The notes under the pieces: model-generated
The model's database searches: none
The model's input: only the letters and a program-made list of their open reading frames with translations
Told to the model about the DNA's origin: nothing
NCBI GenBank assembly: GCA_902805675.1
Contig: CADCTA010000002.1
Location: 1 to 64,000, forward strand
Direction of reading: 5' to 3'
DNA: 64,000 nucleotides
From: an uncultured Chthoniobacterales bacterium
Lineage (GTDB): Bacteria > Verrucomicrobiota > Verrucomicrobiia > Chthoniobacterales > UBA10450
Made by a program: the position numbers and the translations under genes
In this document: in pieces, positions 1 to 64,000 of the stretch
How the letters are laid out: each line of letters begins with the position of its first letter
How positions within the stretch are numbered: the first letter of the stretch is position 1

Positions 1-2808
1 CGGGCTGTATTGGGCCGCGTTGATGAACCCTGGATCATCGAGGTAAGAGCTGATGTAGTTCGTCGTGGCGACGAGGTTGAAGCCCTTCCACTCGTACTCG
101 CTGCGGATGAAGCCCTTGTGGCGTGGAATCGCACCAGGAGCCAGCGGCAAGCTCGCCGAGAAGTCGCCGGTGAAGTTCGCGCTTCCAACTCCTTCGATCG
201 GCTCTGCCTTCCAGGTGAAGAAGTAGTTGTAGCCGACTGACAAGGTGAACGTGCCAAACGTGGTCCACGGCAGCTGGTAAGCTGAGGTGATGTCCAAGCC
301 GTTCACGAGGCGCTTACCAGCGTTTTGGCTGGTCGATTGGATCTGCGTGACCGTTCCGGTACCTGGAAACGGGGCACCTGGAACATCCTGGCGAAGGATT
401 ATGTCAGCAAACGGAGCCTGCGCAGGGTCGCCGCCCGCAGCGATGAAGTTGCCGTTCAGCGTCAGAGCCAGCTGCGCGAAGTCTGTCGGACCCAGGATCA
501 CAGCACGGGTGAACACCTGATACACGTCAGCCGTGAAGGTGAACCCAGGCAGGAACTTGGGCGTGAATACCAGACCGGCGGTATATGTATCCGTCTGTTC
601 CGGCTGCAGAGCAATGTTTCCACTCTGAATCACACCGTTGGCAGGCTGCAGAACACCGCCGACTGGATCGGCCACAACCGGGAAGTTCTGCGTCTCAGGC
701 GCAAGCAACTGACCAGCCGAAGGCGACAGGAATGACTCACCCCATGAAGCACGGAGCGTCAGATCTGCGTATGGCTGATAGCGGATGGAAAGACGTGGCG
801 TCGTGCCATTGTCGAAACTGCCGCGCGGCACGTCATCGTTCAGGCGATCATGCAGCTCGAACTCTTCGTAGCGAGCCGCCGCCTGAATCTCGAGGGAGCG
901 GATGCCGGGGATGTTCATCGCCGACGTGACGATCGGGATCTGGAGCTCGCCAAAGAACGACGTAACCTCCGTTTTGAAGTCGTTACGAGCACTGGCGTTG
1001 AAACCCAACTGGTCGCCGCCAGCCAAGACGTCGTCCGGATCGTTATACGACCGCTCCGTGCGATACTCGCCACCGAGGTTGAATCCGATGCCGCCCTGGT
1101 AAAGGTTCGGGAACAGGTTACCGAAGACCTTCGCGTCATAGAGCGTCTGAATGAAGTAGTCATATGAACGCCCTTGGTACTCCGCCTCTTTGAGAGCAGC
1201 CAGGTTGTCATACGGAGCCTGCTGACCGGTCGGAACACCATTCACATACGTGGGAGCCATGCCCGAGACTGGCGCGTTCTGCCCGATGAACGGATTGAAT
1301 CTGCCCTCGATGATGTTCTCGTAGATGATACCCCGGCGAGCATCGCCGCTGTTGATCTCCAGCTGATTGTTCTGCTCATACACGATGGCGCTGTCAAAGC
1401 CGAGGAAGCTGATGAAGTTGTTGTCCGTGAAGGTGACACTGCCGTTCATGCCGGCGACATATCGATAGAAATCGAAGTCGAAGAACGAGCGGCGATTTCC
1501 GAGCTCCTGCACCGTGCGGTAGCTGGCCGAGCTCAGGGCGTTTCCGAACGGGTTGAACGGGCTGCCCCGGAGGATTTCGCGCTGGCGAGCGAGCGAGTTG
1601 TTCTGGGCGCCATCGGTCTGGTTGAAGATGCCCAGCCCCGGATTGCGGTAACGAGCCAGCGGGATCGTGAAGGGCGACGGCGCGAGACCGTTGTCCTGCT
1701 TCTGCTTGGAATACATGACGTCCCCGTAGATCTGCAACGCATCACCGAAGACCTTGTAGCGCGCAGTCACGTAGGTGGAGTATTTTTCCATCCCCGGGAT
1801 CGACGGCGTGAAGGCGCGGAAGTTGAACCGCGTTGGGTCGGTTCCACTGCCCTCCGGATCAAACTGGCGATAGGACTGCGGAGTCACCTGGTTGGTCGAT
1901 AGATCGATCAACACGCGGTTACCTTGACCCGTGACGTTGACGCGGCCTGCGTACGTCGGGCTGTTGGTGTTGAAGCCGCCGCGGAAACGCTGGTCACCGC
2001 TGGTGGCGATTTCGCGGTCGCGCGAGAAGATGTCCGAGCGATCGTAGAATTCGGCGGCCGCCGCAACGGAGAACTTGTCCGTCGCCACACCGCCGCGGAT
2101 GAACGCCTGAAGAACGCGCGCGTCCTTGTTCGTCGTATTTCCGTAGAGAAGGTCGATTTCTGCGCCTTCGTATGGTGCTTCACCCGGTCCGTTCAGGAGG
2201 ATGAAGTTCACCACGCCAGCGACCGCGTCCGAGCCGTAAATAGCCGAAGCGCCGTCTTTCAGCACTTCAGTACGGGAGAGGGCGCCGATCGGAATGGCAT
2301 TGATGTTCGCGAACGCGAACACGCGGCGGCCGTTGATCAGGGTCAACGTGTTGCCGGTGCCGAGAGCGCGCAGGTTGATGAAGGCCGAGCCGTTACCACC
2401 GTTTGAGTCGTTTTCAGTAACAGTGTTACCGACGAAGGACGGCAGCTGACGGAGACCTTCCGCTGGCGTATTGGCGCCCTGCTTCTGCAGAACGGTCGCG
2501 GTGTAAACGGTAACAGGCAGCGCCGATTCCGTTTCCGCGGTCGGGATGTAGGAACCGGTCACAACGACGCGTTCGGTCGTTGCAGCGCCGGCGGCCGCGT
2601 TGCTGTCAGCCGCCGCGTCGACGATGGCTGAGTCTGTCGGGGTCCCGGCACCACTTGCCACTGCGGGCGTTGGTCCGGCTGCTGCTGGAGTCGGAGCAGT
2701 TCCGCCCACTTGGGCGAAGGCGCTCGACGCCATCAGGAAAGGTACTCCGACGCCAGCTGCAAGAGCGGCGCGCAGAGAACCGAGCTTAGTAAGCACGTTT
2801 CGAATCAT
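1..2808 (-). CDS. TonB-dependent outer-membrane receptor, N-terminal 936 residues (runs off the window)
   Basis: Outer-membrane beta-barrel receptor that imports a ligand with energy from TonB-ExbBD; the ligand cannot be told from sequence. Residues 1-32 form a signal peptide (basic start, hydrophobic core, AFA before Q). An Ala/Pro-rich linker follows, then a VVVTGSYI segment opening the plug. The plug shows NGRRVFAFANINAIPIG and LKDGASAIYGSDAVAGVVNF, which are classic plug motifs; the rest is aromatic-rich barrel strands. The ATG at 2806-2808 is chosen because GGAG lies about 6 nt upstream; an in-frame ATG at 2818-2820 overlaps that GGAG. The frame is open to base 1, so the barrel C-terminus is missing. 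No FecR or sigma gene is adjacent, so surface-signalling control is not indicated. Confidence 0.93.
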   Translation of the reverse strand, partial: MIRNVLTKLGSLRAALAAGVGVPFLMASSAFAQVGGTAPTPAAAGPTPAVASGAGTPTDSAIVDAAADSNAAAGAATTERVVVTGSYIPTAETESALPVTVYTATVLQKQGANTPAEGLRQLPSFVGNTVTENDSNGGNGSAFINLRALGTGNTLTLINGRRVFAFANINAIPIGALSRTEVLKDGASAIYGSDAVAGVVNFILLNGPGEAPYEGAEIDLLYGNTTNKDARVLQAFIRGGVATDKFSVAAAAEFYDRSDIFSRDREIATSGDQRFRGGFNTNSPTYAGRVNVTGQGNRVLIDLSTNQVTPQSYRQFDPEGSGTDPTRFNFRAFTPSIPGMEKYSTYVTARYKVFGDALQIYGDVMYSKQKQDNGLAPSPFTIPLARYRNPGLGIFNQTDGAQNNSLARQREILRGSPFNPFGNALSSASYRTVQELGNRRSFFDFDFYRYVAGMNGSVTFTDNNFISFLGFDSAIVYEQNNQLEINSGDARRGIIYENIIEGRFNPFIGQNAPVSGMAPTYVNGVPTGQQAPYDNLAALKEAEYQGRSYDYFIQTLYDAKVFGNLFPNLYQGGIGFNLGGEYRTERSYNDPDDVLAGGDQLGFNASARNDFKTEVTSFFGELQIPIVTSAMNIPGIRSLEIQAAARYEEFELHDRLNDDVPRGSFDNGTTPRLSIRYQPYADLTLRASWGESFLSPSAGQLLAPETQNFPVVADPVGGVLQPANGVIQSGNIALQPEQTDTYTAGLVFTPKFLPGFTFTADVYQVFTRAVILGPTDFAQLALTLNGNFIAAGGDPAQAPFADIILRQDVPGAPFPGTGTVTQIQSTSQNAGKRLVNGLDITSAYQLPWTTFGTFTLSVGYNYFFTWKAEPIEGVGSANFTGDFSASLPLAPGAIPRHKGFIRSEYEWKGFNLVATTNYISSYLDDPGFINAAQYSP

Positions 2809-2844
2809 TAGTTTCTCCATTGGTTGGGTTAGGTTTGGCGGTGA

Positions 2845-2873
2845 GGAATAGTGAAGCGGCAGAAGGGTGACAA
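2845..2873 (-). promoter_or_regulatory. Possible sigma-70-type promoter of the TonB receptor gene
   Basis: On the minus strand TTGTCA (5 of 6 to the -35 consensus) is followed after 17 bp by TATTCC (only the TAT matches the -10). An A/T-rich tract at about 2874-2905, like an UP element, precedes it. Spacing and position, about 40 bp before the start codon, are right but the -10 is weak. Confidence 0.33.
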
Positions 2874-2905
2874 GACTTTTCTTCACTTTTTTCAAAATCT
2901 TTTGA

Positions 2906-3504
2906 ACGCCTTCTGAACGGGGGATGTCACGAGGGCGCCGGGTGCCCGTTCGGCAGTCGAAGGAGCAGCGCGCCCTCGCACAGGATCTTGGGCGCTTATC
3001 CGCGCATACCTCCCGAATGTGCGACACCACCACGTGCTCGGTGTCGCGCCGGCAGACAGCTCCGGAGTTCCCTGCACGATCGCGGCAGCAGCATCAGGCG
3101 TCGACTAATGACCTCCGCGCACTCGTGCTTAGTCTGCGAGCCGCAGTCGCCGAAGACAGGCAGCCTCTAACATTGCGGTATGACCCGGCGGCCGCAGTCG
3201 GACGGGCACGCATGTTGTCGACGAGCGTGCGCGCCCGCGCTCCACTGGAATCTCCTCGATCCGCAGCGCATAATCTCCGCACGTGCGGCGGTCAGCCCAT
3301 GTGCAGCGTGTATTCGGCGGACGCAGCTCCTTCGCTCGCGCTTCCGGCATCGTCGACCGTCGCGTTCTTGACCGGCAGCACCTAAGCGCCGGCGCGATCG
3401 ATGATGGGGAGAGATCGCGAACTCGGGCGCCATCTGCACACTGCCGCTACTGCAGCCAGCGTGATTGCGGACCCGAGGCGCACGGCGTTTATTGCGCCAC
3501 ACTC
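2906..3504. other. Intergenic region without a recognisable gene
   Basis: About 600 bp between the divergent TonB receptor and riboflavin synthase genes. Short open frames occur on both strands but are Arg/Ala/Cys-rich with no recognisable motif, ribosome-binding site or sensible codon use. An FMN riboswitch was looked for upstream of riboflavin synthase and its conserved core was not found. No tRNA, RNase P or tmRNA signature was seen. Confidence 0.5.
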
Positions 3505-4107
3505 ATGTTCACAGGCCTCGTTGAAGAAGTCGGCACCGTGTTGTGGATCCGCGCGACGGAACGTGGAACACAGTTACAAATCGCTGCATCGCGAGTCTCC
3601 GAGCAGATCCGCAAAGGCGACAGCATCGCTGTGAACGGTTGCTGCCTCACTCTCACCGCGCAGCGCGGCGACCAGCTCACCTTCGACCTTCTCGAGGAAA
3701 CGCTCGATCGCACAAACCTGCGCACATTGCGCCGCGACAGCCCCGTAAATCTGGAGCGCGCGCTCGCGGCCGACGGGCGGATCGGCGGCCACTTCGTCCA
3801 GGGCCACATTGATTGCGCCGCACGCGTGATCGCCTTTGAAGAGACGGGCGCAGATCATCGCCTGGAGGTCGAATTGCCCGGCGACTTTGCCCATTACGTC
3901 ACCTACAAGGGCTCCGTCGCCGTGAACGGAATCAGCCTGACCGTGGCCGAAGTGCTGCCGGAGAGTTTCGCGATGTGGATCATCCCGCACACGCGGCGGC
4001 ACACGAACTTGAAAGGCGTCACGCCGGGCGACTCGCTGAACATCGAGTTCGATCTGCTCGCGAAGTACGTCGAGCGCATGCTCACGCGCTACGCGCCGCA
4101 CGATTGA
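3505..4107 (+). CDS. ribE: Riboflavin synthase, alpha subunit type
   Basis: Cytoplasmic enzyme that dismutates two 6,7-dimethyl-8-ribityllumazine molecules into riboflavin and a pyrimidinedione, the last step of riboflavin synthesis. The 200-residue product has the two-fold internal repeat of the family: MFTGLVEEVG at the N-terminus, SIAVNGCCLTL and GGHFVQGHID in lumazine-binding domain 1, and GSVAVNGISLTVAEV with a C-terminal IEFDLLAKYVERML helix in domain 2. The frame stays open upstream to 3283, but the ATG at 3505 gives the conserved MFTGL start and normal family length. The gene stands alone, with no other rib gene nearby, and is convergent with the sugar transferase 12 bp downstream. 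A 7-bp-stem hairpin (4112-4132) without a T tract covers the junction and may end both transcripts. Confidence 0.96.
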   Translation: MFTGLVEEVGTVLWIRATERGTQLQIAASRVSEQIRKGDSIAVNGCCLTLTAQRGDQLTFDLLEETLDRTNLRTLRRDSPVNLERALAADGRIGGHFVQGHIDCAARVIAFEETGADHRLEVELPGDFAHYVTYKGSVAVNGISLTVAEVLPESFAMWIIPHTRRHTNLKGVTPGDSLNIEFDLLAKYVERMLTRYAPHD

Positions 4108-4119
4108 AGTTCGGCGCGG

Positions 4120-5511
4120 CTACTTCGCGCCGAGTCCGAACACGACAGCCGGCACGGTGCGAACGAGGATCTTGAAGTCGAGTCCGAGCGACCACTTGTC
4201 GATGTACTCGAGATCGAGCTTCACCCAATCGGTGAAATCGCGAACCTCATTGCGCCCGCGGATCTGCCACAAACAGGTGAGCCCCGGTCTCACGCTGAGC
4301 CGGCGCCGCTGCGCCGTGTTCTCAAACTTCTCCACCTCGTAAAGCGGCAGTGGGCGCGGGCCGACCAGGCTCATGTCGCCGAGCAGCACATTTATCAGCT
4401 GCGGCATCTCGTCGATGCTCGTCCGCCGCAGCCAGTGTCCGAAAGGCGTGATCCGTGGATCGTGGTCCACTTTGAAGACAGGGCCGCGCATCTGATTAAA
4501 AGGCAGCAACTCCGCGCGCCGCATCTCCGCATCGTCCGACATCGAGCGGAATTTGTACATCGTGAAAGCCTTGCCGTGTTTGCCAGCGCGCTGCTGTTTG
4601 AAGATTGGCGGGCCTTTCGAAGTCACCCTGATGATGATCGCGACGACGAGCATCGGAATCGCAAAAACGGTCAGCAGCACCAGGGCACCGACGCGATCGA
4701 TCGCGCCTTTGATCAGGAGTGCCCACGACACGTCCGGCGTCGACCTGAAGACGAGCATTGGCCGCCCGGCAAACGCGTCGAAGTCCGGCTTCGCGATCGA
4801 CGTTTGGATAAAGTTCGCCACCAGCCAGGCCGGCACGCCTTCGACTTCACAGGCGCCGATGGCCTGTTCCACGCGGTTCAGCTGGCTGTGACCGGCCGCG
4901 AAGATGACGCGGGTGACGGTGTGGCGATGCATCGCCTCGACGAGGTCCGAGAGCGGCTGATTCTCGATGTCGATCCGGTCCGCGATCACCATGAGCAACT
5001 TCTGCTCCGGCGTGAACGAATCCTCGAGCGCGGCCATATCCTGCGGAACGCCGGCCAGCAGCACGCGCTCGCGCAATTCGCCCCGCAATGCACGCCGCCT
5101 GATCACGGCAATCAGGATCCGCTCCTTAACCAGCAGCACGGAGGTCGCGATCGCGATGAACAGCAGCGGCACGGCGCGATTCGACAGCGGCAGGCGAAGG
5201 AAGATGACGCAGGCGCTCACCACGATGCTCAGGTAGACCATCGATTGCGTGATCTGGATGAACGACTTCCACTTCGTCTTCGTGAGCGGCGATTGGTAGA
5301 AGCCCTGCAGGTCGAGCAGGATCGGCCCGAACGCCATCACCACGATGATCACCCAGTGATAATTCGACAGGGGATCGACGGTCCTCTCGAGGTTAAACCA
5401 ATCGGTGCTCAGATACCGAAGCGAGTGCGCGGCGTAGAGCGAGACCGCGAGCAGAAACGAGTCGAAAATCTGCTGCAGCTGAGTGTTTAGTTCCTGGCGA
5501 CGCGCGAGCAT
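4120..5511 (-). CDS. Polyprenyl-phosphate sugar-1-phosphate transferase (WbaP/WcaJ-like), initiating exopolysaccharide synthesis
   Basis: Inner-membrane enzyme that transfers a sugar-1-phosphate from a nucleotide sugar to undecaprenyl phosphate, starting exopolysaccharide or O-antigen repeat units. The 463-residue protein has four or five N-terminal membrane spans (about residues 12-135), a CoA-binding-like cytoplasmic domain (about 145-250), then a membrane-anchored catalytic domain with [49 protein letters not shown] and [15 protein letters not shown]. These motifs and the length match the polyisoprenyl-phosphate hexose-1-phosphate transferase family. A second enzyme of the family lies at 59543-60949 inside a polysaccharide locus, but this copy stands alone between riboflavin synthase and aroD. 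The sugar specificity is unknown. Confidence 0.93.
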
Positions 5512-5560
5512 GTGGGCAGACGACCGGCTGAGAGTCTAGCAACTGACGAACCAATAATAC

Positions 5561-6253
5561 ATGAGACTCTCCAGATCCGGCAAAGCCGCAGGTTCGCGAC
5601 CTCGGACGGTCGGTGTGATTACCTCCGCGACCGAGCTCGATCGTGCCGCCAGCCTTCGACTGCTCCCCGACCTGTTCGAACTGCGCCTCGATTGTCTCGA
5701 ACCATCGCGTGAGGGATTCGACCGCCTGCTCGCGCGCTTGCGTGCGCCGCTGATCGTGACAGCACGGCACCCGGCGGAAGGCGGAAACAACAATCTTGCG
5801 ACAGCCCGCCGCCGCGCGTTGCTGCTGCAGTTTCTCGTCACAGCCAGTTATGTGGACGTCGAGTTGCGGTCGATCGGCAGTCTGCGTGCGGTTCTCGCCG
5901 AGGCGGAGCGACTAGGCGTGAAGCGGATCGTCTCCGTGCACAATTTCCAGCGCACCCCCGGCCTGCCGGCATTCCGCGATCTGGCCGCTCGCGCGCGGGA
6001 CGCAGCCGCCGATGTGCTCAAGCTCGCCACGCGCGTCGACACGCCTGCGGAACTGGACCGCCTCATCGCCGGCTTCGAGATGCTGAAGTCCGGAGTTCCG
6101 GTGAGCGCGATGGGTATCGGCAGGCTGGGGCGAGAGTCACGCCTGGCGCTCATTGCGCGCGGCTCGGTGTTGAATTATGCCCACCTCGGCACGCCGCAAG
6201 TCGAGGGGCAGCTCTCGCTGGCCGAGTCGCGCAGGCTTGCCCGCTCTCGTTAG
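5561..6253 (+). CDS. aroD: Type I 3-dehydroquinate dehydratase
   Basis: Third step of the shikimate pathway: 3-dehydroquinate is dehydrated to 3-dehydroshikimate through a Schiff base. The 230-residue protein has the type I TIM-barrel pattern: FELRLDCL (about 39-46), VDVEL (98-102), SVHNF with the general acid/base His127, and DVLKLAT with the Schiff-base Lys154. The C-terminal part has VSAMGIGRLGRESRLAL and a GQLS tail that normally covers the active site. The first 15 residues are basic and not conserved, so the true start may lie slightly downstream, although the ATG at 5561 is the first in the frame. It is followed 72 bp later by the Lon-domain gene on the same strand. Confidence 0.92.
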   Translation: MRLSRSGKAAGSRPRTVGVITSATELDRAASLRLLPDLFELRLDCLEPSREGFDRLLARLRAPLIVTARHPAEGGNNNLATARRRALLLQFLVTASYVDVELRSIGSLRAVLAEAERLGVKRIVSVHNFQRTPGLPAFRDLAARARDAAADVLKLATRVDTPAELDRLIAGFEMLKSGVPVSAMGIGRLGRESRLALIARGSVLNYAHLGTPQVEGQLSLAESRRLARSR

Positions 6254-6325
6254 GCGCAGCGGGTCTAAGTTCCGCCATCTCGGAGCGCGGCGCGCGCGTA
6301 TATCCACGATGCCGAGCGCACGCGA

Positions 6326-6958
6326 ATGACCGACCCTGTCACATTGCCCGATGAAGTTCCGGTGATGCCGCTGCCCGGCGCGCTGCTTTTCCCGCATGCC
6401 CTATTGCCGCTCTACATCTTCGAACCGCGCTACCGCGCGATGCTGCAACACGCCTTGGGGGAAAACCGCATGTTCTGCCCGGCCTTGCTTCGGCGGCAAC
6501 GCTCCGACTGGCGCTCGGCCGATGATTTTCACGATGTGGCCTCCGCTGGGCTGATCCGTGCGTGCGTCGGCCGCGGCGATGGAACTTCCAATTTGATTCT
6601 ACAAGGCCTGCAACGCGTCCGCTTCGTCGGGTTCCGGCAAGAGCATCCGTTCCCGATCGCGAAGATCGAGCCGCTCGAAACCGTCCCTGCGGCCTCTCCG
6701 GCGCAAACAGAGGCTCTGGGGCGGAAAGTTCTCGCACTCTACAACCAGTTTAAAGGCAACGGCCGGCAGTTTCCGGAGAAGGTGGATCAATACCTCGCCG
6801 ACCTGCGCGACCCAGAGATGCTCGCCGATTTGATGGCTGCCACCTTCATCAGCAATCCATTTCGGCGACAGCAGCTGCTCGAGCAGCTTTCCGTGCACGA
6901 ACGTCTGCGCCTCGTGATCCGCTACCTCAACGAGGAAGACGGCGACGCCGCCGCGTGA
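6326..6958 (+). CDS. Stand-alone Lon N-terminal (substrate-binding) domain protein
   Basis: A 210-residue protein made only of the LON substrate-binding domain: VPVMPLPGALLFPHALLPLYIFEPRYRAM at the start (the hallmark is LFP followed by LPLYIFEPRY), ILQGLQRVRF in the middle, and a C-terminal helical bundle ending in RLRLVIRYLNEED. There is no AAA+ ATPase and no Ser-Lys protease domain, so it is not a protease itself. Such stand-alone proteins are widespread in bacteria and their biochemical role is not settled; binding unfolded or specific peptides is the usual inference. The gene lies between aroD and the TMTC-like gene with ordinary spacing, which does not suggest a shared pathway. Confidence 0.9.
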   Translation: MTDPVTLPDEVPVMPLPGALLFPHALLPLYIFEPRYRAMLQHALGENRMFCPALLRRQRSDWRSADDFHDVASAGLIRACVGRGDGTSNLILQGLQRVRFVGFRQEHPFPIAKIEPLETVPAASPAQTEALGRKVLALYNQFKGNGRQFPEKVDQYLADLRDPEMLADLMAATFISNPFRRQQLLEQLSVHERLRLVIRYLNEEDGDAAA

Positions 6959-7067
6959 CCGCATCGCGGCGTGAAGAGCCGCAACAGCAAACCCCGCGAC
7001 GCAGACACTAATCATTTGATGCTTTAGTTTGGCGGTGCGATGCGGTTCAGCCAGTCCGCGTCCACTG

Positions 7068-9404
7068 ATGAAACAGCGGTCCACACGTAAAGCAGCAACG
7101 CCGGCGCCGCTGGAGCACGAGCGTCAAGCGTTGCCGGCGGCATCAGACGCCGCTGCCACGCCGTCCTCGGAGCGCACCTGGTTTCTGGCCGCACTTCTCG
7201 CGCTGGCAACGCTGATCGCCTATCTACCTGCGCTTAATGGTGGGCCGCTTTGGGACGACGATGTTCATTTCACGCGCCCCGAGCTGCGAACTCCGGCGGG
7301 CCTGGCACGTATCTGGACCGAGCCCGGAGCAGTGCAGCAGTATTACCCGATCTTCCATACCGTCTTCTGGCTTGGGCACCACCTCTGGGGTGACGCGCCG
7401 ATCGGTTATCACCTGCTCAACGTCGTGCTGCACGCCGGGTCGGCCTTGCTCATCGTGCGCATACTGCAGCTTCTGCGCGTGCCCGGCGCATGGCTGGCTG
7501 CGGCGGTGTGGGCGCTGCATCCGGTGCACGTCGAATCGGTGGCATGGATTTCCGAGCTTAAGAACACACTGTCGGCGGTCGGCTACTTTGGCGCGGCGCT
7601 CGCGTACCTGAAATTCGTCGAAACAGGGAGGCGCAACTATTACGCGTTCGCTTTGGTCATCTTCATCGCAGGTTTGGGCTCGAAGACCGCGATCGCTACG
7701 TTGCCCGGCGCACTCCTGCTGGTCGCCTGGTGGAGACACGGGTTCTCTGGTTGGAAACGCACGCTCGTTTCGCTGTCGCCATTCTTCGCCTTGAGCATCG
7801 CCGCCGGCCTCCTGACGGCTTCAATCGAGAAGTCACTCATCGGAGCACTCGGTTCCACCGTATCCCTGACGCTCGTGGAGCGCTGCCTGATCGCGGGGCG
7901 CGCGATCTTGTTTTATCTGGCCAAACTAATCTGGCCAGCCGAGCTCGTGTTCATCTACCCGCGTTGGGAGATCAACGCGGCCGAAGCGTGGCAGTATGTG
8001 TTCCCAACCGCGGCCCTGGCGCTGGCGATTGCACTGTGGCTCATGCGCCGGCGCTTTCGCGCGCCTCTGGTCGCGTATCTCTACTACTTCGGCACGCTCT
8101 TCCCTGCGCTCGGCTTCATCAATCTTTACTACTTCCGCTACTCATTCGTCGCCGATCACTTTCAATACCTCGCCGCAATCGGACCGATCGCGCTTGTCTG
8201 CGCGGCGAGCGTCACCGGGTTCAGCGTCCTCACTGGAGACCGGCGGACGCGCGGCGCCTTCGCCTCGGTTGCGCTCTGCGGTTTGCTCGTATGGGTGACG
8301 GCGCGTCACGCTGCACTGTACCGCGATGCGGAGACGCTGTGGCGCGACGTAATTGCGCGCAATCCGCAGAGCTGGCTGGCGAACAACAATCTCGGCATCG
8401 AGCTGATTCGGCAGGGCCGCGAAGGCGAAGCGCTCACGTTTTTCGCCAAGGCCGTTGAGATCAACCCGCGCTACGCGGAGTCGCAGAACAACCTCGGAAA
8501 TCGACTGTCGAGCGCCGGAAAACCACAGGAGGCGCTCGCTCATCTGCGCACCGCAGTGGAGATCGATCCACGCTACGCGGAGGCGCACAATAATCTCGGG
8601 ACCACACTGCTGCGCCTCGGACGCATCGACGAGGCGATCGCCTCGTTCCGTAAAGCGATCGAGATCGATTCTCGTTACGCCGAAGCGCAGAACAACCTCG
8701 GCACTGCGTACGAACAGGCAGGCCGGCGGAGCGAAGCCGCCGCGCAGTTCGCGAACGCGCTGCAGCTCCGACCCGATTACGCCGCCGCCCATCACAACCT
8801 CGCGAACCACTTCGCGCAGTCGGGCCGCGGCGAAAGCGCGATCGAACACTACAGGCGCGCCCTGGAGCTCGACCCGCGGCACCTGCCGTCGCACATCAAC
8901 CTCGGCGCGCTCTATCTAGCGCTCGGCCGCGCAGAAGACGCTCTCGCGCAGCTCAACCAAGCGGCCGCGATCGATCCGAAAAACGCCGACGTGCAAAACA
9001 ATCTCGGCAACACACTGCTCTCGCTGCGGCGCATCGAAGAGGCGGTGACTCACTTCGAAGCGGCGCTCGCGGCAGACGCAGACAACGTCAACGCGGCAAA
9101 TAACGTCGCCTGGGTATACGCAACTTCGCCCGATCCCCGACTGCGCAACGGCACTCGCGCCGTCGCCGTCGCGCAGCGCGCCGATGCGCTCACCGGCAGC
9201 TCCAATGCAGTGATCGGCGCCACGCTCGCTGCTGCACTGGCTGAGGTCGGCCGCTTCGATGATGCGATCCGCGCAGCAGAGCGCGCCTTGGAGACATCGC
9301 CAGCGGGAGGGACCTCGGCGTTAAGCGCCGCGATCCGCCAGCAGATCGAGCAATACCGCCGCGGTGAACCGTCGCGCGACCCAGCCAGCGCGCCCAGCGG
9401 CTAG
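7068..9404 (+). CDS. TMTC-like membrane protein with C-terminal TPR array (putative GT-C glycosyltransferase)
   Basis: The 778-residue protein has two halves. Residues about 40-430 contain some ten membrane spans in a GT-C-like arrangement. An acidic LWDDDVHF motif after the first span sits where GT-C enzymes place a catalytic or metal-binding Asp, and HPVHVESVAWISELKN resembles the DUF1736 region of TMTC O-mannosyltransferases. From about residue 434 there are seven consecutive regular 34-residue TPRs (NNLG...A..EIDPRYAEA) and a degenerate tail. It probably transfers a lipid-linked sugar to secreted proteins, with the TPRs in the periplasm, but acceptor and sugar are unknown. The ATG at 7068 is preferred; a TTG at 7029 would add a non-conserved Arg/Ser leader. 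Confidence 0.82.
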   Translation: MKQRSTRKAATPAPLEHERQALPAASDAAATPSSERTWFLAALLALATLIAYLPALNGGPLWDDDVHFTRPELRTPAGLARIWTEPGAVQQYYPIFHTVFWLGHHLWGDAPIGYHLLNVVLHAGSALLIVRILQLLRVPGAWLAAAVWALHPVHVESVAWISELKNTLSAVGYFGAALAYLKFVETGRRNYYAFALVIFIAGLGSKTAIATLPGALLLVAWWRHGFSGWKRTLVSLSPFFALSIAAGLLTASIEKSLIGALGSTVSLTLVERCLIAGRAILFYLAKLIWPAELVFIYPRWEINAAEAWQYVFPTAALALAIALWLMRRRFRAPLVAYLYYFGTLFPALGFINLYYFRYSFVADHFQYLAAIGPIALVCAASVTGFSVLTGDRRTRGAFASVALCGLLVWVTARHAALYRDAETLWRDVIARNPQSWLANNNLGIELIRQGREGEALTFFAKAVEINPRYAESQNNLGNRLSSAGKPQEALAHLRTAVEIDPRYAEAHNNLGTTLLRLGRIDEAIASFRKAIEIDSRYAEAQNNLGTAYEQAGRRSEAAAQFANALQLRPDYAAAHHNLANHFAQSGRGESAIEHYRRALELDPRHLPSHINLGALYLALGRAEDALAQLNQAAAIDPKNADVQNNLGNTLLSLRRIEEAVTHFEAALAADADNVNAANNVAWVYATSPDPRLRNGTRAVAVAQRADALTGSSNAVIGATLAAALAEVGRFDDAIRAAERALETSPAGGTSALSAAIRQQIEQYRRGEPSRDPASAPSG

Positions 9405-9422
9405 GCGGCGCGCGCCGAGGCG

Positions 9423-10574
9423 CTAGGCTACAGCCCCCGCTGTCAATCGCGCGTGCTCCTCGATCAGGTAGCGGTCTGTCATTCCCGCAATGTAATCACA
9501 AACCGTGCGATGTAGGCCCTCCCCCTCGATGCGGCGCGACGCTCCCTCGCCGAGCAGCTCAGGCCTGAGCACGTATTCATCAAACACCGCGTGCAACATC
9601 TCGCACGCGCGCCGGTTCACCTCCGCCACGCGCGGATGGTAGTACACGTTCTTGTAGAGAAAACGCCGCAGCTCGCTGTTCGCTCTCAGCAGCTCGTCGC
9701 TGTAGCGGATCAACGGGCGCTCCTGCGCGCGCACCTCGGCGGCGCTTCGCACGCCTGCATCCTCGATCGCTCCCGCGCTGCTGGTGATCACGTCGCGCAC
9801 CTGCACATCGATGATATCGCGGATGATGAGCTTGTGCAGATCCGGCTCGCGAGCGTCGGGATACCGCTCGCTGACCGTAGCGTGACTGCGGTGCCACACC
9901 GTCACTTCCTCGAGCTGATCCGCGCTCAGGATCTCGAAGTCGACCGCGTCGTCGAGATCGTGGCTGTAGTAGGTGATCTCGTCGGCGAGGTTCGCGATCT
10001 GCGCCTCGAGCGACGCGCAGCGGTACTGGTCGCCGCCCAGCTCCGGTGGATCGTAGAACGCCTGGTGTTTCTGCAAACCCTCGCGCACCTCGAAGGTCAA
10101 ATTCAGGCCAGGGAAATTCGGATACGCCGCCTCGAGCAAATCAACCACGCGGAGGCTCTGATCGTTGTGCTCGAATCCGCCGTGTTCCTGCATGCACTCG
10201 GAGAGCGTCTCTTCCCCCGAATGTCCGAACGGTGAATGCCCGAGATCGTGCGCCAGAGCGATGGCCTCAGCGAGATCCTCGTTGAGCGACAGCGCGCGCG
10301 CGATCGTGCGGCTGATCGACGCTACTTCGATGGTGTGGGTGAGGCGCGTGCGCAGGTGGTCGCCTGTGCCGTTCAGGAAAACCTGCGTCTTGTATTCGAG
10401 CCGGCGAAAGGCGCGGGCGTGGATGATGCGGGCGCGGTCCCGCTGAAATTCCGTGCGATACGCATGCTTCGATTCGGCAAATCTGCGCCCGCTCGATTCA
10501 CCGGATTTCTGCGCGTAGGCGGCGAGCACGCGTTGCTCGTCCCCTTCCATCTGCTCGCGCGTCTTCCAGCTCAC
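9423..10574 (-). CDS. dgt: dGTPase-like HD-domain nucleotide triphosphohydrolase
   Basis: Cytoplasmic HD-superfamily enzyme that hydrolyses deoxynucleoside triphosphates (typically dGTP) to nucleoside and triphosphate, helping control dNTP pools. The 383 residues start with the family's YRTEFQRDRARIIHARAFRRLEYKTQVF block (residues 39-66), followed by the metal site: RLTHTIEV (His80), ALAHDLGHSPFGHSGE (His109-Asp110, His118), and a later SHDLDDAVDF helix. Length is within the short form of the family. The gene overlaps the upstream small membrane-protein gene by 4 nt, so the two are probably translationally coupled. Substrate preference among dNTPs cannot be read from sequence. Confidence 0.93.
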   Translation of the reverse strand: MSWKTREQMEGDEQRVLAAYAQKSGESSGRRFAESKHAYRTEFQRDRARIIHARAFRRLEYKTQVFLNGTGDHLRTRLTHTIEVASISRTIARALSLNEDLAEAIALAHDLGHSPFGHSGEETLSECMQEHGGFEHNDQSLRVVDLLEAAYPNFPGLNLTFEVREGLQKHQAFYDPPELGGDQYRCASLEAQIANLADEITYYSHDLDDAVDFEILSADQLEEVTVWHRSHATVSERYPDAREPDLHKLIIRDIIDVQVRDVITSSAGAIEDAGVRSAAEVRAQERPLIRYSDELLRANSELRRFLYKNVYYHPRVAEVNRRACEMLHAVFDEYVLRPELLGEGASRRIEGEGLHRTVCDYIAGMTDRYLIEEHARLTAGAVA

Positions 10575-10930
10575 TGCTCTTCTGCGTCCTGCTCTGAAGG
10601 ATGGGAGGCGCGCTGCGCGAATCGCTGGCCCAGTGCCTTGCGCGCGGCGCGGCCCTGCGCGCGGATCATCAGCGCATCAAATAACGCGAGCAGCAACGCG
10701 GTGATCGTAAACCACGCGCAGACGAGCCAGAAGAGGATGAAGCGCACCGCGTGCTCGCGCGGGTTCAGCCAGCCCTGCAGGATGGTGGCGCCAGCCACCA
10801 GCATCAACACCGCGACGACGAGCGTCGCGGACATCACCTTGCGGCGCGCGCCTTGATCCCGGATGAGCCCGCGCGTCGCATGCACGACGAAGGACACCTT
10901 CTGCAGATTCTTCTCAGGTGCGGGCGTCAC
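10571..10930 (-). CDS. Small two-span membrane protein of unknown function
   Basis: A 119-residue protein with two predicted membrane segments (about residues 35-53 and 64-85) flanked by basic residues, and a charged Gln/Glu-rich C-terminal tail. No family motif is recognised. The start at 10930 is GTG, giving MTPAPEKN; an internal ATG (about residue 33) just before the first span is an alternative. Its stop overlaps the dgt start by 4 nt, so expression is probably coupled to the dGTPase, but no functional link is known. Confidence 0.7.
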   Translation of the reverse strand: MTPAPEKNLQKVSFVVHATRGLIRDQGARRKVMSATLVVAVLMLVAGATILQGWLNPREHAVRFILFWLVCAWFTITALLLALFDALMIRAQGRAARKALGQRFAQRASHPSEQDAEEQ

Positions 10931-11067
10931 GCTTGAAGAATCCGTGGCTCCAGCCGTTTCGCAAACTCACGGACGCCGGCAAAGTTGGCGGAGCACCGGA
11001 AGCGCCGCAGCGCGGTCCCGCTTGTCGCTCCGGAACGGGACCGGCGCGTGATGCCGCAGCCGGCGCG

Positions 11068-12444
11068 TTAGATCAGCAGCAGCGTCGGGTTCTCCAGCAA
11101 GCGCCGCAGCTCCTTCAGATACTCTGCGCCGAGGGCGCCATCGATCACCCGATGATCGCAGCTCATCGTGATCGACATCCGCTGGCCCACACTGATGTTG
11201 TCGCAATCATCGACAACCGCGCGCTTCGTGATGGCGCCGATGGCGAGGATGAAACCCTGTGGCGGGTTGATGATCGCAGAGAATGAATCGATGCCGTGGC
11301 CACCAAGGTTCGAGACCGTGAACGTGCCGCCCTGGAACTCTTCCGGCTTCATGCGCTTGTGTCGCGCGCGATGCGCGAGGTCCTTCACCGTCTCGCTGAT
11401 CTCGCGCAGCGACTTCGTTTGCGCCGCGCGCACGACTGGCGTGACGAGGCCGTCCTCGATGGCGACGGCAAGCGCGAGATCGACGTCCTGGTATTGGATG
11501 AGCGCGTCGCCGTCGAATGACGCGTTCGCCTTCGGCACCTTCAACGCAGCCTCGACGGCCGCCTTCAGCACGAAGTCATTCACCGTGATCTTCGAGGTGT
11601 CGCTCTCCTCGCCGCCAGCCTTCAACTCCGCGCGCGCGGTCATCAGCGGCCCAGCGTCGACTTCGATGGTGAGATAAAAATGCGGCACGGGACCCAGGCT
11701 CTCGACCAGCCGCTGCGCAATGACCTTGCGCATGCCGGAGAGATGGATGCGATCGCCCGGCTGCGACTGCGCGGCCGCAGGTGCTGCTGCCTTCTGCTGC
11801 GGCCCACTGGCAGCGGGCGCAGATTTCATCGCGGCGCGCACGTCAGTTTCCGTCACGCGACCTTCCGGGCCGGTTCCTTTGATCTGCGAAATGTCGAGGC
11901 CTTGGTCGGCAGCAAGGCGGCGCGCGAGCGGCGAGGCTTTAACGCGATTACCATCTGATCCTGCGCTGGGGAGCGGACGTGCTTCTGTCTGGCGCGGAGC
12001 CGGTGGAGTCGCGGTCGCGTGTTGCGGAACATCGAGACGGGTGGGCGCTTCCTGGTTCTGGTGCGGCGGCGCGGTCTCTTCGTGCTGTTCTGCGGCGGGC
12101 GCAGGCTGCTCGCTTTCGGCAGGCTGCTTCGCCTGGGGCTCAGCTTTCGGCTGTTCCTTCTGCGGTGTTGCCTCAGGCTTCGCTTGATCGGGCGCCGGTG
12201 CCGCTTCGCCTTTATCGCCGATGAACGCGATCTTCTGCCCGACCTCTACTTTGCCGCCTTCTTCAACGAAGATCTCGGTCAGCACGCCGTCTTCCGGCGA
12301 CTCCCACTCCATCGTCGCCTTGTCGGTTTCGATCTCCGCCAGCACGTCGCCTGTCGATACCTGCTCGCCTTTCTTCTTCTTCCACGCGACGAGCGTCCCC
12401 TCCGTCATCGTGTCGCTGAGCTTCGGCATCTGGACTTCGGGCAT
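11068..12444 (-). CDS. pdhC: Pyruvate dehydrogenase E2, dihydrolipoamide acetyltransferase
   Basis: Core subunit of the pyruvate dehydrogenase complex; it moves the acetyl group from E1 through a lipoyl arm to CoA. The 458 residues show one lipoyl domain with the modified Lys in ETDKATMEWES (about residue 43), then an Ala/Pro/Gln/Glu-rich flexible linker (about 85-165). Next is a peripheral-subunit-binding domain (KASPLARRLAADQGLDIS through GPEGRVTETDV) and a C-terminal catalytic domain ending with the active-site motif CDHRVIDGALGAEYL. It lies 6 bp after pdhB and ends the pdhABC operon. No E3 (lpd) follows. An inverted repeat at 11014-11042 (GGTCCCG and CGGGACC arms) just past the stop could end transcription. 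Confidence 0.95.
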   Translation of the reverse strand: MPEVQMPKLSDTMTEGTLVAWKKKKGEQVSTGDVLAEIETDKATMEWESPEDGVLTEIFVEEGGKVEVGQKIAFIGDKGEAAPAPDQAKPEATPQKEQPKAEPQAKQPAESEQPAPAAEQHEETAPPHQNQEAPTRLDVPQHATATPPAPRQTEARPLPSAGSDGNRVKASPLARRLAADQGLDISQIKGTGPEGRVTETDVRAAMKSAPAASGPQQKAAAPAAAQSQPGDRIHLSGMRKVIAQRLVESLGPVPHFYLTIEVDAGPLMTARAELKAGGEESDTSKITVNDFVLKAAVEAALKVPKANASFDGDALIQYQDVDLALAVAIEDGLVTPVVRAAQTKSLREISETVKDLAHRARHKRMKPEEFQGGTFTVSNLGGHGIDSFSAIINPPQGFILAIGAITKRAVVDDCDNISVGQRMSITMSCDHRVIDGALGAEYLKELRRLLENPTLLLI

Positions 12445-12450
12445 AACTCG

Positions 12451-13440
12451 TTAGGCGTAGCAGACCTTCTTCACGGCGGTGACGATCTTGGCGGCGCTCG
12501 GCAGGACGGCCTTTTCGAGCCGCTCGTTGTACGGCATGGCCACGTCTTCCTGCGCCACGCGCGCGATCGGCGCGTCCAGCTCGTCAAAAATTTCCTTCTG
12601 GATGCGGTAGCACAGCTCCGAGCCGATGCCGCAATACGGCCGATCCTGCTCCGCAATGACAACGCGGTGCGTCTTCGCGACGGAGTTGAGGATGGCTTCC
12701 ATGTCGAGCGGCTTGATCGAACGGAGATCGAGCACCTCGGCGCTGATCTCTTCTTCCTCGAGCGCTTCCGCGGCGGCGAGCGCCATGGGCACAGTCTGCG
12801 CGTAGCAGATGATGGTGACGTCGCTGCCTTGTCGCTTGATCTCGGCCTGGCCGAGCGGGATCAACAGTTCGTGGCCTTCCGGCTCGACGAGTCCCTTCGA
12901 GCTGTAGAGAAGCTCGGCCTCGAGCACCAGCACCGGGTTGTCGTCGCGGATCGCGGTCTTGAGCAAACCTTTGGCGTCGCGCGGCGTGGCCGGCGTGCAG
13001 ATCTTTAAGCCGGGGAAGTTTGCGTAGAGCGGCTCCGTGGCATGCATATGGGTCGCGCCGATTTGGTGCGCCGGCCCGTTCGGTCCACGAAATGTGATCG
13101 GCACATTGAACTGCCCACCGGACATGGTGAGCATGTTGGGCGCGTTGTTCACGACCTGATCGAAAGCGACGAGCGAGAAGCTGAAGGTCATGAACTCGAC
13201 GATCGGCCGCAACCCGACCATGGCGGCGCCAATGCCCATCCCCGCGAAGCCGTTCTCGCTGATCGGCGTGTCGATGATGCGGCTCGGGCCGAACCGATCT
13301 AGCAGTCCCTGGCTGATTTTGTAGGCGCCGTTGTACTGCGCGACTTCCTCGCCCATGAGGAACACGTTCGGATCGCGCTCGAGCTCTTCGGCCAGCGCCT
13401 CGTTTAACGCCTGGCGATATGTGATTTCGCGCATCGTCAT
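12451..13440 (-). CDS. pdhB: Pyruvate dehydrogenase E1 component, beta subunit
   Basis: Forms the alpha2-beta2 E1 heterotetramer with PdhA, which decarboxylates pyruvate with thiamine diphosphate and reductively acetylates the E2 lipoyl group. The 329 residues carry the transketolase pyrimidine-binding domain (REITYRQALNEALAEEL, LMGEEVAQYNGAYK, DTPISENGFAGMGIGAA, RPIVEFMTFSF) and the C-terminal transketolase domain (VTIICYAQTV, EVLDLRSIKPLD). It overlaps pdhA by 4 nt and is followed by pdhC after 6 bp, so the three genes are clearly one operon. The family includes 2-oxoisovalerate E1 beta, but the three-gene order and motifs favour pyruvate. Confidence 0.95.
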   Translation of the reverse strand: MTMREITYRQALNEALAEELERDPNVFLMGEEVAQYNGAYKISQGLLDRFGPSRIIDTPISENGFAGMGIGAAMVGLRPIVEFMTFSFSLVAFDQVVNNAPNMLTMSGGQFNVPITFRGPNGPAHQIGATHMHATEPLYANFPGLKICTPATPRDAKGLLKTAIRDDNPVLVLEAELLYSSKGLVEPEGHELLIPLGQAEIKRQGSDVTIICYAQTVPMALAAAEALEEEEISAEVLDLRSIKPLDMEAILNSVAKTHRVVIAEQDRPYCGIGSELCYRIQKEIFDELDAPIARVAQEDVAMPYNERLEKAVLPSAAKIVTAVKKVCYA

Positions 13441-14453
13441 AGCGGCGGCGCGTCGGTCGACATTGCGCGGGCGAGCGTGGCGCCATCGGCGCCGACGTAG
13501 GTGTAGTTGTAAAGCTCCTCGAGCGGCAACTCGGCGCTTTCCTCAGCGAACTTCACGCTCGCGAGCGCGGTCTCTTTGGCGGCTTTGTCCATCGCGTCGA
13601 ACTGCTCGTTACTCAGCTTGCCCTCACGCGTGAGCTGCGCGCGCAAACGCGTGATCGGATCGTCCATCCGGTACTTCTCGAGCTGCTCTTTGGTGCGGTA
13701 GCTGGCCGGATCCGACATGGAGTGTCCACGATACCGGTAGGTCCGAATCTCGACGAAGGCCGGATGCGGGTCTTTGCGAATCGCGTCGATCACTTCAGTC
13801 AGCTTGTCGCGCACGTCGCGAAAGTTCATGCCGTCGGCCACGAAGCCGGGCATCTCGTAACCTTCCGCACGATCGACGATCTGCTTGAGCGACGTGGAGC
13901 GCTCCACGCTCGTGCCCATCGCGTAGAGATTATTCTCGCAGATGAAAATCACCGGCAGCTTGTAGAGCGCGGCGAGGTTGAACGCCTCGTGAAAGGCGCC
14001 CTGGTTGATGGCGCCGTCTCCGAAGAAGCAGAGCGTAACGCGATCTTCACCACGATACTTGGACGCGAACGCCATTCCGGCCGCTAAAGGGATATGCGCG
14101 CCGACGATCGCGTGGCCGCCGTACATGTGGTTGGCCTTGTCGAAATAGTGCATGGAACCGCCGAGGCCGCGCGAGCAGCCGGTCGCCTTGCCGAACATCT
14201 CGGCCATGCAGGCATTCGCGCTCGTTCCGCGACCAAGCGCGTGTGCGTGATCGCGGTAGGCAGTGATCAGGTAATCGTCATGGCGCGTCGCGGCGATCGC
14301 GCCGATGACGACCGCTTCCTGCCCGATGTAAAGGTGGCAAAACCCGCCGATCTTCTGCGCTTGATACTGCTGGCTCGCGCGTTCCTCGAAACGCCGAATC
14401 AACAGCATCAGCGAGAGCATTTCGACTTCGTCGCGTAGCTCCGGCTGTGACAT
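13437..14453 (-). CDS. pdhA: Pyruvate dehydrogenase E1 component, alpha subunit
   Basis: Thiamine-diphosphate-binding subunit of E1. The 338 residues contain RRFEERASQQYQAQKIGGF and HLYIGQEAVVIGAIAATRHDD at the N-terminus, and RGLGGSMHYFDKANHMYGGH before the cofactor site. The ThDP motif is FFGDGAINQGAFHEAFNLAA ending in CENNLYAMGTS, and the phosphorylation-loop-like region is TYRYRGHSMSDPASYRTKEQ. Length and motifs match the heterotetrameric E1 alpha of Gram-positive bacteria, cyanobacteria and mitochondria, unlike the large homodimeric AceE of Escherichia coli. It starts 6 bp after a DUF6580 membrane-protein gene, which therefore probably shares its transcript. Confidence 0.96.
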   Translation of the reverse strand: MSQPELRDEVEMLSLMLLIRRFEERASQQYQAQKIGGFCHLYIGQEAVVIGAIAATRHDDYLITAYRDHAHALGRGTSANACMAEMFGKATGCSRGLGGSMHYFDKANHMYGGHAIVGAHIPLAAGMAFASKYRGEDRVTLCFFGDGAINQGAFHEAFNLAALYKLPVIFICENNLYAMGTSVERSTSLKQIVDRAEGYEMPGFVADGMNFRDVRDKLTEVIDAIRKDPHPAFVEIRTYRYRGHSMSDPASYRTKEQLEKYRMDDPITRLRAQLTREGKLSNEQFDAMDKAAKETALASVKFAEESAELPLEELYNYTYVGADGATLARAMSTDAPPL

Positions 14454-14459
14454 GCCGGA

Positions 14460-15047
14460 TTACGCGGGACGCGGGACCGCTGCGGCGGCGGGCAAGCGAG
14501 GGGTGCTCCGTCCGAGGTGCATGCAGAGGACAAAGAGCGCGGTGAATAGAACGTCGCTGACCACCGAGTTGCGGAAGAACATCCACGTCGGTGTCGCCGC
14601 ATAGGCGGGGTGCCCGGTTGTTTGTGCCTGGATAAACCCAGCGAAGCTCTTGACGTAGGCCGGATCAAACAACCACGAGACGGTGTTCGTCACGACGTAG
14701 AAGATCAGCGAAGCCGCCAGCGACGCCGGCAGCAAGGTCTTCAAGGAAGCACGCCCGTGAAGCAGAAACCCGAGGCAGCCGATCATCGCGAAGGCGACGT
14801 AGTGGGACAGCACGAACGGGCTGAGCATGGAGAAACCGTAGTGGATGTTCAGCACCACGTCGGAGATCAGCATGGCCAGCATCGGCACGGTGAACTTGTA
14901 CCTCGCCGGGAGGTAGGCGGCCGCGCAAAGCGCGATCGCAGCGAGCGGCGCAAAATTGTGCAGTCCGATGGAATCGGACGGGACGAACAGGGCGGTCACA
15001 ATCCGGTAAACGATCGCGGAGAGGATCAGGAGAAAGGCGGGAATCAT
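14460..15047 (-). CDS. DUF6580-type integral membrane protein
   Basis: A 195-residue protein with five or six membrane spans, opening with MIPAFLLILSAIVYRIV and containing HNFAPLAAIALCAAAYLP, LISDVVLNIHYG and PTWMFFRNSVVSDVLFTALF. This pattern is known to me from DUF6580 proteins of Verrucomicrobiota and Bacteroidota, which resemble ECF-transporter substrate-binding components, though the function is unproven. The frame is open upstream to 15242, but that part is Arg-rich and overlaps the rpsT 3' end; the ATG at 15047 gives a hydrophobic start and family-like length. It ends 6 bp before pdhA, so the two are probably cotranscribed, which may hint at cofactor or vitamin uptake but is only suggestive. 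Confidence 0.8.
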   Translation of the reverse strand: MIPAFLLILSAIVYRIVTALFVPSDSIGLHNFAPLAAIALCAAAYLPARYKFTVPMLAMLISDVVLNIHYGFSMLSPFVLSHYVAFAMIGCLGFLLHGRASLKTLLPASLAASLIFYVVTNTVSWLFDPAYVKSFAGFIQAQTTGHPAYAATPTWMFFRNSVVSDVLFTALFVLCMHLGRSTPRLPAAAAVPRPA

Positions 15048-15171
15048 CGGCAGCAACTTGTAACTCTCCAGCGAGATATGCAATGCGCTTTGTGGCGCGA
15101 AACAGCCTTTGCTCAGCGGATGCGAGGCTGGCGAACGCGGCGCGACTTGGGCGCGCCGTGACTGCGAAACC

Positions 15172-15480
15172 TTACGCCGTCGGAGCAGCGGCTGCCGTCG
15201 GCGCAGGAGCTGGAGCCGAAGCCGGAGCGGCAGCTCCGCCACGAACCTTTGCCAACAAACGCGCCTTGCGGCGGCGAGCGGCGTTCTTGTGAATGATGCC
15301 GCGCTTAGCCGCTTTATCGACCGCCGAGATCAGCTCCCGCACACCGGCCACGTCAGGCGTTCCGGTGCCACCCGAAACCGTCTTGTGCATCTTGCGCAGA
15401 CGCGTGAGCACGCTGCGGTTGCGAAGAGAACGGCTCGTCGTCTGGCGAGCGCGTTTGGAGGCGGATTTGGTGTTGGCCAT
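15172..15480 (-). CDS. rpsT: 30S ribosomal protein S20
   Basis: Primary 16S-rRNA-binding protein of the small subunit. Residues 1-80 show the S20 pattern: MANTKSASKRARQTTSRSLRNRSVLTRLRK, then a helical middle and GIIHKNAARRRKARLLAKV. The total is 102 residues, about 15 more than usual, because of a C-terminal Ala/Pro tail (APASAPAPAPTAAAAPTA). Such tails are seen in some Verrucomicrobiota and Planctomycetota ribosomal proteins and are probably disordered. The gene sits between the L,D-transpeptidase and DUF6580 genes on the same strand, each about 100 bp away. Confidence 0.95.
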   Translation of the reverse strand: MANTKSASKRARQTTSRSLRNRSVLTRLRKMHKTVSGGTGTPDVAGVRELISAVDKAAKRGIIHKNAARRRKARLLAKVRGGAAAPASAPAPAPTAAAAPTA

Positions 15481-15577
15481 GGGATAGGGACGCTGAGCTT
15501 TCTTGTGGGGCGTGCAGGGTCGGGGCGGTGCCCGCTTTTGTCAACCAGCAGAGGAGCGGCCGTGCGGCGCGGCGCGG

Positions 15578-16288
15578 TCAGGCTCTGTCGCGTGGGCGCG
15601 GCGCCGCAGAGAAGGCGTTCGTCTTCCCGGCGGCGGGATCTTGCGAGTTCACCAAAGGCTCCACGCGGCCCCTTTCGACCGGAGCCGGCGGCGCCTGCAA
15701 TCTGTAGACTTTTTTCGCCTTCGGCACGTTCGGCAGTTTGTCGGTTACCACCTGCACGACGGAGCCGACTGGCAGTTGACTGTAGAGGTCGGTGACGTCC
15801 TTCGATTTCATGCGAATACACCCGTAGCTGGCCGGCTTTCCGATCATCTTCTCCTGCGGCGTGCCGTGGATGTAGATGCAGCGTGGAAAGGCGCGGGCGG
15901 TCGAAGCTTCGAGCCCGCGCAGCCAGATGATGCGCGTGATGATTGGGTCGCGGCCCGGCGCGTTCGGCTTCAGGATCTCGCCGGTAAAGCGCCGGCGATG
16001 GAAGACGGCGCCAATCGGGGCGCGGTCGCCGATCTTCTGCGCGACGGCCATCGCACCGACCGGCGTGGCCATCGTGCCGAAACCATCACCGAGACCGAAC
16101 TTCGAGGTCGAAACCGGATACGTCGTCACCTTCGCGCCGTTCTGGAGCAGCATCATCTTCTGCTCCTTCACGCTGACGATGACCTCGTTGCGAACCTCGG
16201 GAGCCGGCGCCGGCGGAGCAGGATCGGCCGCGTGCAGCACCGAGGCTGCGGCGAGAGAAGCGGCAAGGATCAGGACGGCACGGAACAT
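15578..16288 (-). CDS. L,D-transpeptidase (YkuD/ErfK family), exported
   Basis: Periplasmic cell-wall enzyme that forms 3-3 peptide crosslinks or attaches proteins to peptidoglycan. The 236 residues begin with a signal peptide (MFRAVLILAASLAAASVLHA, cleavage near residue 20-21) and a short Pro/Ala linker. The YkuD domain spans about 34-185 and carries His141 in YIHGT and catalytic Cys157 in SYGCIRM, matching the family signature HXX14-17[S/T]HGChN in a relaxed form. The C-terminal 45 residues are Pro/Arg-rich and not part of the domain. Neighbours are a GT2 synthase upstream (32 bp) and rpsT downstream. Whether it is a crosslinking enzyme or a lipoprotein-anchoring one is not evident. Confidence 0.92.
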   Translation of the reverse strand: MFRAVLILAASLAAASVLHAADPAPPAPAPEVRNEVIVSVKEQKMMLLQNGAKVTTYPVSTSKFGLGDGFGTMATPVGAMAVAQKIGDRAPIGAVFHRRRFTGEILKPNAPGRDPIITRIIWLRGLEASTARAFPRCIYIHGTPQEKMIGKPASYGCIRMKSKDVTDLYSQLPVGSVVQVVTDKLPNVPKAKKVYRLQAPPAPVERGRVEPLVNSQDPAAGKTNAFSAAPRPRDRA

Positions 16289-16320
16289 TGCTGCTCTTCT
16301 TACTTGGACCTAATGTTTTG

Positions 16321-17823
16321 TCACGCCGGAATTGCCACCTCCGCGCGTGAACTGGGTGAGCTGAACCGCGGCCACCACTGCGACATGGACGAGAACGCCA
16401 CGTACAGGAAGCCGAGCTGGAAGATCATCAAAAACGGCACCGAAAACCATTGCTGATGTTGGATCGCGAACCACAGAAAATAGGTGAAGTAGAGGCCAAA
16501 CGCCAACTCCAAAAGCGGGAGGAGCGACTTGAGCGGCATGTACTTCGCGTTGCGCCACGGCTGCTTCTTGCGCTCGATGCCGTACTTCGGCGTGCGCGCG
16601 AATTCGCTCTGGTGGTTGAACATCGCCTCGAGCACAGCGCGTGCATTGCTGATCGAGAGACCCACGCCGAGTGCAAGCATCGGCGGCAGCAACAGCATCT
16701 CTTTCATCCAGGTCTTCGGATGCAGCTCGCGTTGCGCGCAGATGTAGAACACCGCGACGGAGCACGAGGCGGTCAGGAAGATGGGCAGATCGATCAGCAG
16801 GGTGCGCATCCAACTGCTCTGCGGCCCGCCTACCGACGGGTGCAGCAGCAGACAGAGCGCGGCCAGCAGCAGATACGCAAAGTTCGAGGTGAGATGCGCG
16901 GTCGCCTCGAGCTTGATGTGGAACGGCAGCTTGCTGCGCCAGATCGTCGGCAGGAGCTTGTTGCACGTCTGGATGGAGCCCTTCGTCCAGCGATGCTGCT
17001 GCGACTTGAACCCATTCATGTCGACCGGCAGCTCGGCCGGCGTGACCACATTCGACAGGAAGATGAAACGCCAGCCGGCTAGCTGCGCGCGGTAGCTGAG
17101 GTCGAGATCCTCGGTCAGCGTGTCGTGTTGCCAGCCCCCGGCTTCCTCGATGCACTTCTTCCGCCATAGGCCAGCCGTGCCGTTGAAGTTGAAGAAGCGT
17201 CCGCTGCGGCTGCGCGCCGTCTGCTCCAGCAGCAGGTGCCCGTCGAGGAACATCGCCTGCACACGGGTGAGCAGCGAGTAGGAGCGGTTCAGGTGACCCC
17301 AGCGCGTCTGGATCATCCCGATGTTCGGGTCCGTGAAGAAGTGGATCGTCTTCTGCAAAAGATCCGGCTGCGGCACAAAGTCCGCGTCGAGGATGCACAC
17401 AAAGTCGCCCGCCGTCGCCATGCCGACCTCGAGCGCGCCTGCCTTGAACCCGCTGCGGTCGGTCCGCTGGATTAGCTCGACGTTCAAGCCACGCTCCTTC
17501 AGCCGGCTGACGCACGACGCGGTGATCTCGCGCGTCTCGTCGGTCGAGTCATCGAGCACCTGGATGTGCAGGCGATCGACCGGGTAATCCAGCTCGCTGA
17601 CGGACTTCAACAGCCGCTCGACCACGTAGACCTCGTTGAAGATCGGCAGCTGCACGGTCACCTTCGGCAGTTCGGCCAAGTGAGACGCCGGCACCGGCGC
17701 CCGTTTCCGGTGCTTCAGGAACAGGTAGATGATGAAATAGCGGTGGACGCCGTACGCGGAGAGGCCGAACAGCACACTCAAGTAGCAGATGGTCCAAATG
17801 AGATGTCCGACGCTTCCTTGCAT
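16321..17823 (-). CDS. Membrane-bound family 2 glycosyltransferase, cellulose-synthase/mannan-synthase-like
   Basis: Processive-type GT2 enzyme with an N-terminal span (about 10-30), a cytoplasmic GT-A domain and a C-terminal membrane region of four or five spans. Catalytic motifs are all present: VTVQLPIFNEVYVVERLL, QVLDDSTDETRE (first Asp pair), CILDADFVPQPD (DxD), DTLTEDLDLSYRAQLAGWRF (TED base) and SQQHRWTKGSIQ (QxxRW). The closest general type is the CslA glucomannan/mannan synthase group. It probably makes and extrudes a beta-linked polysaccharide from a nucleotide sugar. The frame is open upstream to 18114, but the ATG at 17823 (MQGSVGHLIW) gives the expected membrane start. No BcsB- or PilZ-like partner is adjacent, so the product is unknown. 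Confidence 0.9.
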   Translation of the reverse strand: MQGSVGHLIWTICYLSVLFGLSAYGVHRYFIIYLFLKHRKRAPVPASHLAELPKVTVQLPIFNEVYVVERLLKSVSELDYPVDRLHIQVLDDSTDETREITASCVSRLKERGLNVELIQRTDRSGFKAGALEVGMATAGDFVCILDADFVPQPDLLQKTIHFFTDPNIGMIQTRWGHLNRSYSLLTRVQAMFLDGHLLLEQTARSRSGRFFNFNGTAGLWRKKCIEEAGGWQHDTLTEDLDLSYRAQLAGWRFIFLSNVVTPAELPVDMNGFKSQQHRWTKGSIQTCNKLLPTIWRSKLPFHIKLEATAHLTSNFAYLLLAALCLLLHPSVGGPQSSWMRTLLIDLPIFLTASCSVAVFYICAQRELHPKTWMKEMLLLPPMLALGVGLSISNARAVLEAMFNHQSEFARTPKYGIERKKQPWRNAKYMPLKSLLPLLELAFGLYFTYFLWFAIQHQQWFSVPFLMIFQLGFLYVAFSSMSQWWPRFSSPSSRAEVAIPA

Positions 17824-18194
17824 AAAGGGATAGAGACCGTGCAGCCCCTCGGGGCGGCAAGGGCGACATGATGCCGCTTCAGAGCACCTCGTCAAATCAA
17901 AATCCCTGTTTTCCCTCGTGAAACGGGCATTCTCGGCGGCCGGTTTCGGCCTAACGAACGGCCATAATCCTGCTCCTGATTTCGGGCGCAATGCGCCATC
18001 CGGACGGCGTGAGAATCCATCCGCCGCCGCCATTTCGGGAGCCAGCGTTAACCATAGATCTTGAGCTGTCTTTCGCCCGCGCCGGCTCGCATCGCCCTCA
18101 GCGCAGCGCGCCACCCACGACCGCGGCGCTCCCGCGGCAAAACGTCATTCCGGTCTTGCCGCCGCCCGGTGGAGGGTAGAGTTTTACCACCCCA
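17824..18194. other. Divergent intergenic region between the GT2 synthase and the hybrid kinase
   Basis: About 370 bp that should hold promoters for both divergent genes. I see no protein-coding frame with credible features. There is a short palindromic stretch around 17937-17962 (CGGCCGG / GGCCTAACGAACGGCC) and a purine-rich GGTGGAGGG about 20 nt before the kinase start, too far for a normal ribosome-binding site. Confidence 0.4.
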
Positions 18195-20726
18195 ATGGCC
18201 GTGCCGAACCCGCTCCGCATGGGACCCTTGATCCGCAAACGCGATCAAGACGGAGATCGCTTTGAGCGCTTCAATATCGTCGTAGCGATCCTGATCGCCG
18301 GATGGGTGCCATCGGTCCTGATGCTCGTGGTCTCCTACACGATCCTGACGCACACGCTGGAATCCAAAATCCTGCGCGATCGCCAGACTTTTGTGCAGCT
18401 GATCGGCCACCTGGTAGGCGATGATTTCAGCCGCACCGGCGGCATCATCGAGTATTACCAGACGCAGCCCGACGTCTCGCGGATTCTGACTGGACCGACC
18501 CCGGAGGTCTCCGCCCAGCAGTGGCTGAATCAGACATTCTACTCCCATCCGCGCATCGATGGCATGTTCGTGGCCGCTCGCGATGGGCGCTTGATTGCAT
18601 CCATCCCAGCGGTGCCGCCGGAAGCCATTGCCGAATTTCCGTCTCAGCTCTGGCGCGAACAGGCTACGGCGTCCCCGTCCGTTTACGTCTCCCCGGTTCA
18701 CCCGCGTCTCTCCGACAGGCGGATGACGGCGGACATCGTCGGCGCCGTGCGCACTGCGGATGGCACCGTAGTCGGCTACCTCGGCGTGTCAGTTTTGGTC
18801 GAGAGGATGGGTCGCCGTTTGTCGACCATTGAGTTCGCGGATCAATCGATCTGCCAGGTCATCGATCAAAACGGCACCACGCTTTTCACGAATAACCTGC
18901 AGCCGAACACCGGGCCGATCGCCGCGCAGGCCCAGACGCTGATCAACGAGATCCGGACGAGCAAGAAAGGCCACGTGGATCGTTTCGAGAATCTCTACTC
19001 CTTCAGCCCGATCGACACGACGGGGTGGGTCACGATCGTCGAGCAGCCCAAAGCGGCCGCCTACAAACCCGTCCGCGACCTGCTAGGAAAGATCACCTTC
19101 CCTGCCGTCTGGCTGATCCTGCTCACCGCGGTCGGCGCGTGGCTGGCCGGCAAGTTCACCCGGCGACAGGCCGAAGCTGCGCGCCGGATCGAGCGCGAAG
19201 TCGTCTTCAACGAGAAGATTCTCGCCAACATGCCCAGCGGCATCGCGCTCGTCGACGCGAGCTCCCGCACGTTTCTCCAGGCAAACGACGCCTTCGTGAA
19301 CATGGCGAAGTTGTTCGGCGGATTCCCGGAAGATCGCGACTTCTCCGCGGGCACGTTTGACGAGGTCAAGATCGCGCCCTCGGACGCGATCGAGAAGGTC
19401 CTCGCGTTCGGCGCGCCGTTCCAGATAGTCGAGCATCCGTTCACCGATAAGAGCGGCATGACGCATTTCGTGAACATTAACCTGCTGCGCCTGCAGGGCG
19501 CGGAGCAGCGCATCCAGGGTGTGCTTTACCTCGTCGAAGACAAGACGCGTGACGTGACGCTGCGCCAGGAGTTGATCGGGGCAAACGCGGCCAAGGATCA
19601 ATTCCTCGCGCTCCTTTCCCATGAGCTGCGCAACCCTCTCTCGCCGGTCATCGCCATGGTCGGCGAACTCGAAGCTACCGCCGCTGGTTCGCAGGACGTG
19701 AAGCGCGCGCTCGAGGTCATCCGCCGCAATGTGGAACTCGAAGCCCGGCTCATCGATGACTTGCTCGACGTGACCCGCATCTCGAAAGGCAAACTCCAGC
19801 TCAGTCTCGAAACAGTGAACGTGCACGAGATCCTGCAGCGGGCCTACGAGATCTGCCGCGAGGACATCGTCGCCAAGAATCTGCGCATGGAATTCCGGCT
19901 ACGGGCCGAGAGCGTGCACGTCGAAGCCGACCCGGCGCGTCTCCAGCAGGTGTTTTGGAACCTGATCAAAAACAGCGTGAAGTTCACGCCTGCTCAGGGC
20001 CGCATCATCATCGAGACCTTCAATCCCGCGCCCGAGCAGATCGAGATTCGCACCACGGATACCGGCATTGGCATCGAGCCCGAGAAGATCGGCAAGATCT
20101 TCAACGCCTTCGAGCAAGGGCAAAGCTCGATCACCCGGCGCTTCGGTGGTCTCGGGCTCGGCCTGGCCATCTCGAAAGCCATGGTCTCAGCGCACAACGG
20201 CGACATTCGGGTCGAGAGCGAAGGCCGGGATCGCGGCGCCACCTTCATCGTCACTCTCCACACCGTCGCGGCGCCTGCCGTCAAGCAACCGGAGAAATCG
20301 GGCACGCCAGTGGGAGCGAGCAATGGCGCGAAACGCCGCGCCCAAACCGACGGACCTCGATTGCTCGTCGTCGACGATCACCACGACACCTGCACCGGCA
20401 TGAAGATGATGCTCGAGCGCCGCGGCTATCGTGTCGCAGTCGCGCATTCGGCCGATGAAGCGGTCGATCGAGCCGCCGAGCAGCCTTTCGATCTGCTGAT
20501 CAGCGACATCGGCCTGCCGGATCGCTCAGGCTATGAGCTGATGCAGGAGCTGCGCGAGAGCAAAGGCCTGCGCGGCATCGCGCTGAGCGGGTTCGGGATG
20601 GAAAACGACATCGCCCGGGCGCGCGAGGCCGGGTTTTCGGAACACCTGACCAAGCCGATCAACTTCGAGCGGCTGGAACAGGCGATCCACGATCTGCTCG
20701 ACGCGGAGCCGGCCTCGAGGCAGTAA
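18195..20726 (+). CDS. Hybrid sensor histidine kinase with dCache, PAS and C-terminal receiver
   Basis: Membrane sensor kinase of 843 residues. Layout: span 1 (about 27-50), periplasmic dCache-like sensor (about 55-290, with ILTG and YLGVSVLVERM), span 2 (about 298-318) and a PAS-type segment (about 335-460). HisKA follows with LALLSHELRNPLSP (phospho-acceptor His near 475), then HATPase with WNLIKNSVKFTP (N box), DTGIGIEPEKIGKIF (G1/F box) and FGGLGLGLAISKAM (G2). The receiver starts near 715 with LLVVDDHHDTC, phospho-accepting Asp near 770 in LLISDIGLPDRSG, and the conserved Lys in LTKPINF. All catalytic residues are intact. No response-regulator output gene is beside it, so the phosphate probably reaches a distant partner. 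Confidence 0.94.
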   Translation: MAVPNPLRMGPLIRKRDQDGDRFERFNIVVAILIAGWVPSVLMLVVSYTILTHTLESKILRDRQTFVQLIGHLVGDDFSRTGGIIEYYQTQPDVSRILTGPTPEVSAQQWLNQTFYSHPRIDGMFVAARDGRLIASIPAVPPEAIAEFPSQLWREQATASPSVYVSPVHPRLSDRRMTADIVGAVRTADGTVVGYLGVSVLVERMGRRLSTIEFADQSICQVIDQNGTTLFTNNLQPNTGPIAAQAQTLINEIRTSKKGHVDRFENLYSFSPIDTTGWVTIVEQPKAAAYKPVRDLLGKITFPAVWLILLTAVGAWLAGKFTRRQAEAARRIEREVVFNEKILANMPSGIALVDASSRTFLQANDAFVNMAKLFGGFPEDRDFSAGTFDEVKIAPSDAIEKVLAFGAPFQIVEHPFTDKSGMTHFVNINLLRLQGAEQRIQGVLYLVEDKTRDVTLRQELIGANAAKDQFLALLSHELRNPLSPVIAMVGELEATAAGSQDVKRALEVIRRNVELEARLIDDLLDVTRISKGKLQLSLETVNVHEILQRAYEICREDIVAKNLRMEFRLRAESVHVEADPARLQQVFWNLIKNSVKFTPAQGRIIIETFNPAPEQIEIRTTDTGIGIEPEKIGKIFNAFEQGQSSITRRFGGLGLGLAISKAMVSAHNGDIRVESEGRDRGATFIVTLHTVAAPAVKQPEKSGTPVGASNGAKRRAQTDGPRLLVVDDHHDTCTGMKMMLERRGYRVAVAHSADEAVDRAAEQPFDLLISDIGLPDRSGYELMQELRESKGLRGIALSGFGMENDIARAREAGFSEHLTKPINFERLEQAIHDLLDAEPASRQ

Positions 20727-20816
20727 AGCCGGGCGGACGCATTCGCCCCGGCGCGCAAGCTACCGGCACTTACAAGGGACGCGTCGGCTAGTGCCCGGCG
20801 AACGCTTACGGGCGAC

Positions 20817-21179
20817 CTAAGCCACGTTTGCGCGGACCCCGTTCGGGACCGCCGCCTGCTTCTTCTCCGAAGCATCTTTCAGCTCGCGTGACAGCTGCTC
20901 CACGCGCTGCCGCATGATCTTACCGGCCTTGAATTTCACCGTAGCTCGCGGCGGGATAACGAAGCTGCTGCCCGGCTCGTTCGGGTTCCGGCCCACGCGC
21001 GGCTTCGTCAGGCGAGGCTGGAAAACGCCGAAATTCCGCAGCTCCACGGGAACGTTCTTCGCCAAGCTGTCCGTGATGTGGTCCAGCGTCCGCTGAACTA
21101 CTTCAAACACCTCGTGCTGCACCATCCCAGTCTGGTTGCTTATCGCGACGACAATGTCTCGCTTGGTAAGCTTGGACAT
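20817..21179 (-). CDS. HU/IHF-family DNA-binding protein
   Basis: Small nucleoid protein of 120 residues; dimers bend DNA. The family pattern is clear: MSKLTKRDIVVAISNQTGM, a helical core with VVQRTLDHITDSLAKNVPVELRNFGVF, and the beta-arm RVGRNPNEPGSSFVIPPRATVKFKAGK with the intercalating Pro position (NPNEP). The last 25 residues after KAGKIMRQRV are an added basic/Ala tail. The RNPNEP arm is closer to the IHF-like branch than to canonical HU. It is convergent with the hybrid kinase, separated by 90 bp. The start ATG at 21179 is the only sensible one. Confidence 0.93.
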   Translation of the reverse strand: MSKLTKRDIVVAISNQTGMVQHEVFEVVQRTLDHITDSLAKNVPVELRNFGVFQPRLTKPRVGRNPNEPGSSFVIPPRATVKFKAGKIMRQRVEQLSRELKDASEKKQAAVPNGVRANVA

Positions 21180-21505
21180 ACTTTAGCAATCGATTGCCGC
21201 CCCCCGTTTAGGTGGAACCATTTGCAACTTTTCAGAAAATTTACGTCAGCAACGTAACGACATGCCAGCCACTGCTGACGCCCGAGCCGCGCTTTGTCAT
21301 CGCCCCGCAATAAAGGTCACGCGCCCCCGCATCTATCCGGCGGAGCTGCTACCTTAGTATCTAAAGCTTAGCGCCCCGACTCGCCTGTTTTGATCGAGAA
21401 AGCTGGGTGGCTTAGGGATCCGGAACTTCCCGCTAACAGGCGCTGATAGCTGCTCCGCCGCCCGCGCGCCGCAGCGCAGCAGTGAAGCTGCTGCCGGCGA
21501 CGTGA
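21180..21505. other. Intergenic region upstream of the HU/IHF gene
   Basis: About 325 bp between the HU/IHF start and the end of the coiled-coil protein gene, both on the minus strand. The part nearest HU (21215-21265) is A/T-rich and contains TTGCTGACGTAA and TTTTCTGAAAAG on the minus strand, so a promoter here is plausible, but no well-matched -35/-10 pair can be assigned. The remainder shows no credible gene. Confidence 0.4.
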
Positions 21506-21943
21506 TTAGTAGGTAGCCGTCGCGCCCCTGCGAAATATCCGGGTAAAGAAGTACGAAAACGCCGTCAGACGCGCGAGTTCCTTGCGCCGAGACTTCAACT
21601 GGCCCTGTAAGACGCCCAGCTTTGTAAACACCGCATTCCACTCGCTCTCGAGGCGACGCACTTCATCGTTCGTGAGCTCGCGCACGCTACGCATCGAGAC
21701 GCCGCGCTGCAGCACATTCATCGCGCGGCCGGAGAGTTCGCCCAGGATGCCCAGCTCGCGAAAGACGTGCTCGGTTTCCTGCAGCAGATTTGCGCGGATC
21801 TCCGTGAACTGGCGCTCCTGCTCCGCCGAGATGATCGGCTTCGCCTTATCCAGGCCGTAGGTGATCAGGTCGTGCAACCGCTTCCAGCCATCGAGCTGCA
21901 GCGTCAGCATCCGGAGCTGCGATTCCAGTGATTTGTCTCTCAT
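21506..21943 (-). CDS. Unrecognised helical protein, possible partner of the DUF4388 protein
   Basis: A 145-residue protein, almost entirely charged helix (MRDKSLESQLRMLTLQLDG, AKPIISAEQERQFTEIRANL, ELTNDEVRRLESEWNAVFTK), with heptad-like spacing suggesting coiled coil. A short aromatic stretch FSYFFTRIF near the C-terminus could touch the membrane. I do not recognise the family. It overlaps the upstream DUF4388/receiver-like gene by 4 nt, so the two are probably made together and may interact in signalling. Codon use looks like that of real genes. Confidence 0.75.
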   Translation of the reverse strand: MRDKSLESQLRMLTLQLDGWKRLHDLITYGLDKAKPIISAEQERQFTEIRANLLQETEHVFRELGILGELSGRAMNVLQRGVSMRSVRELTNDEVRRLESEWNAVFTKLGVLQGQLKSRRKELARLTAFSYFFTRIFRRGATATY

Positions 21944-22707
21944 GATTGCCCTGAAGCGCTCAGCTCCATCGTTTCGTCGAGTTTCTGCAGGTTATCGATC
22001 AGGAGGTGCGCCCATGGCCGGTCGACCGTCTGCACCTGGCTGATGATTCCTTCTTCAAAATAGAACCGGCCCTGGCGCCAGCGGAAGACTTCCGCGACGG
22101 CGGATTCGCCCTCGAGGCTGCCGAAAACCGCATGCCGCACCGAGCCGTGGTGCAGGTAGATCTCGCTGTTCCCGCGGCCGGACTTAAACGTGAACCGGCC
22201 GCTGCGCTGCCCGAGGCAGCTCATCTGCAGGATTTCAGCTGCGGAAAACTGATTGAGGTTACCGATCAAGGAGTGGCACGGGTCGATCCCCTCGGATGCG
22301 GAACCGGATTGAGTCTCAAGCGAGCGAACAAAGGCGCGGAGCGACTTGCGCAGGCGCGCTTCGCCGCGGCCGGTTGTTACGCGCTTGATCTTCTGCTGCG
22401 CCGCTTTTTCGCCAAAGGCATCGTCGTCAGCCCGCGGCGTGAGGCACAAGATACGGAGCGAAGGGAAATGCTGGCGCCCGCTTGTAGCCTGCTCGATTGC
22501 CTTGGCGGGCTCCCCTTCGACAACGAAGCCGTCGAAGTTCTCGGCCAGGAGAACGCTGATCGCCTCCGGCATGGTGCGCACAATGCGCGTCTCCAGACCC
22601 TCGATTTCGTCAAAAATTGCGAGGGAATCATCCTGGAACACAGGATCGGCGTTGAGGATGAGCAGACGGGTTTCCACGGTGCGTGAGGAGCAACCTCTAT
22701 TTAGCAA
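21940..22707 (-). CDS. Receiver-like plus DUF4388 (PATAN) domain protein
   Basis: A 255-residue protein. The N-terminal half (about 12-125) resembles a degenerate receiver fold (RLLILNADPVFQDDS, RTMPEAISVLLAENFDGFVVEGEP, SLRILCLTPR) but lacks a clear phosphorylatable Asp and the KP motif. The C-terminal half (about 143-245) is a DUF4388/PATAN domain with SLIGNLNQFSAAEILQMSCL, SGRFTF, GEIYLHHG-like EIYLHHGSVRHA and ESAVAEVFRWRQGRFYFEEG. DUF4388 domains occur in two-component and gliding/chemosensory proteins of deltaproteobacteria and cyanobacteria. The ATG at 22707 is used; a GTG at 22677 (METRLLIL) would start right at the fold. It overlaps the downstream helical protein by 4 nt. Confidence 0.82.
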   Translation of the reverse strand: MLNRGCSSRTVETRLLILNADPVFQDDSLAIFDEIEGLETRIVRTMPEAISVLLAENFDGFVVEGEPAKAIEQATSGRQHFPSLRILCLTPRADDDAFGEKAAQQKIKRVTTGRGEARLRKSLRAFVRSLETQSGSASEGIDPCHSLIGNLNQFSAAEILQMSCLGQRSGRFTFKSGRGNSEIYLHHGSVRHAVFGSLEGESAVAEVFRWRQGRFYFEEGIISQVQTVDRPWAHLLIDNLQKLDETMELSASGQS

Positions 22708-22778
22708 GAAGCCTGCCGAGCACCGCCCGCCACCTACTTAGGCGCTGCATGTACGGATTTCCCGTACGCTAGTCCGCT

Positions 22779-23726
22779 TCAGCGCCGCCAGGCAGTCCGC
22801 TCCGGCGGTGCGGCGTAGCCATGGGGAGCAACCTCATGGGCGGTGCGGAAATGCACCTTCCCGACCTGCCGTAGCACCTCTGGTCCGTTCTTCTCCACTA
22901 ATTGCCGCGCCACCTCCTTCACCGCGGCCGAAACGCCGCGCCCAAGCTTCACGCCAAGCGCTTTGCCCTTTCGATCGAGCCAATTGATGAACTCCTCGCG
23001 CGCGATGATCGAAGCAGCAGCTACCGCGAGATCCGATTCCGCCTTCGTCCGTTGGTCGAGCTGAATGGCGCGGCCGCGCTCCCCGAGCGCGCGCTCGATG
23101 ATGCTCGCATCGGCAAATTTGTCCGACAACGCGCGCGGGCAATCCGTGCGTTTTCCGAGCAGATTCTCGATCACTCGGGCGTGGCCCCAACCGAGCAGCC
23201 GGTTGAGGTTGCCGAACTTCTCATAGAGCTGGTTGTATTTCTCCGGCCCGATCACGACCGAATCGAGCACGGCGCCTTGCGTGTGCCGGATCGTATCCGC
23301 GAGCGCGTGGATCCGCGCATCCGAGCCGATGCGCTTGCTGTCCTGGATGCCGGCTTCCATGAACTTGCGCGCGATCCCACGGTCCACGTAGACGCCCGCG
23401 ATCACCAACGGGCCGAAGAAGTCGCCCTTCCCGCTCTCATCGACGCCGAAGTGCGGCTCGAACATCTCCGGCGAATGCACTTCCTCGTATCCGAGCTTCG
23501 CCTCTTCCAGAATGTTCGGCTCGAGCTGGAACTGCACGAACTCCTCGATCCCCTTCCCCTGCAGCAAAACCTTCGGCCCCTTCTCGTAGACCGCGATGCT
23601 GAGCTTGTCCTTCTGCGCGAAGAACAACGTGTACGGCCGCGGCGCAAACTTGAACCCGAGCTCGTCGACGAGGGCGCGGAGCTTCGTGGCCTGCTCCGGA
23701 GTCAACGCGTGGGTGTAGGAAGTCAT
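22779..23726 (-). CDS. rnhC: Ribonuclease HIII
   Basis: Endonuclease that cuts the RNA strand of RNA/DNA hybrids. The 315 residues have the RNase HIII-specific N-terminal TBP-like domain (about 1-85, with FAPRPYTLFFAQKDKLSIAVY and GPKVLLQGKG). The catalytic domain follows: FGVDESGKGDFFGPLVIAG (acidic pair Asp96-Glu97), QDSKRI (Asp129), KTRTD-like positions, and a later KAESDLAVAAASIIARE. An open frame extends to 23942, but that extension is only translated GAACGTC repeat (TFDVRRS units), so the ATG at 23726 giving MTSYTHALTP is chosen. It is divergent from mutY, and the promoter interval between them is occupied by the heptamer array. Confidence 0.95.
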   Translation of the reverse strand: MTSYTHALTPEQATKLRALVDELGFKFAPRPYTLFFAQKDKLSIAVYEKGPKVLLQGKGIEEFVQFQLEPNILEEAKLGYEEVHSPEMFEPHFGVDESGKGDFFGPLVIAGVYVDRGIARKFMEAGIQDSKRIGSDARIHALADTIRHTQGAVLDSVVIGPEKYNQLYEKFGNLNRLLGWGHARVIENLLGKRTDCPRALSDKFADASIIERALGERGRAIQLDQRTKAESDLAVAAASIIAREEFINWLDRKGKALGVKLGRGVSAAVKEVARQLVEKNGPEVLRQVGKVHFRTAHEVAPHGYAAPPERTAWRR

Positions 23727-23727
23727 T

Positions 23728-23796
23728 GAACGTCGAACGTCGAACGTCGAACGTCGAACGTCGAACGTCGAACGTCGAACGTCGAACGTCGAACTC
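23728..23796. repeat. Tandem array of nine GAACGTC heptamers
   Basis: Nine perfect consecutive copies of GAACGTC (23728-23790) plus a broken tenth, beginning 2 bp upstream of the rnhC start codon. Three units make 21 bp, so the array reads as ERRTSNV in every forward frame and DVRRSTF in every reverse frame, with no stop in any frame. Confidence 0.95.
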
Positions 23797-23813
23797 GGAA
23801 TGGAGACAAGTTG

Positions 23814-24857
23814 ATGCTCACCGCTTCTGCCGTTCGAAGTTCGACGTTCGACGTTCAACGTTCGACGTTTGCTCCCTCCGAGTTCCGGCGCCGTCTCCTC
23901 TCCTGGTATCGCAAACACGGACGCGACCTCCCGTGGCGTCACACCCGTGATCCATACGCCGTGCTCGTCTCGGAGTTGATGCTACAGCAGACGCAGGTGG
24001 CGACGGTGATTCCGTATTACCGCGGTTGGCTCCAGCGGTTCCCAGATTTCGAAACCCTCGCCGCCGCATCGGAATCGGACGTCCTGCACGCGTGGCAGGG
24101 CCTGGGTTACTACGCGCGCGCGCGCAATCTCCACGCCGCCGCCAAGGCAGTCGTCGCCCACTACGCCGGCACATTGCCGCGTTGCGCCACCGCGATGCAA
24201 AAGCTGCCTGGCATCGGCCGCTACACCGCCAACGCTGTCGCCAGCTTCGCTTTCGATCAGTCAGTGCCAATCGTCGAGGCAAACACCGCGAGACTCTTTG
24301 CTCGCCTGATGAACCTGCAGATGAGGATCGATTCCGGCACCGGGCGTGATGCGCTCTGGCAATTCGCAAGCGACCTCGTGCCCGCGCGACACGCCGGAAC
24401 GGTCAACTCGGCGCTGATGGATCTCGGCGCGATGATCTGCGTCCCTGGCGAACCAAAATGTGGCGAGTGCCCGGTCCGGCGTTTCTGCCGCGCGGTGGCG
24501 CCGGCGAAGCTGCCACTGAAGCAACGCCGCGCAGTGCTAAAGACGTTGAATGAGCCGCATCAGTTCGTGCAACGATCCGGCCGCGTTCTGCTTGAGCAGT
24601 CGACAGGACGCTGGCGTGGCATGTGGATCCTGCCGCGCCTCCATGAGCCACGTGCCGCGGCCCGTCTCCTCCACCGCTCCCACTTCCCGTTCACGCACCA
24701 CCGCGTCACGCTTGATGTGTTCGATGCGAAGCAAGTTCCCGCATCGCCCACCCATCGCTGGTTCGCCCTCGGCGAGATCGCGTCCATTCCCGTTCCGTCA
24801 CCACATCGGCGGGCATTGAACGCGCTGCTTACCGCCCGCTCGCCAGCGCTTAATTGA
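23814..24857 (+). CDS. mutY: A/G-specific adenine DNA glycosylase
   Basis: Base-excision enzyme that removes adenine mispaired with 8-oxoguanine. The 347 residues contain the HhH-GPD domain with SELMLQQTQVATVIPYY (Glu54), the hairpin LPGIGRYTANAV, and the 4Fe-4S loop Cys209-x6-Cys216-x2-Cys219-x5-Cys225. A C-terminal NUDIX-like 8-oxoG recognition domain follows. At the position of the catalytic Asp (E. coli Asp138, in LDGN) the sequence reads VEANTAR, so a Glu (155) appears instead. The first 20 residues (SSTFDVQRSTF) are translated heptamer repeat, and the conserved protein begins near PSEFRRRLLSWY. The ATG at 23814 has GGAG 8 nt upstream, so the repeat-derived leader is probably translated. 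Confidence 0.9.
   Translation: MLTASAVRSSTFDVQRSTFAPSEFRRRLLSWYRKHGRDLPWRHTRDPYAVLVSELMLQQTQVATVIPYYRGWLQRFPDFETLAAASESDVLHAWQGLGYYARARNLHAAAKAVVAHYAGTLPRCATAMQKLPGIGRYTANAVASFAFDQSVPIVEANTARLFARLMNLQMRIDSGTGRDALWQFASDLVPARHAGTVNSALMDLGAMICVPGEPKCGECPVRRFCRAVAPAKLPLKQRRAVLKTLNEPHQFVQRSGRVLLEQSTGRWRGMWILPRLHEPRAAARLLHRSHFPFTHHRVTLDVFDAKQVPASPTHRWFALGEIASIPVPSPHRRALNALLTARSPALN
23832..23870. repeat. Degenerate GAACGTC heptamers in reverse orientation, inside the mutY 5' end
   Basis: About five copies of GACGTTC-type units (GTTCGAA, GTTCGAC, GTTCGAC, GTTCAAC, GTTCGAC) inverted relative to the array at 23728, with which they could pair as a hairpin of about 40 bp around the mutY ribosome-binding site. 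They are translated as STFDVQRSTF at the MutY N-terminus. Confidence 0.9.
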
Positions 24858-24892
24858 ACGTTGGACGTTGAGCGTTGGACGTTCGACGTTCG
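24856..24892. repeat. Degenerate GAACGTT/GGACGTT heptamers between mutY and yicC
   Basis: About five diverged 7-bp units (GAACGTT, GGACGTT, GAGCGTT, GGACGTT, CGACGTT) start at the mutY stop codon and end 8 bp before the yicC start. They are the same family as the array at 23728. Confidence 0.88.
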
Positions 24893-24900
24893 GCTTCACG

Positions 24901-25776
24901 ATGCGCTCGATGACCGGTTATGGCCGCGGCGAAGCAGACCACGCCGGGGTGAAATTCAGCGTCGAGCTGAACTCCGTGAATCGGAAGCAGAGCGACATCG
25001 TGATCAACCTCCCGCGTGAATTCGCCGAGCTCGAGCCGCGCATTCGCCAGGCGATCAACGAGAAGCTTTCACGCGGTCGCACCAGCGTGAATGTCTCCGC
25101 GCAGGATGGCGCAAACGGCTCACGCAAGCTGGCACTCGACACCGCGCTCGCCCGCTCCTATCACGACGCGATGCGCGCGCTGCAGAAGGAACTCAACGCG
25201 CCCGGCGAGATCAGCATCGGCACGATCCTGCAGGCGCCAGGCGTGATGCGCTTCTCGGAAAACAGCATCAATGCAGAGCAGGCGTGGCCGGCCGTAGAGC
25301 GCGCGCTCGGCAGTGCGCTCTCCGAGCTGGTGAAGATGCGCCAGAGCGAAGGCAAACACCTCGCGAAAGATTTAACGCAGCGGCTGAAGCTCATCCGGCG
25401 TGAGACCAAGGAGGTCGGCCGGCTGTTTCCTGATGTGGTGAAGAAATACCGCGCCGCACTCTTCGATCGTATCGCGAAGGCGGGCGTTGAAGTCGGCGGC
25501 GAGGATGACCGCTTGCTCAAAGAAGTCTCGCTCTTTGCGGACAGGTCGGACGTATCCGAAGAGCTGACGCGCCTTGCCAGTCATCTCGCGCAATTCGAGC
25601 AGCACTTGAGCAAAGAGGAGCCGGTCGGCCGCACGCTCGAGTTCATCACCCAGGAGATCTTTCGCGAGTTGAACACGCTCGGCGCGAAAGCGAACGACGC
25701 CGCGATCTCGCAGCGGGTTGTATTTTGCAAAGCCGAGCTCGAGAAAATCCGCGAGCAAATCCAAAACCTTGAGTAA
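24901..25776 (+). CDS. YicC-family endoribonuclease
   Basis: A 291-residue YicC/YloC-family protein; members are conserved in bacteria, act as endoribonucleases, and in E. coli YicC takes part in small-RNA turnover. Characteristic parts are MRSMTGYGRGEA at the N-terminus, VELNSVNRKQSDIVINLPREFAELE, RGRTSVNVS, and the C-terminal DUF1732 block SLFADRSDVSEELTRLASHL, GRTLEFITQEIFRELNTLGAKAND and KAELEKIREQIQNLE. Only an E-rich late helix and a NRK/NSKFLD-like variant differ from textbook members. The start at 24901 is the conserved MRSMTGYG; an upstream frame to 24868 is repeat sequence. It overlaps gmk, a pairing found widely in bacteria. Confidence 0.95.
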   Translation: MRSMTGYGRGEADHAGVKFSVELNSVNRKQSDIVINLPREFAELEPRIRQAINEKLSRGRTSVNVSAQDGANGSRKLALDTALARSYHDAMRALQKELNAPGEISIGTILQAPGVMRFSENSINAEQAWPAVERALGSALSELVKMRQSEGKHLAKDLTQRLKLIRRETKEVGRLFPDVVKKYRAALFDRIAKAGVEVGGEDDRLLKEVSLFADRSDVSEELTRLASHLAQFEQHLSKEEPVGRTLEFITQEIFRELNTLGAKANDAAISQRVVFCKAELEKIREQIQNLE

Positions 25777-26380
25777 ACAATTCACGCGCCGGGGAATTCT
25801 GTTCGTCGTCTCTGCGCCATCCGGTGCAGGCAAGACGACCCTGTGCGACGCATTGCGGCAGACGCCCGATTTCGTCTACTCGGTCTCGTGCACGACGCGG
25901 CCTCCACGAGCCGGCGAAACGGAGGGTGAGGATTATCACTTTCTTCCGGAGAAGGATTTCCTGCAGCGCGTCGACGCTGGCGAATTCCTCGAGTACGCAA
26001 AAGTCCACGAGAGTTACTACGGCACCCTTCATGGACCAATCCGCGCTAATCTCGACAATGGCATCGACGTGTTGATCGACGTGGACACACAAGGCGCCGC
26101 CTCAATCCGCAGCTACAACGACGAATTCATCCGCCGATCGCTCTGCGATGTTTTCATCATGCCGCCGGATCTCGACGAGCTGCGACGCCGGCTAACGAAG
26201 CGCGGCACCGAGACCGAACAGCAGATCGATCTGCGCCTCTCCAACGCCGCACGCGAGATGGAGCTATGGCGGGACTACCGCTACACCATCATCAGTAAAT
26301 CGATGGAAGAGGATCTCCTCAAGTTCCGCCACATCATGGGCGCTGAACGTTACCTCAGCAGGCGCCTTCTCCTCTCATGA
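25769..26380 (+). CDS. gmk: Guanylate kinase
   Basis: Phosphorylates GMP to GDP with ATP. The 203 residues show the P-loop SAPSGAGKTTLC, the GMP-binding SVSCTTRPPRAGETEGEDYHFL, EFLEYAKVHESYYGT, IDVDTQGAASIR, and the lid region RLTKRGTETEQQIDLRL. No ATG is well placed; the TTG at 25769, overlapping the last codons of yicC by 8 nt, gives MSKQFTRRGILFVV and the usual length, so it is chosen. The frame is also open from 25718 inside yicC, but that would duplicate coding sequence. Translation is probably coupled to yicC. An inverted-repeat element follows the stop. Confidence 0.94.
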   Translation: MSKQFTRRGILFVVSAPSGAGKTTLCDALRQTPDFVYSVSCTTRPPRAGETEGEDYHFLPEKDFLQRVDAGEFLEYAKVHESYYGTLHGPIRANLDNGIDVLIDVDTQGAASIRSYNDEFIRRSLCDVFIMPPDLDELRRRLTKRGTETEQQIDLRLSNAAREMELWRDYRYTIISKSMEEDLLKFRHIMGAERYLSRRLLLS

Positions 26381-26419
26381 CCGCGATGCACTCAAGATGC
26401 GTGTCGTCTCTCATGCGCG

Positions 26420-26543
26420 GTCATCCTGAGCCGCGCAGACGGCGAAGGACCTCACGCAGGGTGCTCTCGATATCGCCCGCCGGTTCCTATGCCAAGGACC
26501 CTGCGCGAGATCCTTCGGCGCGCTTCGCCAGCCTCAGGATGAC
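26420..26543. repeat. Inverted repeat, GTCATCCTGAG family, copy 1
   Basis: Element bounded by GTCATCCTGAGCCGCG and CCTCAGGATGAC with internal arms reading GACGGCGAAGGACCTCACGC on one side and a diverged GAGATCCTTCGGCGCG on the other. It lies between gmk and coaC. Related copies are at 31824, 36262, 53345 and 56810. Confidence 0.9.
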
Positions 26544-26582
26544 GGCGCGTGCTTCGTCAGGCGGTTCGTCCATTTAGTCGCC

Positions 26583-27170
26583 ATGGAAGAAGCGGTGCCT
26601 CCAGCCCGAAGAAATCAGAAGTGCGTCGTTGTCGGCGTGACCGGTTCGATCGCTGCGTACAAATCAGCCGAACTAACGAGCCTGCTCTACAAACAAGGCC
26701 ATCAGGTCTTCGTCGTCATGACGCGCGATGCGACGGAGTTCATCACGCCTCTCACATTGCAGACGCTCTCGAAGAATCCCGTGATGACCAGCTTCTATGA
26801 CGAGAAGGAAAACTGGCGCCCCGGTCACATCCAGCTCGCCGATCGCGCGGACCTGCTTCTCATCGCTCCCGCGACCGCACACATCATCGCAGAACTTGCG
26901 AATGGCCTCGCCGGCCACCCGCTCGCCGCCATCGCGCTTGCTACGCGCGCGCAGATTCTCGTCGCGCCCGCGATGAACGGGAAGATGTGGGAACACCCGG
27001 CGACGCAGGACAACGTGCTGAAGCTACGCGAACGCGGCGTCGAGTTCATCGGGCCGGAGGAAGGAATGCTGGCGTGCGGCTATGAAGGTGCAGGCCGGTT
27101 GTGGAAGGTCGATGACATCGCGTTTCGCGCGGAGTTCCTGCTGCGGCGGGACGACAACCTGATCGCGTGA
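26583..27170 (+). CDS. coaC: Phosphopantothenoylcysteine decarboxylase (CoaC), separate from CoaB
   Basis: FMN enzyme of coenzyme A synthesis that decarboxylates 4'-phosphopantothenoylcysteine. The 195 residues cover only the HFCD flavoprotein half of the usual Dfp/CoaBC fusion: VVVGVTGSIAAYKSAEL at the start, WRPGHIQLADRADLLLIAPAT with the catalytic His, LVAPAMNGKMWEHPATQDN (the PxMNxxMW motif), and MLACGYEGAGRL with the active-site Cys. A stop is reached directly after RRDDNLIA, and the CoaB half begins in another frame through a 4-nt overlap. The pair therefore replaces the common bifunctional protein. The ATG at 26583 follows an inverted-repeat element by 40 bp. Confidence 0.93.
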   Translation: MEEAVPPARRNQKCVVVGVTGSIAAYKSAELTSLLYKQGHQVFVVMTRDATEFITPLTLQTLSKNPVMTSFYDEKENWRPGHIQLADRADLLLIAPATAHIIAELANGLAGHPLAAIALATRAQILVAPAMNGKMWEHPATQDNVLKLRERGVEFIGPEEGMLACGYEGAGRLWKVDDIAFRAEFLLRRDDNLIA

Positions 27171-27820
27171 GGATTGTTGTCACCGCGGGACCGACACGCG
27201 AGCCGATCGATCCAGTTCGTTTCATCAGCAACCGCTCGTCGGGCAAAATGGGCTACGCAATCGCGGAAGCAGCGCGTGATGCCGGCCACGAGGTCACGCT
27301 GATCACTGGACCCGCAACGATCGAGCTGCCCGACGACGTCGACGTCGTTCCGATCAGCACGAGCGACGAGCTCTTCGACGCGGTCCACAAGCACGTTCGC
27401 TACTGCGACGTGCTCGTGATGTGCGCCGCGGTTTCAGATTACAAACCGGCACACTTCTCTCGGCATAAACTCGAGAAGCAGCGCGAGGTATCCGCGCTTG
27501 AGTTGATCGCGACGCGCGACATTCTCGCGTCACTTCCCGCAGAGGATCGCGCCTATCTCGTCATCGGTTTCGCCGCGCAGACGCATGATCTGGAGCAGAA
27601 CGCGCTGCGGAAACTGCGCGAGAAAAATTGCGACGCGATCGTCGCGAATGATGTGAGTCGCAGCGATTCCGGAATGGAAAGCGATGACAACGAAGTCACA
27701 ATTTTCTTTCGTGATGGCCAACGCAAAACGATTTCACGCGCGCCAAAAGTCATCATCGCGCGCGAGTTGATGAAAATAATCTCGCAGTTGCATGGAAACA
27801 GTTTGACAAAATTTTTCTGA
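27167..27820 (+). CDS. coaB: Phosphopantothenate-cysteine ligase (CoaB), separate from CoaC
   Basis: Joins 4'-phosphopantothenate and cysteine, with nucleotide activation, just before the CoaC step. The 217 residues match the C-terminal half of bacterial CoaBC: IVVTAGPTREPIDPVRFISN with RSSGKMGYAIAEAA, LVMCAAVSDYKPAHFS, the Lys-containing HKLEKQREVSALEL, GFAAQTHDLEQNALRKL, and NDVSRSDSGMESDDNEVTIF. The start is GTG (27167), overlapping the coaC TGA by 4 nt (GTGA), so the two polypeptides are translationally coupled. The nucleotide specificity (CTP in typical bacterial enzymes) is assumed from the family. Confidence 0.93.
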   Translation: MRIVVTAGPTREPIDPVRFISNRSSGKMGYAIAEAARDAGHEVTLITGPATIELPDDVDVVPISTSDELFDAVHKHVRYCDVLVMCAAVSDYKPAHFSRHKLEKQREVSALELIATRDILASLPAEDRAYLVIGFAAQTHDLEQNALRKLREKNCDAIVANDVSRSDSGMESDDNEVTIFFRDGQRKTISRAPKVIIARELMKIISQLHGNSLTKFF

Positions 27821-27823
27821 TGC

Positions 27824-27867
27824 TTACTCACAAGTTGTTGTGAACTTATTCACATACTTGTTCACAC
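27824..27867. promoter_or_regulatory. Cluster of DnaA-box-like / TTCACA motifs in an A/T-rich patch
   Basis: Within 44 bp there are TTACTCACA, GTTGTGAAC (reverse), TTATTCACA and TTGTTCACA. TTATTCACA at 27847-27855 fits the DnaA-box consensus TTATNCACA; the others have one or two mismatches. The patch precedes the Lys-rich small gene. It may be a regulatory binding region; use as a replication origin is not supported because dnaA, dnaN and gyrase genes are absent. Confidence 0.4.
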
Positions 27868-27903
27868 TTCACCGCACCTGCGGATTGAAAGGGGGGATTA
27901 ACG

Positions 27904-28017
27904 ATGCCAGCAAAGAAAAGCGGTTCGTCTTCTAAGAAGTCCGGATCATCCAAAGCAGCTCCTAAGAAAAAGGCAGCCAGCAAAAAGAGCAGCTCGAAAA
28001 AGGGCGGAAAGAAGTAG
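27904..28017 (+). CDS. Tiny Lys/Ser-rich basic protein, histone-H1-tail-like
   Basis: A 37-residue open frame, MPAKKSGSSSKKSGSSKAAP followed by more KKKAASKKSSSKKGGKK-type sequence, composed almost only of Lys, Ser, Ala and Gly. It resembles the C-terminal tails of eukaryotic H1 and bacterial H1-like proteins and would bind nucleic acid by charge. Support that it is real: AAAGGGGGG lies 7-13 nt before the ATG, an A/T-rich possible promoter is upstream, and a strong Rho-independent terminator (28079-28114) follows. It lies between coaB and the inositol-monophosphatase gene. No defined domain can be assigned, and the specific role is unknown. Confidence 0.8.
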   Translation: MPAKKSGSSSKKSGSSKAAPKKKAASKKSSSKKGGKK

Positions 28018-28078
28018 TCCGTAATCCGTCTCACTAGAGGACCCGGATTTCTTCCGGAGTCTTAAACGAAAACTCAAC

Positions 28079-28114
28079 CCGGGGGGAGAACCCGTTTCTC
28101 CTCCCGGTTTTTTT
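28079..28114 (+). terminator. Rho-independent terminator after the Lys-rich small gene
   Basis: A 12-bp stem (CCGGGGGGAGAA pairing with TTCTCCTCCCGG, one G-T wobble), a short loop CCCGT, and a run of seven T residues. The next base begins an inverted-repeat element. Confidence 0.9.
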
Positions 28115-28263
28115 GTCATTCCGACCGAAGTGGAGGAACGAAGCCGCGGGGACGCGAGCGACGTGGGCGAAGCCCGCAGGGTGAGAGAGCGGGAGCGAAC
28201 GAATCAATCCCGTGGCACTACTGCCGGTCGCACAACGGGAGTCTCGACTTCGCTCGACATGAC
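28115..28263. repeat. Inverted repeat, GTCATTCCGACCGAAG family, copy 1 (expanded)
   Basis: Starts GTCATTCCGACCGAAGTGG and ends CTCGACTTCGCTCGACATGAC, forming outer arms; the interior is longer than in other copies (about 149 bp in total) and contains a GAGCGGGAGCGAACGAATC insert. It directly abuts the terminator T tract. Related copies: 29554, 45204, 60986. Confidence 0.85.
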
Positions 28264-28314
28264 CGCGCAAAGACCACGTGAATTGTTGATGGAACCGAGT
28301 TCTAGTCTGTCCGC

Positions 28315-29064
28315 ATGACCGACTATCTCGATGCAGCCATCGAAGCCGCGCGCGCCGCCGGCGAGCTGCTCTGTGCGAACTTCCACGAGAAGCTGCGCGT
28401 CGACGCAGTCTTCAAGCACGACATCAAACTCGAGATCGATGTGCGCACGCAGACGTTGATCACGGATCACTTGCTGACGCGCTTTCCGCAGCACGCGCTC
28501 TACGGCGAGGAGGGAATCGTCGGCGATCAAAGCGCGGAGTACCAGTGGATCGTCGATCCGCTCGACGGAACGGTGAATTACTTCTACGGCATCCCGCATT
28601 TCTGCACGTCGATCGCGCTGCGACGCGGTGACGAAATGGTGGCCGGCGTGATCTACGATCCGGTTCGCGACGAGATGTGGGCGGGACGACGTGGCGAGCC
28701 GCCGACGTTAAACGGCGAGCCGTTTCGCGTGAGCGAGCGGAGCGAGCTTAGCGACGCGATCATCTCCGTCGGGTTATCGAAGACGGGTCAGACGATCCGC
28801 GAAGGGATGCCGCTGCTGCAGGACATGGTGCAGCGCGTGCGCAAGTGCCGCCTGCTCGGCAGCGCCGCTCTCGACATGGCGTATGTGGCCTGCGGTCGCT
28901 TCGATGCCTACGTCGAGCAGGGCATCAGCCTCTGGGACATCGCAGCCGGTTGGCTATTGATCGAAGAGGCTGGCGGCAAAGTCGTTCTCGAACCGCGCGC
29001 GGATATGAAAGACAAATACATGGTCGTGGCGTCCAGCGGACGCATCGACCTGAACATCCGATGA
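28315..29064 (+). CDS. suhB: Inositol-1-monophosphatase family phosphatase
   Basis: Mg-dependent sugar/inositol phosphatase of 249 residues. Metal-site motifs are present in order: GEE (YGEEGI, about residue 63-68), WIVDPLDGTVNYFYGIPHFC with the DPLDGT motif (about 81-86), and GISLWDIAAGWLLIEEAGG with the WDxAAG motif (about 205). IDVRTQTLI near residue 41 precedes them. Family members act on inositol-1-phosphate, fructose-1,6-bisphosphate, PAP or histidinol phosphate; E. coli SuhB also takes part in transcription complexes, so the symbol only marks family similarity. The stop overlaps the ispF start by 4 nt, so the two genes are coupled. Confidence 0.88.
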   Translation: MTDYLDAAIEAARAAGELLCANFHEKLRVDAVFKHDIKLEIDVRTQTLITDHLLTRFPQHALYGEEGIVGDQSAEYQWIVDPLDGTVNYFYGIPHFCTSIALRRGDEMVAGVIYDPVRDEMWAGRRGEPPTLNGEPFRVSERSELSDAIISVGLSKTGQTIREGMPLLQDMVQRVRKCRLLGSAALDMAYVACGRFDAYVEQGISLWDIAAGWLLIEEAGGKVVLEPRADMKDKYMVVASSGRIDLNIR

Positions 29065-29537
29065 CGCGGTGCGGCATCGGATACGACGCGCATCGTCTCG
29101 TCGCCGGGCGCAAGTTGATCCTCGGCGGTGTGGAGATTCCGCACTCCGTGGGCCTGGAAGGACACTCGGACGCTGACGTTCTCTCGCACGCGATCGCTGA
29201 CGCGCTGCTTGGGGCGATCGGCGAAAGCGATATTGGTCATCATTTCCCAAACACTGACGAAGGCATTCGCGGCATCAGTAGCATCGCCATCCTCGAGCGA
29301 GTGAACGCGGTCCTGCGAACGAAGCTCGCCCGTCCCACGAACGTCGACGCGACATTAATCGCGGAGGCGCCGAAGATCGCGCCGCACATTCCCGGAATGC
29401 GCGAGAAGATCGCGCGCGCACTGCAGTTGGACCCATCGCGCATTAGTATCAAAGCGACGACGAACGAAGGCCTCGGCACGATTGGCCGCGGCGAAGGGAT
29501 GGCGGCGATGGCCGTCGCGAGTGTGGAGCAGGGCTGA
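29061..29537 (+). CDS. ispF: 2-C-methyl-D-erythritol 2,4-cyclodiphosphate synthase
   Basis: Fifth step of the MEP isoprenoid pathway, converting CDP-methylerythritol 2-phosphate to the cyclodiphosphate with release of CMP. The 158 residues are typical in length. Visible motifs: MTRCGIGYDAHRLV (metal-binding Asp and His), LILGGVEIPHSVGLEGHSDADVLSHAIADALLGA, GDIGHHFP-like SDIGHHFPNTDE, and KATTNEGLGTIGRGEGMAAMAV. The start ATG overlaps the upstream phosphatase stop as ATGA. dxs, the first enzyme of the pathway, is at 41804 in this window; other MEP genes are elsewhere. An inverted-repeat element follows 17 bp after the stop. Confidence 0.96.
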   Translation: MTRCGIGYDAHRLVAGRKLILGGVEIPHSVGLEGHSDADVLSHAIADALLGAIGESDIGHHFPNTDEGIRGISSIAILERVNAVLRTKLARPTNVDATLIAEAPKIAPHIPGMREKIARALQLDPSRISIKATTNEGLGTIGRGEGMAAMAVASVEQG

Positions 29538-29553
29538 TGCGCACCGCATCATT

Positions 29554-29645
29554 GTCATTCCGACCGGAGCGCAGCGAAGTGGAGGAATCCCGTGGCGGTT
29601 ACGATCGATTGAGCCACGGGATGTCTCGACTTCGCTCGACATGAC
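29554..29645. repeat. Inverted repeat, GTCATTCCGACCGAAG family, copy 2
   Basis: 92-bp element: GTCATTCCGACCGGAGCG and GTGGAGGAATCCCGTGGC on the left, GCCACGGGATGTCTCGACTT and CGCTCGACATGAC on the right. It fills the interval between ispF and cysS and ends 6 bp before the cysS ATG, so the hairpin could affect cysS translation as well as ispF termination. Confidence 0.92.
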
Positions 29646-29651
29646 ACGCTG

Positions 29652-31067
29652 ATGAGCCTCCGGTTTTTCAACACCTACTCGCGCGCGCCGGAGGAGTTCC
29701 GACCGATCGCAGCGGATGGCCGCACCGTGAAGATGTATACGTGCGGTCCGACGGTCTACAGCTACGCGCATATCGGGAACTTCCGCGCCTACCTGTTTGA
29801 AGATCTCCTGCAGCGGCATCTCGAGTTGCGCGGCTTCAAGGTGCAGCGCGTGATGAACATCACCGACGTGGACGACAAGACGATCCGCGGCTGCCAGGAA
29901 GCGGGTGTGCCGCTCGCGCAGTTCACGGAGCCGTTCACGGAGGCGTTCTTCGACGATCTCGCAGCGCTGCGAATCAAGCGCGCCGACAACTATCCGCGTG
30001 CGACCGAAGAGCAGCATGTTGCCGCGATGATCGCGATGATCGGCACGTTGATCGAGCGTGGCCTGGCTTACCAGGCGGAAGACAAATCGGTTTACTTCCG
30101 CATCAAGAACTTCGCGGAGTACGGTCGGCTCGCACATTTCAACCTCGACGAGCTCCAATCGACCGGACGGGTGAAGAACGACGAGTACGAAAAGGAAAGC
30201 GTCGGTGACTTCGCGCTGTGGAAAGCGTGGGATGAAGCGGATGGCCCCGTGCGTTGGGACAGCCCGTGGGGTTCAGGCCGGCCGGGCTGGCACATCGAGT
30301 GCAGCGCGATGGCGACGCAGCTACTCGGTGAGCAACTCGACATTCACTGCGGCGGCGTCGACAACATCTTCCCGCACCACGAAGCGGAGATCGCGCAGAC
30401 CGAAGGCGTCACTGGCAAGCAGTTTGTGCGCTACTGGATGCATTGCGCGCACCTGCAGGTGGACGCGCAGAAGATGTCGAAGTCGCTCGGCAATTTCTAC
30501 ACGCTGCGCGACGTGCTCGCGAAGGGTTACACCGGGCGCGAGGTGCGCTACGCGTTGATGCGCGTGCACTATCGCGCGCCGCTGAATTTTACCTGGGAAG
30601 GCATGGACGAAGCGCGGCAGGCGCTCGGGCGGATTGACGAGTGGGTAGCGCGGCTGCGCGCCAAGGCCGCTGAAGAAAACGTCGAACGTCGAACGTCGAA
30701 CGCTGAAGGTCGAACTGAAGCATTTGAAGAAGCGCTCGACGACGATCTCAACATCTCGGCCGCGCTCGGTTTCCTCTTCGAGACGATCCGCCAGACCAAT
30801 CGGGCGCTGGATGGCGGCACGCTCGACGCTGCCGCCGCGCGTGGCTGGCTCGAATGGTGGAACAGGATCGACACCGTGCTCGCGCTCACGGGTGAAGACA
30901 CAAGCGTGCCGGCGAACATCACCGCGCTCGGCGAAGCGCGCGCGCAGGCGAGGCTTGCCAAGGAATGGCGGAAAAGTGATGAATTGCGCGACGAGCTCGC
31001 TGCGCTGGGCTGGGAAATTCGCGACACGAAGGACGGCCAGAAGATCACAAAACGCGGCGGCGCTTAG
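29652..31067 (+). CDS. cysS: Cysteinyl-tRNA synthetase with repeat-derived insertion
   Basis: Class I aminoacyl-tRNA synthetase charging tRNA-Cys. The 471 residues contain the zinc/substrate Cys31 and HIGH motif in YTCGPTVYSYAHIGNFRAYL (HIGN at 40-43), VMNITDVDDKTI, GRPGWHIECSAMA (second zinc ligands), HCGGVDNIFPHHEAEIAQ, and KMSKS at about 274-278. A DALR-type C-terminal domain follows (FEEALDDDLNISAALGFLFE). At about residues 342-355 the sequence NVERRTSNAEGRTE is translated GAACGTC heptamer repeat (30678-30715), in frame in a linker just before the C-terminal domain. The protein otherwise looks intact and functional. The start ATG at 29652 lies just after an inverted repeat. Confidence 0.96.
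   Translation: MSLRFFNTYSRAPEEFRPIAADGRTVKMYTCGPTVYSYAHIGNFRAYLFEDLLQRHLELRGFKVQRVMNITDVDDKTIRGCQEAGVPLAQFTEPFTEAFFDDLAALRIKRADNYPRATEEQHVAAMIAMIGTLIERGLAYQAEDKSVYFRIKNFAEYGRLAHFNLDELQSTGRVKNDEYEKESVGDFALWKAWDEADGPVRWDSPWGSGRPGWHIECSAMATQLLGEQLDIHCGGVDNIFPHHEAEIAQTEGVTGKQFVRYWMHCAHLQVDAQKMSKSLGNFYTLRDVLAKGYTGREVRYALMRVHYRAPLNFTWEGMDEARQALGRIDEWVARLRAKAAEENVERRTSNAEGRTEAFEEALDDDLNISAALGFLFETIRQTNRALDGGTLDAAAARGWLEWWNRIDTVLALTGEDTSVPANITALGEARAQARLAKEWRKSDELRDELAALGWEIRDTKDGQKITKRGGA
30678..30715. repeat. GAACGTC heptamer repeat inside the cysS coding sequence
   Basis: AACGTC plus two perfect and two diverged units (GAACGTC, GAACGTC, GAACGCT, GAAGGTC, GAAC). It is translated in frame as NVERRTSNAEGRTE. 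Same family as 23728. Confidence 0.92.
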
Positions 31068-31079
31068 CTAACCTTTACC

Positions 31080-31772
31080 ATGTTTGCGCCCGATGAATTC
31101 CTCGCCCTCGAACACACGGCGCATTCTAAGCTGTTCGAGAACCAGAAGTACGTCTGGGACGCGCTCAAGCAGATCGCGAGCTATCTGCAGTTTCGGCTCA
31201 AGCCGGCGGTGCTCGGGCAGTTGGTCGGGAAGCCGTTCATCAGCAACGCCGTCTTCGTCGGAACCGGCACGGTGATCGAGCAAGGCGCCGTGCTGAAAGG
31301 CCCGGCGTGGATCGGTGAGAACTGCCACATCCGCAGTGGCTGCTACGTGCGCGAGAACGTCATCGTCGGCGACAACGTGGTGATGGGGAATTCATGCGAG
31401 TTCAAGAACTCGATCCTCTTCGACGATGCGCAGGTGCCGCATTTCAATTACGTCGGCGACTCGATCCTTGGCTACAAGGCGCACCTCGGTGCGGGGGTCA
31501 TTCTCTCGAACGTGAAGCTTGATCATCGTGAGATTCACGTGACGGCAAATGACGGCAACATCGCGACTGGGCTGAAGAAATTCGGAGCGATAATTGGCGA
31601 TCGGACGGAGATCGGCTGCAACGCCGTGATCAATCCCGGATCTGTTCTCGGGCGTGACTCGATCGTTTATCCGGGAGCAAACTTCCGCGGCGTTTTGCCT
31701 GCTTCGAGCATCGTCAAGATACGGCAGAACATTCAGGTGCTGCCGCGGCGCGAGGCGCTCGAGGGCAGCTGA
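31080..31772 (+). CDS. Left-handed beta-helix protein, GlmU-C-terminus-like
   Basis: A 230-residue protein made mostly of hexapeptide repeats forming a left-handed beta-helix: AVFVGTGTVIEQGAVLKGPAWIGENCHIRSGCYV, then ENVIVGDNVVMGNSCEFKNSILF, HFNYVGDSILGYKAHLGAGVILSNVKLDH, and AIIGDRTEIGCNAVINPGSVLGRDSIVYPG. The order resembles the acetyltransferase half of GlmU and related UDP-GlcNAc-pyrophosphorylase-like proteins, with an N-terminal helical segment (about 1-45) in place of the uridylyltransferase. It may be a sugar acyltransferase or a nucleotidyltransferase-associated protein; the substrate is not determined. It follows cysS after 12 bp, likely in the same transcript. Confidence 0.85.
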   Translation: MFAPDEFLALEHTAHSKLFENQKYVWDALKQIASYLQFRLKPAVLGQLVGKPFISNAVFVGTGTVIEQGAVLKGPAWIGENCHIRSGCYVRENVIVGDNVVMGNSCEFKNSILFDDAQVPHFNYVGDSILGYKAHLGAGVILSNVKLDHREIHVTANDGNIATGLKKFGAIIGDRTEIGCNAVINPGSVLGRDSIVYPGANFRGVLPASSIVKIRQNIQVLPRREALEGS

Positions 31773-31823
31773 CTGTTAATTCCGCGCCGAGCACGCAGCA
31801 AAACGCGTCGCCTCCCACACCGG

Positions 31824-31936
31824 TCATCCTGAACGTAGTGAAGGACCTCACGCAGGGTCATAGGCCGTGCACATCGGGCTGACCACGCGAGGAGGCCAGC
31901 GTGAGGTCCTTCGCCGTCTCCGCGGCTCAGGATGAC
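31824..31936. repeat. Inverted repeat, GTCATCCTGAG family, copy 2
   Basis: 113-bp element: GTCATCCTGAACGTAGTGAA and GGACCTCACGCAGGG on the left, GCGTGAGGTCCTTCGCCGTC and CGCGGCTCAGGATGAC on the right. It lies between the convergent beta-helix and TPR-protein genes. Confidence 0.92.
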
Positions 31937-31952
31937 CGCGCTCGAAGGGCGG

Positions 31953-32681
31953 TCACTCGGTTACGAGCGCAGGCTTCGTCTTCATCCATCCAAGCTCAAA
32001 GAACGGCCGTGCAAACCACGCCGTCGCCTTCGCGTCGAAGATGTCTCCTGCTCGGCGCATCCACTTCTCGCCGTCGCGCTTATTGCCGTCGGCGAATGCC
32101 CACGCCGCCTGCGCGTAATAGTAGGCCGCCGTTTCAGTGGGAAAAGTCACGCGCTCGAACGCAGGGCGACCTCCAGCTTTATCGCCGGCGCCTAGATACG
32201 TCATCAATACCCCAAAACGCAGCTTCTCGTGCGAGATGAGGATGTTCGTCTCGCGCATGACAATGTCGTACGCCGCGCGTGCTTCTTCCCACTTCTGCTG
32301 ACGGAGCAAGGCATCGCCGATGTGCAGTCGCGGAGCGAAGAGCGCCGGATCGGCCACATGCGCCGCTCGAAAGGCAGCAACCGCTTCATCGAGCTCCTTT
32401 TGCTCCATGAAGATGCACCCGCGCAGGTCCAGTGATTGCGCTGTCGGCTGCGCCGCAGCCTCGAGCTGATCGAGCGCCTGTCCTGCCGCGTCCAGATTGC
32501 CTCGGTGGAACTCGCGCTTCGCCGCTTCGAGCAGATCCGCACCGGCGCGCGGCTGTGCCACGGCGAGCGACGCGACGAGACTAACGAGCAGCGCGGCGAC
32601 GACCCGGGAAGCGAGCCGCGGATGGGCAGGGATTCGAACCCTGGTTGCCTTGCGGCAAACACGCTTTCCAGGCGTGCGCAT
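31953..32681 (-). CDS. Exported TPR-type protein whose start lies inside tRNA-Ser
   Basis: A secreted or periplasmic helical-repeat protein of unknown role. Its body (from about residue 45) is a row of TPR-like helices: LLEAAKREFHRGNLDAAGQA, QSLDLRGCIFMEQKELDEAV, PRLHIGDALLRQQKWEEARA, AAYYYAQAAWAFADGNKRDG and more. Just before it is a signal-peptide-like core ending in LAVAQ. Between the tRNA 3' end and this core there is no ATG, GTG or TTG; the only in-frame ATG (32681) lies within the tRNA-Ser gene, giving a 25-residue Arg-rich leader (MRTPGKRVCRKATRVR). A CTG near residue 31 or the ATG in the tRNA could be used. The true start is uncertain; the body is convincing. Confidence 0.72.
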   Translation of the reverse strand: MRTPGKRVCRKATRVRIPAHPRLASRVVAALLVSLVASLAVAQPRAGADLLEAAKREFHRGNLDAAGQALDQLEAAAQPTAQSLDLRGCIFMEQKELDEAVAAFRAAHVADPALFAPRLHIGDALLRQQKWEEARAAYDIVMRETNILISHEKLRFGVLMTYLGAGDKAGGRPAFERVTFPTETAAYYYAQAAWAFADGNKRDGEKWMRRAGDIFDAKATAWFARPFFELGWMKTKPALVTE

Positions 32682-32703
32682 TAGACCACTCTGCCACCCA
32701 TCC
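32619..32703 (-). tRNA. tRNA-Ser (anticodon GGA)
   Basis: Complete class II cloverleaf of 85 nt on the minus strand. The acceptor arms are GGATGGG and CCCATCC with discriminator G. The D region is TGGCAGAGTGGTCTAATGC, the anticodon loop CTGGAAA has anticodon GGA, a long variable arm follows, and the T arm contains GGGTTCGAATCCC. CCA is not encoded (CGG follows). The 3' half overlaps the in-frame start of the downstream TPR-protein frame. Confidence 0.97.
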
Positions 32704-32717
32704 TGTGCACTCGTGCT

Positions 32718-32787
32718 CTTGATCTTAATCCTAATCCTAATCTCCTGAGCGGCGCTGATGAGATTAGGAGCAAGATTAGGATTATGA
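32718..32787. repeat. ATCCTA-type inverted repeat between hemQ and tRNA-Ser
   Basis: Left arm CTTAATCCTAATCCTAATCTC (32724-32744) faces right arm GAGATTAGGAGCAAGATTAGG (from 32760), with 15 bp between. The 6-bp CCTAAT/ATTAGG unit repeats within each arm. The hairpin sits downstream of hemQ and upstream of the tRNA, where it could end the hemQ transcript. Confidence 0.85.
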
Positions 32788-32797
32788 GTATGAGTCT

Positions 32798-33631
32798 CTA
32801 CAGCTGCAACCGACGGAACAACTCGTCGAGCGGCAGTTGCAGGCCGATGAAAAATTCACCGAAGTCTCCGTAGTCCGCGCTGACTGGATCGAAGCGCATC
32901 TGGTAGACGATCGCTTTGATCTGGAAGGTGTCGCGCGCGAACAGCGTCACGCCCCACTCCGCATCGTCCAAGCCGGTCGATCCGGTGATGAGCTGCTTCA
33001 CTTTGCCGGCGTACTGACGCCCGACCGCGCCGTGGCCGAGCATTAAACGCCGGCGCTCCTCGTACGGCAGCGAGTACCAGTTCCGCTGTTCGCCGCGGCG
33101 CTTGCTCATGTTGTAGAAGCAAACGACCGGCCAATCGGGCAGTGTCGGATAAACGCGTTCGTGGCGATAATGCTTCATCCGCTCTTCGAACGCCGTCATC
33201 GCCTTCTCGAACTCGTCGGAGCCACCCTCGATCTTCTGCTCGTTCTCGAGAATGGCGGCGTATTCCTCAGCGCTGGTTTTGTATTCGCTCTCCTCGGTCA
33301 GGGATAGATAGCTGTAGACTGGCACGAGTATGTCCGGCCCGAGCGCGAGACTGAGCTGCTTCTCGATGCGATTCGCGACGTGCAGATCGGGCGTAATCAA
33401 CATGAAGCCGAAGTCGGCTTTTGGCGTCACCATGCTGAGCGTGAGCAGCTGAGTGGACTCCAGCGCACGCGCTTCCTGCACGAGCTCGGCCAGCCGCGTC
33501 TTGGCCTGACGCTGTTCGTCGCTGTTCAGGAGCTGCCACTGACCGAACTCGATCCGGTAGAAGAGATGCAAACAATGCCAGCCTTGCTCGGGAACGAGCG
33601 GCGGCGTGCGGGGATCGGTCATGCGCGGCAA
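32798..33631 (-). CDS. hemQ: HemQ-like coproheme decarboxylase (chlorite-dismutase family)
   Basis: Member of the Cld/HemQ family; HemQ turns coproheme III into heme b in the coproporphyrin-dependent heme pathway. The 277 residues contain the C-terminal signature: VVCFYNMSKRRGEQRNWYSL, EERRRLMLGHGAVGRQYAGK with the proximal His200, LITGSTGLDDAEWGVTLFARD and QMRFDPVSADYGDFGEFFIG. The Arg needed by true chlorite dismutases is not evident, and the MSKRR motif is typical of HemQ, which argues for heme synthesis. No other heme gene lies beside it. An alternative start three codons in (MTDPRT) would be equally good. Confidence 0.9.
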   Translation of the reverse strand: MPRMTDPRTPPLVPEQGWHCLHLFYRIEFGQWQLLNSDEQRQAKTRLAELVQEARALESTQLLTLSMVTPKADFGFMLITPDLHVANRIEKQLSLALGPDILVPVYSYLSLTEESEYKTSAEEYAAILENEQKIEGGSDEFEKAMTAFEERMKHYRHERVYPTLPDWPVVCFYNMSKRRGEQRNWYSLPYEERRRLMLGHGAVGRQYAGKVKQLITGSTGLDDAEWGVTLFARDTFQIKAIVYQMRFDPVSADYGDFGEFFIGLQLPLDELFRRLQL

Positions 33632-33692
33632 GTGTCCGCGCCGCGTTAAAGCGGGTCAAGCGCCGCGGAGCTGCGGCTGCGAGCCCCGCCTG

Positions 33693-33826
33693 GGGAGCAC
33701 GGGTTTTCAACCGGTGGGTTCGGCAATTCTTGCCGAACAGGCTTTGGTGCCTCTCCGCGTCGTGCGCGCGCAGAAAAGTTCGCGCCGAATGAATTCAGCG
33801 CCAGCGGGTTGGAAACCCGCGCTCCC
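33693..33826. repeat. Inverted repeat with GGGAGCACGGG / CCCGCGCTCCC ends
   Basis: 134-bp element: left end GGGAGCACGGGTTTTCAACC, right end GGTTGGAAACCCGCGCTCCC, with an inner GGTTCGGCAATTCTTGCCGA hairpin. Upstream of hemQ, between hemQ and the rhomboid-like gene. Only one copy is seen in this window, but the structure is that of a short non-autonomous element. Confidence 0.82.
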
Positions 33827-33853
33827 GAGAGGGGCGCAGGAGCGCGCGGCGAG

Positions 33854-34669
33854 CTAAGAACGCGCTGCCGTCGTGGCAGCGGTGGCGCTCGGCAGATGCT
33901 CGATGCAGTATTCCTCGCCGTCGCGCGAGACGCGGAATTCGCGATTTGGATCGCTCACTTCCGTCGCGCCGCATACCGCGCACTTGTGCAGCGGCTCGGA
34001 GTCGGAACGCGACTGCACCTCGAAGCGCTGGCGACGCTCGCTCAGCTGACGACGCTGCCGCGTCTGGTGGAACACATCGGGCCCGAAGAACAGGAAGAAG
34101 TTACTGAAGGCGACAATCATCGCCACCTTGTAGGCGACTGGGCCAGTAATGAACCCGAACATCAGCAGGGCGGCCGAGATCCAGGCCAGCCATTTGATCT
34201 TCATCGGCAGGATGAAGAACACGTAAATCACTTCGTCCGGATAGAACCACGCGAAGGCGAAGAAGAGCGACGCGGCGAGCATCGTGTTCGAGAACTGCGC
34301 GCCGAACAGGAACGCGGCGATCGTGGTGCCGATCATGCCGACGAAGAAGTAGAGCGTGAGCCGGAACGGCCCCCACGCGCGCTCCAGTCCATCGCCGATG
34401 AACCAGAGGAACCAGAGCGCGAGCACGGCCCAGAGCGGTGAGAGCATGGCGCCGGGCTGCACGGGCGAGCTCGGGATAAATATATATGTGAAAAGCCGCC
34501 AGACCTCGCCGCGTTTCACCGCCGCCGGGTCGAGAGCGAAGACGCTGAGGAGGTACGGATTGACGAACGCCAGCACCACGACGAGCGCGGTGAACGCGAC
34601 CACGATGCGGATCAGGCTGGGAATGGCGATCCAGCCGATCCGGCGTTCGAGTTTATCCAGCCATGTCAT
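33854..34669 (-). CDS. Rhomboid-like membrane protein with C-terminal zinc-ribbon-like tail, apparently non-catalytic
   Basis: A 271-residue membrane protein with about six spans (RIVVAFTALVVVLAFV, LSPLWAVLALWFLWFIGDGL, LTLYFFVGMIGTTIAAFLFG, TMLAASLFFAFAWFYP and others). The arrangement, including an ERAWGPFRLTLYFFVG stretch, is rhomboid-like. The GxSx catalytic Ser and the late catalytic His are not seen at the expected places, so it is probably a pseudoprotease. The soluble C-terminus (about 215-271) has a Cys-x2-Cys (CAVCG) and a later Cys-x2-His (YCIEH), consistent with a small zinc-binding fold. The ATG at 34669 (MTWLDKLERR) is preferred over the longer frame from 34783, which is a Val/Pro-rich leader. 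Divergent from gcvT. Confidence 0.8.
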   Translation of the reverse strand: MTWLDKLERRIGWIAIPSLIRIVVAFTALVVVLAFVNPYLLSVFALDPAAVKRGEVWRLFTYIFIPSSPVQPGAMLSPLWAVLALWFLWFIGDGLERAWGPFRLTLYFFVGMIGTTIAAFLFGAQFSNTMLAASLFFAFAWFYPDEVIYVFFILPMKIKWLAWISAALLMFGFITGPVAYKVAMIVAFSNFFLFFGPDVFHQTRQRRQLSERRQRFEVQSRSDSEPLHKCAVCGATEVSDPNREFRVSRDGEEYCIEHLPSATAATTAARS

Positions 34670-34757
34670 CGGTCTATCATCGTAACGCGGCGGCGGCGTG
34701 GTTCCACTCCGGGCGGGTTGATTGACGCCACACAACGCGACGCCTACCGTCACGCCC

Positions 34758-35861
34758 GTGACGGACGAAGCCACGAAAACCACGCCACTTTACGAAGAAC
34801 ATCGGCGTGCGGGGGCGAAGATCATCCCGTTCGGCGGGTGGCTCATGCCGGTGCAATACACCAGCATCAGCGACGAGCATCAGGCGGTGCGGAAGAACGT
34901 CGGCATCTTCGACATTTCGCACATGGGGCAGCTGATCGCGTCGGGCTCGAACGCCCGCGAGTGGCTCAACCGGATGCTGACGAACAACGTCGACAAGCTC
35001 GAGGTGCGCGGCGGCCAATACACGTTCCTGCTCAATCAGAACGGTGGGATTATCGACGATCTGATCGTCTATCGGATTGAGGCCGAGAAATTCCTGCTCG
35101 TCGTGAATGCGTCGCGCGTGGATGAAGATTTCGCCTGGCTGCAGGCGCACATTTTGCCGGACGTGGAGCTCACGAACCGCAGCGATAGCTACGCCGGCGT
35201 GGCCATTCAGGGCCCGCGGATTGGTGAGCTGATGAAGGCGATCCTCGGCGACGACTTCGAGCTGCCGGCACGCAACACGATCGCCGACGCGGAGCTGAAC
35301 GTGATGCAGCTCGCGGTCGCGCGCACTGGCTACACCGGTGAAGACGGCGTGGAGGTTTTCTTCGATGCCAAATACGCGCCGGCGTTTTGGACCACCGTCC
35401 TCGAGAAGGGCAAGCCGCTAGGCATTCGGCCATGCGGACTCGGCGCGCGCGACACCCTCCGCCTGGAGATGTGCTATCCGCTGAACGGCAATGATCTCAC
35501 GCCCGAGCACAACCCGCTCGAGGCGGGCCTGGGCTTTTTCGTCGACCTGACGAAGCCGAATTTCACCGGTCGGGAAATCCTCGCGCAAGCCAAAGAGCAG
35601 GGCCTGAAGCGCCGGCTCGCGCCCTTCCGCATGCAAGGCAAAGGCCCGCCGCCGCGGCCGCATTACACAGTCTATCGCGGCGACGAAAAGATCGGCGAAG
35701 TGAACAGCGGCACGCTCTCGCCGAGTCTCGGCTACGGCATCGGGATGGCGTATCTGCCGACCGAGCACGCTAAGATTGGCACCGAGCTGCAGATCGAGAT
35801 CCGCGGCCAGAAATTTCCTGCTGTCATCGAGAAGAAACCCCTCTACAAGAAACAGGCATGA
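34758..35861 (+). CDS. gcvT: Glycine cleavage system T protein (aminomethyltransferase)
   Basis: Transfers the methylene group from the aminomethyl-H-protein to tetrahydrofolate, releasing ammonia. The 367 residues show TPLYEEHRRAGAKIIPFGGW at the start, VGIFDISHMGQL, LTNNVDKLEVRGGQYTFLLN, NGGIIDDLIVYR with the catalytic Asp, SYAGVAIQGP, VARTGYTGEDGVEVF, LGARDTLRLEMCYPLNGNDL and NPLEAGLGFFVDL. The start is uncertain: GTG at 34758 (MTDEATKT) gives normal length, and a TTG at 34722 gives 12 more residues; neither has a clear ribosome-binding site. It overlaps gcvH by 4 nt. No gcvP follows, so the P protein is encoded elsewhere. Confidence 0.94.
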   Translation: MTDEATKTTPLYEEHRRAGAKIIPFGGWLMPVQYTSISDEHQAVRKNVGIFDISHMGQLIASGSNAREWLNRMLTNNVDKLEVRGGQYTFLLNQNGGIIDDLIVYRIEAEKFLLVVNASRVDEDFAWLQAHILPDVELTNRSDSYAGVAIQGPRIGELMKAILGDDFELPARNTIADAELNVMQLAVARTGYTGEDGVEVFFDAKYAPAFWTTVLEKGKPLGIRPCGLGARDTLRLEMCYPLNGNDLTPEHNPLEAGLGFFVDLTKPNFTGREILAQAKEQGLKRRLAPFRMQGKGPPPRPHYTVYRGDEKIGEVNSGTLSPSLGYGIGMAYLPTEHAKIGTELQIEIRGQKFPAVIEKKPLYKKQA

Positions 35862-36238
35862 GCAACGTTCCCGACGATCTTTTCTACACCGAGTCGCACG
35901 AGTGGGTCCGCGTGGAAGGCGAGAACGCGCGCGTCGGCATCACCGATCACGCGCAGGCGGAGCTGACGGATGTGGTTTACGTCGAGCTGCCGAAGGTCGG
36001 AACGCAGGTGGAAGCGCGGACCGCGACTGCGGTGGTCGAGTCCGTGAAAGCGGCGAGCGATATTTACGCGCCGGTGAAAGGCGAGATCGTGGAAGCGAAC
36101 GAAGCGCTTTCGAGCAATCCTGCGCTCGTGAACACCGATCCGTTTGGTGAGGGCTGGATCTTTGTGGTGAAGATGTCTTCACCAGACGATGCGAAGCAGC
36201 TGAAAGACGCTGCGGCGTATCGGCAGGCGACTGGTTAG
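35858..36238 (+). CDS. gcvH: Glycine cleavage system H protein
   Basis: Lipoyl carrier that shuttles the aminomethyl group between P, T and L proteins. The 126 residues are typical: FYTESHEWVRVEGENARVGI, TDVVYVELPKVGTQVEA, the lipoylation site ESVKAASDIYAPVKG (Lys64) and FGEGWIFVVKMSS. The start overlaps the gcvT stop as ATGA. After the stop comes an inverted-repeat element instead of gcvP, so this locus encodes only two of the four subunits. Confidence 0.97.
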   Translation: MSNVPDDLFYTESHEWVRVEGENARVGITDHAQAELTDVVYVELPKVGTQVEARTATAVVESVKAASDIYAPVKGEIVEANEALSSNPALVNTDPFGEGWIFVVKMSSPDDAKQLKDAAAYRQATG

Positions 36239-36261
36239 CGGATCGCTGCGCGCAATGCGCG

Positions 36262-36427
36262 GTCATCCCGAGCCGCGAAGACGGCGAGGGACCTCACGCC
36301 GGGACGAGAATCGTTCCGCACGCGAAGGATGTAACCGGCGGATCCGTGGGTGAGTGCTGCCGTGGCGACGGCTCAAAGCGCAGGTGCTTGCGTGAGGTCC
36401 TTCGCCGTCTTCGCGGCTCAGGATGAC
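36262..36427. repeat. Inverted repeat, GTCATCCTGAG family, copy 3
   Basis: 166-bp element: GTCATCCCGAGCCGCGAAGA and GACCTCACGCC on the left, GCGTGAGGTCCTTCGCCGTC and TTCGCGGCTCAGGATGAC on the right, with about 85 bp of unpaired interior. It follows gcvH and runs straight into the 16-bp tandem array. Confidence 0.93.
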
Positions 36428-36433
36428 CGCGTT

Positions 36434-36543
36434 GGGTTTACAACGCGTCGGGTTTACAACGCGTCGGGTTTACAACGCGATGGGTTTACAACGCGATGGG
36501 TTTACAACGCGATGGGTTTACAACGCGATGGGTTTACAACGCG
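36434..36543. repeat. Tandem array, seven copies of a 16-bp unit
   Basis: Unit GGGTTTACAACGCG plus two variable bases (TC in the first two junctions, AT in the next four), period exactly 16 bp, starts at 36434, 36450, 36466, 36482, 36498, 36514 and 36530. The constant 14 bp are identical in all copies. No spacer of CRISPR size is present. It lies between gcvH and the receiver-protein gene (convergent). Confidence 0.96.
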
Positions 36544-36561
36544 TTGTGTTGTTCGCCGGGA

Positions 36562-36972
36562 CTAGGCCGCTGGACGGACCTTGGCCGCAGGCGCAGGCTT
36601 CAGAAGCTCGCCCACATAGCGGACGAACTCGTCCACCCGAACCGGGTTCGCGAGGAAGCTGTAACCGCTCAGGATGCCGCCTGATATCACACCCTCTTCG
36701 GAAGCGGTGTTGACGCTGACGAACACCACTGGCGTGTCCTTGAATGACGGATCGGCCTGCAGCTGTTCGGCTACATCCTTGCCGTCGCGCCGGCTCATCA
36801 AGACGTCGAAGAGGATGATATCCGGCTGAAAGAAGCGCGCGGCGTGGAACGCCAGCTTACTGTTGTGCTCTTCCTTGATGATATACTTGCCGGTTTTCTC
36901 GAGGGCGGCGCGGATCAGGGCAGTGACGCGCGGTTCATAATCAACCAGCAGTATTTTTTTCAGGAAGGTCAT
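36562..36972 (-). CDS. Stand-alone response-regulator receiver, atypical
   Basis: A 136-residue single receiver domain without output domain. KILLVDYEPRV carries the acidic site (Asp11, Glu13), DIILFDVLMSRRDGKDV the phosphorylatable Asp56, and VVFVSVNT the Ser/Thr switch. The usual Lys of the KP motif is replaced: SFLANPVRVDEF has Asn109 where Lys is expected. Loss of this Lys normally weakens phosphorylation-dependent switching, so the protein may bind partners in a less regulated way. A short Pro/Ala tail ends the protein. It lies between the tandem array and the DUF1501 gene; the hybrid kinase at 18195 is too distant to pair by context. Confidence 0.88.
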   Translation of the reverse strand: MTFLKKILLVDYEPRVTALIRAALEKTGKYIIKEEHNSKLAFHAARFFQPDIILFDVLMSRRDGKDVAEQLQADPSFKDTPVVFVSVNTASEEGVISGGILSGYSFLANPVRVDEFVRYVGELLKPAPAAKVRPAA

Positions 36973-37019
36973 CGCATTGCTTTGTTGTGGTAATTCTAAG
37001 CATCGCTTGTGCCAACAAA

Positions 37020-37126
37020 GGTAGCGACGCCGCGTGCGGCGTCCCAGCGGTGTGGCGAGGCTGTTGATGCGGCGGTTACGCGAGAGTTGCTACACCGCCC
37101 GGACAGCGCAGCGCGCTGTCCCTACC
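37020..37126. repeat. Inverted repeat with GGTAGCGACG / CTGTCCCTACC ends
   Basis: 107-bp element whose ends GGTAGCGACGCCGC and GCGCTGTCCCTACC pair imperfectly, with inner pairs CGGTGTGGC and GCTACACCG and small palindromes (GACAGCGCAGCGCGCTGTC). It ends 3 bp before the DUF1501 stop codon on the other strand side. One copy in this window. Confidence 0.8.
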
Positions 37127-37128
37127 AC

Positions 37129-38487
37129 TTAAGCAATGAAGCCGAGATTCGGCTGCGCGAAGCGGCCGATGTTCGGCAGTACTGTCGGGAGATCTGATGC
37201 GCTAACGCCGAACCAGCTTGCAAGCGTGGCTGAGAATTCGTCGACCGACGTCGTTGGTATCCAGCGGCCCTGGCCGGTGTCGTCGGGTCCGTTAACCGCG
37301 AGCGTCGGAAACGATCCGTAAAGCCGGCCGCCTTGCACGGCGCCGCCCATGACGAGCTGATGGCTCCCCCATCCATGATCCGAACCGCTGCCGTTCGTCG
37401 GGAATGTGCGTCCGAAGTCCGAAGCCGTGAAGGTCGCCACGTCGTTTGCTACGCCGAGTTCCGTCGTCGCGTTGTAGAATGCATTGAGACCCTGGCTTAG
37501 CTCAGTCAGCAAATTGGCGTGCGCGGTGAGTTGATCGCCGTGCGTGTCGTAGCCCTGCACCGAGCAGAAGAAGATCTGGCGCCGCATGTTCAGGCTGTTC
37601 CGCGCCGCGATCATCTTCGCGACCATGTTCAACTGTCGTCCGAGACTGCTTGCCGGGAACGCGGTCGTGAGCGGCGCTGCGCCAGCCAGGGCGGTCGTGA
37701 GCAGGTCATTCTGCGCGATCGAGCGCTTCACTGTGTCGGCATACGTCTGCGCGAGGATGTTGTTCTGCGGCAGCGCGAGCAGATCTTTGAATGCCTGAAA
37801 GCGAACGTTCGCGTTGTTGCTGCCGGTCATTCCTGAAAAGGCGAGCGCGCCGTCGGGCGACACCTGATATGGGATCACGCTGTTGCCGACTTCAAACGTG
37901 TTCGTGCCCGCGATCGAGATGGCAAGTGAGATTTGCGACTCGCTGTTGTGCGAGCGCAGCAGGTCGGCTGTGCGTCCGCCCCAACCGGTGCGCGAGAGCT
38001 GATCGGGCACCGATGTTTGCCACTGCACCGATTGGTCGGAGTGCGAGAAGAGGTGCGGCGGAACCGCGACGCTTTTCGCGAGGTATTGCGAACGCGTGAT
38101 CGGCGCAACGAGTGTGCCGACGTTCGCGACGACGCCCACTTTGCCGCCGTTAAACAGCTGCTGCAGCTCCGGCATGCTCGGATGGAAGCCGAAGTCGCGA
38201 CCGTCGCCGTTCTGCAACGTCAGCGGCAGAAGTGACTGCTGTGCGATCGCGAGATTCCCGCGCGCGGCGGCGTACGAGGCGTAGCCGTTTGCGTCCCGCG
38301 GGACGATCATGTTGTTCGCGTCATTGCCGCCGTAGAGAAACAGGCAGACGAGGGCCTTGTAGTCGCCGCCGGGCACGGTCGCTGCGCTGAGCTTCCGCAG
38401 GTCGAAGACGGTGTTCAGCAACCCGGTCGTGCCGAGCGCCGCGCAGGCGGCCTGCCGGATGAATGTGCGTCTGGTCGTGATGTGCAT
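37129..38487 (-). CDS. DUF1501 protein, Tat-exported
   Basis: A 452-residue secreted protein of the DUF1501 family, sulfatase-like in fold. The N-terminus MHITTRRTFIRQAACAALG is a Tat signal with twin Arg6-Arg7. Later blocks include ALVCLFLYGGNDANNMIVP, FGFHPSMPELQQLF, FSHSDQSVQWQT, GYDTHGDQLTAHANLLTELS, FTASDFGRTFPTNGSGSDHGWGSHQLVMGG, which keep the family's His/Asp-rich positions. The partner DUF1800 gene is immediately upstream (7 bp), the pairing usual in Verrucomicrobiota, Planctomycetota and Proteobacteria. The function is not established; secretion and a role in degrading or handling extracellular polymers are guesses from context. Confidence 0.9.
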   Translation of the reverse strand: MHITTRRTFIRQAACAALGTTGLLNTVFDLRKLSAATVPGGDYKALVCLFLYGGNDANNMIVPRDANGYASYAAARGNLAIAQQSLLPLTLQNGDGRDFGFHPSMPELQQLFNGGKVGVVANVGTLVAPITRSQYLAKSVAVPPHLFSHSDQSVQWQTSVPDQLSRTGWGGRTADLLRSHNSESQISLAISIAGTNTFEVGNSVIPYQVSPDGALAFSGMTGSNNANVRFQAFKDLLALPQNNILAQTYADTVKRSIAQNDLLTTALAGAAPLTTAFPASSLGRQLNMVAKMIAARNSLNMRRQIFFCSVQGYDTHGDQLTAHANLLTELSQGLNAFYNATTELGVANDVATFTASDFGRTFPTNGSGSDHGWGSHQLVMGGAVQGGRLYGSFPTLAVNGPDDTGQGRWIPTTSVDEFSATLASWFGVSASDLPTVLPNIGRFAQPNLGFIA

Positions 38488-38494
38488 GGCTGGC

Positions 38495-41311
38495 TTACTT
38501 CTGGATGACGTACTCGGGCGAATTCACGACGAGGTAGATCGCGGTGCGGACCCGCTCGACGACGTTGGTGGCGGTGGTCTTGGTCACCGCGTCGATGATG
38601 ATCGTGCGCATGGCCGGCGACATCGTGCCGCCCATCAGCAAGCCGTTCAGGTGGTCGACCAGCTGCGCCGGATTGCCGGCGATCGACTGCTCGAAGGCGA
38701 GGTTGAGCGTGGTGCGATTTTCCGTCGGTCCCATGCCGTTGTTGATCGCGTTGCGGAGGTAGTTCGCCACGGTGACGACCGTCGCGTCGGTGGTGATCTC
38801 GAACTCCGGCCCCTTGAGCCGCGCTTCAGACATCGGTCCTTGCGGCTGATAATCCGGGCTGAAGAAATTGAAGACGGTCGGCGCTCGCATCGGCGTTTGC
38901 GCGAGGCTGGTCGTGCTGTTGACCGCGTACTTGCCAGTCGTCGACGCCGCGTTGAAGGCGCGCAGGAGATGCGAAATGCGGACGAGTGGCTCGCGGAGAT
39001 GGCCGTAGCCTTGCAGCTGACTGTGCGCGGCGCCCCGCGCGTCATAGTCCATCAGAATGGCGCGCACGACCGCCCGCAGGTCGCCGCGCACGCCTTGCCC
39101 ATTGTCGTTGAACACAGACGCCACCCGATAGATGTAGCCCGGGCTCGGGTTGCTCGTGACGAGCCGCTGGATCAGCTGGCGGCAGATGAATGGGCCGACG
39201 TTTGGGTGATTGAAGATCGTGTCGAGCGCCACCTTCAGGTCTTGCTCCGCCGTCTGACCGGCCGGGATGACAACGCCGTCGAGGATCGTCTTCGCGGCCG
39301 GCTCGTGGTAATTCGCGAAGCTGATCATCGGCTCGCGGTAATTTGACGGCGCGCCGAACCAGCGGGGCGTGCCGGTCTGCGCGAAGTTCCAGCCGGTGAA
39401 GGTGGCGGAGAGGCCGAGGATCGCGTTCTGGTCGTAGGTCTCGACCGGGAAACCCTGCCCGTCGAGCGTGAGGCTGCCGTCGAGGTTCAGGCGATAAACA
39501 CCCGTCGAGAAGAGCTGGAGGATTTCGCGAGCGTAGTTCTCGTTAGGGATGATCTTGCGCGCAGGGTCGGCCTTGCTGTTGCGCAGCATATCGAGGAACC
39601 GGCCCATCGCCGGGTTGAGCGTGATCTCCTCGAGGAGCTGGCGGAAATTGCCGAACGCGTTCCGCGTCAGCACATCGTAGTAGGCTCCCATCGCCACCGG
39701 CTGATCGCCGAGGCCGGCGCCCAGTGATGAGACCACGAGAATCTCACTGAGGGCGAAGGCCACGCGCTGGCGAAGTTGATCGGGCGCGACGATCGCGTGC
39801 GTCCACCACGCCTGATACAGCTGCGTGAAAGTGGGCGGCGTGACACCGGACGCGTCGATGAACGGGACGTGCAGCGAGGCCGGCGCGTTGAACTGTTCGT
39901 TCAGGAATGCTTCGAAGCCGTCGCTCTGCACTCTTGCGACGAGCGCAGCGGTGGAGCCGAAGCTTGCCTGGTCGAGGAAACGCGCGGCGTCGGTTGTCGT
40001 CGGCGGACCGCCGGGGAGCGCGGGTGGCGGCGTGGGCGCCGGTGCGCCAGCCGATCCGCTGCTGAAGTTGAAGAAGCCTTTGATCTCACCGCTCGGAAAA
40101 TTCGTTGTGTGGACGTTCAGGTAGGTCTGCCCTGATTTGATGAGCTGGAGGATGTCGGCGACCGAATAGTTGCCGACGCCGCGGATGTTCCAAACGTAGC
40201 TGCCGTCGGCCTGGCGCGGCTCTTCGTCCGGATCGAACAGGATGGTGCCGTCCGCCGCGTGGATGTGAATCGAGGTGACGGGAGACGAGAGATTGCCGTA
40301 CTCGAAGAACAGAACCGCAGACGTTTCGTCGCCCGATAACCGCAGCGTGGCGGTGCCGCTTCCGTTCGTCGTGGCGGTCCCCTGCCCGCGCATGTTGGCG
40401 ATGAACAACGTCGCTGCGCCGCCCTGCGGCAGCGGATCGAGGTCATACATTTCGATCAGCGCAATGCCGGTCGTATTCTGCGCGCCACGGACAACCGCGG
40501 TGTAAGCGCCGGGCGCGAGCGAGGCGACAATGGCCGGCTCGCGGTCCTCCGTAGGCGCAAGCGTGCTCGCTTCGATCTCGGTCGGTTGCGTGGAACGCCA
40601 GTTGTCGTTTTCGGCAACCATCTCGCCGTTGCCATCGCGCAGCTCGAGCAGCGGATCGGCGAGGCGGCCGGCGATTGGCGCGCCACCGACGTTCAAGCTC
40701 GGGCCGCCGACCCGCGCGATCATCCGCTTCGGCGCGTCGCCGGTGATGATCAGGCCACCGATCATGACGTTGTCGTCGGTCAGCACGTTGCCACGCGTCG
40801 AGAGATTCGCCATCCGCGCGGTCGGGTTGGCGCCATCGAGGTCGTAAACTTCGACCAGCGCAACGCCGGTCGTGTCGCTCGCGCCACGTACGACGGCGGT
40901 GTAGTTGCCGGGTGAAAGCGTCGCGATCAGTGCGGCGTCGTTGTCGGCGGTCGGAGCGAGGCCGGATGCGATGAGTTCGTCCTGCTGGGTCCTGCGCCAG
41001 TTGTCGTTCGAGGCAACAAGGCTGCCCGTCGAGTCATACAGCTCAAGCGCCGGATCAGCGAGCGCGCCGGAGACCGGAAGCGACGGGCCGAGGCCGCGCA
41101 ACGCGACCCGCTTCTCGCCACTGCCAACGATGATGAAGCCACCGATGAGGACGTTGTCGCCGGCCTCCACCTTCATGCGGGTGGAAAGATTGACGGCGCG
41201 GGCCGGCGCATGCGCGTGCTCGCCGCCTTCATGCGCGGAGGCGTTCGTCCCACCGCAGCAAAGCAGTGCGGCGAAGAGATGCGGCAGGCGTCGGCTAAAA
41301 ATGGTTCTCAT
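38495..41311 (-). CDS. Secreted CHRD-DUF1800 protein with duplicated N-terminal domain
   Basis: A 938-residue exported protein. Residues 1-26 are a signal peptide, followed by a His-rich stretch (HEGGEHAHAPAR) that may bind metal. Two copies of a beta domain follow with a period of 128 residues (NLSTRMKVEAGDNVLIGG at 41 and NLSTRGNVLTDDNVMIGG at 169); each has a LALYD/LELRD strand and ends in YDLD. A CHRD domain covers about 300-425 (LFIANMRGQG, YVNVHT-like TYLNVHTTNFPSGEIKGFF). After a Pro linker comes DUF1800 (about 450-935: ARFLDQASFG, YAREILQLFSTGVYRLN, FNHPNVGPFICRQLIQRLVTS, SPEYVIQK). It precedes DUF1501 by 7 bp. Function unknown. Confidence 0.92.
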   Translation of the reverse strand: MRTIFSRRLPHLFAALLCCGGTNASAHEGGEHAHAPARAVNLSTRMKVEAGDNVLIGGFIIVGSGEKRVALRGLGPSLPVSGALADPALELYDSTGSLVASNDNWRRTQQDELIASGLAPTADNDAALIATLSPGNYTAVVRGASDTTGVALVEVYDLDGANPTARMANLSTRGNVLTDDNVMIGGLIITGDAPKRMIARVGGPSLNVGGAPIAGRLADPLLELRDGNGEMVAENDNWRSTQPTEIEASTLAPTEDREPAIVASLAPGAYTAVVRGAQNTTGIALIEMYDLDPLPQGGAATLFIANMRGQGTATTNGSGTATLRLSGDETSAVLFFEYGNLSSPVTSIHIHAADGTILFDPDEEPRQADGSYVWNIRGVGNYSVADILQLIKSGQTYLNVHTTNFPSGEIKGFFNFSSGSAGAPAPTPPPALPGGPPTTTDAARFLDQASFGSTAALVARVQSDGFEAFLNEQFNAPASLHVPFIDASGVTPPTFTQLYQAWWTHAIVAPDQLRQRVAFALSEILVVSSLGAGLGDQPVAMGAYYDVLTRNAFGNFRQLLEEITLNPAMGRFLDMLRNSKADPARKIIPNENYAREILQLFSTGVYRLNLDGSLTLDGQGFPVETYDQNAILGLSATFTGWNFAQTGTPRWFGAPSNYREPMISFANYHEPAAKTILDGVVIPAGQTAEQDLKVALDTIFNHPNVGPFICRQLIQRLVTSNPSPGYIYRVASVFNDNGQGVRGDLRAVVRAILMDYDARGAAHSQLQGYGHLREPLVRISHLLRAFNAASTTGKYAVNSTTSLAQTPMRAPTVFNFFSPDYQPQGPMSEARLKGPEFEITTDATVVTVANYLRNAINNGMGPTENRTTLNLAFEQSIAGNPAQLVDHLNGLLMGGTMSPAMRTIIIDAVTKTTATNVVERVRTAIYLVVNSPEYVIQK

Positions 41312-41508
41312 GCGTCAGAGCCGTTGCCGCAGGAGAGGCTCGCAACAGGCCGAGCGGGCAATGGTTATCCCCAGCAAATCGAGCAGAAACTGCACCACAG
41401 AACGCGCAGAGTAGCAGTGCGGTGCCACGGACGTCGAGCTTCTCGGAGCGCGGGAGCGGAAGTCGCCCTTTTTATAGCCGGTCGGTGTGCTTAACTTGGT
41501 AGTTCCTC

Positions 41509-41826
41509 ATGGCGAAAGCGGCAGAGAAAGCACAGGCGGAACTCAATTTTGAGACGGCGATGGACCGGCTCGAGGAGATCGTGGACCAGATGGAGTCCGG
41601 CAAGATGATGCTGGAGGAGTTGATCGTGCGCTACGAGGAGGGGATGAAGCTCGTGAAAGTCTGCCAGGAACGTCTGGCCAGTGCCGAGCAGCGTATTGAG
41701 ATCATCACGCGCAATCACGCCGGTAAGCCGGTGGTGAAGGAATTTGAACCGGCCGCGGAGACAGCTCGCAACGCTCCAGCAGCCGATAAAGGAAATACCG
41801 ATCATGACGAAGTCAGCCTCTTCTAA
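41509..41826 (+). CDS. xseB: Exodeoxyribonuclease VII small subunit
   Basis: Small subunit of exonuclease VII, which degrades single-stranded DNA. The 105 residues contain the family core FETAMDRLEEIVDQMESGKMMLEELIVRYEEGMKLVKVCQERL (given here only in parts: ETAMDRLEEIV, MESGKMMLEELI, YEEGMKLVKVC), then an acidic tail ending in DEVSLF. The large subunit gene xseA is not adjacent. It overlaps dxs by 23 nt. The xseB-dxs neighbourhood is widespread in bacteria, often with ispA between them. Confidence 0.93.
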   Translation: MAKAAEKAQAELNFETAMDRLEEIVDQMESGKMMLEELIVRYEEGMKLVKVCQERLASAEQRIEIITRNHAGKPVVKEFEPAAETARNAPAADKGNTDHDEVSLF

Positions 41827-43729
41827 CGCTCCCGCACGGACATCCGTCCTGCAGGGGATTCGCTCGCCTGCAGACGTCAAAAAGCTGCGCGAGGACGAGC
41901 TGCCGCAGCTTGCCCAGGAGGTGCGCGACGAGTTGATCCGCGTGCTCTCGGAGACGGGCGGGCACCTTGGTCCGAACCTCGGCGTGGTGGAGCTGACGAT
42001 CGCGCTCCATCGCGTGTTCGACACGCCGAAGGACAAATTTGTCTTCGACGTGAGCCACCAGGGGTACGTGCACAAGATGTTCACGGGCCGGCTGGATCGC
42101 ATCGCGACCATGCGGCAGTACGAGGGGCTGAACGGATTTTTGCTCCGGAGCGAGTGCGAGCACGATTGCTACGGCGCGGGACACGCCGGAACTGCGCTCT
42201 CCGCCGCGCTCGGGATGGCAGTCGGGCGGGATCTACGCGGTACGAATGAGCACGTCGTCGCGGTTGCGGGCGATGCGGCACTCACCTGCGGCATCAGCTA
42301 CGAAGCGCTGAATAACGCGTCTGAGACCAAGCGCTTCATTGTCGTCCTAAACGATAACGAGTGGTCGATCGCCAAGAACGTCGGCGCGATTGCTTCGTAC
42401 CTGAACAAGATTGTCGCGAGTCCGGTGTATGCCGGCCTGCATGACAAGGCGCGTCGGTTCGTTGAGACGATTGCCGGCAAAACAGCCGTGCAGCTCGCCC
42501 ACAAGCTCGAGGAAGGCGTCAAGAACCTGATCGTGCCGAGCGTGATCTTTGAGGAGCTTGGGCTGCGCTACTACGGACCGGTTGATGGCCACGACATTCC
42601 GCTGCTGACGAAAACGTTCGAATTCCTGAAGACGCAGGACGAGCCGGTGTTACTGCACATTTTGACGAAGAAGGGCAAAGGCTACGAGCCCGCTATCGCG
42701 AAGCCGGACAAGTTTCACGGCCTCGGAAAGTTCGCTGCGGATACGGGCGAGACAGCGGCCGCTGGAAGCCCGACGTACTCAGAGTTGCTCGGCAAGACGC
42801 TCGCCAAGTTTGCGGATTCGAACAAGAACGTCGTCGCGATCACAGCGGCGATGCCGACGGGCACTGGCCTGATCTTCTTCCAGCAGCAGCATCCGGAGCG
42901 CTACTACGATGTCGGCATCGCGGAGGAACATGCGGCGCTCTTCGCCTGCGGATTAGCGACGCAGGGCTTGAAGCCGTTCCTGACGATCTACTCGACCTTC
43001 ATGCAGCGCGCCTACGACATGATTATTCATGACATGGCGCTGCAGAATCTGCCCGTCGCGCTTTGCATGGACCGCGCCGGCTTGAGCGGCGATGACGGCC
43101 CGACGCACCACGGATTGTTCGATATCGGCTATCTGCGCCATGTGCCGAACATCGTGCACATGCAGCCGAAGGATGAGGACGAGTTCGTCGATATGCTCTG
43201 GACGATGGCGAACTACAACGCCGGTCCGATCGCGATCCGCTACCCGCGCGGCGCGGGCACTGGTGCAGTGCCGAAAGCAGCGCCGAAGCTGCTCGAGATC
43301 GGCAAAGCCGAAGTCGTGCAGCATGGACGCGATGTCGCAATCTTCGGGCTCGGCAACATGTTTGAAGTCGGCCAGGAGGCGGCGCGGAAGCTCGAGGAAC
43401 ACGGCTACTCGGTCGCGCTGATCAACCCGCGGTGGATCAAGCCGATGGATACCGGCACCCTTGAGTTCTTCGCGCGCGGCACCCAGGTGATCTGCACGCT
43501 CGAAGATCACGTGCTGCATAACGGCTTCGGCGCAGGCGTGATGGAGCATCTGCACGAGCAGATGATTAACACGCCGGTTGTGCGAATCGGCTGGCCTGAC
43601 CAGTTCATCGAGCACGGCACGATTCCGATTCTGCGGAAGAAGCACGGGCTCACAGCTGACGCTCTCGTTGCGAAGGTGCTGCCGCTCCTGCAGAAGAACA
43701 CGCGGCAGACGCAGCCGAGCGCAGCCTGA
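41804..43729 (+). CDS. dxs: 1-deoxy-D-xylulose-5-phosphate synthase
   Basis: First and rate-setting step of the MEP pathway: thiamine-diphosphate-dependent condensation of pyruvate and glyceraldehyde 3-phosphate. The 641 residues include GGHLGPNLGVVELTIALHRVF, FVFDVSHQGYVHKM, YGAGHAGTALSAALGMA, the ThDP motif VAGDAALTCGISYEALNNA with LNDNEWSIAKN, YYGPVDGHDIPLL, YDVGIAEEHAALFACGLA, DRAGLSGDDGPTHHGLFD and YPRGAGTG. The ATG at 41804 has AAAGGA 9 nt upstream; an upstream frame from 41744 lies inside xseB. It ends 13 bp before hicB, so the TA genes probably ride on its transcript. Confidence 0.96.
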   Translation: MTKSASSNAPARTSVLQGIRSPADVKKLREDELPQLAQEVRDELIRVLSETGGHLGPNLGVVELTIALHRVFDTPKDKFVFDVSHQGYVHKMFTGRLDRIATMRQYEGLNGFLLRSECEHDCYGAGHAGTALSAALGMAVGRDLRGTNEHVVAVAGDAALTCGISYEALNNASETKRFIVVLNDNEWSIAKNVGAIASYLNKIVASPVYAGLHDKARRFVETIAGKTAVQLAHKLEEGVKNLIVPSVIFEELGLRYYGPVDGHDIPLLTKTFEFLKTQDEPVLLHILTKKGKGYEPAIAKPDKFHGLGKFAADTGETAAAGSPTYSELLGKTLAKFADSNKNVVAITAAMPTGTGLIFFQQQHPERYYDVGIAEEHAALFACGLATQGLKPFLTIYSTFMQRAYDMIIHDMALQNLPVALCMDRAGLSGDDGPTHHGLFDIGYLRHVPNIVHMQPKDEDEFVDMLWTMANYNAGPIAIRYPRGAGTGAVPKAAPKLLEIGKAEVVQHGRDVAIFGLGNMFEVGQEAARKLEEHGYSVALINPRWIKPMDTGTLEFFARGTQVICTLEDHVLHNGFGAGVMEHLHEQMINTPVVRIGWPDQFIEHGTIPILRKKHGLTADALVAKVLPLLQKNTRQTQPSAA

Positions 43730-43742
43730 ACGAAGCTCGATC

Positions 43743-43946
43743 GTGAACCTGCAGGTTGTCATCGAGAACGGCGAGGATGGCTACGTGGTAGCGAGTTGTC
43801 CCGCCCTGCCGAGTTGCTGGTCCCAGGGCAAAACGCGCGAGGAAGCCCTCGCGAACATTCGCGAGGCCATCAGCCTTTACCTTGAACCTGCGCCTGCGGA
43901 AGTCGATCGACGTGCGGGTCGTGAGATCGTCGAGCTGACGATATGA
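43743..43946 (+). CDS. hicB: HicB-like antitoxin
   Basis: Antitoxin of a HicAB module; it binds and inhibits the HicA RNase. The 67 residues carry only the HicB partial RNase-H-like fold: LQVVIENGEDGYVVASCPAL, PSCWSQGKTREEALANIREA and ISLYLEP. No DNA-binding ribbon-helix-helix or HTH is present, so autoregulation by this protein alone is not evident. The start is GTG at 43743, 13 nt after dxs. Its stop overlaps hicA by 4 nt. Here hicB precedes hicA, the reverse of the E. coli order but common elsewhere. Confidence 0.9.
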   Translation: MNLQVVIENGEDGYVVASCPALPSCWSQGKTREEALANIREAISLYLEPAPAEVDRRAGREIVELTI

Positions 43947-44161
43947 AGTTGCCGCTGGTGTCCGGCCGGCAGGTTCATGCCGCGCTGGAACGCCTCGGCT
44001 TCAACGAAGTTCACCGCAGAGGAAGCCACGTAAAGATGGTGCATGCAGATGGGCGACGGATTGTGTTTCCTTTCCACAACGAGATCGACCGTTTTACTCT
44101 CCGCGGCGCATTGAGAGACGCCGACATCGCGATCGAGGACTTTGTCGCGCACGTGAAATGA
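43943..44161 (+). CDS. hicA: HicA-like mRNA interferase toxin
   Basis: Small double-stranded-RNA-binding-fold ribonuclease that cleaves mRNA when freed from HicB. The 72 residues MKLPLVSGRQVHAALERLGF, HRRGSHVKMVHADGRRIVFP and TLRGALRDADIAIEDFV match the family, with catalytic His29 in GSH present. It overlaps hicB by 4 nt upstream and the ABC ATPase start by 4 nt downstream (ATGA), so it is tied translationally to both sides. Nothing suggests inactivation. Confidence 0.92.
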   Translation: MKLPLVSGRQVHAALERLGFNEVHRRGSHVKMVHADGRRIVFPFHNEIDRFTLRGALRDADIAIEDFVAHVK

Positions 44162-45180
44162 GCGCGATCGAAGCTCGCGGGCTCACGAAAGTCTACCGCA
44201 CTTATAAGAAGGAGAGCGGGCTGCGCGGCGCGATCAAGGGGCTCGCGAAACGAAAGTACGACGAGACGCGCGCGGCGGATAATGTCTCGTTCACGATTGA
44301 AGAAGGCGAGCTTGTCGGCTTTCTCGGCCCGAACGGCGCGGGCAAGACAACCGTGCTGAAGATGCTCTCGGGTTTGCTCAACCCCACCGGCGGCGAAGCG
44401 CGCGTGCTCGGCTTCGTTCCGTGGGAGCGGCGAAACGAGATGAAGCGGCAGTTCAGCCTGCTGATGGGCCAGAAGAATGCGCTCTGGTGGGATCTCCCGG
44501 CGCAGGAATCCCTCGAGCTGAATCGCGCGATCTACGGCATCGATCGCGGCCGCTTCAAGCAAGTGGTCGGCGGGCTCGCCGAGCTGCTCGAGGTGCAGGA
44601 CAAGATGAATGTGATGGTCCGCGAGCTTTCGTTAGGCGAGCGGATGAAGATGGAGCTGATCTCTGCACTGATCCACGAGCCGCGCGTGTTGTTTCTCGAC
44701 GAACCGACGATCGGCCTCGACGTAGTGAGCCAGCAGCGCGTGCGCGAGTTCCTCCGCATCTACAATCGCGAGCACCGTATTGTGACGATGCTCACGAGCC
44801 ATTACATGCAGGATATCGAGGAGCTCTGCGACCGCGTGATCGTGATCGACCACGGCAAGATCTTTTTCGACGGGCCATTGAACTCGATCATCGATCGATT
44901 CTCGGGGTCCAAAATCCTCAGCCTCACGTTCGAGCAGCCCGCCACGCGCGACTTTTCCGCCTACGGCGAAGTGATCGAGCAGACGCCACTCTCCGTCCAG
45001 CTAAAGGTGCCGCGCGGCAAAGTGACAGAGACCTGCCGGCAGGTGCTGGCCGATTGCAAGGTCACTGATATCAACGTGCAGGAGCTGCCAGTTGAAGAAG
45101 TCATCCGGCAGTTCTTCGGCGAACGATCGGCAGCGGTCAGCAACGCGGCCGCAGAAGCGGCTGTGAGCGCGACGGCCTAG
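44158..45180 (+). CDS. ABC-type exporter ATP-binding subunit without adjacent permease
   Basis: ATPase of an ABC-2-type exporter, 340 residues. The nucleotide-binding domain (about 5-235) has Walker A LGPNGAGKTTV, the Q loop LLMGQKNALWWDL, signature LSLGERMKMEL, Walker B VLFLDEPTIGLD and the His switch TSHYM. A C-terminal regulatory-like domain (about 240-320) follows, then an Ala-rich tail. Close relatives are paired with two ABC-2 membrane genes, but after the stop there is an inverted repeat and then a minus-strand gene, so the permease is elsewhere or lost. It starts inside the hicA stop codon overlap. Confidence 0.92.
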   Translation: MSAIEARGLTKVYRTYKKESGLRGAIKGLAKRKYDETRAADNVSFTIEEGELVGFLGPNGAGKTTVLKMLSGLLNPTGGEARVLGFVPWERRNEMKRQFSLLMGQKNALWWDLPAQESLELNRAIYGIDRGRFKQVVGGLAELLEVQDKMNVMVRELSLGERMKMELISALIHEPRVLFLDEPTIGLDVVSQQRVREFLRIYNREHRIVTMLTSHYMQDIEELCDRVIVIDHGKIFFDGPLNSIIDRFSGSKILSLTFEQPATRDFSAYGEVIEQTPLSVQLKVPRGKVTETCRQVLADCKVTDINVQELPVEEVIRQFFGERSAAVSNAAAEAAVSATA

Positions 45181-45203
45181 CGGTATCTCCTCATCAACTC
45201 TCG

Positions 45204-45295
45204 GTCATTCCGAGCGAAGCCGAGGAACCCCGTAGCGGTACGTTTAGGTTGCGCCGCGGGATTCCTCCACTCCGCTTCGCTGCGGTCGGAATGAC
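45204..45295. repeat. Inverted repeat, GTCATTCCGACCGAAG family, copy 3
   Basis: 92-bp element: GTCATTCCGAGCGAAGCCGA and GGAACCCCG on the left, CGCGGGATTCCTCCACTCCG and CTGCGGTCGGAATGAC on the right. Located between the convergent ABC ATPase and the small minus-strand gene. Confidence 0.93.
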
Positions 45296-45312
45296 AGAGC
45301 TCGGACGTCTCG

Positions 45313-45579
45313 TTAGCAGCGGATCAGCGCCTGCTTGAGCTCGTGCACGTAGGCGGCGTTCACCTCGAACGAGGTCACTGGCATTTCGGCCATCTCGACT
45401 TCGTCACGATACGGGACGCATTCGACGAATCCCGCTGACATCAGGCTGTTCAGCGTGTCGGTGACGTCTTCCGCTTCCATGCGCGTGTTGTCCTGCAGTT
45501 CGGCGCCGAGCATCCCCTCGGCGAATCCGATCGCGCGGACGACCGTTGCTTCCCGCCCAGTGAGCTTGATGGTTCGCAT
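45313..45579 (-). CDS. Small winged-helix-like protein of unknown function
   Basis: An 88-residue protein, MRTIKLTGREATVVRAIGFA, GMLGAELQDNTRMEAEDVTD, TLNSLMSAGFVECVPYRDEV, whose pattern (helix, helix, turn, recognition-like helix with SAGFVE) resembles winged-helix proteins of about 90 residues. No family name can be given. The ATG at 45579 is chosen for a normal basic start; a GTG at 45597 would add six residues. It lies 41 bp after the SDR gene and may belong to that operon. Confidence 0.65.
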   Translation of the reverse strand: MRTIKLTGREATVVRAIGFAEGMLGAELQDNTRMEAEDVTDTLNSLMSAGFVECVPYRDEVEMAEMPVTSFEVNAAYVHELKQALIRC

Positions 45580-45620
45580 TATAGAAATTACAAGCACCTC
45601 GCGTGCCGCTTGCGTTCAGG

Positions 45621-46502
45621 CTATGCGCCGCAGCTCTCGAGGTTTGGCAGGATGCTCTCGCTCATCGCGGTGGCGAAATCCGGATAGCGAGGTGTCCATC
45701 CGAGCGCCTGCAACTTCGCACTGCTGACACGCTTGTTGGTGTTGCCGCGCTTGCGGGGGAGCACAGCGCCGGTCGTCGGTGGCAGCGGCCGATCCAGCCG
45801 CGATGCGAGCCAGCCATAGCAGTCGCGCGCACTGAGCGGGTTACCGTCCGCTACGTTGAAAATGCGGAGATAGGAGTTCTGCAGGCGCGGTGCGCGCACG
45901 TAGCGACGCACGAGCAAGAGCAGCGCTGCCGCTATATCGTCGCGATGCGCCTGATTCGTGAAGCGGTCGGAGTTTGGATCGAGAACTGCCTTTCCCGAGA
46001 AAAACTTGCGGAGCAACGCTGAGCGGCCGGGCCCGTAGATGCCCGCCACACGCGCGACGATACCGCCACGCGCGAGAACCGCGTCTTCGGTTTCGCGGAG
46101 CACGCGGCCCGTTTCGCGCACCGGTTCGGCCGCACTCTGCTCCGTGACCCAAGCACCGTCGGTCTGCGCGTAAACACTCGTGCTGCCGGTGAAGAGGAGC
46201 AGCGCGTCAGGGAATGCGCCGGCCAGGCTCTGCGCGCCATCGAGGTAGATGCGACGGTAGTCATCTGCGGTGCCGCCATGTGAACTCGCGCAATGAACGA
46301 CTGCGTCGAACCTGGTCTCGGATGCTTCGGCCGCGCTCGGGCTGAGCAGGTCTACCGCACGGACGGCGTAGGGTTTCCCGCGGAGGCGATCCGCTGATTC
46401 AGGCGATGCGGTCCAGCCTTCGACTTCCCAGCCTTCGGCGTGGAACAGATCGGCCGTCGCTTCGCCGACGTAACCGCAGCCGGCGATCAGAATGCGCGGC
46501 AT
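45621..46502 (-). CDS. NAD(P)-dependent epimerase/dehydratase-like SDR protein
   Basis: Extended short-chain dehydrogenase, 293 residues. The Rossmann start MPRILIAGCGYVGEATADLF has GxGxxG as GCGYVGEA, followed by VVHCASS and LLFTGSTSVYAQTDG (Ser/Tyr region), and VARVAGIYGPGRSALLR. The active-site Tyr-x3-Lys is not obvious; SVYAQTDG has Tyr but no Lys at +4, a variation found in the YeeZ-like group of atypical SDRs. Substrate unknown. The gene is 6 bp after scpA in the same direction. Confidence 0.85.
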   Translation of the reverse strand: MPRILIAGCGYVGEATADLFHAEGWEVEGWTASPESADRLRGKPYAVRAVDLLSPSAAEASETRFDAVVHCASSHGGTADDYRRIYLDGAQSLAGAFPDALLLFTGSTSVYAQTDGAWVTEQSAAEPVRETGRVLRETEDAVLARGGIVARVAGIYGPGRSALLRKFFSGKAVLDPNSDRFTNQAHRDDIAAALLLLVRRYVRAPRLQNSYLRIFNVADGNPLSARDCYGWLASRLDRPLPPTTGAVLPRKRGNTNKRVSSAKLQALGWTPRYPDFATAMSESILPNLESCGA

Positions 46503-46508
46503 GCGGCT

Positions 46509-47237
46509 CTACTTCGGCGCGGCGGTGAGCTGGATCTCATCGAACGGATTCTCCTGCGTGGCGGTGATCTGACGCAGCCGCACAAGTTCCAGCAAGGCAA
46601 GGAATGTGACGACTATCTCAACGCGGGAAGCCATGCGCGCGAACAGCTCGGAGAAACGGAGCGGAACGCCGTCGGACACGCGCTGCAGGATCCATTCGAT
46701 CTTATCCGAGACGGTGTAGTGCTCGCCGAAGATTTCGCGCAGATCCTCGCGTGCTTCGACGCGTTTGATGACAGCTTGGAAAGCGTTGATGAGCTGGAAC
46801 ACGCCGACTTCGCCAAGCCGGAGCGGCGCGGCGGCGATTGGATCGATGCCGTTCGGCTCGCGCACGAAGATCAGCTCCTGCTCAAGCTGGCGCACCTGAA
46901 GCTGCGCGGCTGCTTCCTTGAACTTCTTGTACTCGATGAGCTGGCGGATTAGATCCCAGCGCGGATCATCCTCCTCGACATCTTCCTCGGGCGGCTGCTG
47001 GTCGACCGGCAGCAAGCTGCGGCTCTTGAGGTAGATGAGGTTCGCGGCCATGACGACGAACTCGCCCGCGACATCGATGTTCAGCTCTTTAAATGCCTGG
47101 AGATACTCAAGGTACTGCTTGGTGATCCGCTCGAGCGAGATGTCGTAGATGTCGAGCTCGTCGCGCTTGATCAGATAGAGCAGCAGGTCGAGCGGACCCT
47201 CGAAGATCTCGAGCTTAACCTTGTAGTCTGTCTCCAT
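46509..47237 (-). CDS. scpA: Segregation and condensation protein A
   Basis: Kleisin subunit of the SMC-ScpAB complex for chromosome condensation and segregation. The 242 residues include METDYKVKLEIFEGPLDLLL, YLIKRDELDIYDISLERITK, EFVVMAANLIYLKSRSLLPV and the C-terminal winged helix (FSELFARMASRVEIVVTFLALLELVRL in part). The long upstream frame to 47747 is antisense-independent noise in rodA; the ATG at 47237 gives the conserved start and length. No scpB is adjacent. It lies 62 bp after rodA and 6 bp before the SDR gene. Confidence 0.94.
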   Translation of the reverse strand: METDYKVKLEIFEGPLDLLLYLIKRDELDIYDISLERITKQYLEYLQAFKELNIDVAGEFVVMAANLIYLKSRSLLPVDQQPPEEDVEEDDPRWDLIRQLIEYKKFKEAAAQLQVRQLEQELIFVREPNGIDPIAAAPLRLGEVGVFQLINAFQAVIKRVEAREDLREIFGEHYTVSDKIEWILQRVSDGVPLRFSELFARMASRVEIVVTFLALLELVRLRQITATQENPFDEIQLTAAPK

Positions 47238-47299
47238 CGCGCGGGCGGCGAGGTTAGTCGCGCAGACGGTGAAAGTAAACGCGTGCGCTCTGCACGCTG

Positions 47300-48421
47300 C
47301 TACGCGGCTGCGGCGACCTGTTTCCGATGCACCCAGACGCTGTTCACGACGCCGAGCGCGAACATGATCATAAGGACGAAGGAACCCGAGTAGCTGATGA
47401 GCGGCAACGGCACACCGGTGATCGGCAGCATCGAGATCGTCATACCGACGTTCTGGAAAATGTGCGTGAAGATCAGCGCCGAGAATCCGACCACGAGCAA
47501 GAGCCCGAACTGGTCGCCCGCGCAAAAGGCGACGAAGAGACACGTCAGCAACAGCAGCGCCATCGCCCCCAGCAAAACCGTGCCGCCTAAGAAACCCCAC
47601 TGCTCGCCGATGGCGGAGAAGATGTAGTCGTTGTGCACCGCCGTCGCCGGGAGGAAGCCGAGCTCGATCTGGGTGTTCGGCGCCTTGAATCCCTTCCCCG
47701 CCCAGCCGCCGGAGCCGATGGCGATGAGCGACTGATTGATCGCCCACGCGGAACCCTGCACGTCTACGTCGGGATTGATGAACGCGGTGATGCGCTCTTT
47801 CTGATACGGCTTCAGGCCGAGGTTGATGGCGATCGGGATAAAGGCCGCCACGATGAGAATGATGCAGACGAGGTAACGAACTGGGATCCCCGCCACGAAG
47901 AGCAGCGCGAGCAACACCGGTCCCCAGATGATGGTCAGCCCGAGGTCAGGCTGCATGAGGATGAGCAGACACGGCGCGCCGACGATCGCGCCGCAGAGGA
48001 CGAGGCGCAGCATGGGATGCATCTCTTTGAACTGACTCAGGAACAACGCCAGCACCATGATGCCGGCGATGACCGCGAGCTGCGCGGGCTGGAAATTCAT
48101 TGGCCCCAGATCGAGCCAGCTGCGCGCGCCATAAACCTTCGTGCCGATAAACCGCGTCAGCACGAGGAAGAAAATGCCGGCGAAATACATCGGCAGCGCG
48201 CCCCACTTGATCCACCGATAGTCGATCAGGCTCGTCACCATAAAGGCGAGCGTGCCGGCGGCGACCCAGTTCGCCTGCTTGCGCCAGAACTCAGCGGCCA
48301 TCGTGTCGGTGCGCATGTAAGTCGCGCTGTAGATTGCGATCACGCCAAAGATCGCGAGGGCGACCGTCAGCACGACGAGCAGCCAATTCAGGCCGAGAAG
48401 TTTCCGAAGGTAGGGACTCAT
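47300..48421 (-). CDS. rodA: Rod-shape-determining SEDS glycosyltransferase RodA
   Basis: Polytopic peptidoglycan polymerase of the elongasome. The 373 residues have about ten membrane spans and SEDS hallmarks: GARSWLDLGPMNFQPAQLA, LILMQPDLGLTII (with the catalytic-type Asp after QP), GSAWAINQSLIAIGSGGWAGKGF, HNDYIFSAIGEQWGFLGG and PLISYSGSF. The MSPYLRKLLGLNWLLVVL start fits the family. No mreBCD or PBP2 gene is next to it; scpA follows on the same strand. Divergent from the SprT-like gene. Confidence 0.95.
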   Translation of the reverse strand: MSPYLRKLLGLNWLLVVLTVALAIFGVIAIYSATYMRTDTMAAEFWRKQANWVAAGTLAFMVTSLIDYRWIKWGALPMYFAGIFFLVLTRFIGTKVYGARSWLDLGPMNFQPAQLAVIAGIMVLALFLSQFKEMHPMLRLVLCGAIVGAPCLLILMQPDLGLTIIWGPVLLALLFVAGIPVRYLVCIILIVAAFIPIAINLGLKPYQKERITAFINPDVDVQGSAWAINQSLIAIGSGGWAGKGFKAPNTQIELGFLPATAVHNDYIFSAIGEQWGFLGGTVLLGAMALLLLTCLFVAFCAGDQFGLLLVVGFSALIFTHIFQNVGMTISMLPITGVPLPLISYSGSFVLMIMFALGVVNSVWVHRKQVAAAA

Positions 48422-48742
48422 GTCGGTGGGACGCCCCGGCGCCTGATGGGCGACGAAGCGCTCGGATTATATACGCGATCCGCGCGTTGGTAAATGGCAG
48501 GCTCACGGTCGGATCGTCTGCGGCAGCAGGTTGCGATCGTCTGCAGTGGATGCTTGGAAGGGAACCGGCGAATTTGCGCGCCATTGTGTCCCAAGCCGAA
48601 GATTAAAAACGTCTAATCTGAGGACGTAACTCATTCTGCAATAAACGTTTGCGTAAAAAAACGAGCGTCTAGCTCGGTTGCCTTGTCCAGTAATCTCTCG
48701 CAACCTAAACTATCTCCGTCGGCGTTACTCTGGAGAACCAAG
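48422..48742. other. Divergent intergenic region between rodA and the SprT-like gene
   Basis: About 320 bp. The half near the SprT-like gene (48600-48670) is distinctly A/T-rich (GATTAAAAACGTCTAAT, GCAATAAACGTTTGCGTAAA) and is the likely promoter area, but no convincing -35/-10 pair was assigned. GATCGTCTGC occurs twice at 48506-48545. No gene or structured RNA was recognised. Confidence 0.4.
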
Positions 48743-49195
48743 ATGCCAAAGAAGACGAAGCGGAAACTGGCCCATCCGAAGCTGCCGATTCAGCGGCACC
48801 TGAATCTCCAGCACGAAGGTCGATACTTTGACCTGCGCGCTATTTTCGATCGGCTCAACGAGCGCCACTTCCGTGGCAAACTTCGTGGCTACAGGGTCGT
48901 CTGGGGCCGGCGCCGCAAACAACGTCCGAAAGAATACTTCGTGTTCGGCACCATCCAGGAAGAGGATCGCGTGATCCGCATCAATCCCTGGCTCGATCAG
49001 CCGTTCGTGCCGCGGTGGTTCATCCAGTACATCATGTACCACGAGATGCTGCATTCGGTGGTGCCTGACGAGATTGGCCCCGATGGCCGTCGCCGAGTGC
49101 ACACAGAAGAGTTCTATCGGCGCGAGAGGCAGTATCCCGGTTATCGGCGCGCGCGCCGCTGGGAAGAAGAGAATCTCGAGCGGTTTCTGCGCTGA
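48743..49195 (+). CDS. SprT-like zinc metalloprotease-type protein
   Basis: A 150-residue SprT-like protein. The N-terminus is strongly basic (MPKKTKRKLAHPKLP); the core begins FDLRAIFDRLNERHFRGKLR, has a WGRRRK/YFVFGTI strand region, INPWLDQPFVPRWFIQYIMY, and the zinc motif HEMLH (His100-Glu101-x2-His104), followed by a basic Tyr/Arg-rich tail. The third zinc ligand is probably the His in RRRVHTEEF. SprT-like domains act in DNA-protein crosslink repair in eukaryotes, whereas bacterial roles are unclear. The ATG at 48743 has GGAGA 7 nt upstream, better than the longer frame from 48683. Confidence 0.88.
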   Translation: MPKKTKRKLAHPKLPIQRHLNLQHEGRYFDLRAIFDRLNERHFRGKLRGYRVVWGRRRKQRPKEYFVFGTIQEEDRVIRINPWLDQPFVPRWFIQYIMYHEMLHSVVPDEIGPDGRRRVHTEEFYRRERQYPGYRRARRWEEENLERFLR

Positions 49196-49197
49196 AT

Positions 49198-49266
49198 TGT
49201 AGAGGCGCTAGTGTCAAACGCCTGCGCGTTTGCCGCCAGCAGGCCTTTGGCACAAACGCCTCTACA
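49198..49266. repeat. Short inverted repeat with perfect TGTAGAGGCG ends
   Basis: 69-bp element with perfect 10-bp ends TGTAGAGGCG / CGCCTCTACA and inner arms GTGTCAAACGCCTGC / GCAGGCCTTTGGCAC. It starts 3 bp after the SprT-like stop and ends one base before the mini-CdaR stop codon, so it may serve both genes as terminator. Confidence 0.9.
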
Positions 49267-49419
49267 CTAGCCGCGATCCCGCTGCAGCGTGCCCGGCCGG
49301 TAATCAGACGGTGAGGGTGTCATCGCTACGTTCTTTCTGATTAAGTACCAGAGGGTTGTCGCGAGGAGCAGGGCGATCACTTTCGCGCGCCAATTCTTCA
49401 GAATCAGTTTCTTCATCAT
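49267..49419 (-). CDS. Fifty-residue CdaR/YbbR-like membrane anchor without YbbR domains
   Basis: A 50-residue protein, MMKKLILKNWRAKVIALLLA, then TTLWYLIRKNV and a short polar tail ending in QRDRG. The N-terminus closely follows the start of CdaR/YbbR proteins (basic NW-K cytoplasmic end, one membrane span, W-Y/V exit), but the extracytoplasmic YbbR repeats are missing. AGGGA lies 5-6 nt before the ATG pair at 49419/49416, which favours a real gene. It overlaps the end of cdaA by 116 nt in another frame, in the usual cdaA-cdaR order. Either a remnant of cdaR cut short by the element at 49198, or a minimal membrane regulator of CdaA. Confidence 0.72.
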   Translation of the reverse strand: MMKKLILKNWRAKVIALLLATTLWYLIRKNVAMTPSPSDYRPGTLQRDRG

Positions 49420-50182
49420 AAGTCCCTGCCAGCAGCAGTTCGCCGATCCGCTTACGGAATGACTCCGGAGTGAAATTCCGTTCGATGCGGCGGCGATGGC
49501 AAAGCGAAATGCTGCCGGTCTCTTCTGACACAATCACCGCGATCGCGTCCGACTCCTCGGTAATCCCGAGCCCGGCGCGGTGACGCAGGCCGAGACTGCG
49601 ATCGAGCGTCTCGCGCTGGCTGACCGGAAAGATACAGGCGGCAGCGGCAAGTCGGCCGTTTCGCATGATGACACCACCGTCATGCAACGCGCTCTTCGGT
49701 TGAAAGAGCGTCAGCATCAGCTCGATGGAGAAATCCGCGTCGAGCATGACACCTGTCTCCTCGTACACGCGTATCGACGTGTCCCGCTCGATCGCGATCA
49801 GCGCGCCGAATTGCTTGTTCGCGAGCTGCGTGACGGCTTCCACAATGTCGTGCACCGTCTCGCGCTTTTCGCTCGTCAGGGAGAAGATCGGATGTCCGCC
49901 AAGCTCTGCTAATCCGCGGCGCAACTCCGGTTGAAAGATGACCACAAGGGCGACGGCGAGAAAGACGGAGAAGCTTCGGATAATCCAGCCGATGACCGTC
50001 AAATTCAGCAGCTGCGAGATCAGAGTCAGCGTGAGGAAAACGATCGCGAGGCCCGTCAGCACCTTCGCGCCGCGCGTGCCTTTGAAATACAGGTAGCCGT
50101 AGTAGATCCCGACGCTTAGGAGGATGATCTCGATCAGCCCACGCCAGCCATCGAGCCACGCCTGAATCGTCTCCTGGATCAT
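49304..50182 (-). CDS. cdaA: Diadenylate cyclase CdaA
   Basis: Membrane enzyme producing cyclic di-AMP from two ATP. The 292 residues have three N-terminal spans (about 15-33, 40-58, 65-83), then the DAC domain: ALIAIERDTSI, SALHDGGVIM with Asp168-Gly169-Gly170 at the DGA site, LAAAACIFPVS, and LGLRHRAGLGITEESDAIAV with Arg200-His201-Arg202 at the RHR site, and IVSEETGSISL. DGG and RHRAG are conservative variants of DGA and RHRAA, keeping the catalytic Asp and the ATP-binding RHR. A 60-residue acidic C-terminal tail is added. It overlaps folP by 4 nt and is followed by the mini-CdaR gene. Confidence 0.94.
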   Translation of the reverse strand: MIQETIQAWLDGWRGLIEIILLSVGIYYGYLYFKGTRGAKVLTGLAIVFLTLTLISQLLNLTVIGWIIRSFSVFLAVALVVIFQPELRRGLAELGGHPIFSLTSEKRETVHDIVEAVTQLANKQFGALIAIERDTSIRVYEETGVMLDADFSIELMLTLFQPKSALHDGGVIMRNGRLAAAACIFPVSQRETLDRSLGLRHRAGLGITEESDAIAVIVSEETGSISLCHRRRIERNFTPESFRKRIGELLLAGTYDEETDSEELARESDRPAPRDNPLVLNQKERSDDTLTV

Positions 50183-51030
50183 TCGGCCCTCCCCAGCAGA
50201 GCTTCGGTTGTGCGGAGCGCCGCCACGTTCGGCTTCACATCATGCACGCGCAGCACATCCGCGCCACGCTCACGTAGCAGCGCCGTCATCGCGATGGTTG
50301 GCGCGATGCGGTCTGAAATTTCGGAGGAGCCAATCACTTTAGCGAGGAAAGATTTCCGCGAGACACCGACGACCAGTGGCCGATCGTCGATCCGCAGCCG
50401 AGGGAGATTGCGAAGCAATTCGAGATTGTGCTCGAGCGTCTTTCCGAACCCGATTCCCGGGTCGAACGCAATTGCCATCGGATCAATGCCGCACTCTAGG
50501 GCGAGGGTATATTGTTGTCGAAAAAATTCCCCCACTTCCGCAACGACATCGTCGTAGTGCGGCGCTTTTTGCATCGTCCGCGGCGTGCCTTGCATGTGCA
50601 TGATGATGAAGGCGGCTTTGCCTTGCGCGGCGAGAGGCATCATGGCGGCGTCACTGCGGCCGCCGGAGATGTCGTTGATGATCGCCGCGCCGGCCTCCAA
50701 TGCTGCGCGTGCGACGCTCGCCTTCGCTGTGTCGATGGAAATCAGGATGTCGCTGCCGGCGCGCACTCGCTCGAGCACGGGAATCACACGGCGGAGTTCC
50801 TCATCTTCCGGAACCGACTCCGACCCTGGGCGAGTGGATTCACCACCGATGTCGATGATCGCTGCCCCATCCGCGGCCATCTCCAGGCCGTGCGCGATCG
50901 CCTTCTCGCGATCGAAGAACTCTCCGCCATCCGAGAACGAATCCGGCGTCACATTCAGCACGCCCATGATCTGTGCGCCTTGCGAGAACTCGATCGTCTT
51001 CTCGGCGATCTTCCATCGGGCGGCGCGCAT
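50179..51030 (-). CDS. folP: Dihydropteroate synthase
   Basis: Folate-pathway enzyme that joins p-aminobenzoate to dihydropterin pyrophosphate; the target of sulfonamides. The 283 residues include the two signatures IMGVLNVTPDSFSDGGEF and DIGGESTRPGSE, ISIDTAKASVARAALEAG, INDISGG, HMQGTPRTMQ, DPGIGFGKTLEHNLELL, VGVSRKSFL and the final RVHDVKPN. Its stop overlaps the cdaA start by 4 nt. Its start codon is back to back with the first possible ATG of rnr (51029), so the divergent regulatory region is short or lies inside coding sequence. Confidence 0.96.
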   Translation of the reverse strand: MRAARWKIAEKTIEFSQGAQIMGVLNVTPDSFSDGGEFFDREKAIAHGLEMAADGAAIIDIGGESTRPGSESVPEDEELRRVIPVLERVRAGSDILISIDTAKASVARAALEAGAAIINDISGGRSDAAMMPLAAQGKAAFIIMHMQGTPRTMQKAPHYDDVVAEVGEFFRQQYTLALECGIDPMAIAFDPGIGFGKTLEHNLELLRNLPRLRIDDRPLVVGVSRKSFLAKVIGSSEISDRIAPTIAMTALLRERGADVLRVHDVKPNVAALRTTEALLGRAE

Positions 51031-51133
51031 GAGCTTTCAGAGTATCACGCGATGCCGGTTATTCGACCGGATCGCGCGCGCGAAGTTTGCGCTCGTGCGC
51101 GAAGACCTCCGCGACGAAACTCTCGACCTCCCT

Positions 51134-53326
51134 GTGAATGAGAAAACCGACCAACTAAAGAAAGAAATCCTGCGTCTGCTTTCCGCGCCAAAGTACCGCC
51201 CGCTCGACAAAGTGGAGCTCGGTAAAGCGCTTGGCCGAAAGAGTGGCGTGCGCCTGGATCTAAACCAGACGCTCAAGGAGCTGGAGCGCGAGGGCGAGAT
51301 CGCGCGCATCCGAAAGAACCGCTACGTGCTCCCGTCGGAGGCTGACCTCGTCACCGGATTACTGCATGTGCACCAGGCGGGTTATGCATTTTTAACCCGC
51401 GATAAAGGCGGCGAGCAGGATCTCTTCATCTCCGCGGAAAACACCGGGACGGCGATGCACGGCGACCGTGTCGTCGCTCGCATCACCCGCGATGAGCGCT
51501 ATGCGAATGCGAAGGGCGGCGGCGCGCGACCGGAGGGGCGCATCATCCGCATTCTCGAGCGAGCCCACGACACCATTGTCGGCACGCTCCAGCAGTCGCG
51601 GCACTTCTTCTACGTCGTGCCCGATGATCCGCGCATGGTGCACAACGTGTATGTGCAGGTGCCACCGCGCGAGCCAATGCCAAAGGCGCCGACGCGCGGC
51701 GACAAAGTAGTCGTTAGGCTGGAGACCTGGGAATCGCGGCACGTCAATCCCGAGGGCGAGATCGTCGAGGTCCTCGGAGCGAGCACCGCGCCCGGTGTCG
51801 ACATGCTTTCGGTCATCCGGAAGTTCCATCTCCCGCTCGAGTTCCCGCGCGCCGTCGTCGCAGAAGCGGAGCAAATCCCAGAAGTCGTCGCTCCGGCGAT
51901 GTGGGAAGGCCGCGAAGATCTGCGCGAGCAATTCATCTTTACCATCGATCCGGACGACGCCCGCGACTTCGACGACGCGATCAACGTCGAGCGGCTCGAC
52001 GGCGGCGGCTGGCGCCTCGGTGTGCACATCGCCGATGTCGCTGCCTACGTGGTTCCCGGCAGCGAGCTCGACAAAGAAGCAGTCAAACGCGGCAACAGTG
52101 TTTATCTGCCCGATCGCGTGATTCCGATGCTGCCCGAGCGACTCAGCAACGGCGTTTGCAGTCTCAAGCCGGACGTTGAGCGGCTGACCCATTCGGCCTT
52201 CATCCAGTTCAGCAAAGACGGCAAGGTGCGGAACTACCGCTTCGCGCGCACAGTGATCCGCAGCGCAAAACGGCTCACGTATCGCGAGGCGTATGCGATC
52301 CTGCAGAAACCCGCGAATGATCAGCTGAGCGAACGTTTGCTCACCGCATGGGAGCTTGCGTCCTTGCTGCGGCGCCGCCGGTTCCAGGAAGGCTCGCTCG
52401 ATCTCGATTTCCCCGAAGTGAAAGTGCGCCTCGATGACCAGGGCAAGCCGATCGCGCTCGAGCGGATCGAGAACGACGAATCGCATCAGCTGATCGAGGA
52501 GTTCATGCTCGCTGCAAATGAAGCCGTCGCGCACGAGCTGAAGAACCGGCTGATTCCAGCGGTCTACCGCGTGCACGAGAAGCCGGATCCCGAGAAGCTG
52601 AGCGAATACCGAGAGCTCGTGCGCAGCTACGACTACAAGGCGGGCGACCTCACCGAGCGGACGGAACTCCAGCGTCTGCTTGCCTCATTGCGCGGCAAAC
52701 CCGAGGAGCAGGCGCTGAAGATCGGCCTGCTGAAGAGCCTGAAGCGCGCTCGGTATACGACACAGCCGCTCGGCCACTACGGCCTGGCGAAGAACAACTA
52801 CACGCACTTCACCAGCCCGATCCGGCGCTACGCGGATCTCGTGGTGCATCGCGCGCTCGCGGAGCGCGACCAGGCACGGCGCAGCCGCGGGGACGTGGGG
52901 CAGCTTTCCTCAGTCGCAGAACACATCTCCGCCACCGAGCGCGTCGCGGCGGAAGCTGAGATCGAGTCGGTGAAGATGAAGAAGCTCGAGTTCTTCCAGC
53001 GCCAGCTCGACGCAAAGGATCCGCAGATCTTCCGCGCATCCGTGCTCGACGTGAAGAACTTCGGCCTGGTGGTGGAATTGCCGGACGTGCTGCTAACCGG
53101 GTTGATCCACGTCTCCTCGCTGACGGACGACTTTTACGCCTTCAACGCTCCGCAACGGAAGCTGATCGGCCGCCAGTCGCGCCGACGCTTTTCGGTCGGC
53201 GATGAGCTGCGCGTGTCCGTCGCGCGGGTGGATGTGTTTAAGCGCCAGGTTGACTTCGCCATCGCGGAGGAGGAGCGGCCGGAGAAGCCTGGTAGCCGGC
53301 GGCGTGAGCGCGGAAAAAGGCAGTGA
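51134..53326 (+). CDS. rnr: Ribonuclease R (RNB-family 3'-5' exoribonuclease)
   Basis: Processive exoribonuclease degrading structured RNA. With the GTG start at 51134 it has 730 residues: N-terminal winged helix (DQLKKEILRLLSAPKYRPLD), cold-shock OB domains (about 75-240), and RNB catalytic domain with IDPDDARDFDDAINVERLDG (the Asp cluster), GVHIADVAAYV, LPDRVIPMLPERLSNGVCSL, HYGLAKNNYTHFTSPIRRYADLVVHR (in parts). A C-terminal S1 domain (VLDVKNFGLVVELPDVLLTGLIHVS) and basic tail GSRRRERGKRQ follow. The start is uncertain: in-frame ATG at 51029 and GTG at 51095 are alternatives, none with a good ribosome-binding site; 51134 leaves space for a divergent promoter with folP. Confidence 0.93.
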   Translation: MNEKTDQLKKEILRLLSAPKYRPLDKVELGKALGRKSGVRLDLNQTLKELEREGEIARIRKNRYVLPSEADLVTGLLHVHQAGYAFLTRDKGGEQDLFISAENTGTAMHGDRVVARITRDERYANAKGGGARPEGRIIRILERAHDTIVGTLQQSRHFFYVVPDDPRMVHNVYVQVPPREPMPKAPTRGDKVVVRLETWESRHVNPEGEIVEVLGASTAPGVDMLSVIRKFHLPLEFPRAVVAEAEQIPEVVAPAMWEGREDLREQFIFTIDPDDARDFDDAINVERLDGGGWRLGVHIADVAAYVVPGSELDKEAVKRGNSVYLPDRVIPMLPERLSNGVCSLKPDVERLTHSAFIQFSKDGKVRNYRFARTVIRSAKRLTYREAYAILQKPANDQLSERLLTAWELASLLRRRRFQEGSLDLDFPEVKVRLDDQGKPIALERIENDESHQLIEEFMLAANEAVAHELKNRLIPAVYRVHEKPDPEKLSEYRELVRSYDYKAGDLTERTELQRLLASLRGKPEEQALKIGLLKSLKRARYTTQPLGHYGLAKNNYTHFTSPIRRYADLVVHRALAERDQARRSRGDVGQLSSVAEHISATERVAAEAEIESVKMKKLEFFQRQLDAKDPQIFRASVLDVKNFGLVVELPDVLLTGLIHVSSLTDDFYAFNAPQRKLIGRQSRRRFSVGDELRVSVARVDVFKRQVDFAIAEEERPEKPGSRRRERGKRQ

Positions 53327-53344
53327 TGCTCATCGCGCGCGCGT

Positions 53345-53498
53345 GTCATCCTGAGTCGCGTAGAGGAGGCCGGACGTGCGCACAGGCGGGCTTTTGCGCT
53401 GATCGCCACACGTCCATCACCGCGGCGCATTTTGTCGGTCGCTCTATGATCTTTGTGACGGCGTGAGGTCCTTCGCCGTCTCCGCGGCTCAGGATGAC
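53345..53498. repeat. Inverted repeat, GTCATCCTGAG family, copy 4
   Basis: 154-bp element: GTCATCCTGAGTCGCGTAGA on the left and GCGTGAGGTCCTTCGCCGTC with TCCGCGGCTCAGGATGAC on the right; the left inner arm has decayed. It follows rnr. From 53499 to 53652 I see no gene; a G/C-rich GGTTGGGGGTTTAGC stretch precedes the next gene. Confidence 0.88.
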
Positions 53499-53652
53499 CG
53501 CGCGATGGGGATCGCAATGTCGGCGTGCGACGTCAATTGTCTCAATCTGCCGTGTCGAACATTCTCCCCCTAAGCAGGTTGGGGGTTTAGCAGGCAAAAA
53601 TAAATCTTCCAATCGGGATCAGCAATCCGGTAGATTCGTTGGCTCCACCCCC

Positions 53653-53865
53653 ATGGATAACATCATCGAGGCGAAACAGCTCCAGATCGAGCGCAAGCAC
53701 TTCCACGTCGAGCTGCGCGAGAACGATCGCGGGAAGTTTCTGCGCATCACCGAGGAAGCTCACGGCCGGCGGAACACGATCATCGTCCCGAGCACAGGCG
53801 TCGATGAGTTTACCGCCGCGATCGGGCAGGTGCTCGCACCCGCTGCCGAGCACGCTTCCGCGTAG
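53653..53865 (+). CDS. PUR-alpha-like small nucleic-acid-binding protein
   Basis: A 70-residue protein resembling the single PUR repeat proteins of Bacteroidota and Borrelia: QLQIERKHFHVELRENDRGK, FLRITEEAHGRRNTIIVPST and VDEFTAAIGQVL. In the PUR family the order beta strands with RGKFLRI and RRNTIIVP before a helix is typical, and the fold binds single-stranded DNA or RNA as a dimer. A short acidic/Ala tail ends the protein. The start ATG at 53653 gives MDNIIEAKQ. It stands 113 bp before ppdK. A GTCGGCC/GGCCGAC hairpin at 53950-53966 lies between them. Confidence 0.85.
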   Translation: MDNIIEAKQLQIERKHFHVELRENDRGKFLRITEEAHGRRNTIIVPSTGVDEFTAAIGQVLAPAAEHASA

Positions 53866-53978
53866 CGCACGCACCCAGAGCTTTTGTACGCTCAACGCGG
53901 GCCCCCGCGTTGACACTTCGGCCAGCCGCCGAGTAGCTTTTGCGCGTTCGTCGGCCGTTCGGCCGACACCGAGCTTTT

Positions 53979-56786
53979 ATGCCCCCCAAGAAACCTTCTT
54001 CTTCCAAAGCACCGTCGACCCGCCGCGCGGCTTCCAGTTCCAGCTCAAACGGAACGAAGCCCGCGCGCTCCGCCAAGACGCCGAAATACGTCTACACGTG
54101 GGGCAACAACAAGGCCGATGGCGACGGCTCGATGAAGGCGCTCCTCGGCGGCAAGGGCGCGAACCTGGCCGAGATGACGCGCATCGGATTGCCGGTGCCT
54201 CCCGGGTTCACGATCACGACCGAAGTCTGCACCTACTACTACGCGCACAAGAAGCAGTATCCCCCCACGCTCCAGGCCGAGATGGAGAAAGGTCTCGCGA
54301 ACATGGAGCGGATCATGGGCACGAAGTTCGGCGACACGACGAAGATGCCGCTGCTCGTCGCGGTGCGGTCGGGCGCGCGCGATTCCATGCCCGGGATGAT
54401 GGACACGATCCTGAATCTCGGACTTAACGACCAGACCGTGCTCGCGCTCGAGAAAGCGACAGGCAACCCGCGCTTCGCCTGGGACTGCTACCGCCGCTTC
54501 ATCCAGATGTACGGCGACGTCGTCATGGGTGTGCAGAAACGCGAAGGCGAAGACCACGACCCATTCGAATCGCTGATCGAGCACTACAAACAAGAGGTGC
54601 ATGAAGAGGACATCGACGACGCGCATCTCACCGTCGACGACTACAAGGAGCTCGTATCGCGTTTCAAGAAGCTGGTGAAGGAACGCACGGGGAAGAGCTT
54701 CCCGAACGATCCATGGGACCAACTGCGCGGCGCGTCCGGCGCGGTCTTCGGGTCGTGGATGAACGACCGCGCGATCGTCTATCGGCGGAAATACAACATC
54801 CCGCAGGAATGGGGCACGGCGGTGAACGTGCAGGCGATGGTCTACGGCAACACCGGCGAGAACTCCGGATCGGGCGTCGCGTTCACGCGCAATCCGGCGA
54901 ATGGCGTGAACGAGTTCTACGGCGAATTCCTCATCAACGCGCAGGGCGAAGACGTCGTCGCCGGCGTGCGGACACCGCAGCCCGTGCTCGAGCTAAAGAA
55001 GCTGATGCCTGAGGCGTACGCCGAGCTGCTGAAAGTGCGGCAGCGCCTCGAACAACACTTCAAAGACGTGCAGGACGTCGAGTTCACCATCCAGGATCGG
55101 AAGCTGTTCATGCTCCAGACGCGCAACGGCAAACGCACCGCGGCCGCTGCCCTCAAGTTCTCCATGGACATGTTCAAGGAGAAGCTCATCGATTGGAAGA
55201 CGGCAGTGATGCGCAATCCTGCCGATCAGCTCGATCAGCTACTCGCGCCGATCTTCGATGCGGCCGAAGTGAAGAAGGCGACTTGTATCGCGACTGGCCT
55301 TCCCGCAGGTCCAGGCGCGGCATCGGGCAAGATTTACCTGAACGCCGATCGCGCTGCGGCTGCCGCGGAGAAGGGCGAGAAAGTGTTGCTCGTCCGCAAC
55401 GAAACCAGCCCGGAAGATTTGCGCGGGATGATCGCAGCGGAAGGGATTCTCACCGCGAAAGGCGGCGTCTCATCGCACGCCGCGCTCGTGGCGCGGCAGA
55501 TGGGAAAGGTTTGCATCTGCGGCGCGTCCGCGTTGCAGATCGATTACGGGAAGAAGACCGTCAGCGTCGCGGGCCAGACCTTCAAGGAAGGCGACTTCCT
55601 CTCAATCGACGGCACCGCCGGCACTGTGTACGCGGGACAGCTTGCGACCGCGCCGAGCGAGATCATTACCGGCACGTTGCACGGCGATAAGGCCGCGCAA
55701 AAGACGGAGAAGTTTAAAGCGTTCAACCAGCTGATGAAGTGGTGCTCGGACGCTGCGCGGCTCGAAGTCCGCTGCAACGCCGACAACCCGGAGCAGACCG
55801 AGAATGCCCTCGCGTTTGGTGCGGTTGGCATCGGCCTCACGCGCACAGAGCACATGTTCTTCGAGGGCAACCGCATCGACTCGATGCGCGAGATGATCCT
55901 CGCGAACAATCTCGAAGATCGAAAGAAAGCGCTGGCCAAGCTCCTGCCGTATCAGCGCGAAGATTTCACCGGCATCTTCAAGGCGTTGCGAGGCTTCCCC
56001 GCCACCATCCGCTTCCTCGATCCGCCGCTGCACGAATTCCTGCCGCACACGAAGGAGCAGCAGATGGATCTCGCGAAGACGCTCGGCATCAAAGTCGAGT
56101 TCATCCAGCAGCGCGTCGCGCAGCTGCATGAGTTCAATCCGATGCTCGGTCACCGTGGTTGCCGATTGGGCATCGCCTATCCTGAGATCACCGAGATGCA
56201 GGCGCGCGCTGTCTTTGAGGCGGCGGCTGATGTCGCCAAAAAGAAGATCAAGGTGAAGCCGGAGATCATGATCCCGCTTGCCGGCTTCAAGAAGGAGTTC
56301 GACCTCCAGGCCGAAATCGTGCACCGCGTCGCACGCGAAGTCATGAGCGCGAAGAAGGTCAAGATCGACTACCTCGTCGGCACCATGATCGAAGTCCCAC
56401 GCGGTGCCTTAACCGCAGACGAGATCGCGCAGAGCGCTGAGTTCTTCAGCTTCGGCACCAACGATCTCACCCAGATGGCGCTCGGCATCAGCCGCGACGA
56501 CATGGGCAACTTCCTCATGCCGTACGTGGAGAACGAGATCTTCAAGAAGAACCCATTCGCCACGCTCGATCAGGTTGGCGTCGGACAGCTGATGAAGATC
56601 GCGGTCGACAAAGGCCGCAGTAGCCGGCCGAACATCAAGCTCGGCATTTGCGGCGAGCACGGCGGCGACCCCGACAGTGTGAAATTCTGCCACAAGCTCG
56701 GGCTTGGATACGTGAGTTGCAGTCCGTTCCGCGTGCCGATCGCGCGGTTGGCTGCAGCGCAGGCCGCCATCGCGGAGAAGGCTTAG
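53979..56786 (+). CDS. ppdK: Pyruvate, phosphate dikinase
   Basis: Interconverts pyruvate, ATP and phosphate with phosphoenolpyruvate, AMP and pyrophosphate. The 935 residues begin with a basic Ser/Ala-rich extension (about 1-33), then the ATP-grasp domain ([72 protein letters not shown]). The swivelling domain with the phospho-His is [20 protein letters not shown], and the PEP-binding domain has [50 protein letters not shown] and [15 protein letters not shown]. All catalytic motifs are intact. The ATG at 53979 is the first sensible start; the frame upstream is Arg-rich. An inverted repeat follows. Confidence 0.96.
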
Positions 56787-56809
56787 AACCTCCAACGCTC
56801 TCGCCGCGG

Positions 56810-56973
56810 TCATCCTGAGCCGCGTAGACGGCGAAGGACCTCGCGCCGGCTGGTAAACATTTCGCACTGCGACGAGCTGCTAATCGGCGCCGTGGGTGAT
56901 TGCTGCCGTGGCGGCGGGCATCGCGTTCCGTGAAGGCGTGAGGTCCTTCGCCGTCTACGCGGCTCAGGATGAC
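56810..56973. repeat. Inverted repeat, GTCATCCTGAG family, copy 5
   Basis: 164-bp element: GTCATCCTGAGCCGCGTAGA and CGGCGAAGGACCTCGCGCC on the left, GGCGTGAGGTCCTTCGCCGT and CTACGCGGCTCAGGATGAC on the right. It lies between the convergent ppdK and O-antigen-ligase-like genes. This is the most symmetric copy. Confidence 0.95.
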
Positions 56974-57019
56974 CACGCGTTATGCGCGCGGTGACTTTCA
57001 GCAGTGGCCGCGTAACGCG

Positions 57020-59392
57020 CTACGATTTCGAACCGTCGAACTTCTGCCGCGCTGCCCAAGCGCGCTCCCAGTTTTCCTTGGCCGCCCATGCTTCGGCTTC
57101 GAGGAAATGAAAATACGGCGGACAGCCAGCTTGTTCCGTAAAACGCCGCAACGTCAGCAGTGCATTATCCACATCGCCGCCGCGCATCTGCTCGGAGTAG
57201 AGGCTGAACCCAACACCGTAGTTGTTCGGCTCCGAATACATCTGCTTCTGCAACTGCTCGACCGACAAACCGCGGCTCGGCTCTGGGAGCCGCGGCGCGG
57301 CGGTAAACTGCTTCGCGAGCTCATAGGCGGCTCGGAAGCCGCCGCGCTCAGCGTGATACTTCGCCACGCCTCGCCACGATTCCGCCAGCAGTTGCGGGTT
57401 GCTCTCGCTTAACGCCACCAAGCGCGCCAGATCGCCCTTCTCGGTCCACAACCTGAAGACCTGCTGCCGCTGCTGCGGCGTCATCGTTTGCAGCGACGGA
57501 TCGTGCTCCAGGAAGCGCTCGATCGCAGAGGCAAAATCATCGCGACGCGCCCGCTCCAGGTAAATCAGCACGAGGTCAGGCTGCGTGCCGCCGAACTGCT
57601 CGAGCATGCGATTCACGCGCGGGTTGAGTTGTGAGGCCGCGGACAGCATGCGGCTGTAGAGCGCCGGCCGTTCCTCGCGCGCGCGTCGCAGTGCTTCTCG
57701 CCACGCGGTCATCGCGAGCATCGGGTGTGTCGTAATCCAAGCGAGGCCTTCCTGATATGGGACCTCGAAGGAGTTCGGCTCGAGGAAACGTGCGCGGCGA
57801 AAATCTTCCAGCGCCTCGCGATTGCGCTTCGCTCCCGCTGCGCCGAGCCCTCGAAGGAAATAGAGCTGCCAATCGAGAGGCGCCGACTCCAGCCCACGGT
57901 TCGCCTCCGCGATCGTCTCGCTGGCGTTGCGGCCCACGTTCGCGGCAGTGGCGCGACGCTTCGCCAGGTCGGCGGCGATTCCGCCGGGGAGCGGCGCCTC
58001 GCGGTACGCGGCCGTCACCCAGGTGAGTCCAGTCGCGAGCAACAGAACGCCGAGCACGCGGAAGCTATTCGTCAGGATCGCGCTCGCGTTCAGCGGCAGC
58101 GGCCGACGGATCGCCAGCCCGAGAAGGAGGACTCCAGCCAGAGCGGAGCCGACGCGATGCCCTGCGACGTCCACAATGCCGTGCAGCGCGAACAAGAGCG
58201 CCCCGATGAGCGCGGCGATGCGAAACCGCTGGTTAGAACCTTCGTCGAGCGGAAAGACGCGGCGCAAGACGAGCCCACCGCCGAGCAGAACCAGAACCAC
58301 ACCGAGCCAGCCGATCTCAGCGGCCAGCCAGAGCCAGTCGCTCTCCGGATGCAACGCTCGCGATTGCGCGAGTGAGGCATCGCGGAAGATCGCGAACACC
58401 GGCTCGAAGTTGCCGAGCCCAATCCCGCACCACGGCGACGTCGCGATCAGCTGAAAAGCATCGCGAAAGATCAACCAGCGGAAGTCGCGCGACACGCCTG
58501 TCCCGTCCGCGCTGCGAAGGTTGAACCGCTCGAGCGTTTCGCCTCCGAACACGAGCAGGATCGTGAGCATCACGAGCAGGGCCGACGCGCCGATTGCGAT
58601 GCGTGCGGTGGACCCGCTGCGCAACGCGAAGGCGCCGAGCCAGAGCCCGCTGCCGAGCAGAAGAATGGCGATACCTGCGCGCGAGAAGTTCAGCACGATC
58701 GCGGCGGTGATCACCGCAAGGCTGACCAGCCACAGGATCCACCGTTTGCGGCCCTGGCGAAGATCATCCTGGCCGCAGGCCAGAATCACGACAGCGGTTA
58801 TGCCGAGGAGGTTCGCGGTTTGGTTGCGATTCGGGAACGGCCCAAAGCCGCGCTGGTTATGCCAAAATGGGAGCGCGGTCTTCGCGAAATACAACGCGAC
58901 GGCCAGCCCTGCCAGTAACGCCACGCCGCCCGCGAAGATCCGCAACTGGCGGCGTGCTGCGCGCGCGTCGAGGTCTTGCGTAGCCGTGTAGTAGAACCAG
59001 CACAGCCCCGCGACCATGCTGAGCAGGCACGAAAGCGTGATCCAAGGCTGGGGCGAAAGCGTCGACGGGAGCGTGATGCCGAAGTCATTCGCCAGCGCCT
59101 GCCGCCAAGCCGGCTGCAGGAACCAGCCGGCGGGCAAAAATCCGACAGCCGCGCACGCGACCAGCGCGACGACGATTCCATTCACCACCGCCCCGAGCGA
59201 AAAGCGCGGCGGATTCGCTACCAGCAAAAGACCGAGCAGCGCGACCACGATTCCTTCCGCCCACTTTTGTGTCGCCCCGCCGAGAAAGCAGGCCACCACC
59301 GGTAGGAGCGCCGTCGCCGGGTCTGTCCAGGATGCTCCGCGGCTCGGAGTTTTGCGAGTGCGCCGGGAGGGGCGTTGTGCCACTTCTTCCAT
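57020..59392 (-). CDS. O-antigen-ligase/polymerase-like membrane protein with C-terminal helical repeats
   Basis: A 790-residue protein. Residues about 25-480 contain ten to twelve membrane spans with a Wzy_C-like block: GFGPFPNRNQTANLLG, LNFSRAGIAILLLG, SRDFRWLIFRDAF, SPWCGIGLGNFEPVF and LHPESDWLWLAAEIGWLGV. This arrangement matches O-antigen ligase/polymerase family proteins, with the conserved Arg and His in large periplasmic loops. The region after about residue 490 is soluble helical repeats (TPR-like: LYFLRGLGAAGAKRNREALE, FLEPNSFEVPYQEGLAWITT). It probably polymerises or ligates polysaccharide repeat units outside the inner membrane. It is divergent from the initiating sugar transferase at 59543. 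Confidence 0.88.
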   Translation of the reverse strand: MEEVAQRPSRRTRKTPSRGASWTDPATALLPVVACFLGGATQKWAEGIVVALLGLLLVANPPRFSLGAVVNGIVVALVACAAVGFLPAGWFLQPAWRQALANDFGITLPSTLSPQPWITLSCLLSMVAGLCWFYYTATQDLDARAARRQLRIFAGGVALLAGLAVALYFAKTALPFWHNQRGFGPFPNRNQTANLLGITAVVILACGQDDLRQGRKRWILWLVSLAVITAAIVLNFSRAGIAILLLGSGLWLGAFALRSGSTARIAIGASALLVMLTILLVFGGETLERFNLRSADGTGVSRDFRWLIFRDAFQLIATSPWCGIGLGNFEPVFAIFRDASLAQSRALHPESDWLWLAAEIGWLGVVLVLLGGGLVLRRVFPLDEGSNQRFRIAALIGALLFALHGIVDVAGHRVGSALAGVLLLGLAIRRPLPLNASAILTNSFRVLGVLLLATGLTWVTAAYREAPLPGGIAADLAKRRATAANVGRNASETIAEANRGLESAPLDWQLYFLRGLGAAGAKRNREALEDFRRARFLEPNSFEVPYQEGLAWITTHPMLAMTAWREALRRAREERPALYSRMLSAASQLNPRVNRMLEQFGGTQPDLVLIYLERARRDDFASAIERFLEHDPSLQTMTPQQRQQVFRLWTEKGDLARLVALSESNPQLLAESWRGVAKYHAERGGFRAAYELAKQFTAAPRLPEPSRGLSVEQLQKQMYSEPNNYGVGFSLYSEQMRGGDVDNALLTLRRFTEQAGCPPYFHFLEAEAWAAKENWERAWAARQKFDGSKS

Positions 59393-59542
59393 CAGGCAAT
59401 CGGGCGGCTCATTGGTATAGCATTAGCTACCTACGGAGGCGGCGCGGAGAGCGGCGAGAGGCATCATGTACCGACTGGTTGTAGCACGAGTTGAAGGCGG
59501 CGTTCCATCGCGTACTCTCTCCGCTGCCATCGAGGCATAACC

Positions 59543-60949
59543 ATGGTTACGCAACGCACGGAAGGCCTCTACCGCCTTTTCCTGCTCTGCCAGATTCTCA
59601 TCGTCGCGGCGCTGTTCTGGTTCGGCGTCTGGATCATGGTCACCTTCTACTCGCAAGGGGCGGAGCTGACCTGGCGACGCTACACAGTTTATTGCGTGCT
59701 GCTCATCCTCGGGATGACGATCGAGTCGCTCAGCCGCGACGGCTCGAAAAACTACTTCCTCCAAAACGAGCTCCTTCGACAACACCGGCTGAGCCTGCGG
59801 CAAACCCTGGCGAGCACCGGCGCGCTCGTCGTCTATCTCGTCGCGACGCAGGACACGTTTATTTCGCGTCTCTTCTTCTTCAACTTCGTGCCGTGGCTGT
59901 ATGTGGCGCTCCTCTTCTCGCACCACTATCTGCCGTCGTTCCTCGCTCGGGGCATCTTTAAACACGAGCGCGCGGACAAGACGTTGCTGATCGGTTCCTC
60001 GGATAAAGCGAAGCAGCTACGCAGCTGGCTGCGGCGAAAAGCGGAGATCGGCTTACGCACGGTCGGATTGCTCTCCGACGAGTCGATCGAGAAAACTGAG
60101 GACGGCATCCCGGTGCTTGGGACGTCCGATGACATCGATCGCGTCGTTCGTGAACAGGGGATCACGCAGGTGATTCTGCTGGAGTTCCCGCTCTTCACGG
60201 AGGTGAACCGCAATCTGATCCGCTCCTGCGACCAGCTCGGCGTGCGACTGCTGATCGTCAGCGACCTCGAGGAGAAGTTGCGCCACCCCGTGACCCACTT
60301 CGAAGACGACGGCTTCCGTTTCATCGGGCTCCGCGAGGAGCCACTCGAGAATCCGCTCAACCGCTGTTTCAAGCGCGCCATCGACATGGCCATTGCGCTG
60401 CCGGTAATGCTCGGCGTGTTCCCGATGCTGTGCATCGTTGTGTGGCTCGCGCAGCGCTTCCAATCACCAGGTCCATTGTTCCATGTGCAGACGCGCGCCG
60501 GCATGCAGAACCGGCAGTTCAAGATTCTGAAGTTCCGCACCATGCACCCGCACAACAGCGACGTGGCGCGGCAGGCCCAGGAGGGTGACAGCCGCATTTA
60601 CGGGCTGGGGCGGTGGTTCCGAAAACTGAGCATCGATGAGGTGCCGCAATTCTGGAACGTGCTGAAAGGCGATATGAGCATCGTTGGTCCCCGCCCCCAT
60701 CTGATCGAGCACAACAACCAGTTTTCGCAGCTGATGGCCAACTACCATGTGCGCGCGTTCGTGAAGCCGGGCATCACCGGCCTCGCGCAGGTGCGCGGCT
60801 ACCGGGGCGAAGCGCGCAATCACTCCGACATCAAGAACCGGGTCGAGTGCGACATCGAGTATCTCGAAAACTGGAACCTCTCGCTCGAGTGCGGGATTAT
60901 CCTGCGCACCTGCGCGCAGATCGTCGTCCCGCCGCGGACGGCCTACTAA
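59543..60949 (+). CDS. Exopolysaccharide polyprenyl-phosphate sugar transferase (WcaJ-like)
   Basis: Inner-membrane initiating enzyme, 468 residues. It has five N-terminal spans (about 10-135), a CoA-binding-like domain (RADKTLLIGSSDKAKQLRSW, IPVLGTSDDIDRVVREQGI), another span (about 280-300) and the catalytic domain: FHVQTRAGMQNRQFKILKFR, LGRWFRKLSIDEVPQFWNVL, GDMSIVGPRPHLIEHN, FVKPGITGLAQVRGYRGEA. It differs from the paralogue at 4120-5511 in sequence and in the GLAQVRGYRG motif (there [10 protein letters not shown]), so the two may start different glycans. Neighbouring glycosyltransferases support a capsule or exopolysaccharide role. The ATG at 59543 is well placed, though without an obvious ribosome-binding site. 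Confidence 0.94.
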   Translation: MVTQRTEGLYRLFLLCQILIVAALFWFGVWIMVTFYSQGAELTWRRYTVYCVLLILGMTIESLSRDGSKNYFLQNELLRQHRLSLRQTLASTGALVVYLVATQDTFISRLFFFNFVPWLYVALLFSHHYLPSFLARGIFKHERADKTLLIGSSDKAKQLRSWLRRKAEIGLRTVGLLSDESIEKTEDGIPVLGTSDDIDRVVREQGITQVILLEFPLFTEVNRNLIRSCDQLGVRLLIVSDLEEKLRHPVTHFEDDGFRFIGLREEPLENPLNRCFKRAIDMAIALPVMLGVFPMLCIVVWLAQRFQSPGPLFHVQTRAGMQNRQFKILKFRTMHPHNSDVARQAQEGDSRIYGLGRWFRKLSIDEVPQFWNVLKGDMSIVGPRPHLIEHNNQFSQLMANYHVRAFVKPGITGLAQVRGYRGEARNHSDIKNRVECDIEYLENWNLSLECGIILRTCAQIVVPPRTAY

Positions 60950-60985
60950 AGCTGGGACGTAAGACTCCTCGGCTCATCAAGCACT

Positions 60986-61076
60986 GTCATTCCGACCGAA
61001 GCGAAGCGCAGTGGAGGAATCCCGTGGTGTCACGACTCGTACCGCCACGGGATTCCTCGACTGCGCTCGGAATGAC
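60986..61076. repeat. Inverted repeat, GTCATTCCGACCGAAG family, copy 4
   Basis: 91-bp element: GTCATTCCGACCGAAGCGAA and GGAGGAATCCCGTGG on the left, CCACGGGATTCCTCGACTGC and GCTCGGAATGAC on the right. It lies between the convergent sugar-transferase and GT4 genes. Confidence 0.94.
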
Positions 61077-61084
61077 GCGCTTTT

Positions 61085-62338
61085 CTACCGAAATGCTTTC
61101 CGGCCTTCGCTCGAAGACTCGATCGCGAGCCGCACGAGCTCGCGCTCGAAGTTCTCCATCACCGCGCTCTTTTCCCACTGCTGCACGTATTGCTGACCCG
61201 CGGCTGAATACTGCGCGAGACGCTGCGGATCGGCAGCGAGCGAGTCGAGGACACGCGCCAGCTCGGCTGGTTGACCCGGCGGTAAGGTGAGCCCGTATTG
61301 CCCTTCGCCAACTGATCGCGCGAGCTCGCTCTCCGGGTCAGCCACGATGATAACCGGCTTCCCCTGCGCGAGCAGTCCAAGAAGCTTGCTGGGGAAGAAT
61401 GAATTCCCCGCACCAGCTTGCTGCGTGATGAAGCAGACATCCACGTCGGTAAGCAGGGAGCGGTAATCTTCGCCTTCCTGCAACGGCAGCATCGTCACAT
61501 TCGGCAGCCCAAGCTCGCGCACCCGGGCCTGGAGCACATCGCGTTGCGCGCCCGCACCGCAGATAACGAGGCGGATGCGTTTGTCGGTGACAAGCCGCGC
61601 CGCTTCGATGAGCACATCGAGTCCCTGCTTCACTCCGAGATTGCCCGCGTAGACCGCGATGAACTCGTCGGCACCGAAGCCGTTGCGCGCTCGGAACAAT
61701 CCACGTGGAGGCGGCGCCGGCGCATCACGCAACGCGATCGCGTTCGGGAAGTAAACGAGCTTCTCTTCCGGCACGCCCTTCGAGCGGAACACATCGAGCA
61801 TGCCGCGCGTGATGCTCGAAACTCGCGTCGCCTTTGCGTAAGCAAACGCCTCCAGCCAGAGCAGCGCCCGCGTGAACCAGCCCTGCTTCAGCATGCCCAG
61901 CTTCAGGGCCGCATCGGGCTGTAAGTCCTGCACGTGGAATACGAACGGCGCGCGCTTCAGCAAGCTCATCGCCCAGGCAGCCGCGCCGAGCGCCAAAGGC
62001 GGCGAGACGACCACCAGCACATCAGGCCTCGGCAGCACGAGCATGCGCAAGAAGGACGTTGTGATGAAGGAGGCTTCGTGGATGATCCGCTTCACTGCCG
62101 ACACACGTCCCGGCACGAAATGCCAGCAGCGATGCACGGGCACGCCGTTGACGATGTCGGTCCGGTAAAGCTTGCCCTCGTCTTCCGGCAGTTTCCGCCA
62201 CGTCGGGTAGTACGAGAACGTCGTCACCATCTCGACATCGTGCCCGCGGGTGTGCAGAAATTCACAGAGCGCGACGCTATGCGGCGCGATGCCGGTAAAC
62301 TCCGGCGCGTAGTTGATCCCCCAGACGATGACGCGCAT
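61085..62338 (-). CDS. Family 4 glycosyltransferase, WcaI-like
   Basis: GT-B glycosyltransferase of 417 residues. The N-terminal domain shows MRVIVWGINYAPEFTGIAPH and FLHTRGHDVEMVTTFSYYPTW, typical of the colanic-acid WcaI group. The C-terminal donor-binding domain has EFIAVYAGNLGVKQGLDVLI, RLVICGAGAQRDVLQARVRE and FFPSKLLGLLAQGKPVII, with the Glu/Lys positions of the family. Cytoplasmic or membrane-associated; likely adds one sugar to the lipid-linked repeat unit. It is last in a minus-strand run after the GT2, WcaF-like and partial glycosyltransferase genes; it starts the base after the GT2 stop. Confidence 0.92.
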   Translation of the reverse strand: MRVIVWGINYAPEFTGIAPHSVALCEFLHTRGHDVEMVTTFSYYPTWRKLPEDEGKLYRTDIVNGVPVHRCWHFVPGRVSAVKRIIHEASFITTSFLRMLVLPRPDVLVVVSPPLALGAAAWAMSLLKRAPFVFHVQDLQPDAALKLGMLKQGWFTRALLWLEAFAYAKATRVSSITRGMLDVFRSKGVPEEKLVYFPNAIALRDAPAPPPRGLFRARNGFGADEFIAVYAGNLGVKQGLDVLIEAARLVTDKRIRLVICGAGAQRDVLQARVRELGLPNVTMLPLQEGEDYRSLLTDVDVCFITQQAGAGNSFFPSKLLGLLAQGKPVIIVADPESELARSVGEGQYGLTLPPGQPAELARVLDSLAADPQRLAQYSAAGQQYVQQWEKSAVMENFERELVRLAIESSSEGRKAFR

Positions 62339-63205
62339 CTAGGCTCCCTTTTCCGCCGAGCTCTTCTTCATCAGCTCGTAGGTCTTCGCGACGGAGAGAA
62401 ACTCGTACACCCCGTGCAGGCGCGCGAAGTAGTAGCCTTCACGGCCATCGAGGAAGCCTTTCTGCCACACATAGACATAGAGGAAGCGTAGCAGCCCTCG
62501 AAACGGCAGCCGATGCGACAGCAACTTCAGCTGACGCCGGCGGCCGACACGCTCGTGCGTCAGCTGACCAGACGTCTGAGCGAGGTGGCGATCGGTCGCC
62601 ACCCGCGCCTCCCAGTTCGAGTAGCGGTTATGCTTCTCGATGAAAACGTCGACCGATGGAAAGGCGTAGTGATCCATCTCGCAACGCAGCCGCGCCGTCG
62701 GGCCTTGCACCACCACGTGCTCGTGGACCTCGTTATCGCCGCTCGCAGTCGCCGCATCGGTCAGCTTCTCGTGTCGGCCTAACGAATGTCGGAAGAGACG
62801 GAGATTCCAATTCGGATAGTAGGCATGTCGCAGCCAGCGCCCGATGAACATGAAGCGCCGGTTGATCCAGTACCCGGCAATATCTCCAGCGTTCGCGATC
62901 GCGGAGCGCAGTTCGTCCTCCGCTTCCGGCGGCAGAACCTCATCCGCATCGAGGATGAAGACCCACTCGTTACGGAACGGCAGATTCTCGAGAGCCCAGT
63001 TCTTCTTCTTCGGCCAGGTGCCATTGAACTGAAACTGCACCACCTGCGCGCCGGCCTGTTGCGCGATCTCGATCGAGCCGTCGGTGCTTTGGGAGTCGAC
63101 AACGAAGATCTCCTCGGCCCACGTAATGGAAGCGAGACAACGCGGCAGATTGCCGGCTTCGTTCTTGATCGGAACGATGATCGAAACGGGGACGCGCTGG
63201 TTCAT
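62339..63205 (-). CDS. Family 2 glycosyltransferase, WaaE/KdtX-like
   Basis: GT-A-fold enzyme, 288 residues: VSIIVPIKNEAGNLPRCLAS, EEIFVVDSQSTDGSIEIAQQ, ADVVQF-like AQVVQFQF and FNGTWPKKKNWALENLPF, and VFILDADEVLPPEAEDELR with the DxD-type DADE. The WPKKKNWAL and EVHEHVVVQG motifs are typical of the WaaE/KdtX subgroup, which adds glucose or another hexose in lipopolysaccharide core or capsule. The stop is directly before the GT4 start (62338/62339), and the start overlaps the WcaF-like gene by 4 nt. The acceptor is unknown. Confidence 0.92.
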   Translation of the reverse strand: MNQRVPVSIIVPIKNEAGNLPRCLASITWAEEIFVVDSQSTDGSIEIAQQAGAQVVQFQFNGTWPKKKNWALENLPFRNEWVFILDADEVLPPEAEDELRSAIANAGDIAGYWINRRFMFIGRWLRHAYYPNWNLRLFRHSLGRHEKLTDAATASGDNEVHEHVVVQGPTARLRCEMDHYAFPSVDVFIEKHNRYSNWEARVATDRHLAQTSGQLTHERVGRRRQLKLLSHRLPFRGLLRFLYVYVWQKGFLDGREGYYFARLHGVYEFLSVAKTYELMKKSSAEKGA

Positions 63206-63759
63206 CGTGGTCGCAAAACTCGACAGGGATTTCCGGCGGCGAAAACATCAGCAGGCACATCTTTCGTCGCGACGGAGCATGCGCCGATCACGCTGCGCGC
63301 GCCGATTGTCACGCCGGGCATCACGAAGGTGCGCGCTCCAAGAAACGCGTCTTCGCCGATCGTGATCTTGGCCGTGGTCAGTGGAATGCTTGGCTTGGTG
63401 AAATCATGGCTGCCGGTGCTGAGATACGATTCCTGCGCAACCGTCGCGCGCGCTCCGATTTCAACCGGCCCAAGTGTGTAGGCGTTCGCACGGTCACCGA
63501 GGCAGGCGCGATCATGCAGCGTCAGGTTCCACGGAATCGCGATCCGTGCGCGCTGATGGACGAACGGCAGGCCGTGGATCTTCGCTCCGAAAGTGCGGAG
63601 CCAGAACAAGCGCCATCGGTTTGCCGGCTTCGGCGTCCAGACACAGAACAGCGTCCAGCAGAAGCCCCACAACAGCATCAGCACGCGCTGGCGCGGCTGC
63701 CACGGCGAGGCGAAGGCGCCTTCTTGCGCCGGATCGACGGCTTCTAGCGGGAGGGGCAT
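63202..63759 (-). CDS. WcaF-like hexapeptide acetyltransferase
   Basis: Left-handed beta-helix O-acetyltransferase of 185 residues. The N-terminus has a Trp-rich helix (RQRVLMLLWGFCWTLFCVWT), then hexapeptide repeats: GAKIHGLPFVHQRARIAIPW, LTLHDRACLGDRANAYTLGP, VEIGARATVAQESYLSTGSH, KITIGEDAFLGARTFVMPGV and SVIGACSVATKDVPADVFAA ending in GNPCRVLRPR. The SHD (STGSHDF) and final AGNPC motifs are typical of WcaF/VatD-type enzymes. It probably acetylates a sugar of the polysaccharide made here. It overlaps the GT2 gene by 4 nt. Confidence 0.93.
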   Translation of the reverse strand: MPLPLEAVDPAQEGAFASPWQPRQRVLMLLWGFCWTLFCVWTPKPANRWRLFWLRTFGAKIHGLPFVHQRARIAIPWNLTLHDRACLGDRANAYTLGPVEIGARATVAQESYLSTGSHDFTKPSIPLTTAKITIGEDAFLGARTFVMPGVTIGARSVIGACSVATKDVPADVFAAGNPCRVLRPR

Positions 63760-63784
63760 GTGGTGGTGAGCGCGATTGTGCTAT

Positions 63785-64000
63785 CTACGTCGCAGAGGCG
63801 GCGAGCAAAGTCTCGAAATCGGCAAGATACTGCTTGGCCACCGGTTCAAACCCGAATTCCGCTGCCTTGCTTTGCGCTGCGTTGCCGACATCGCGCAGCT
63901 GCTCGGCGGGCTGCTGGAGCAAGTTCGACAGCTGGGCTGTAAGCTGCGCGGTCGGATCCGAAGCGCGGTGGTCAAATCGAAAGCCATTAGCGCCATTCTC
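63785..64000 (-). CDS. Glycosyltransferase, C-terminal 71 residues only (runs off the window)
   Basis: The frame open from base 64000 to the TAG at 63785-63787 reads ENGANGFRFDHRASDPTAQL, LSNLLQQPAEQLRDVGNAAQ and FGFEPVAKQYLADFETLLAA. The ENGANGFRFDH start and the following helices match the end of GT4-type glycosyltransferases, where E-N-G contacts the nucleotide-sugar donor. An overlapping 71-codon frame is only a shadow. It stands 25 bp before the WcaF-like gene, in the same direction, so it is the first visible gene of this run. Confidence 0.85.
   Translation of the reverse strand, partial: ENGANGFRFDHRASDPTAQLTAQLSNLLQQPAEQLRDVGNAAQSKAAEFGFEPVAKQYLADFETLLAASAT

Follow-up and report, generated by a model that had tools for sequence, protein, structure and literature searches.

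The DNA analyzed here, hereafter the window, is a stretch of 64,000 nucleotides from an uncultured Chthoniobacterales bacterium. It carries on its minus strand the gene cdaA (49304 to 50182), coding for a diadenylate cyclase of 292 residues, and upstream of it folP (50179 to 51030, minus strand; dihydropteroate synthase, PF00809 E = 4e-87), with which it overlaps by 4 nt. The cyclase is of the CdaA type, matching TIGR00159 at 221 bits (cut-off, 188.8) and having both the DAC and the N-terminal membrane (CdaA_N) domains (PF02457 and PF19293). The usual diadenylate cyclase motif is DGA; in the CdaA proteins of this phylum (alignment A1), HDGG occupies that site, and the RHR motif is intact. At the end of cdaA, in the +1 frame and sharing 116 nt with it, lies an open reading frame (49267 to 49419, minus strand) for a protein of 50 residues, MMKKLILKNWRAKVIALLLATTLWYLIRKNVAMTPSPSDYRPGTLQRDRG, and in the family of the window about three-quarters of this frame is inside cdaA. 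The stop codon (49267 to 49269) directly adjoins an imperfect palindromic repeat of 69 bp (49198 to 49266), beyond which a gene for an SprT-like metallopeptidase (48743 to 49195, plus strand; PF10263 at 22.9 bits, just below the cut-off) converges on the locus. This convergence looks to be kept in the displayed relatives of the same family, and the SprT-like gene stands outside the cdaA/anchor system. In the genome of the window, glmM, whose product is another CdaA regulator, is on a different contig from cdaA; the genome also encodes a candidate c-di-AMP phosphodiesterase of the PgpH type.

The short protein has a conserved core, N-W-x-A-K-x(6)-A-x(3)-W-x-L-I-[KR]-K-N (49330 to 49395, minus strand), formed by an N-terminal Asn-Trp/basic motif and a single hydrophobic span (about 49339 to 49380). 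In the class-wide alignment A3, Lys13 and Trp24 are invariant, and Asn9 and Ala20 are conserved in at least 90% of the sequences. The protein has no match among the Pfam and NCBIfam models. Translation probably begins at the second ATG (49416), giving 49 residues, because a methionine is kept at that position in 73 of 77 relatives. The preliminary description also credited the frame with a good ribosome-binding site. A purine-rich, Shine-Dalgarno-like AGGGA stretch is indeed found 5' of the start, but it is unconserved in the relatives displayed and is therefore weak evidence.

The palindromic repeat has arms of 28 nt that are 86% complementary, and each of its strands would fold into a stable hairpin (z about -6). 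It may be a mobile element of the REP/MITE kind or else a terminator that works in both directions. It is a dispersed repeat, with several further matches elsewhere in the genome. BLAST against all fetched loci returned matches only in those of this genome, and the seven relatives displayed have no such element between the stop of the microprotein and the convergent SprT-like gene. The direct abutment of stop codon and palindrome is as first described, and from it the arrival of the element had been proposed to have cut cdaR short. However, the absence of YbbR domains and the adjoining element notwithstanding, a pseudogene remnant of cdaR severed in this way is essentially untenable, and truncation is ruled out, since the same ORF with the same end occurs in about 105 relatives, those compared lacking the element, while the frame is under strong purifying selection and the anchor-only state is common to many families. 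The element was inserted between two convergent stop codons and truncated nothing.

The relatives in question belong to a family that includes metagenome-assembled genomes titled Chthoniobacterales, Spartobacteria, and Candidatus Udaeobacter. About 105 of them have the short ORF, with 48 to 51 codons, in the identical frame and ending 31 to 40 nt past the cdaA stop; an alignment of 77 distinct loci is free of gaps in the region of the core. Since most of the ORF is within cdaA in this family, its conservation could be a by-product of constraint on the C terminus of the cyclase, with no protein made. The codon positions in the overlap speak against this explanation and rule out a non-coding frame. 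Position 2 of the microprotein codons coincides with position 3 of the cdaA codons, and the mean entropy at cdaA position 3 is 0.25 bits inside the overlap versus 1.48 upstream (77 aligned loci), whereas cdaA position 1, which is position 3 of the microprotein, still varies there (0.71). Furthermore, conservation in the overlap is lower for the cdaA frame (68% amino acid identity) than for the microprotein frame (83%). In other families, where the ORF is wholly or mostly outside cdaA, it is conserved nevertheless; pooled pN/pS values for these outside portions are mostly 0.07 to 0.5 by group, from small samples, and the 0.96 of one f13 pair says little, coming from just 57 nt outside the overlap. 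We thus regard a by-product of cdaA constraint as extremely improbable. Because the wobble positions of cdaA are frozen in the overlap, the microprotein frame is under purifying selection at the protein level, and comparative evidence indicates that it is translated.

CdaR (YbbR), the CdaA regulator of Firmicutes, has an N-terminal transmembrane anchor followed by three or four external YbbR domains. The anchor was compared with the ORF by means of a profile built from the N-terminal 75 residues of full-length CdaR sequences of other classes of the phylum (40 rows, two of them in wrong frames, which should only weaken the profile). Against 1,359 six-frame fragments of the window, this profile picked out the ORF with an E value of 5e-8, the next best fragment scoring 1.2. 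The likeness to a CdaR/YbbR membrane anchor, first noticed by eye, is therefore beyond chance, and judged from its sequence the ORF is homologous to the N-terminal membrane anchor of full-length CdaR. A search of the Protein Data Bank by sequence found no chain covering a CdaR anchor, and with the CdaR profile it returned YbbR domains only.

No YbbR-domain protein follows the ORF, as had been described, and the searches with PF07949 and the full-length CdaR profile found none elsewhere in the genome either. PF07949 gave no match at E ≤ 10 in the genome, which is 93% complete, or in the 50-residue protein. The full-length CdaR profile had a single match in the whole genome, this ORF itself (E = 0.006, profile positions 8 to 38). 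These results bear on whether the anchor could be one half of a split CdaR whose YbbR domains have been relocated to a separate gene. Parts of the cdaA locus can move, since in family f98 the anchor gene, of 54 codons, is unlinked from cdaA (L364, 1481 to 1645; L365, 614 to 778, here directly upstream of glmM). However, besides the negative searches in a nearly complete genome, no member of the class is among the listed PF07949-positive genomes of the phylum (166 of the 289 sampled have matches, those listed all being outside the class of the window), and a split protein is very unlikely. The 50-residue protein is a CdaR-derived anchor without the YbbR fold (PF07949). Since one defining feature of CdaR is missing, we call it a CdaR-derived, anchor-only CdaA partner rather than plain CdaR.

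The anchor-only state is no peculiarity of this locus but extends to most of the class. In the order of the window, most families examined have a short ORF between cdaA and glmM, and the same arrangement is found in two single-contig genomes of 0.9 Mb; its retention in such reduced genomes argues for selection on the ORF. Across the class, anchor-only ORFs follow cdaA in families f15, f16, f18, f19, f72, f77, f79, f90, and f102, and their products have 44 to 75 residues, with two outliers of 94 and 111. One f16 locus (L249) has some 740 extra nucleotides between cdaA and the anchor ORF, glmM still being next after the anchor. Other families of the class have proteins of 127 to 165 residues with one YbbR-like domain, and one family has a protein of 229; the one-domain forms match PF07949 with E values of 2e-6 (L242), 3e-4 (L244), and 0.007 (L259), the latter two below the curated cut-off. 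In other classes of the phylum, CdaR has about 310 to 345 residues. The groups labeled g34 and f8 may be Akkermansia and Xiphinematobacter, respectively.

The history of these states was read from a CdaA tree of 154 rows, computed from the first 262 residues so that the overlap was left out; it is a quick tree in which long branches meet. One clade of 87 rows (SH-aLRT, 97) is made up of rows in which the anchor stands alone, is fused, or is absent; the single row labeled full-length there (L136) is mislabeled, its locus being severed by a contig end. The one-domain form fills another clade, and anchor-only forms outside the large clade are those of f72/f77 and f103/f82. Between short and long forms the tree requires four changes, one of them due to L136. 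This distribution suggests that trimming to the anchor probably occurred two or three times.

A functional link to CdaA is suggested by co-occurrence, which was counted in 189 genomes of the class as raw numbers ignoring relatedness. TIGR00159 matched in 147 of these genomes and the anchor was found in 125, all of them with cdaA; none of the 42 genomes without cdaA had it. Of the 22 cdaA genomes without the anchor, five (f73) and several others have weak TIGR00159 matches that may not be CdaA. In some genomes of the order and class, L138, L291, L292, and further weak matches represent a second or divergent DAC-domain protein with no CdaR anchor beside it. Two small cdaA-bearing groups, f88 and two genomes of f13, have no detectable anchor, so the anchor is not strictly required.

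In three genera, the anchor is covalently fused to the C terminus of CdaA (L279, L335, and L287). These fusions occur in three genomes of genus g66, 98% to 99% identical and one of them a single contig, in G485, from a second genus of the same family (65% identical), and in G150, from another family. In family f94, which is also among the cdaA-bearing genomes without the anchor, the CdaA of L218 ends in a C-terminal hydrophobic segment of its own (RRLVRIGICLGLALVVWGIMGVVVAG) with glmM directly after it, and glmM is also close after cdaA in L224, L228, L229, and L234; this segment is possibly a diverged CdaA-anchor fusion. An AlphaFold2 model of the natural fusion L279 has a mean pLDDT of 85.9, with values mostly about 65 to 86 in the anchor helix (residues 284 to 316), and a fold search with the model had just the CdaA cyclase domain among its best matches. 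Coevolution between anchor and CdaA was dominated by invariant columns in a first version; against within-family shuffles, linked pairs exceeded the shuffled ones with no preference for the CdaA membrane domain, and no coevolution of the anchor with the CdaA membrane helices was detected beyond family structure. Together, the fusions and the co-occurrence suggest that the anchor binds the transmembrane region of CdaA.

The gene position is that of CdaR, with the ORF overlapping cdaA in the family of the window, whereas elsewhere in the order it is flanked by cdaA and glmM. As in the Firmicutes, the gene comes after cdaA and often before glmM, and its product has a homologous anchor, W..K..(A/S)LlLA...W, with a predicted contact to CdaA in the membrane. 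In contrast to the CdaR of Firmicutes, it is a microprotein of 44 to 75 residues, rather than some 310 or more, without any YbbR domain. The one-domain forms of the same class (L242, L244, and L259) share the anchor and the place between cdaA and glmM but retain the one YbbR-like domain that the microprotein lacks. CdaA-CdaR fusions are known in streptococci (PMC10243994); the fusions L279, L335, and L287 resemble them in joining the anchor covalently to CdaA and differ in carrying the anchor only, with no YbbR domains.

Taken together, the ORF most likely encodes a single-helix protein that acts in the membrane as a partner of CdaA. It is probable, and we state it with good confidence, that this protein is a natural minimal CdaR of a single span, which would have descended from CdaR/YbbR once every extracytoplasmic YbbR domain was lost and would modulate CdaA. 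Full-length CdaR is reported to bind CdaA via their transmembrane domains (PMC10243994), and in a ybbR mutant of Staphylococcus aureus two suppressors affect the third transmembrane helix of the cyclase (PMC5207132). On this literature, the streptococcal fusions included, we infer that the anchor alone would bind the CdaA membrane helices and tune or stabilize an active assembly. Inserted beside the N-terminal transmembrane helices of CdaA, as reported for full-length CdaR, it may determine how the cyclase packs in the membrane or oligomerizes, and hence its output, a modulation predicted to operate without an extracytoplasmic sensor domain. The effect may be either activation or inhibition; for CdaR, both an activating and a repressing role are on record, and its mode of action has been stated to be unclear (PMC8573169). 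The preliminary idea that a one-span protein may regulate c-di-AMP synthesis in this bacterium has gained support from the class-wide conservation, selection on the frame, anchor homology, strict co-occurrence with cdaA, and fusions.

The helix could, instead, be a structural subunit or an assembly or stability factor, a staple always bound to CdaA and conveying no signal. The lack of a sensory domain and the covalent fusion in three genera favor such a role, and overlapping genes could enforce equal synthesis of the two proteins; on the other hand, the anchor is usually a separate protein and is kept beside glmM even when parted from cdaA. We consider a constitutive staple a genuine, if tentative, possibility. 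Returning to the minimal modulator, we lean slightly toward a wider reading, in which the transmembrane helix would be the one part that no CdaR protein can dispense with, and this class would long have kept the helix alone, repeatedly shedding the external domains, as an intramembrane modulator without an extracytoplasmic sensor.

A membrane-only CdaR had been thought undescribed, and in the open-licence literature no description of an anchor-only CdaR was found, although an earlier one elsewhere is possible. With this finding, a large class of bacteria from the environment, and probably also from the gut, gains a conserved microprotein that has no name and escapes the Pfam and NCBIfam models. 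At 50 residues, the partner is of a size that suits co-expression with full-length CdaA, mutational scanning, and structural work on the two together, and the poorly understood mechanism of CdaR becomes easier to test. Natural forms of CdaR range from multi-domain to anchor-only, a series that separates the role of the membrane helix from that of the YbbR domains, and the anchor-only form across the class suggests that the helix is the part that matters.
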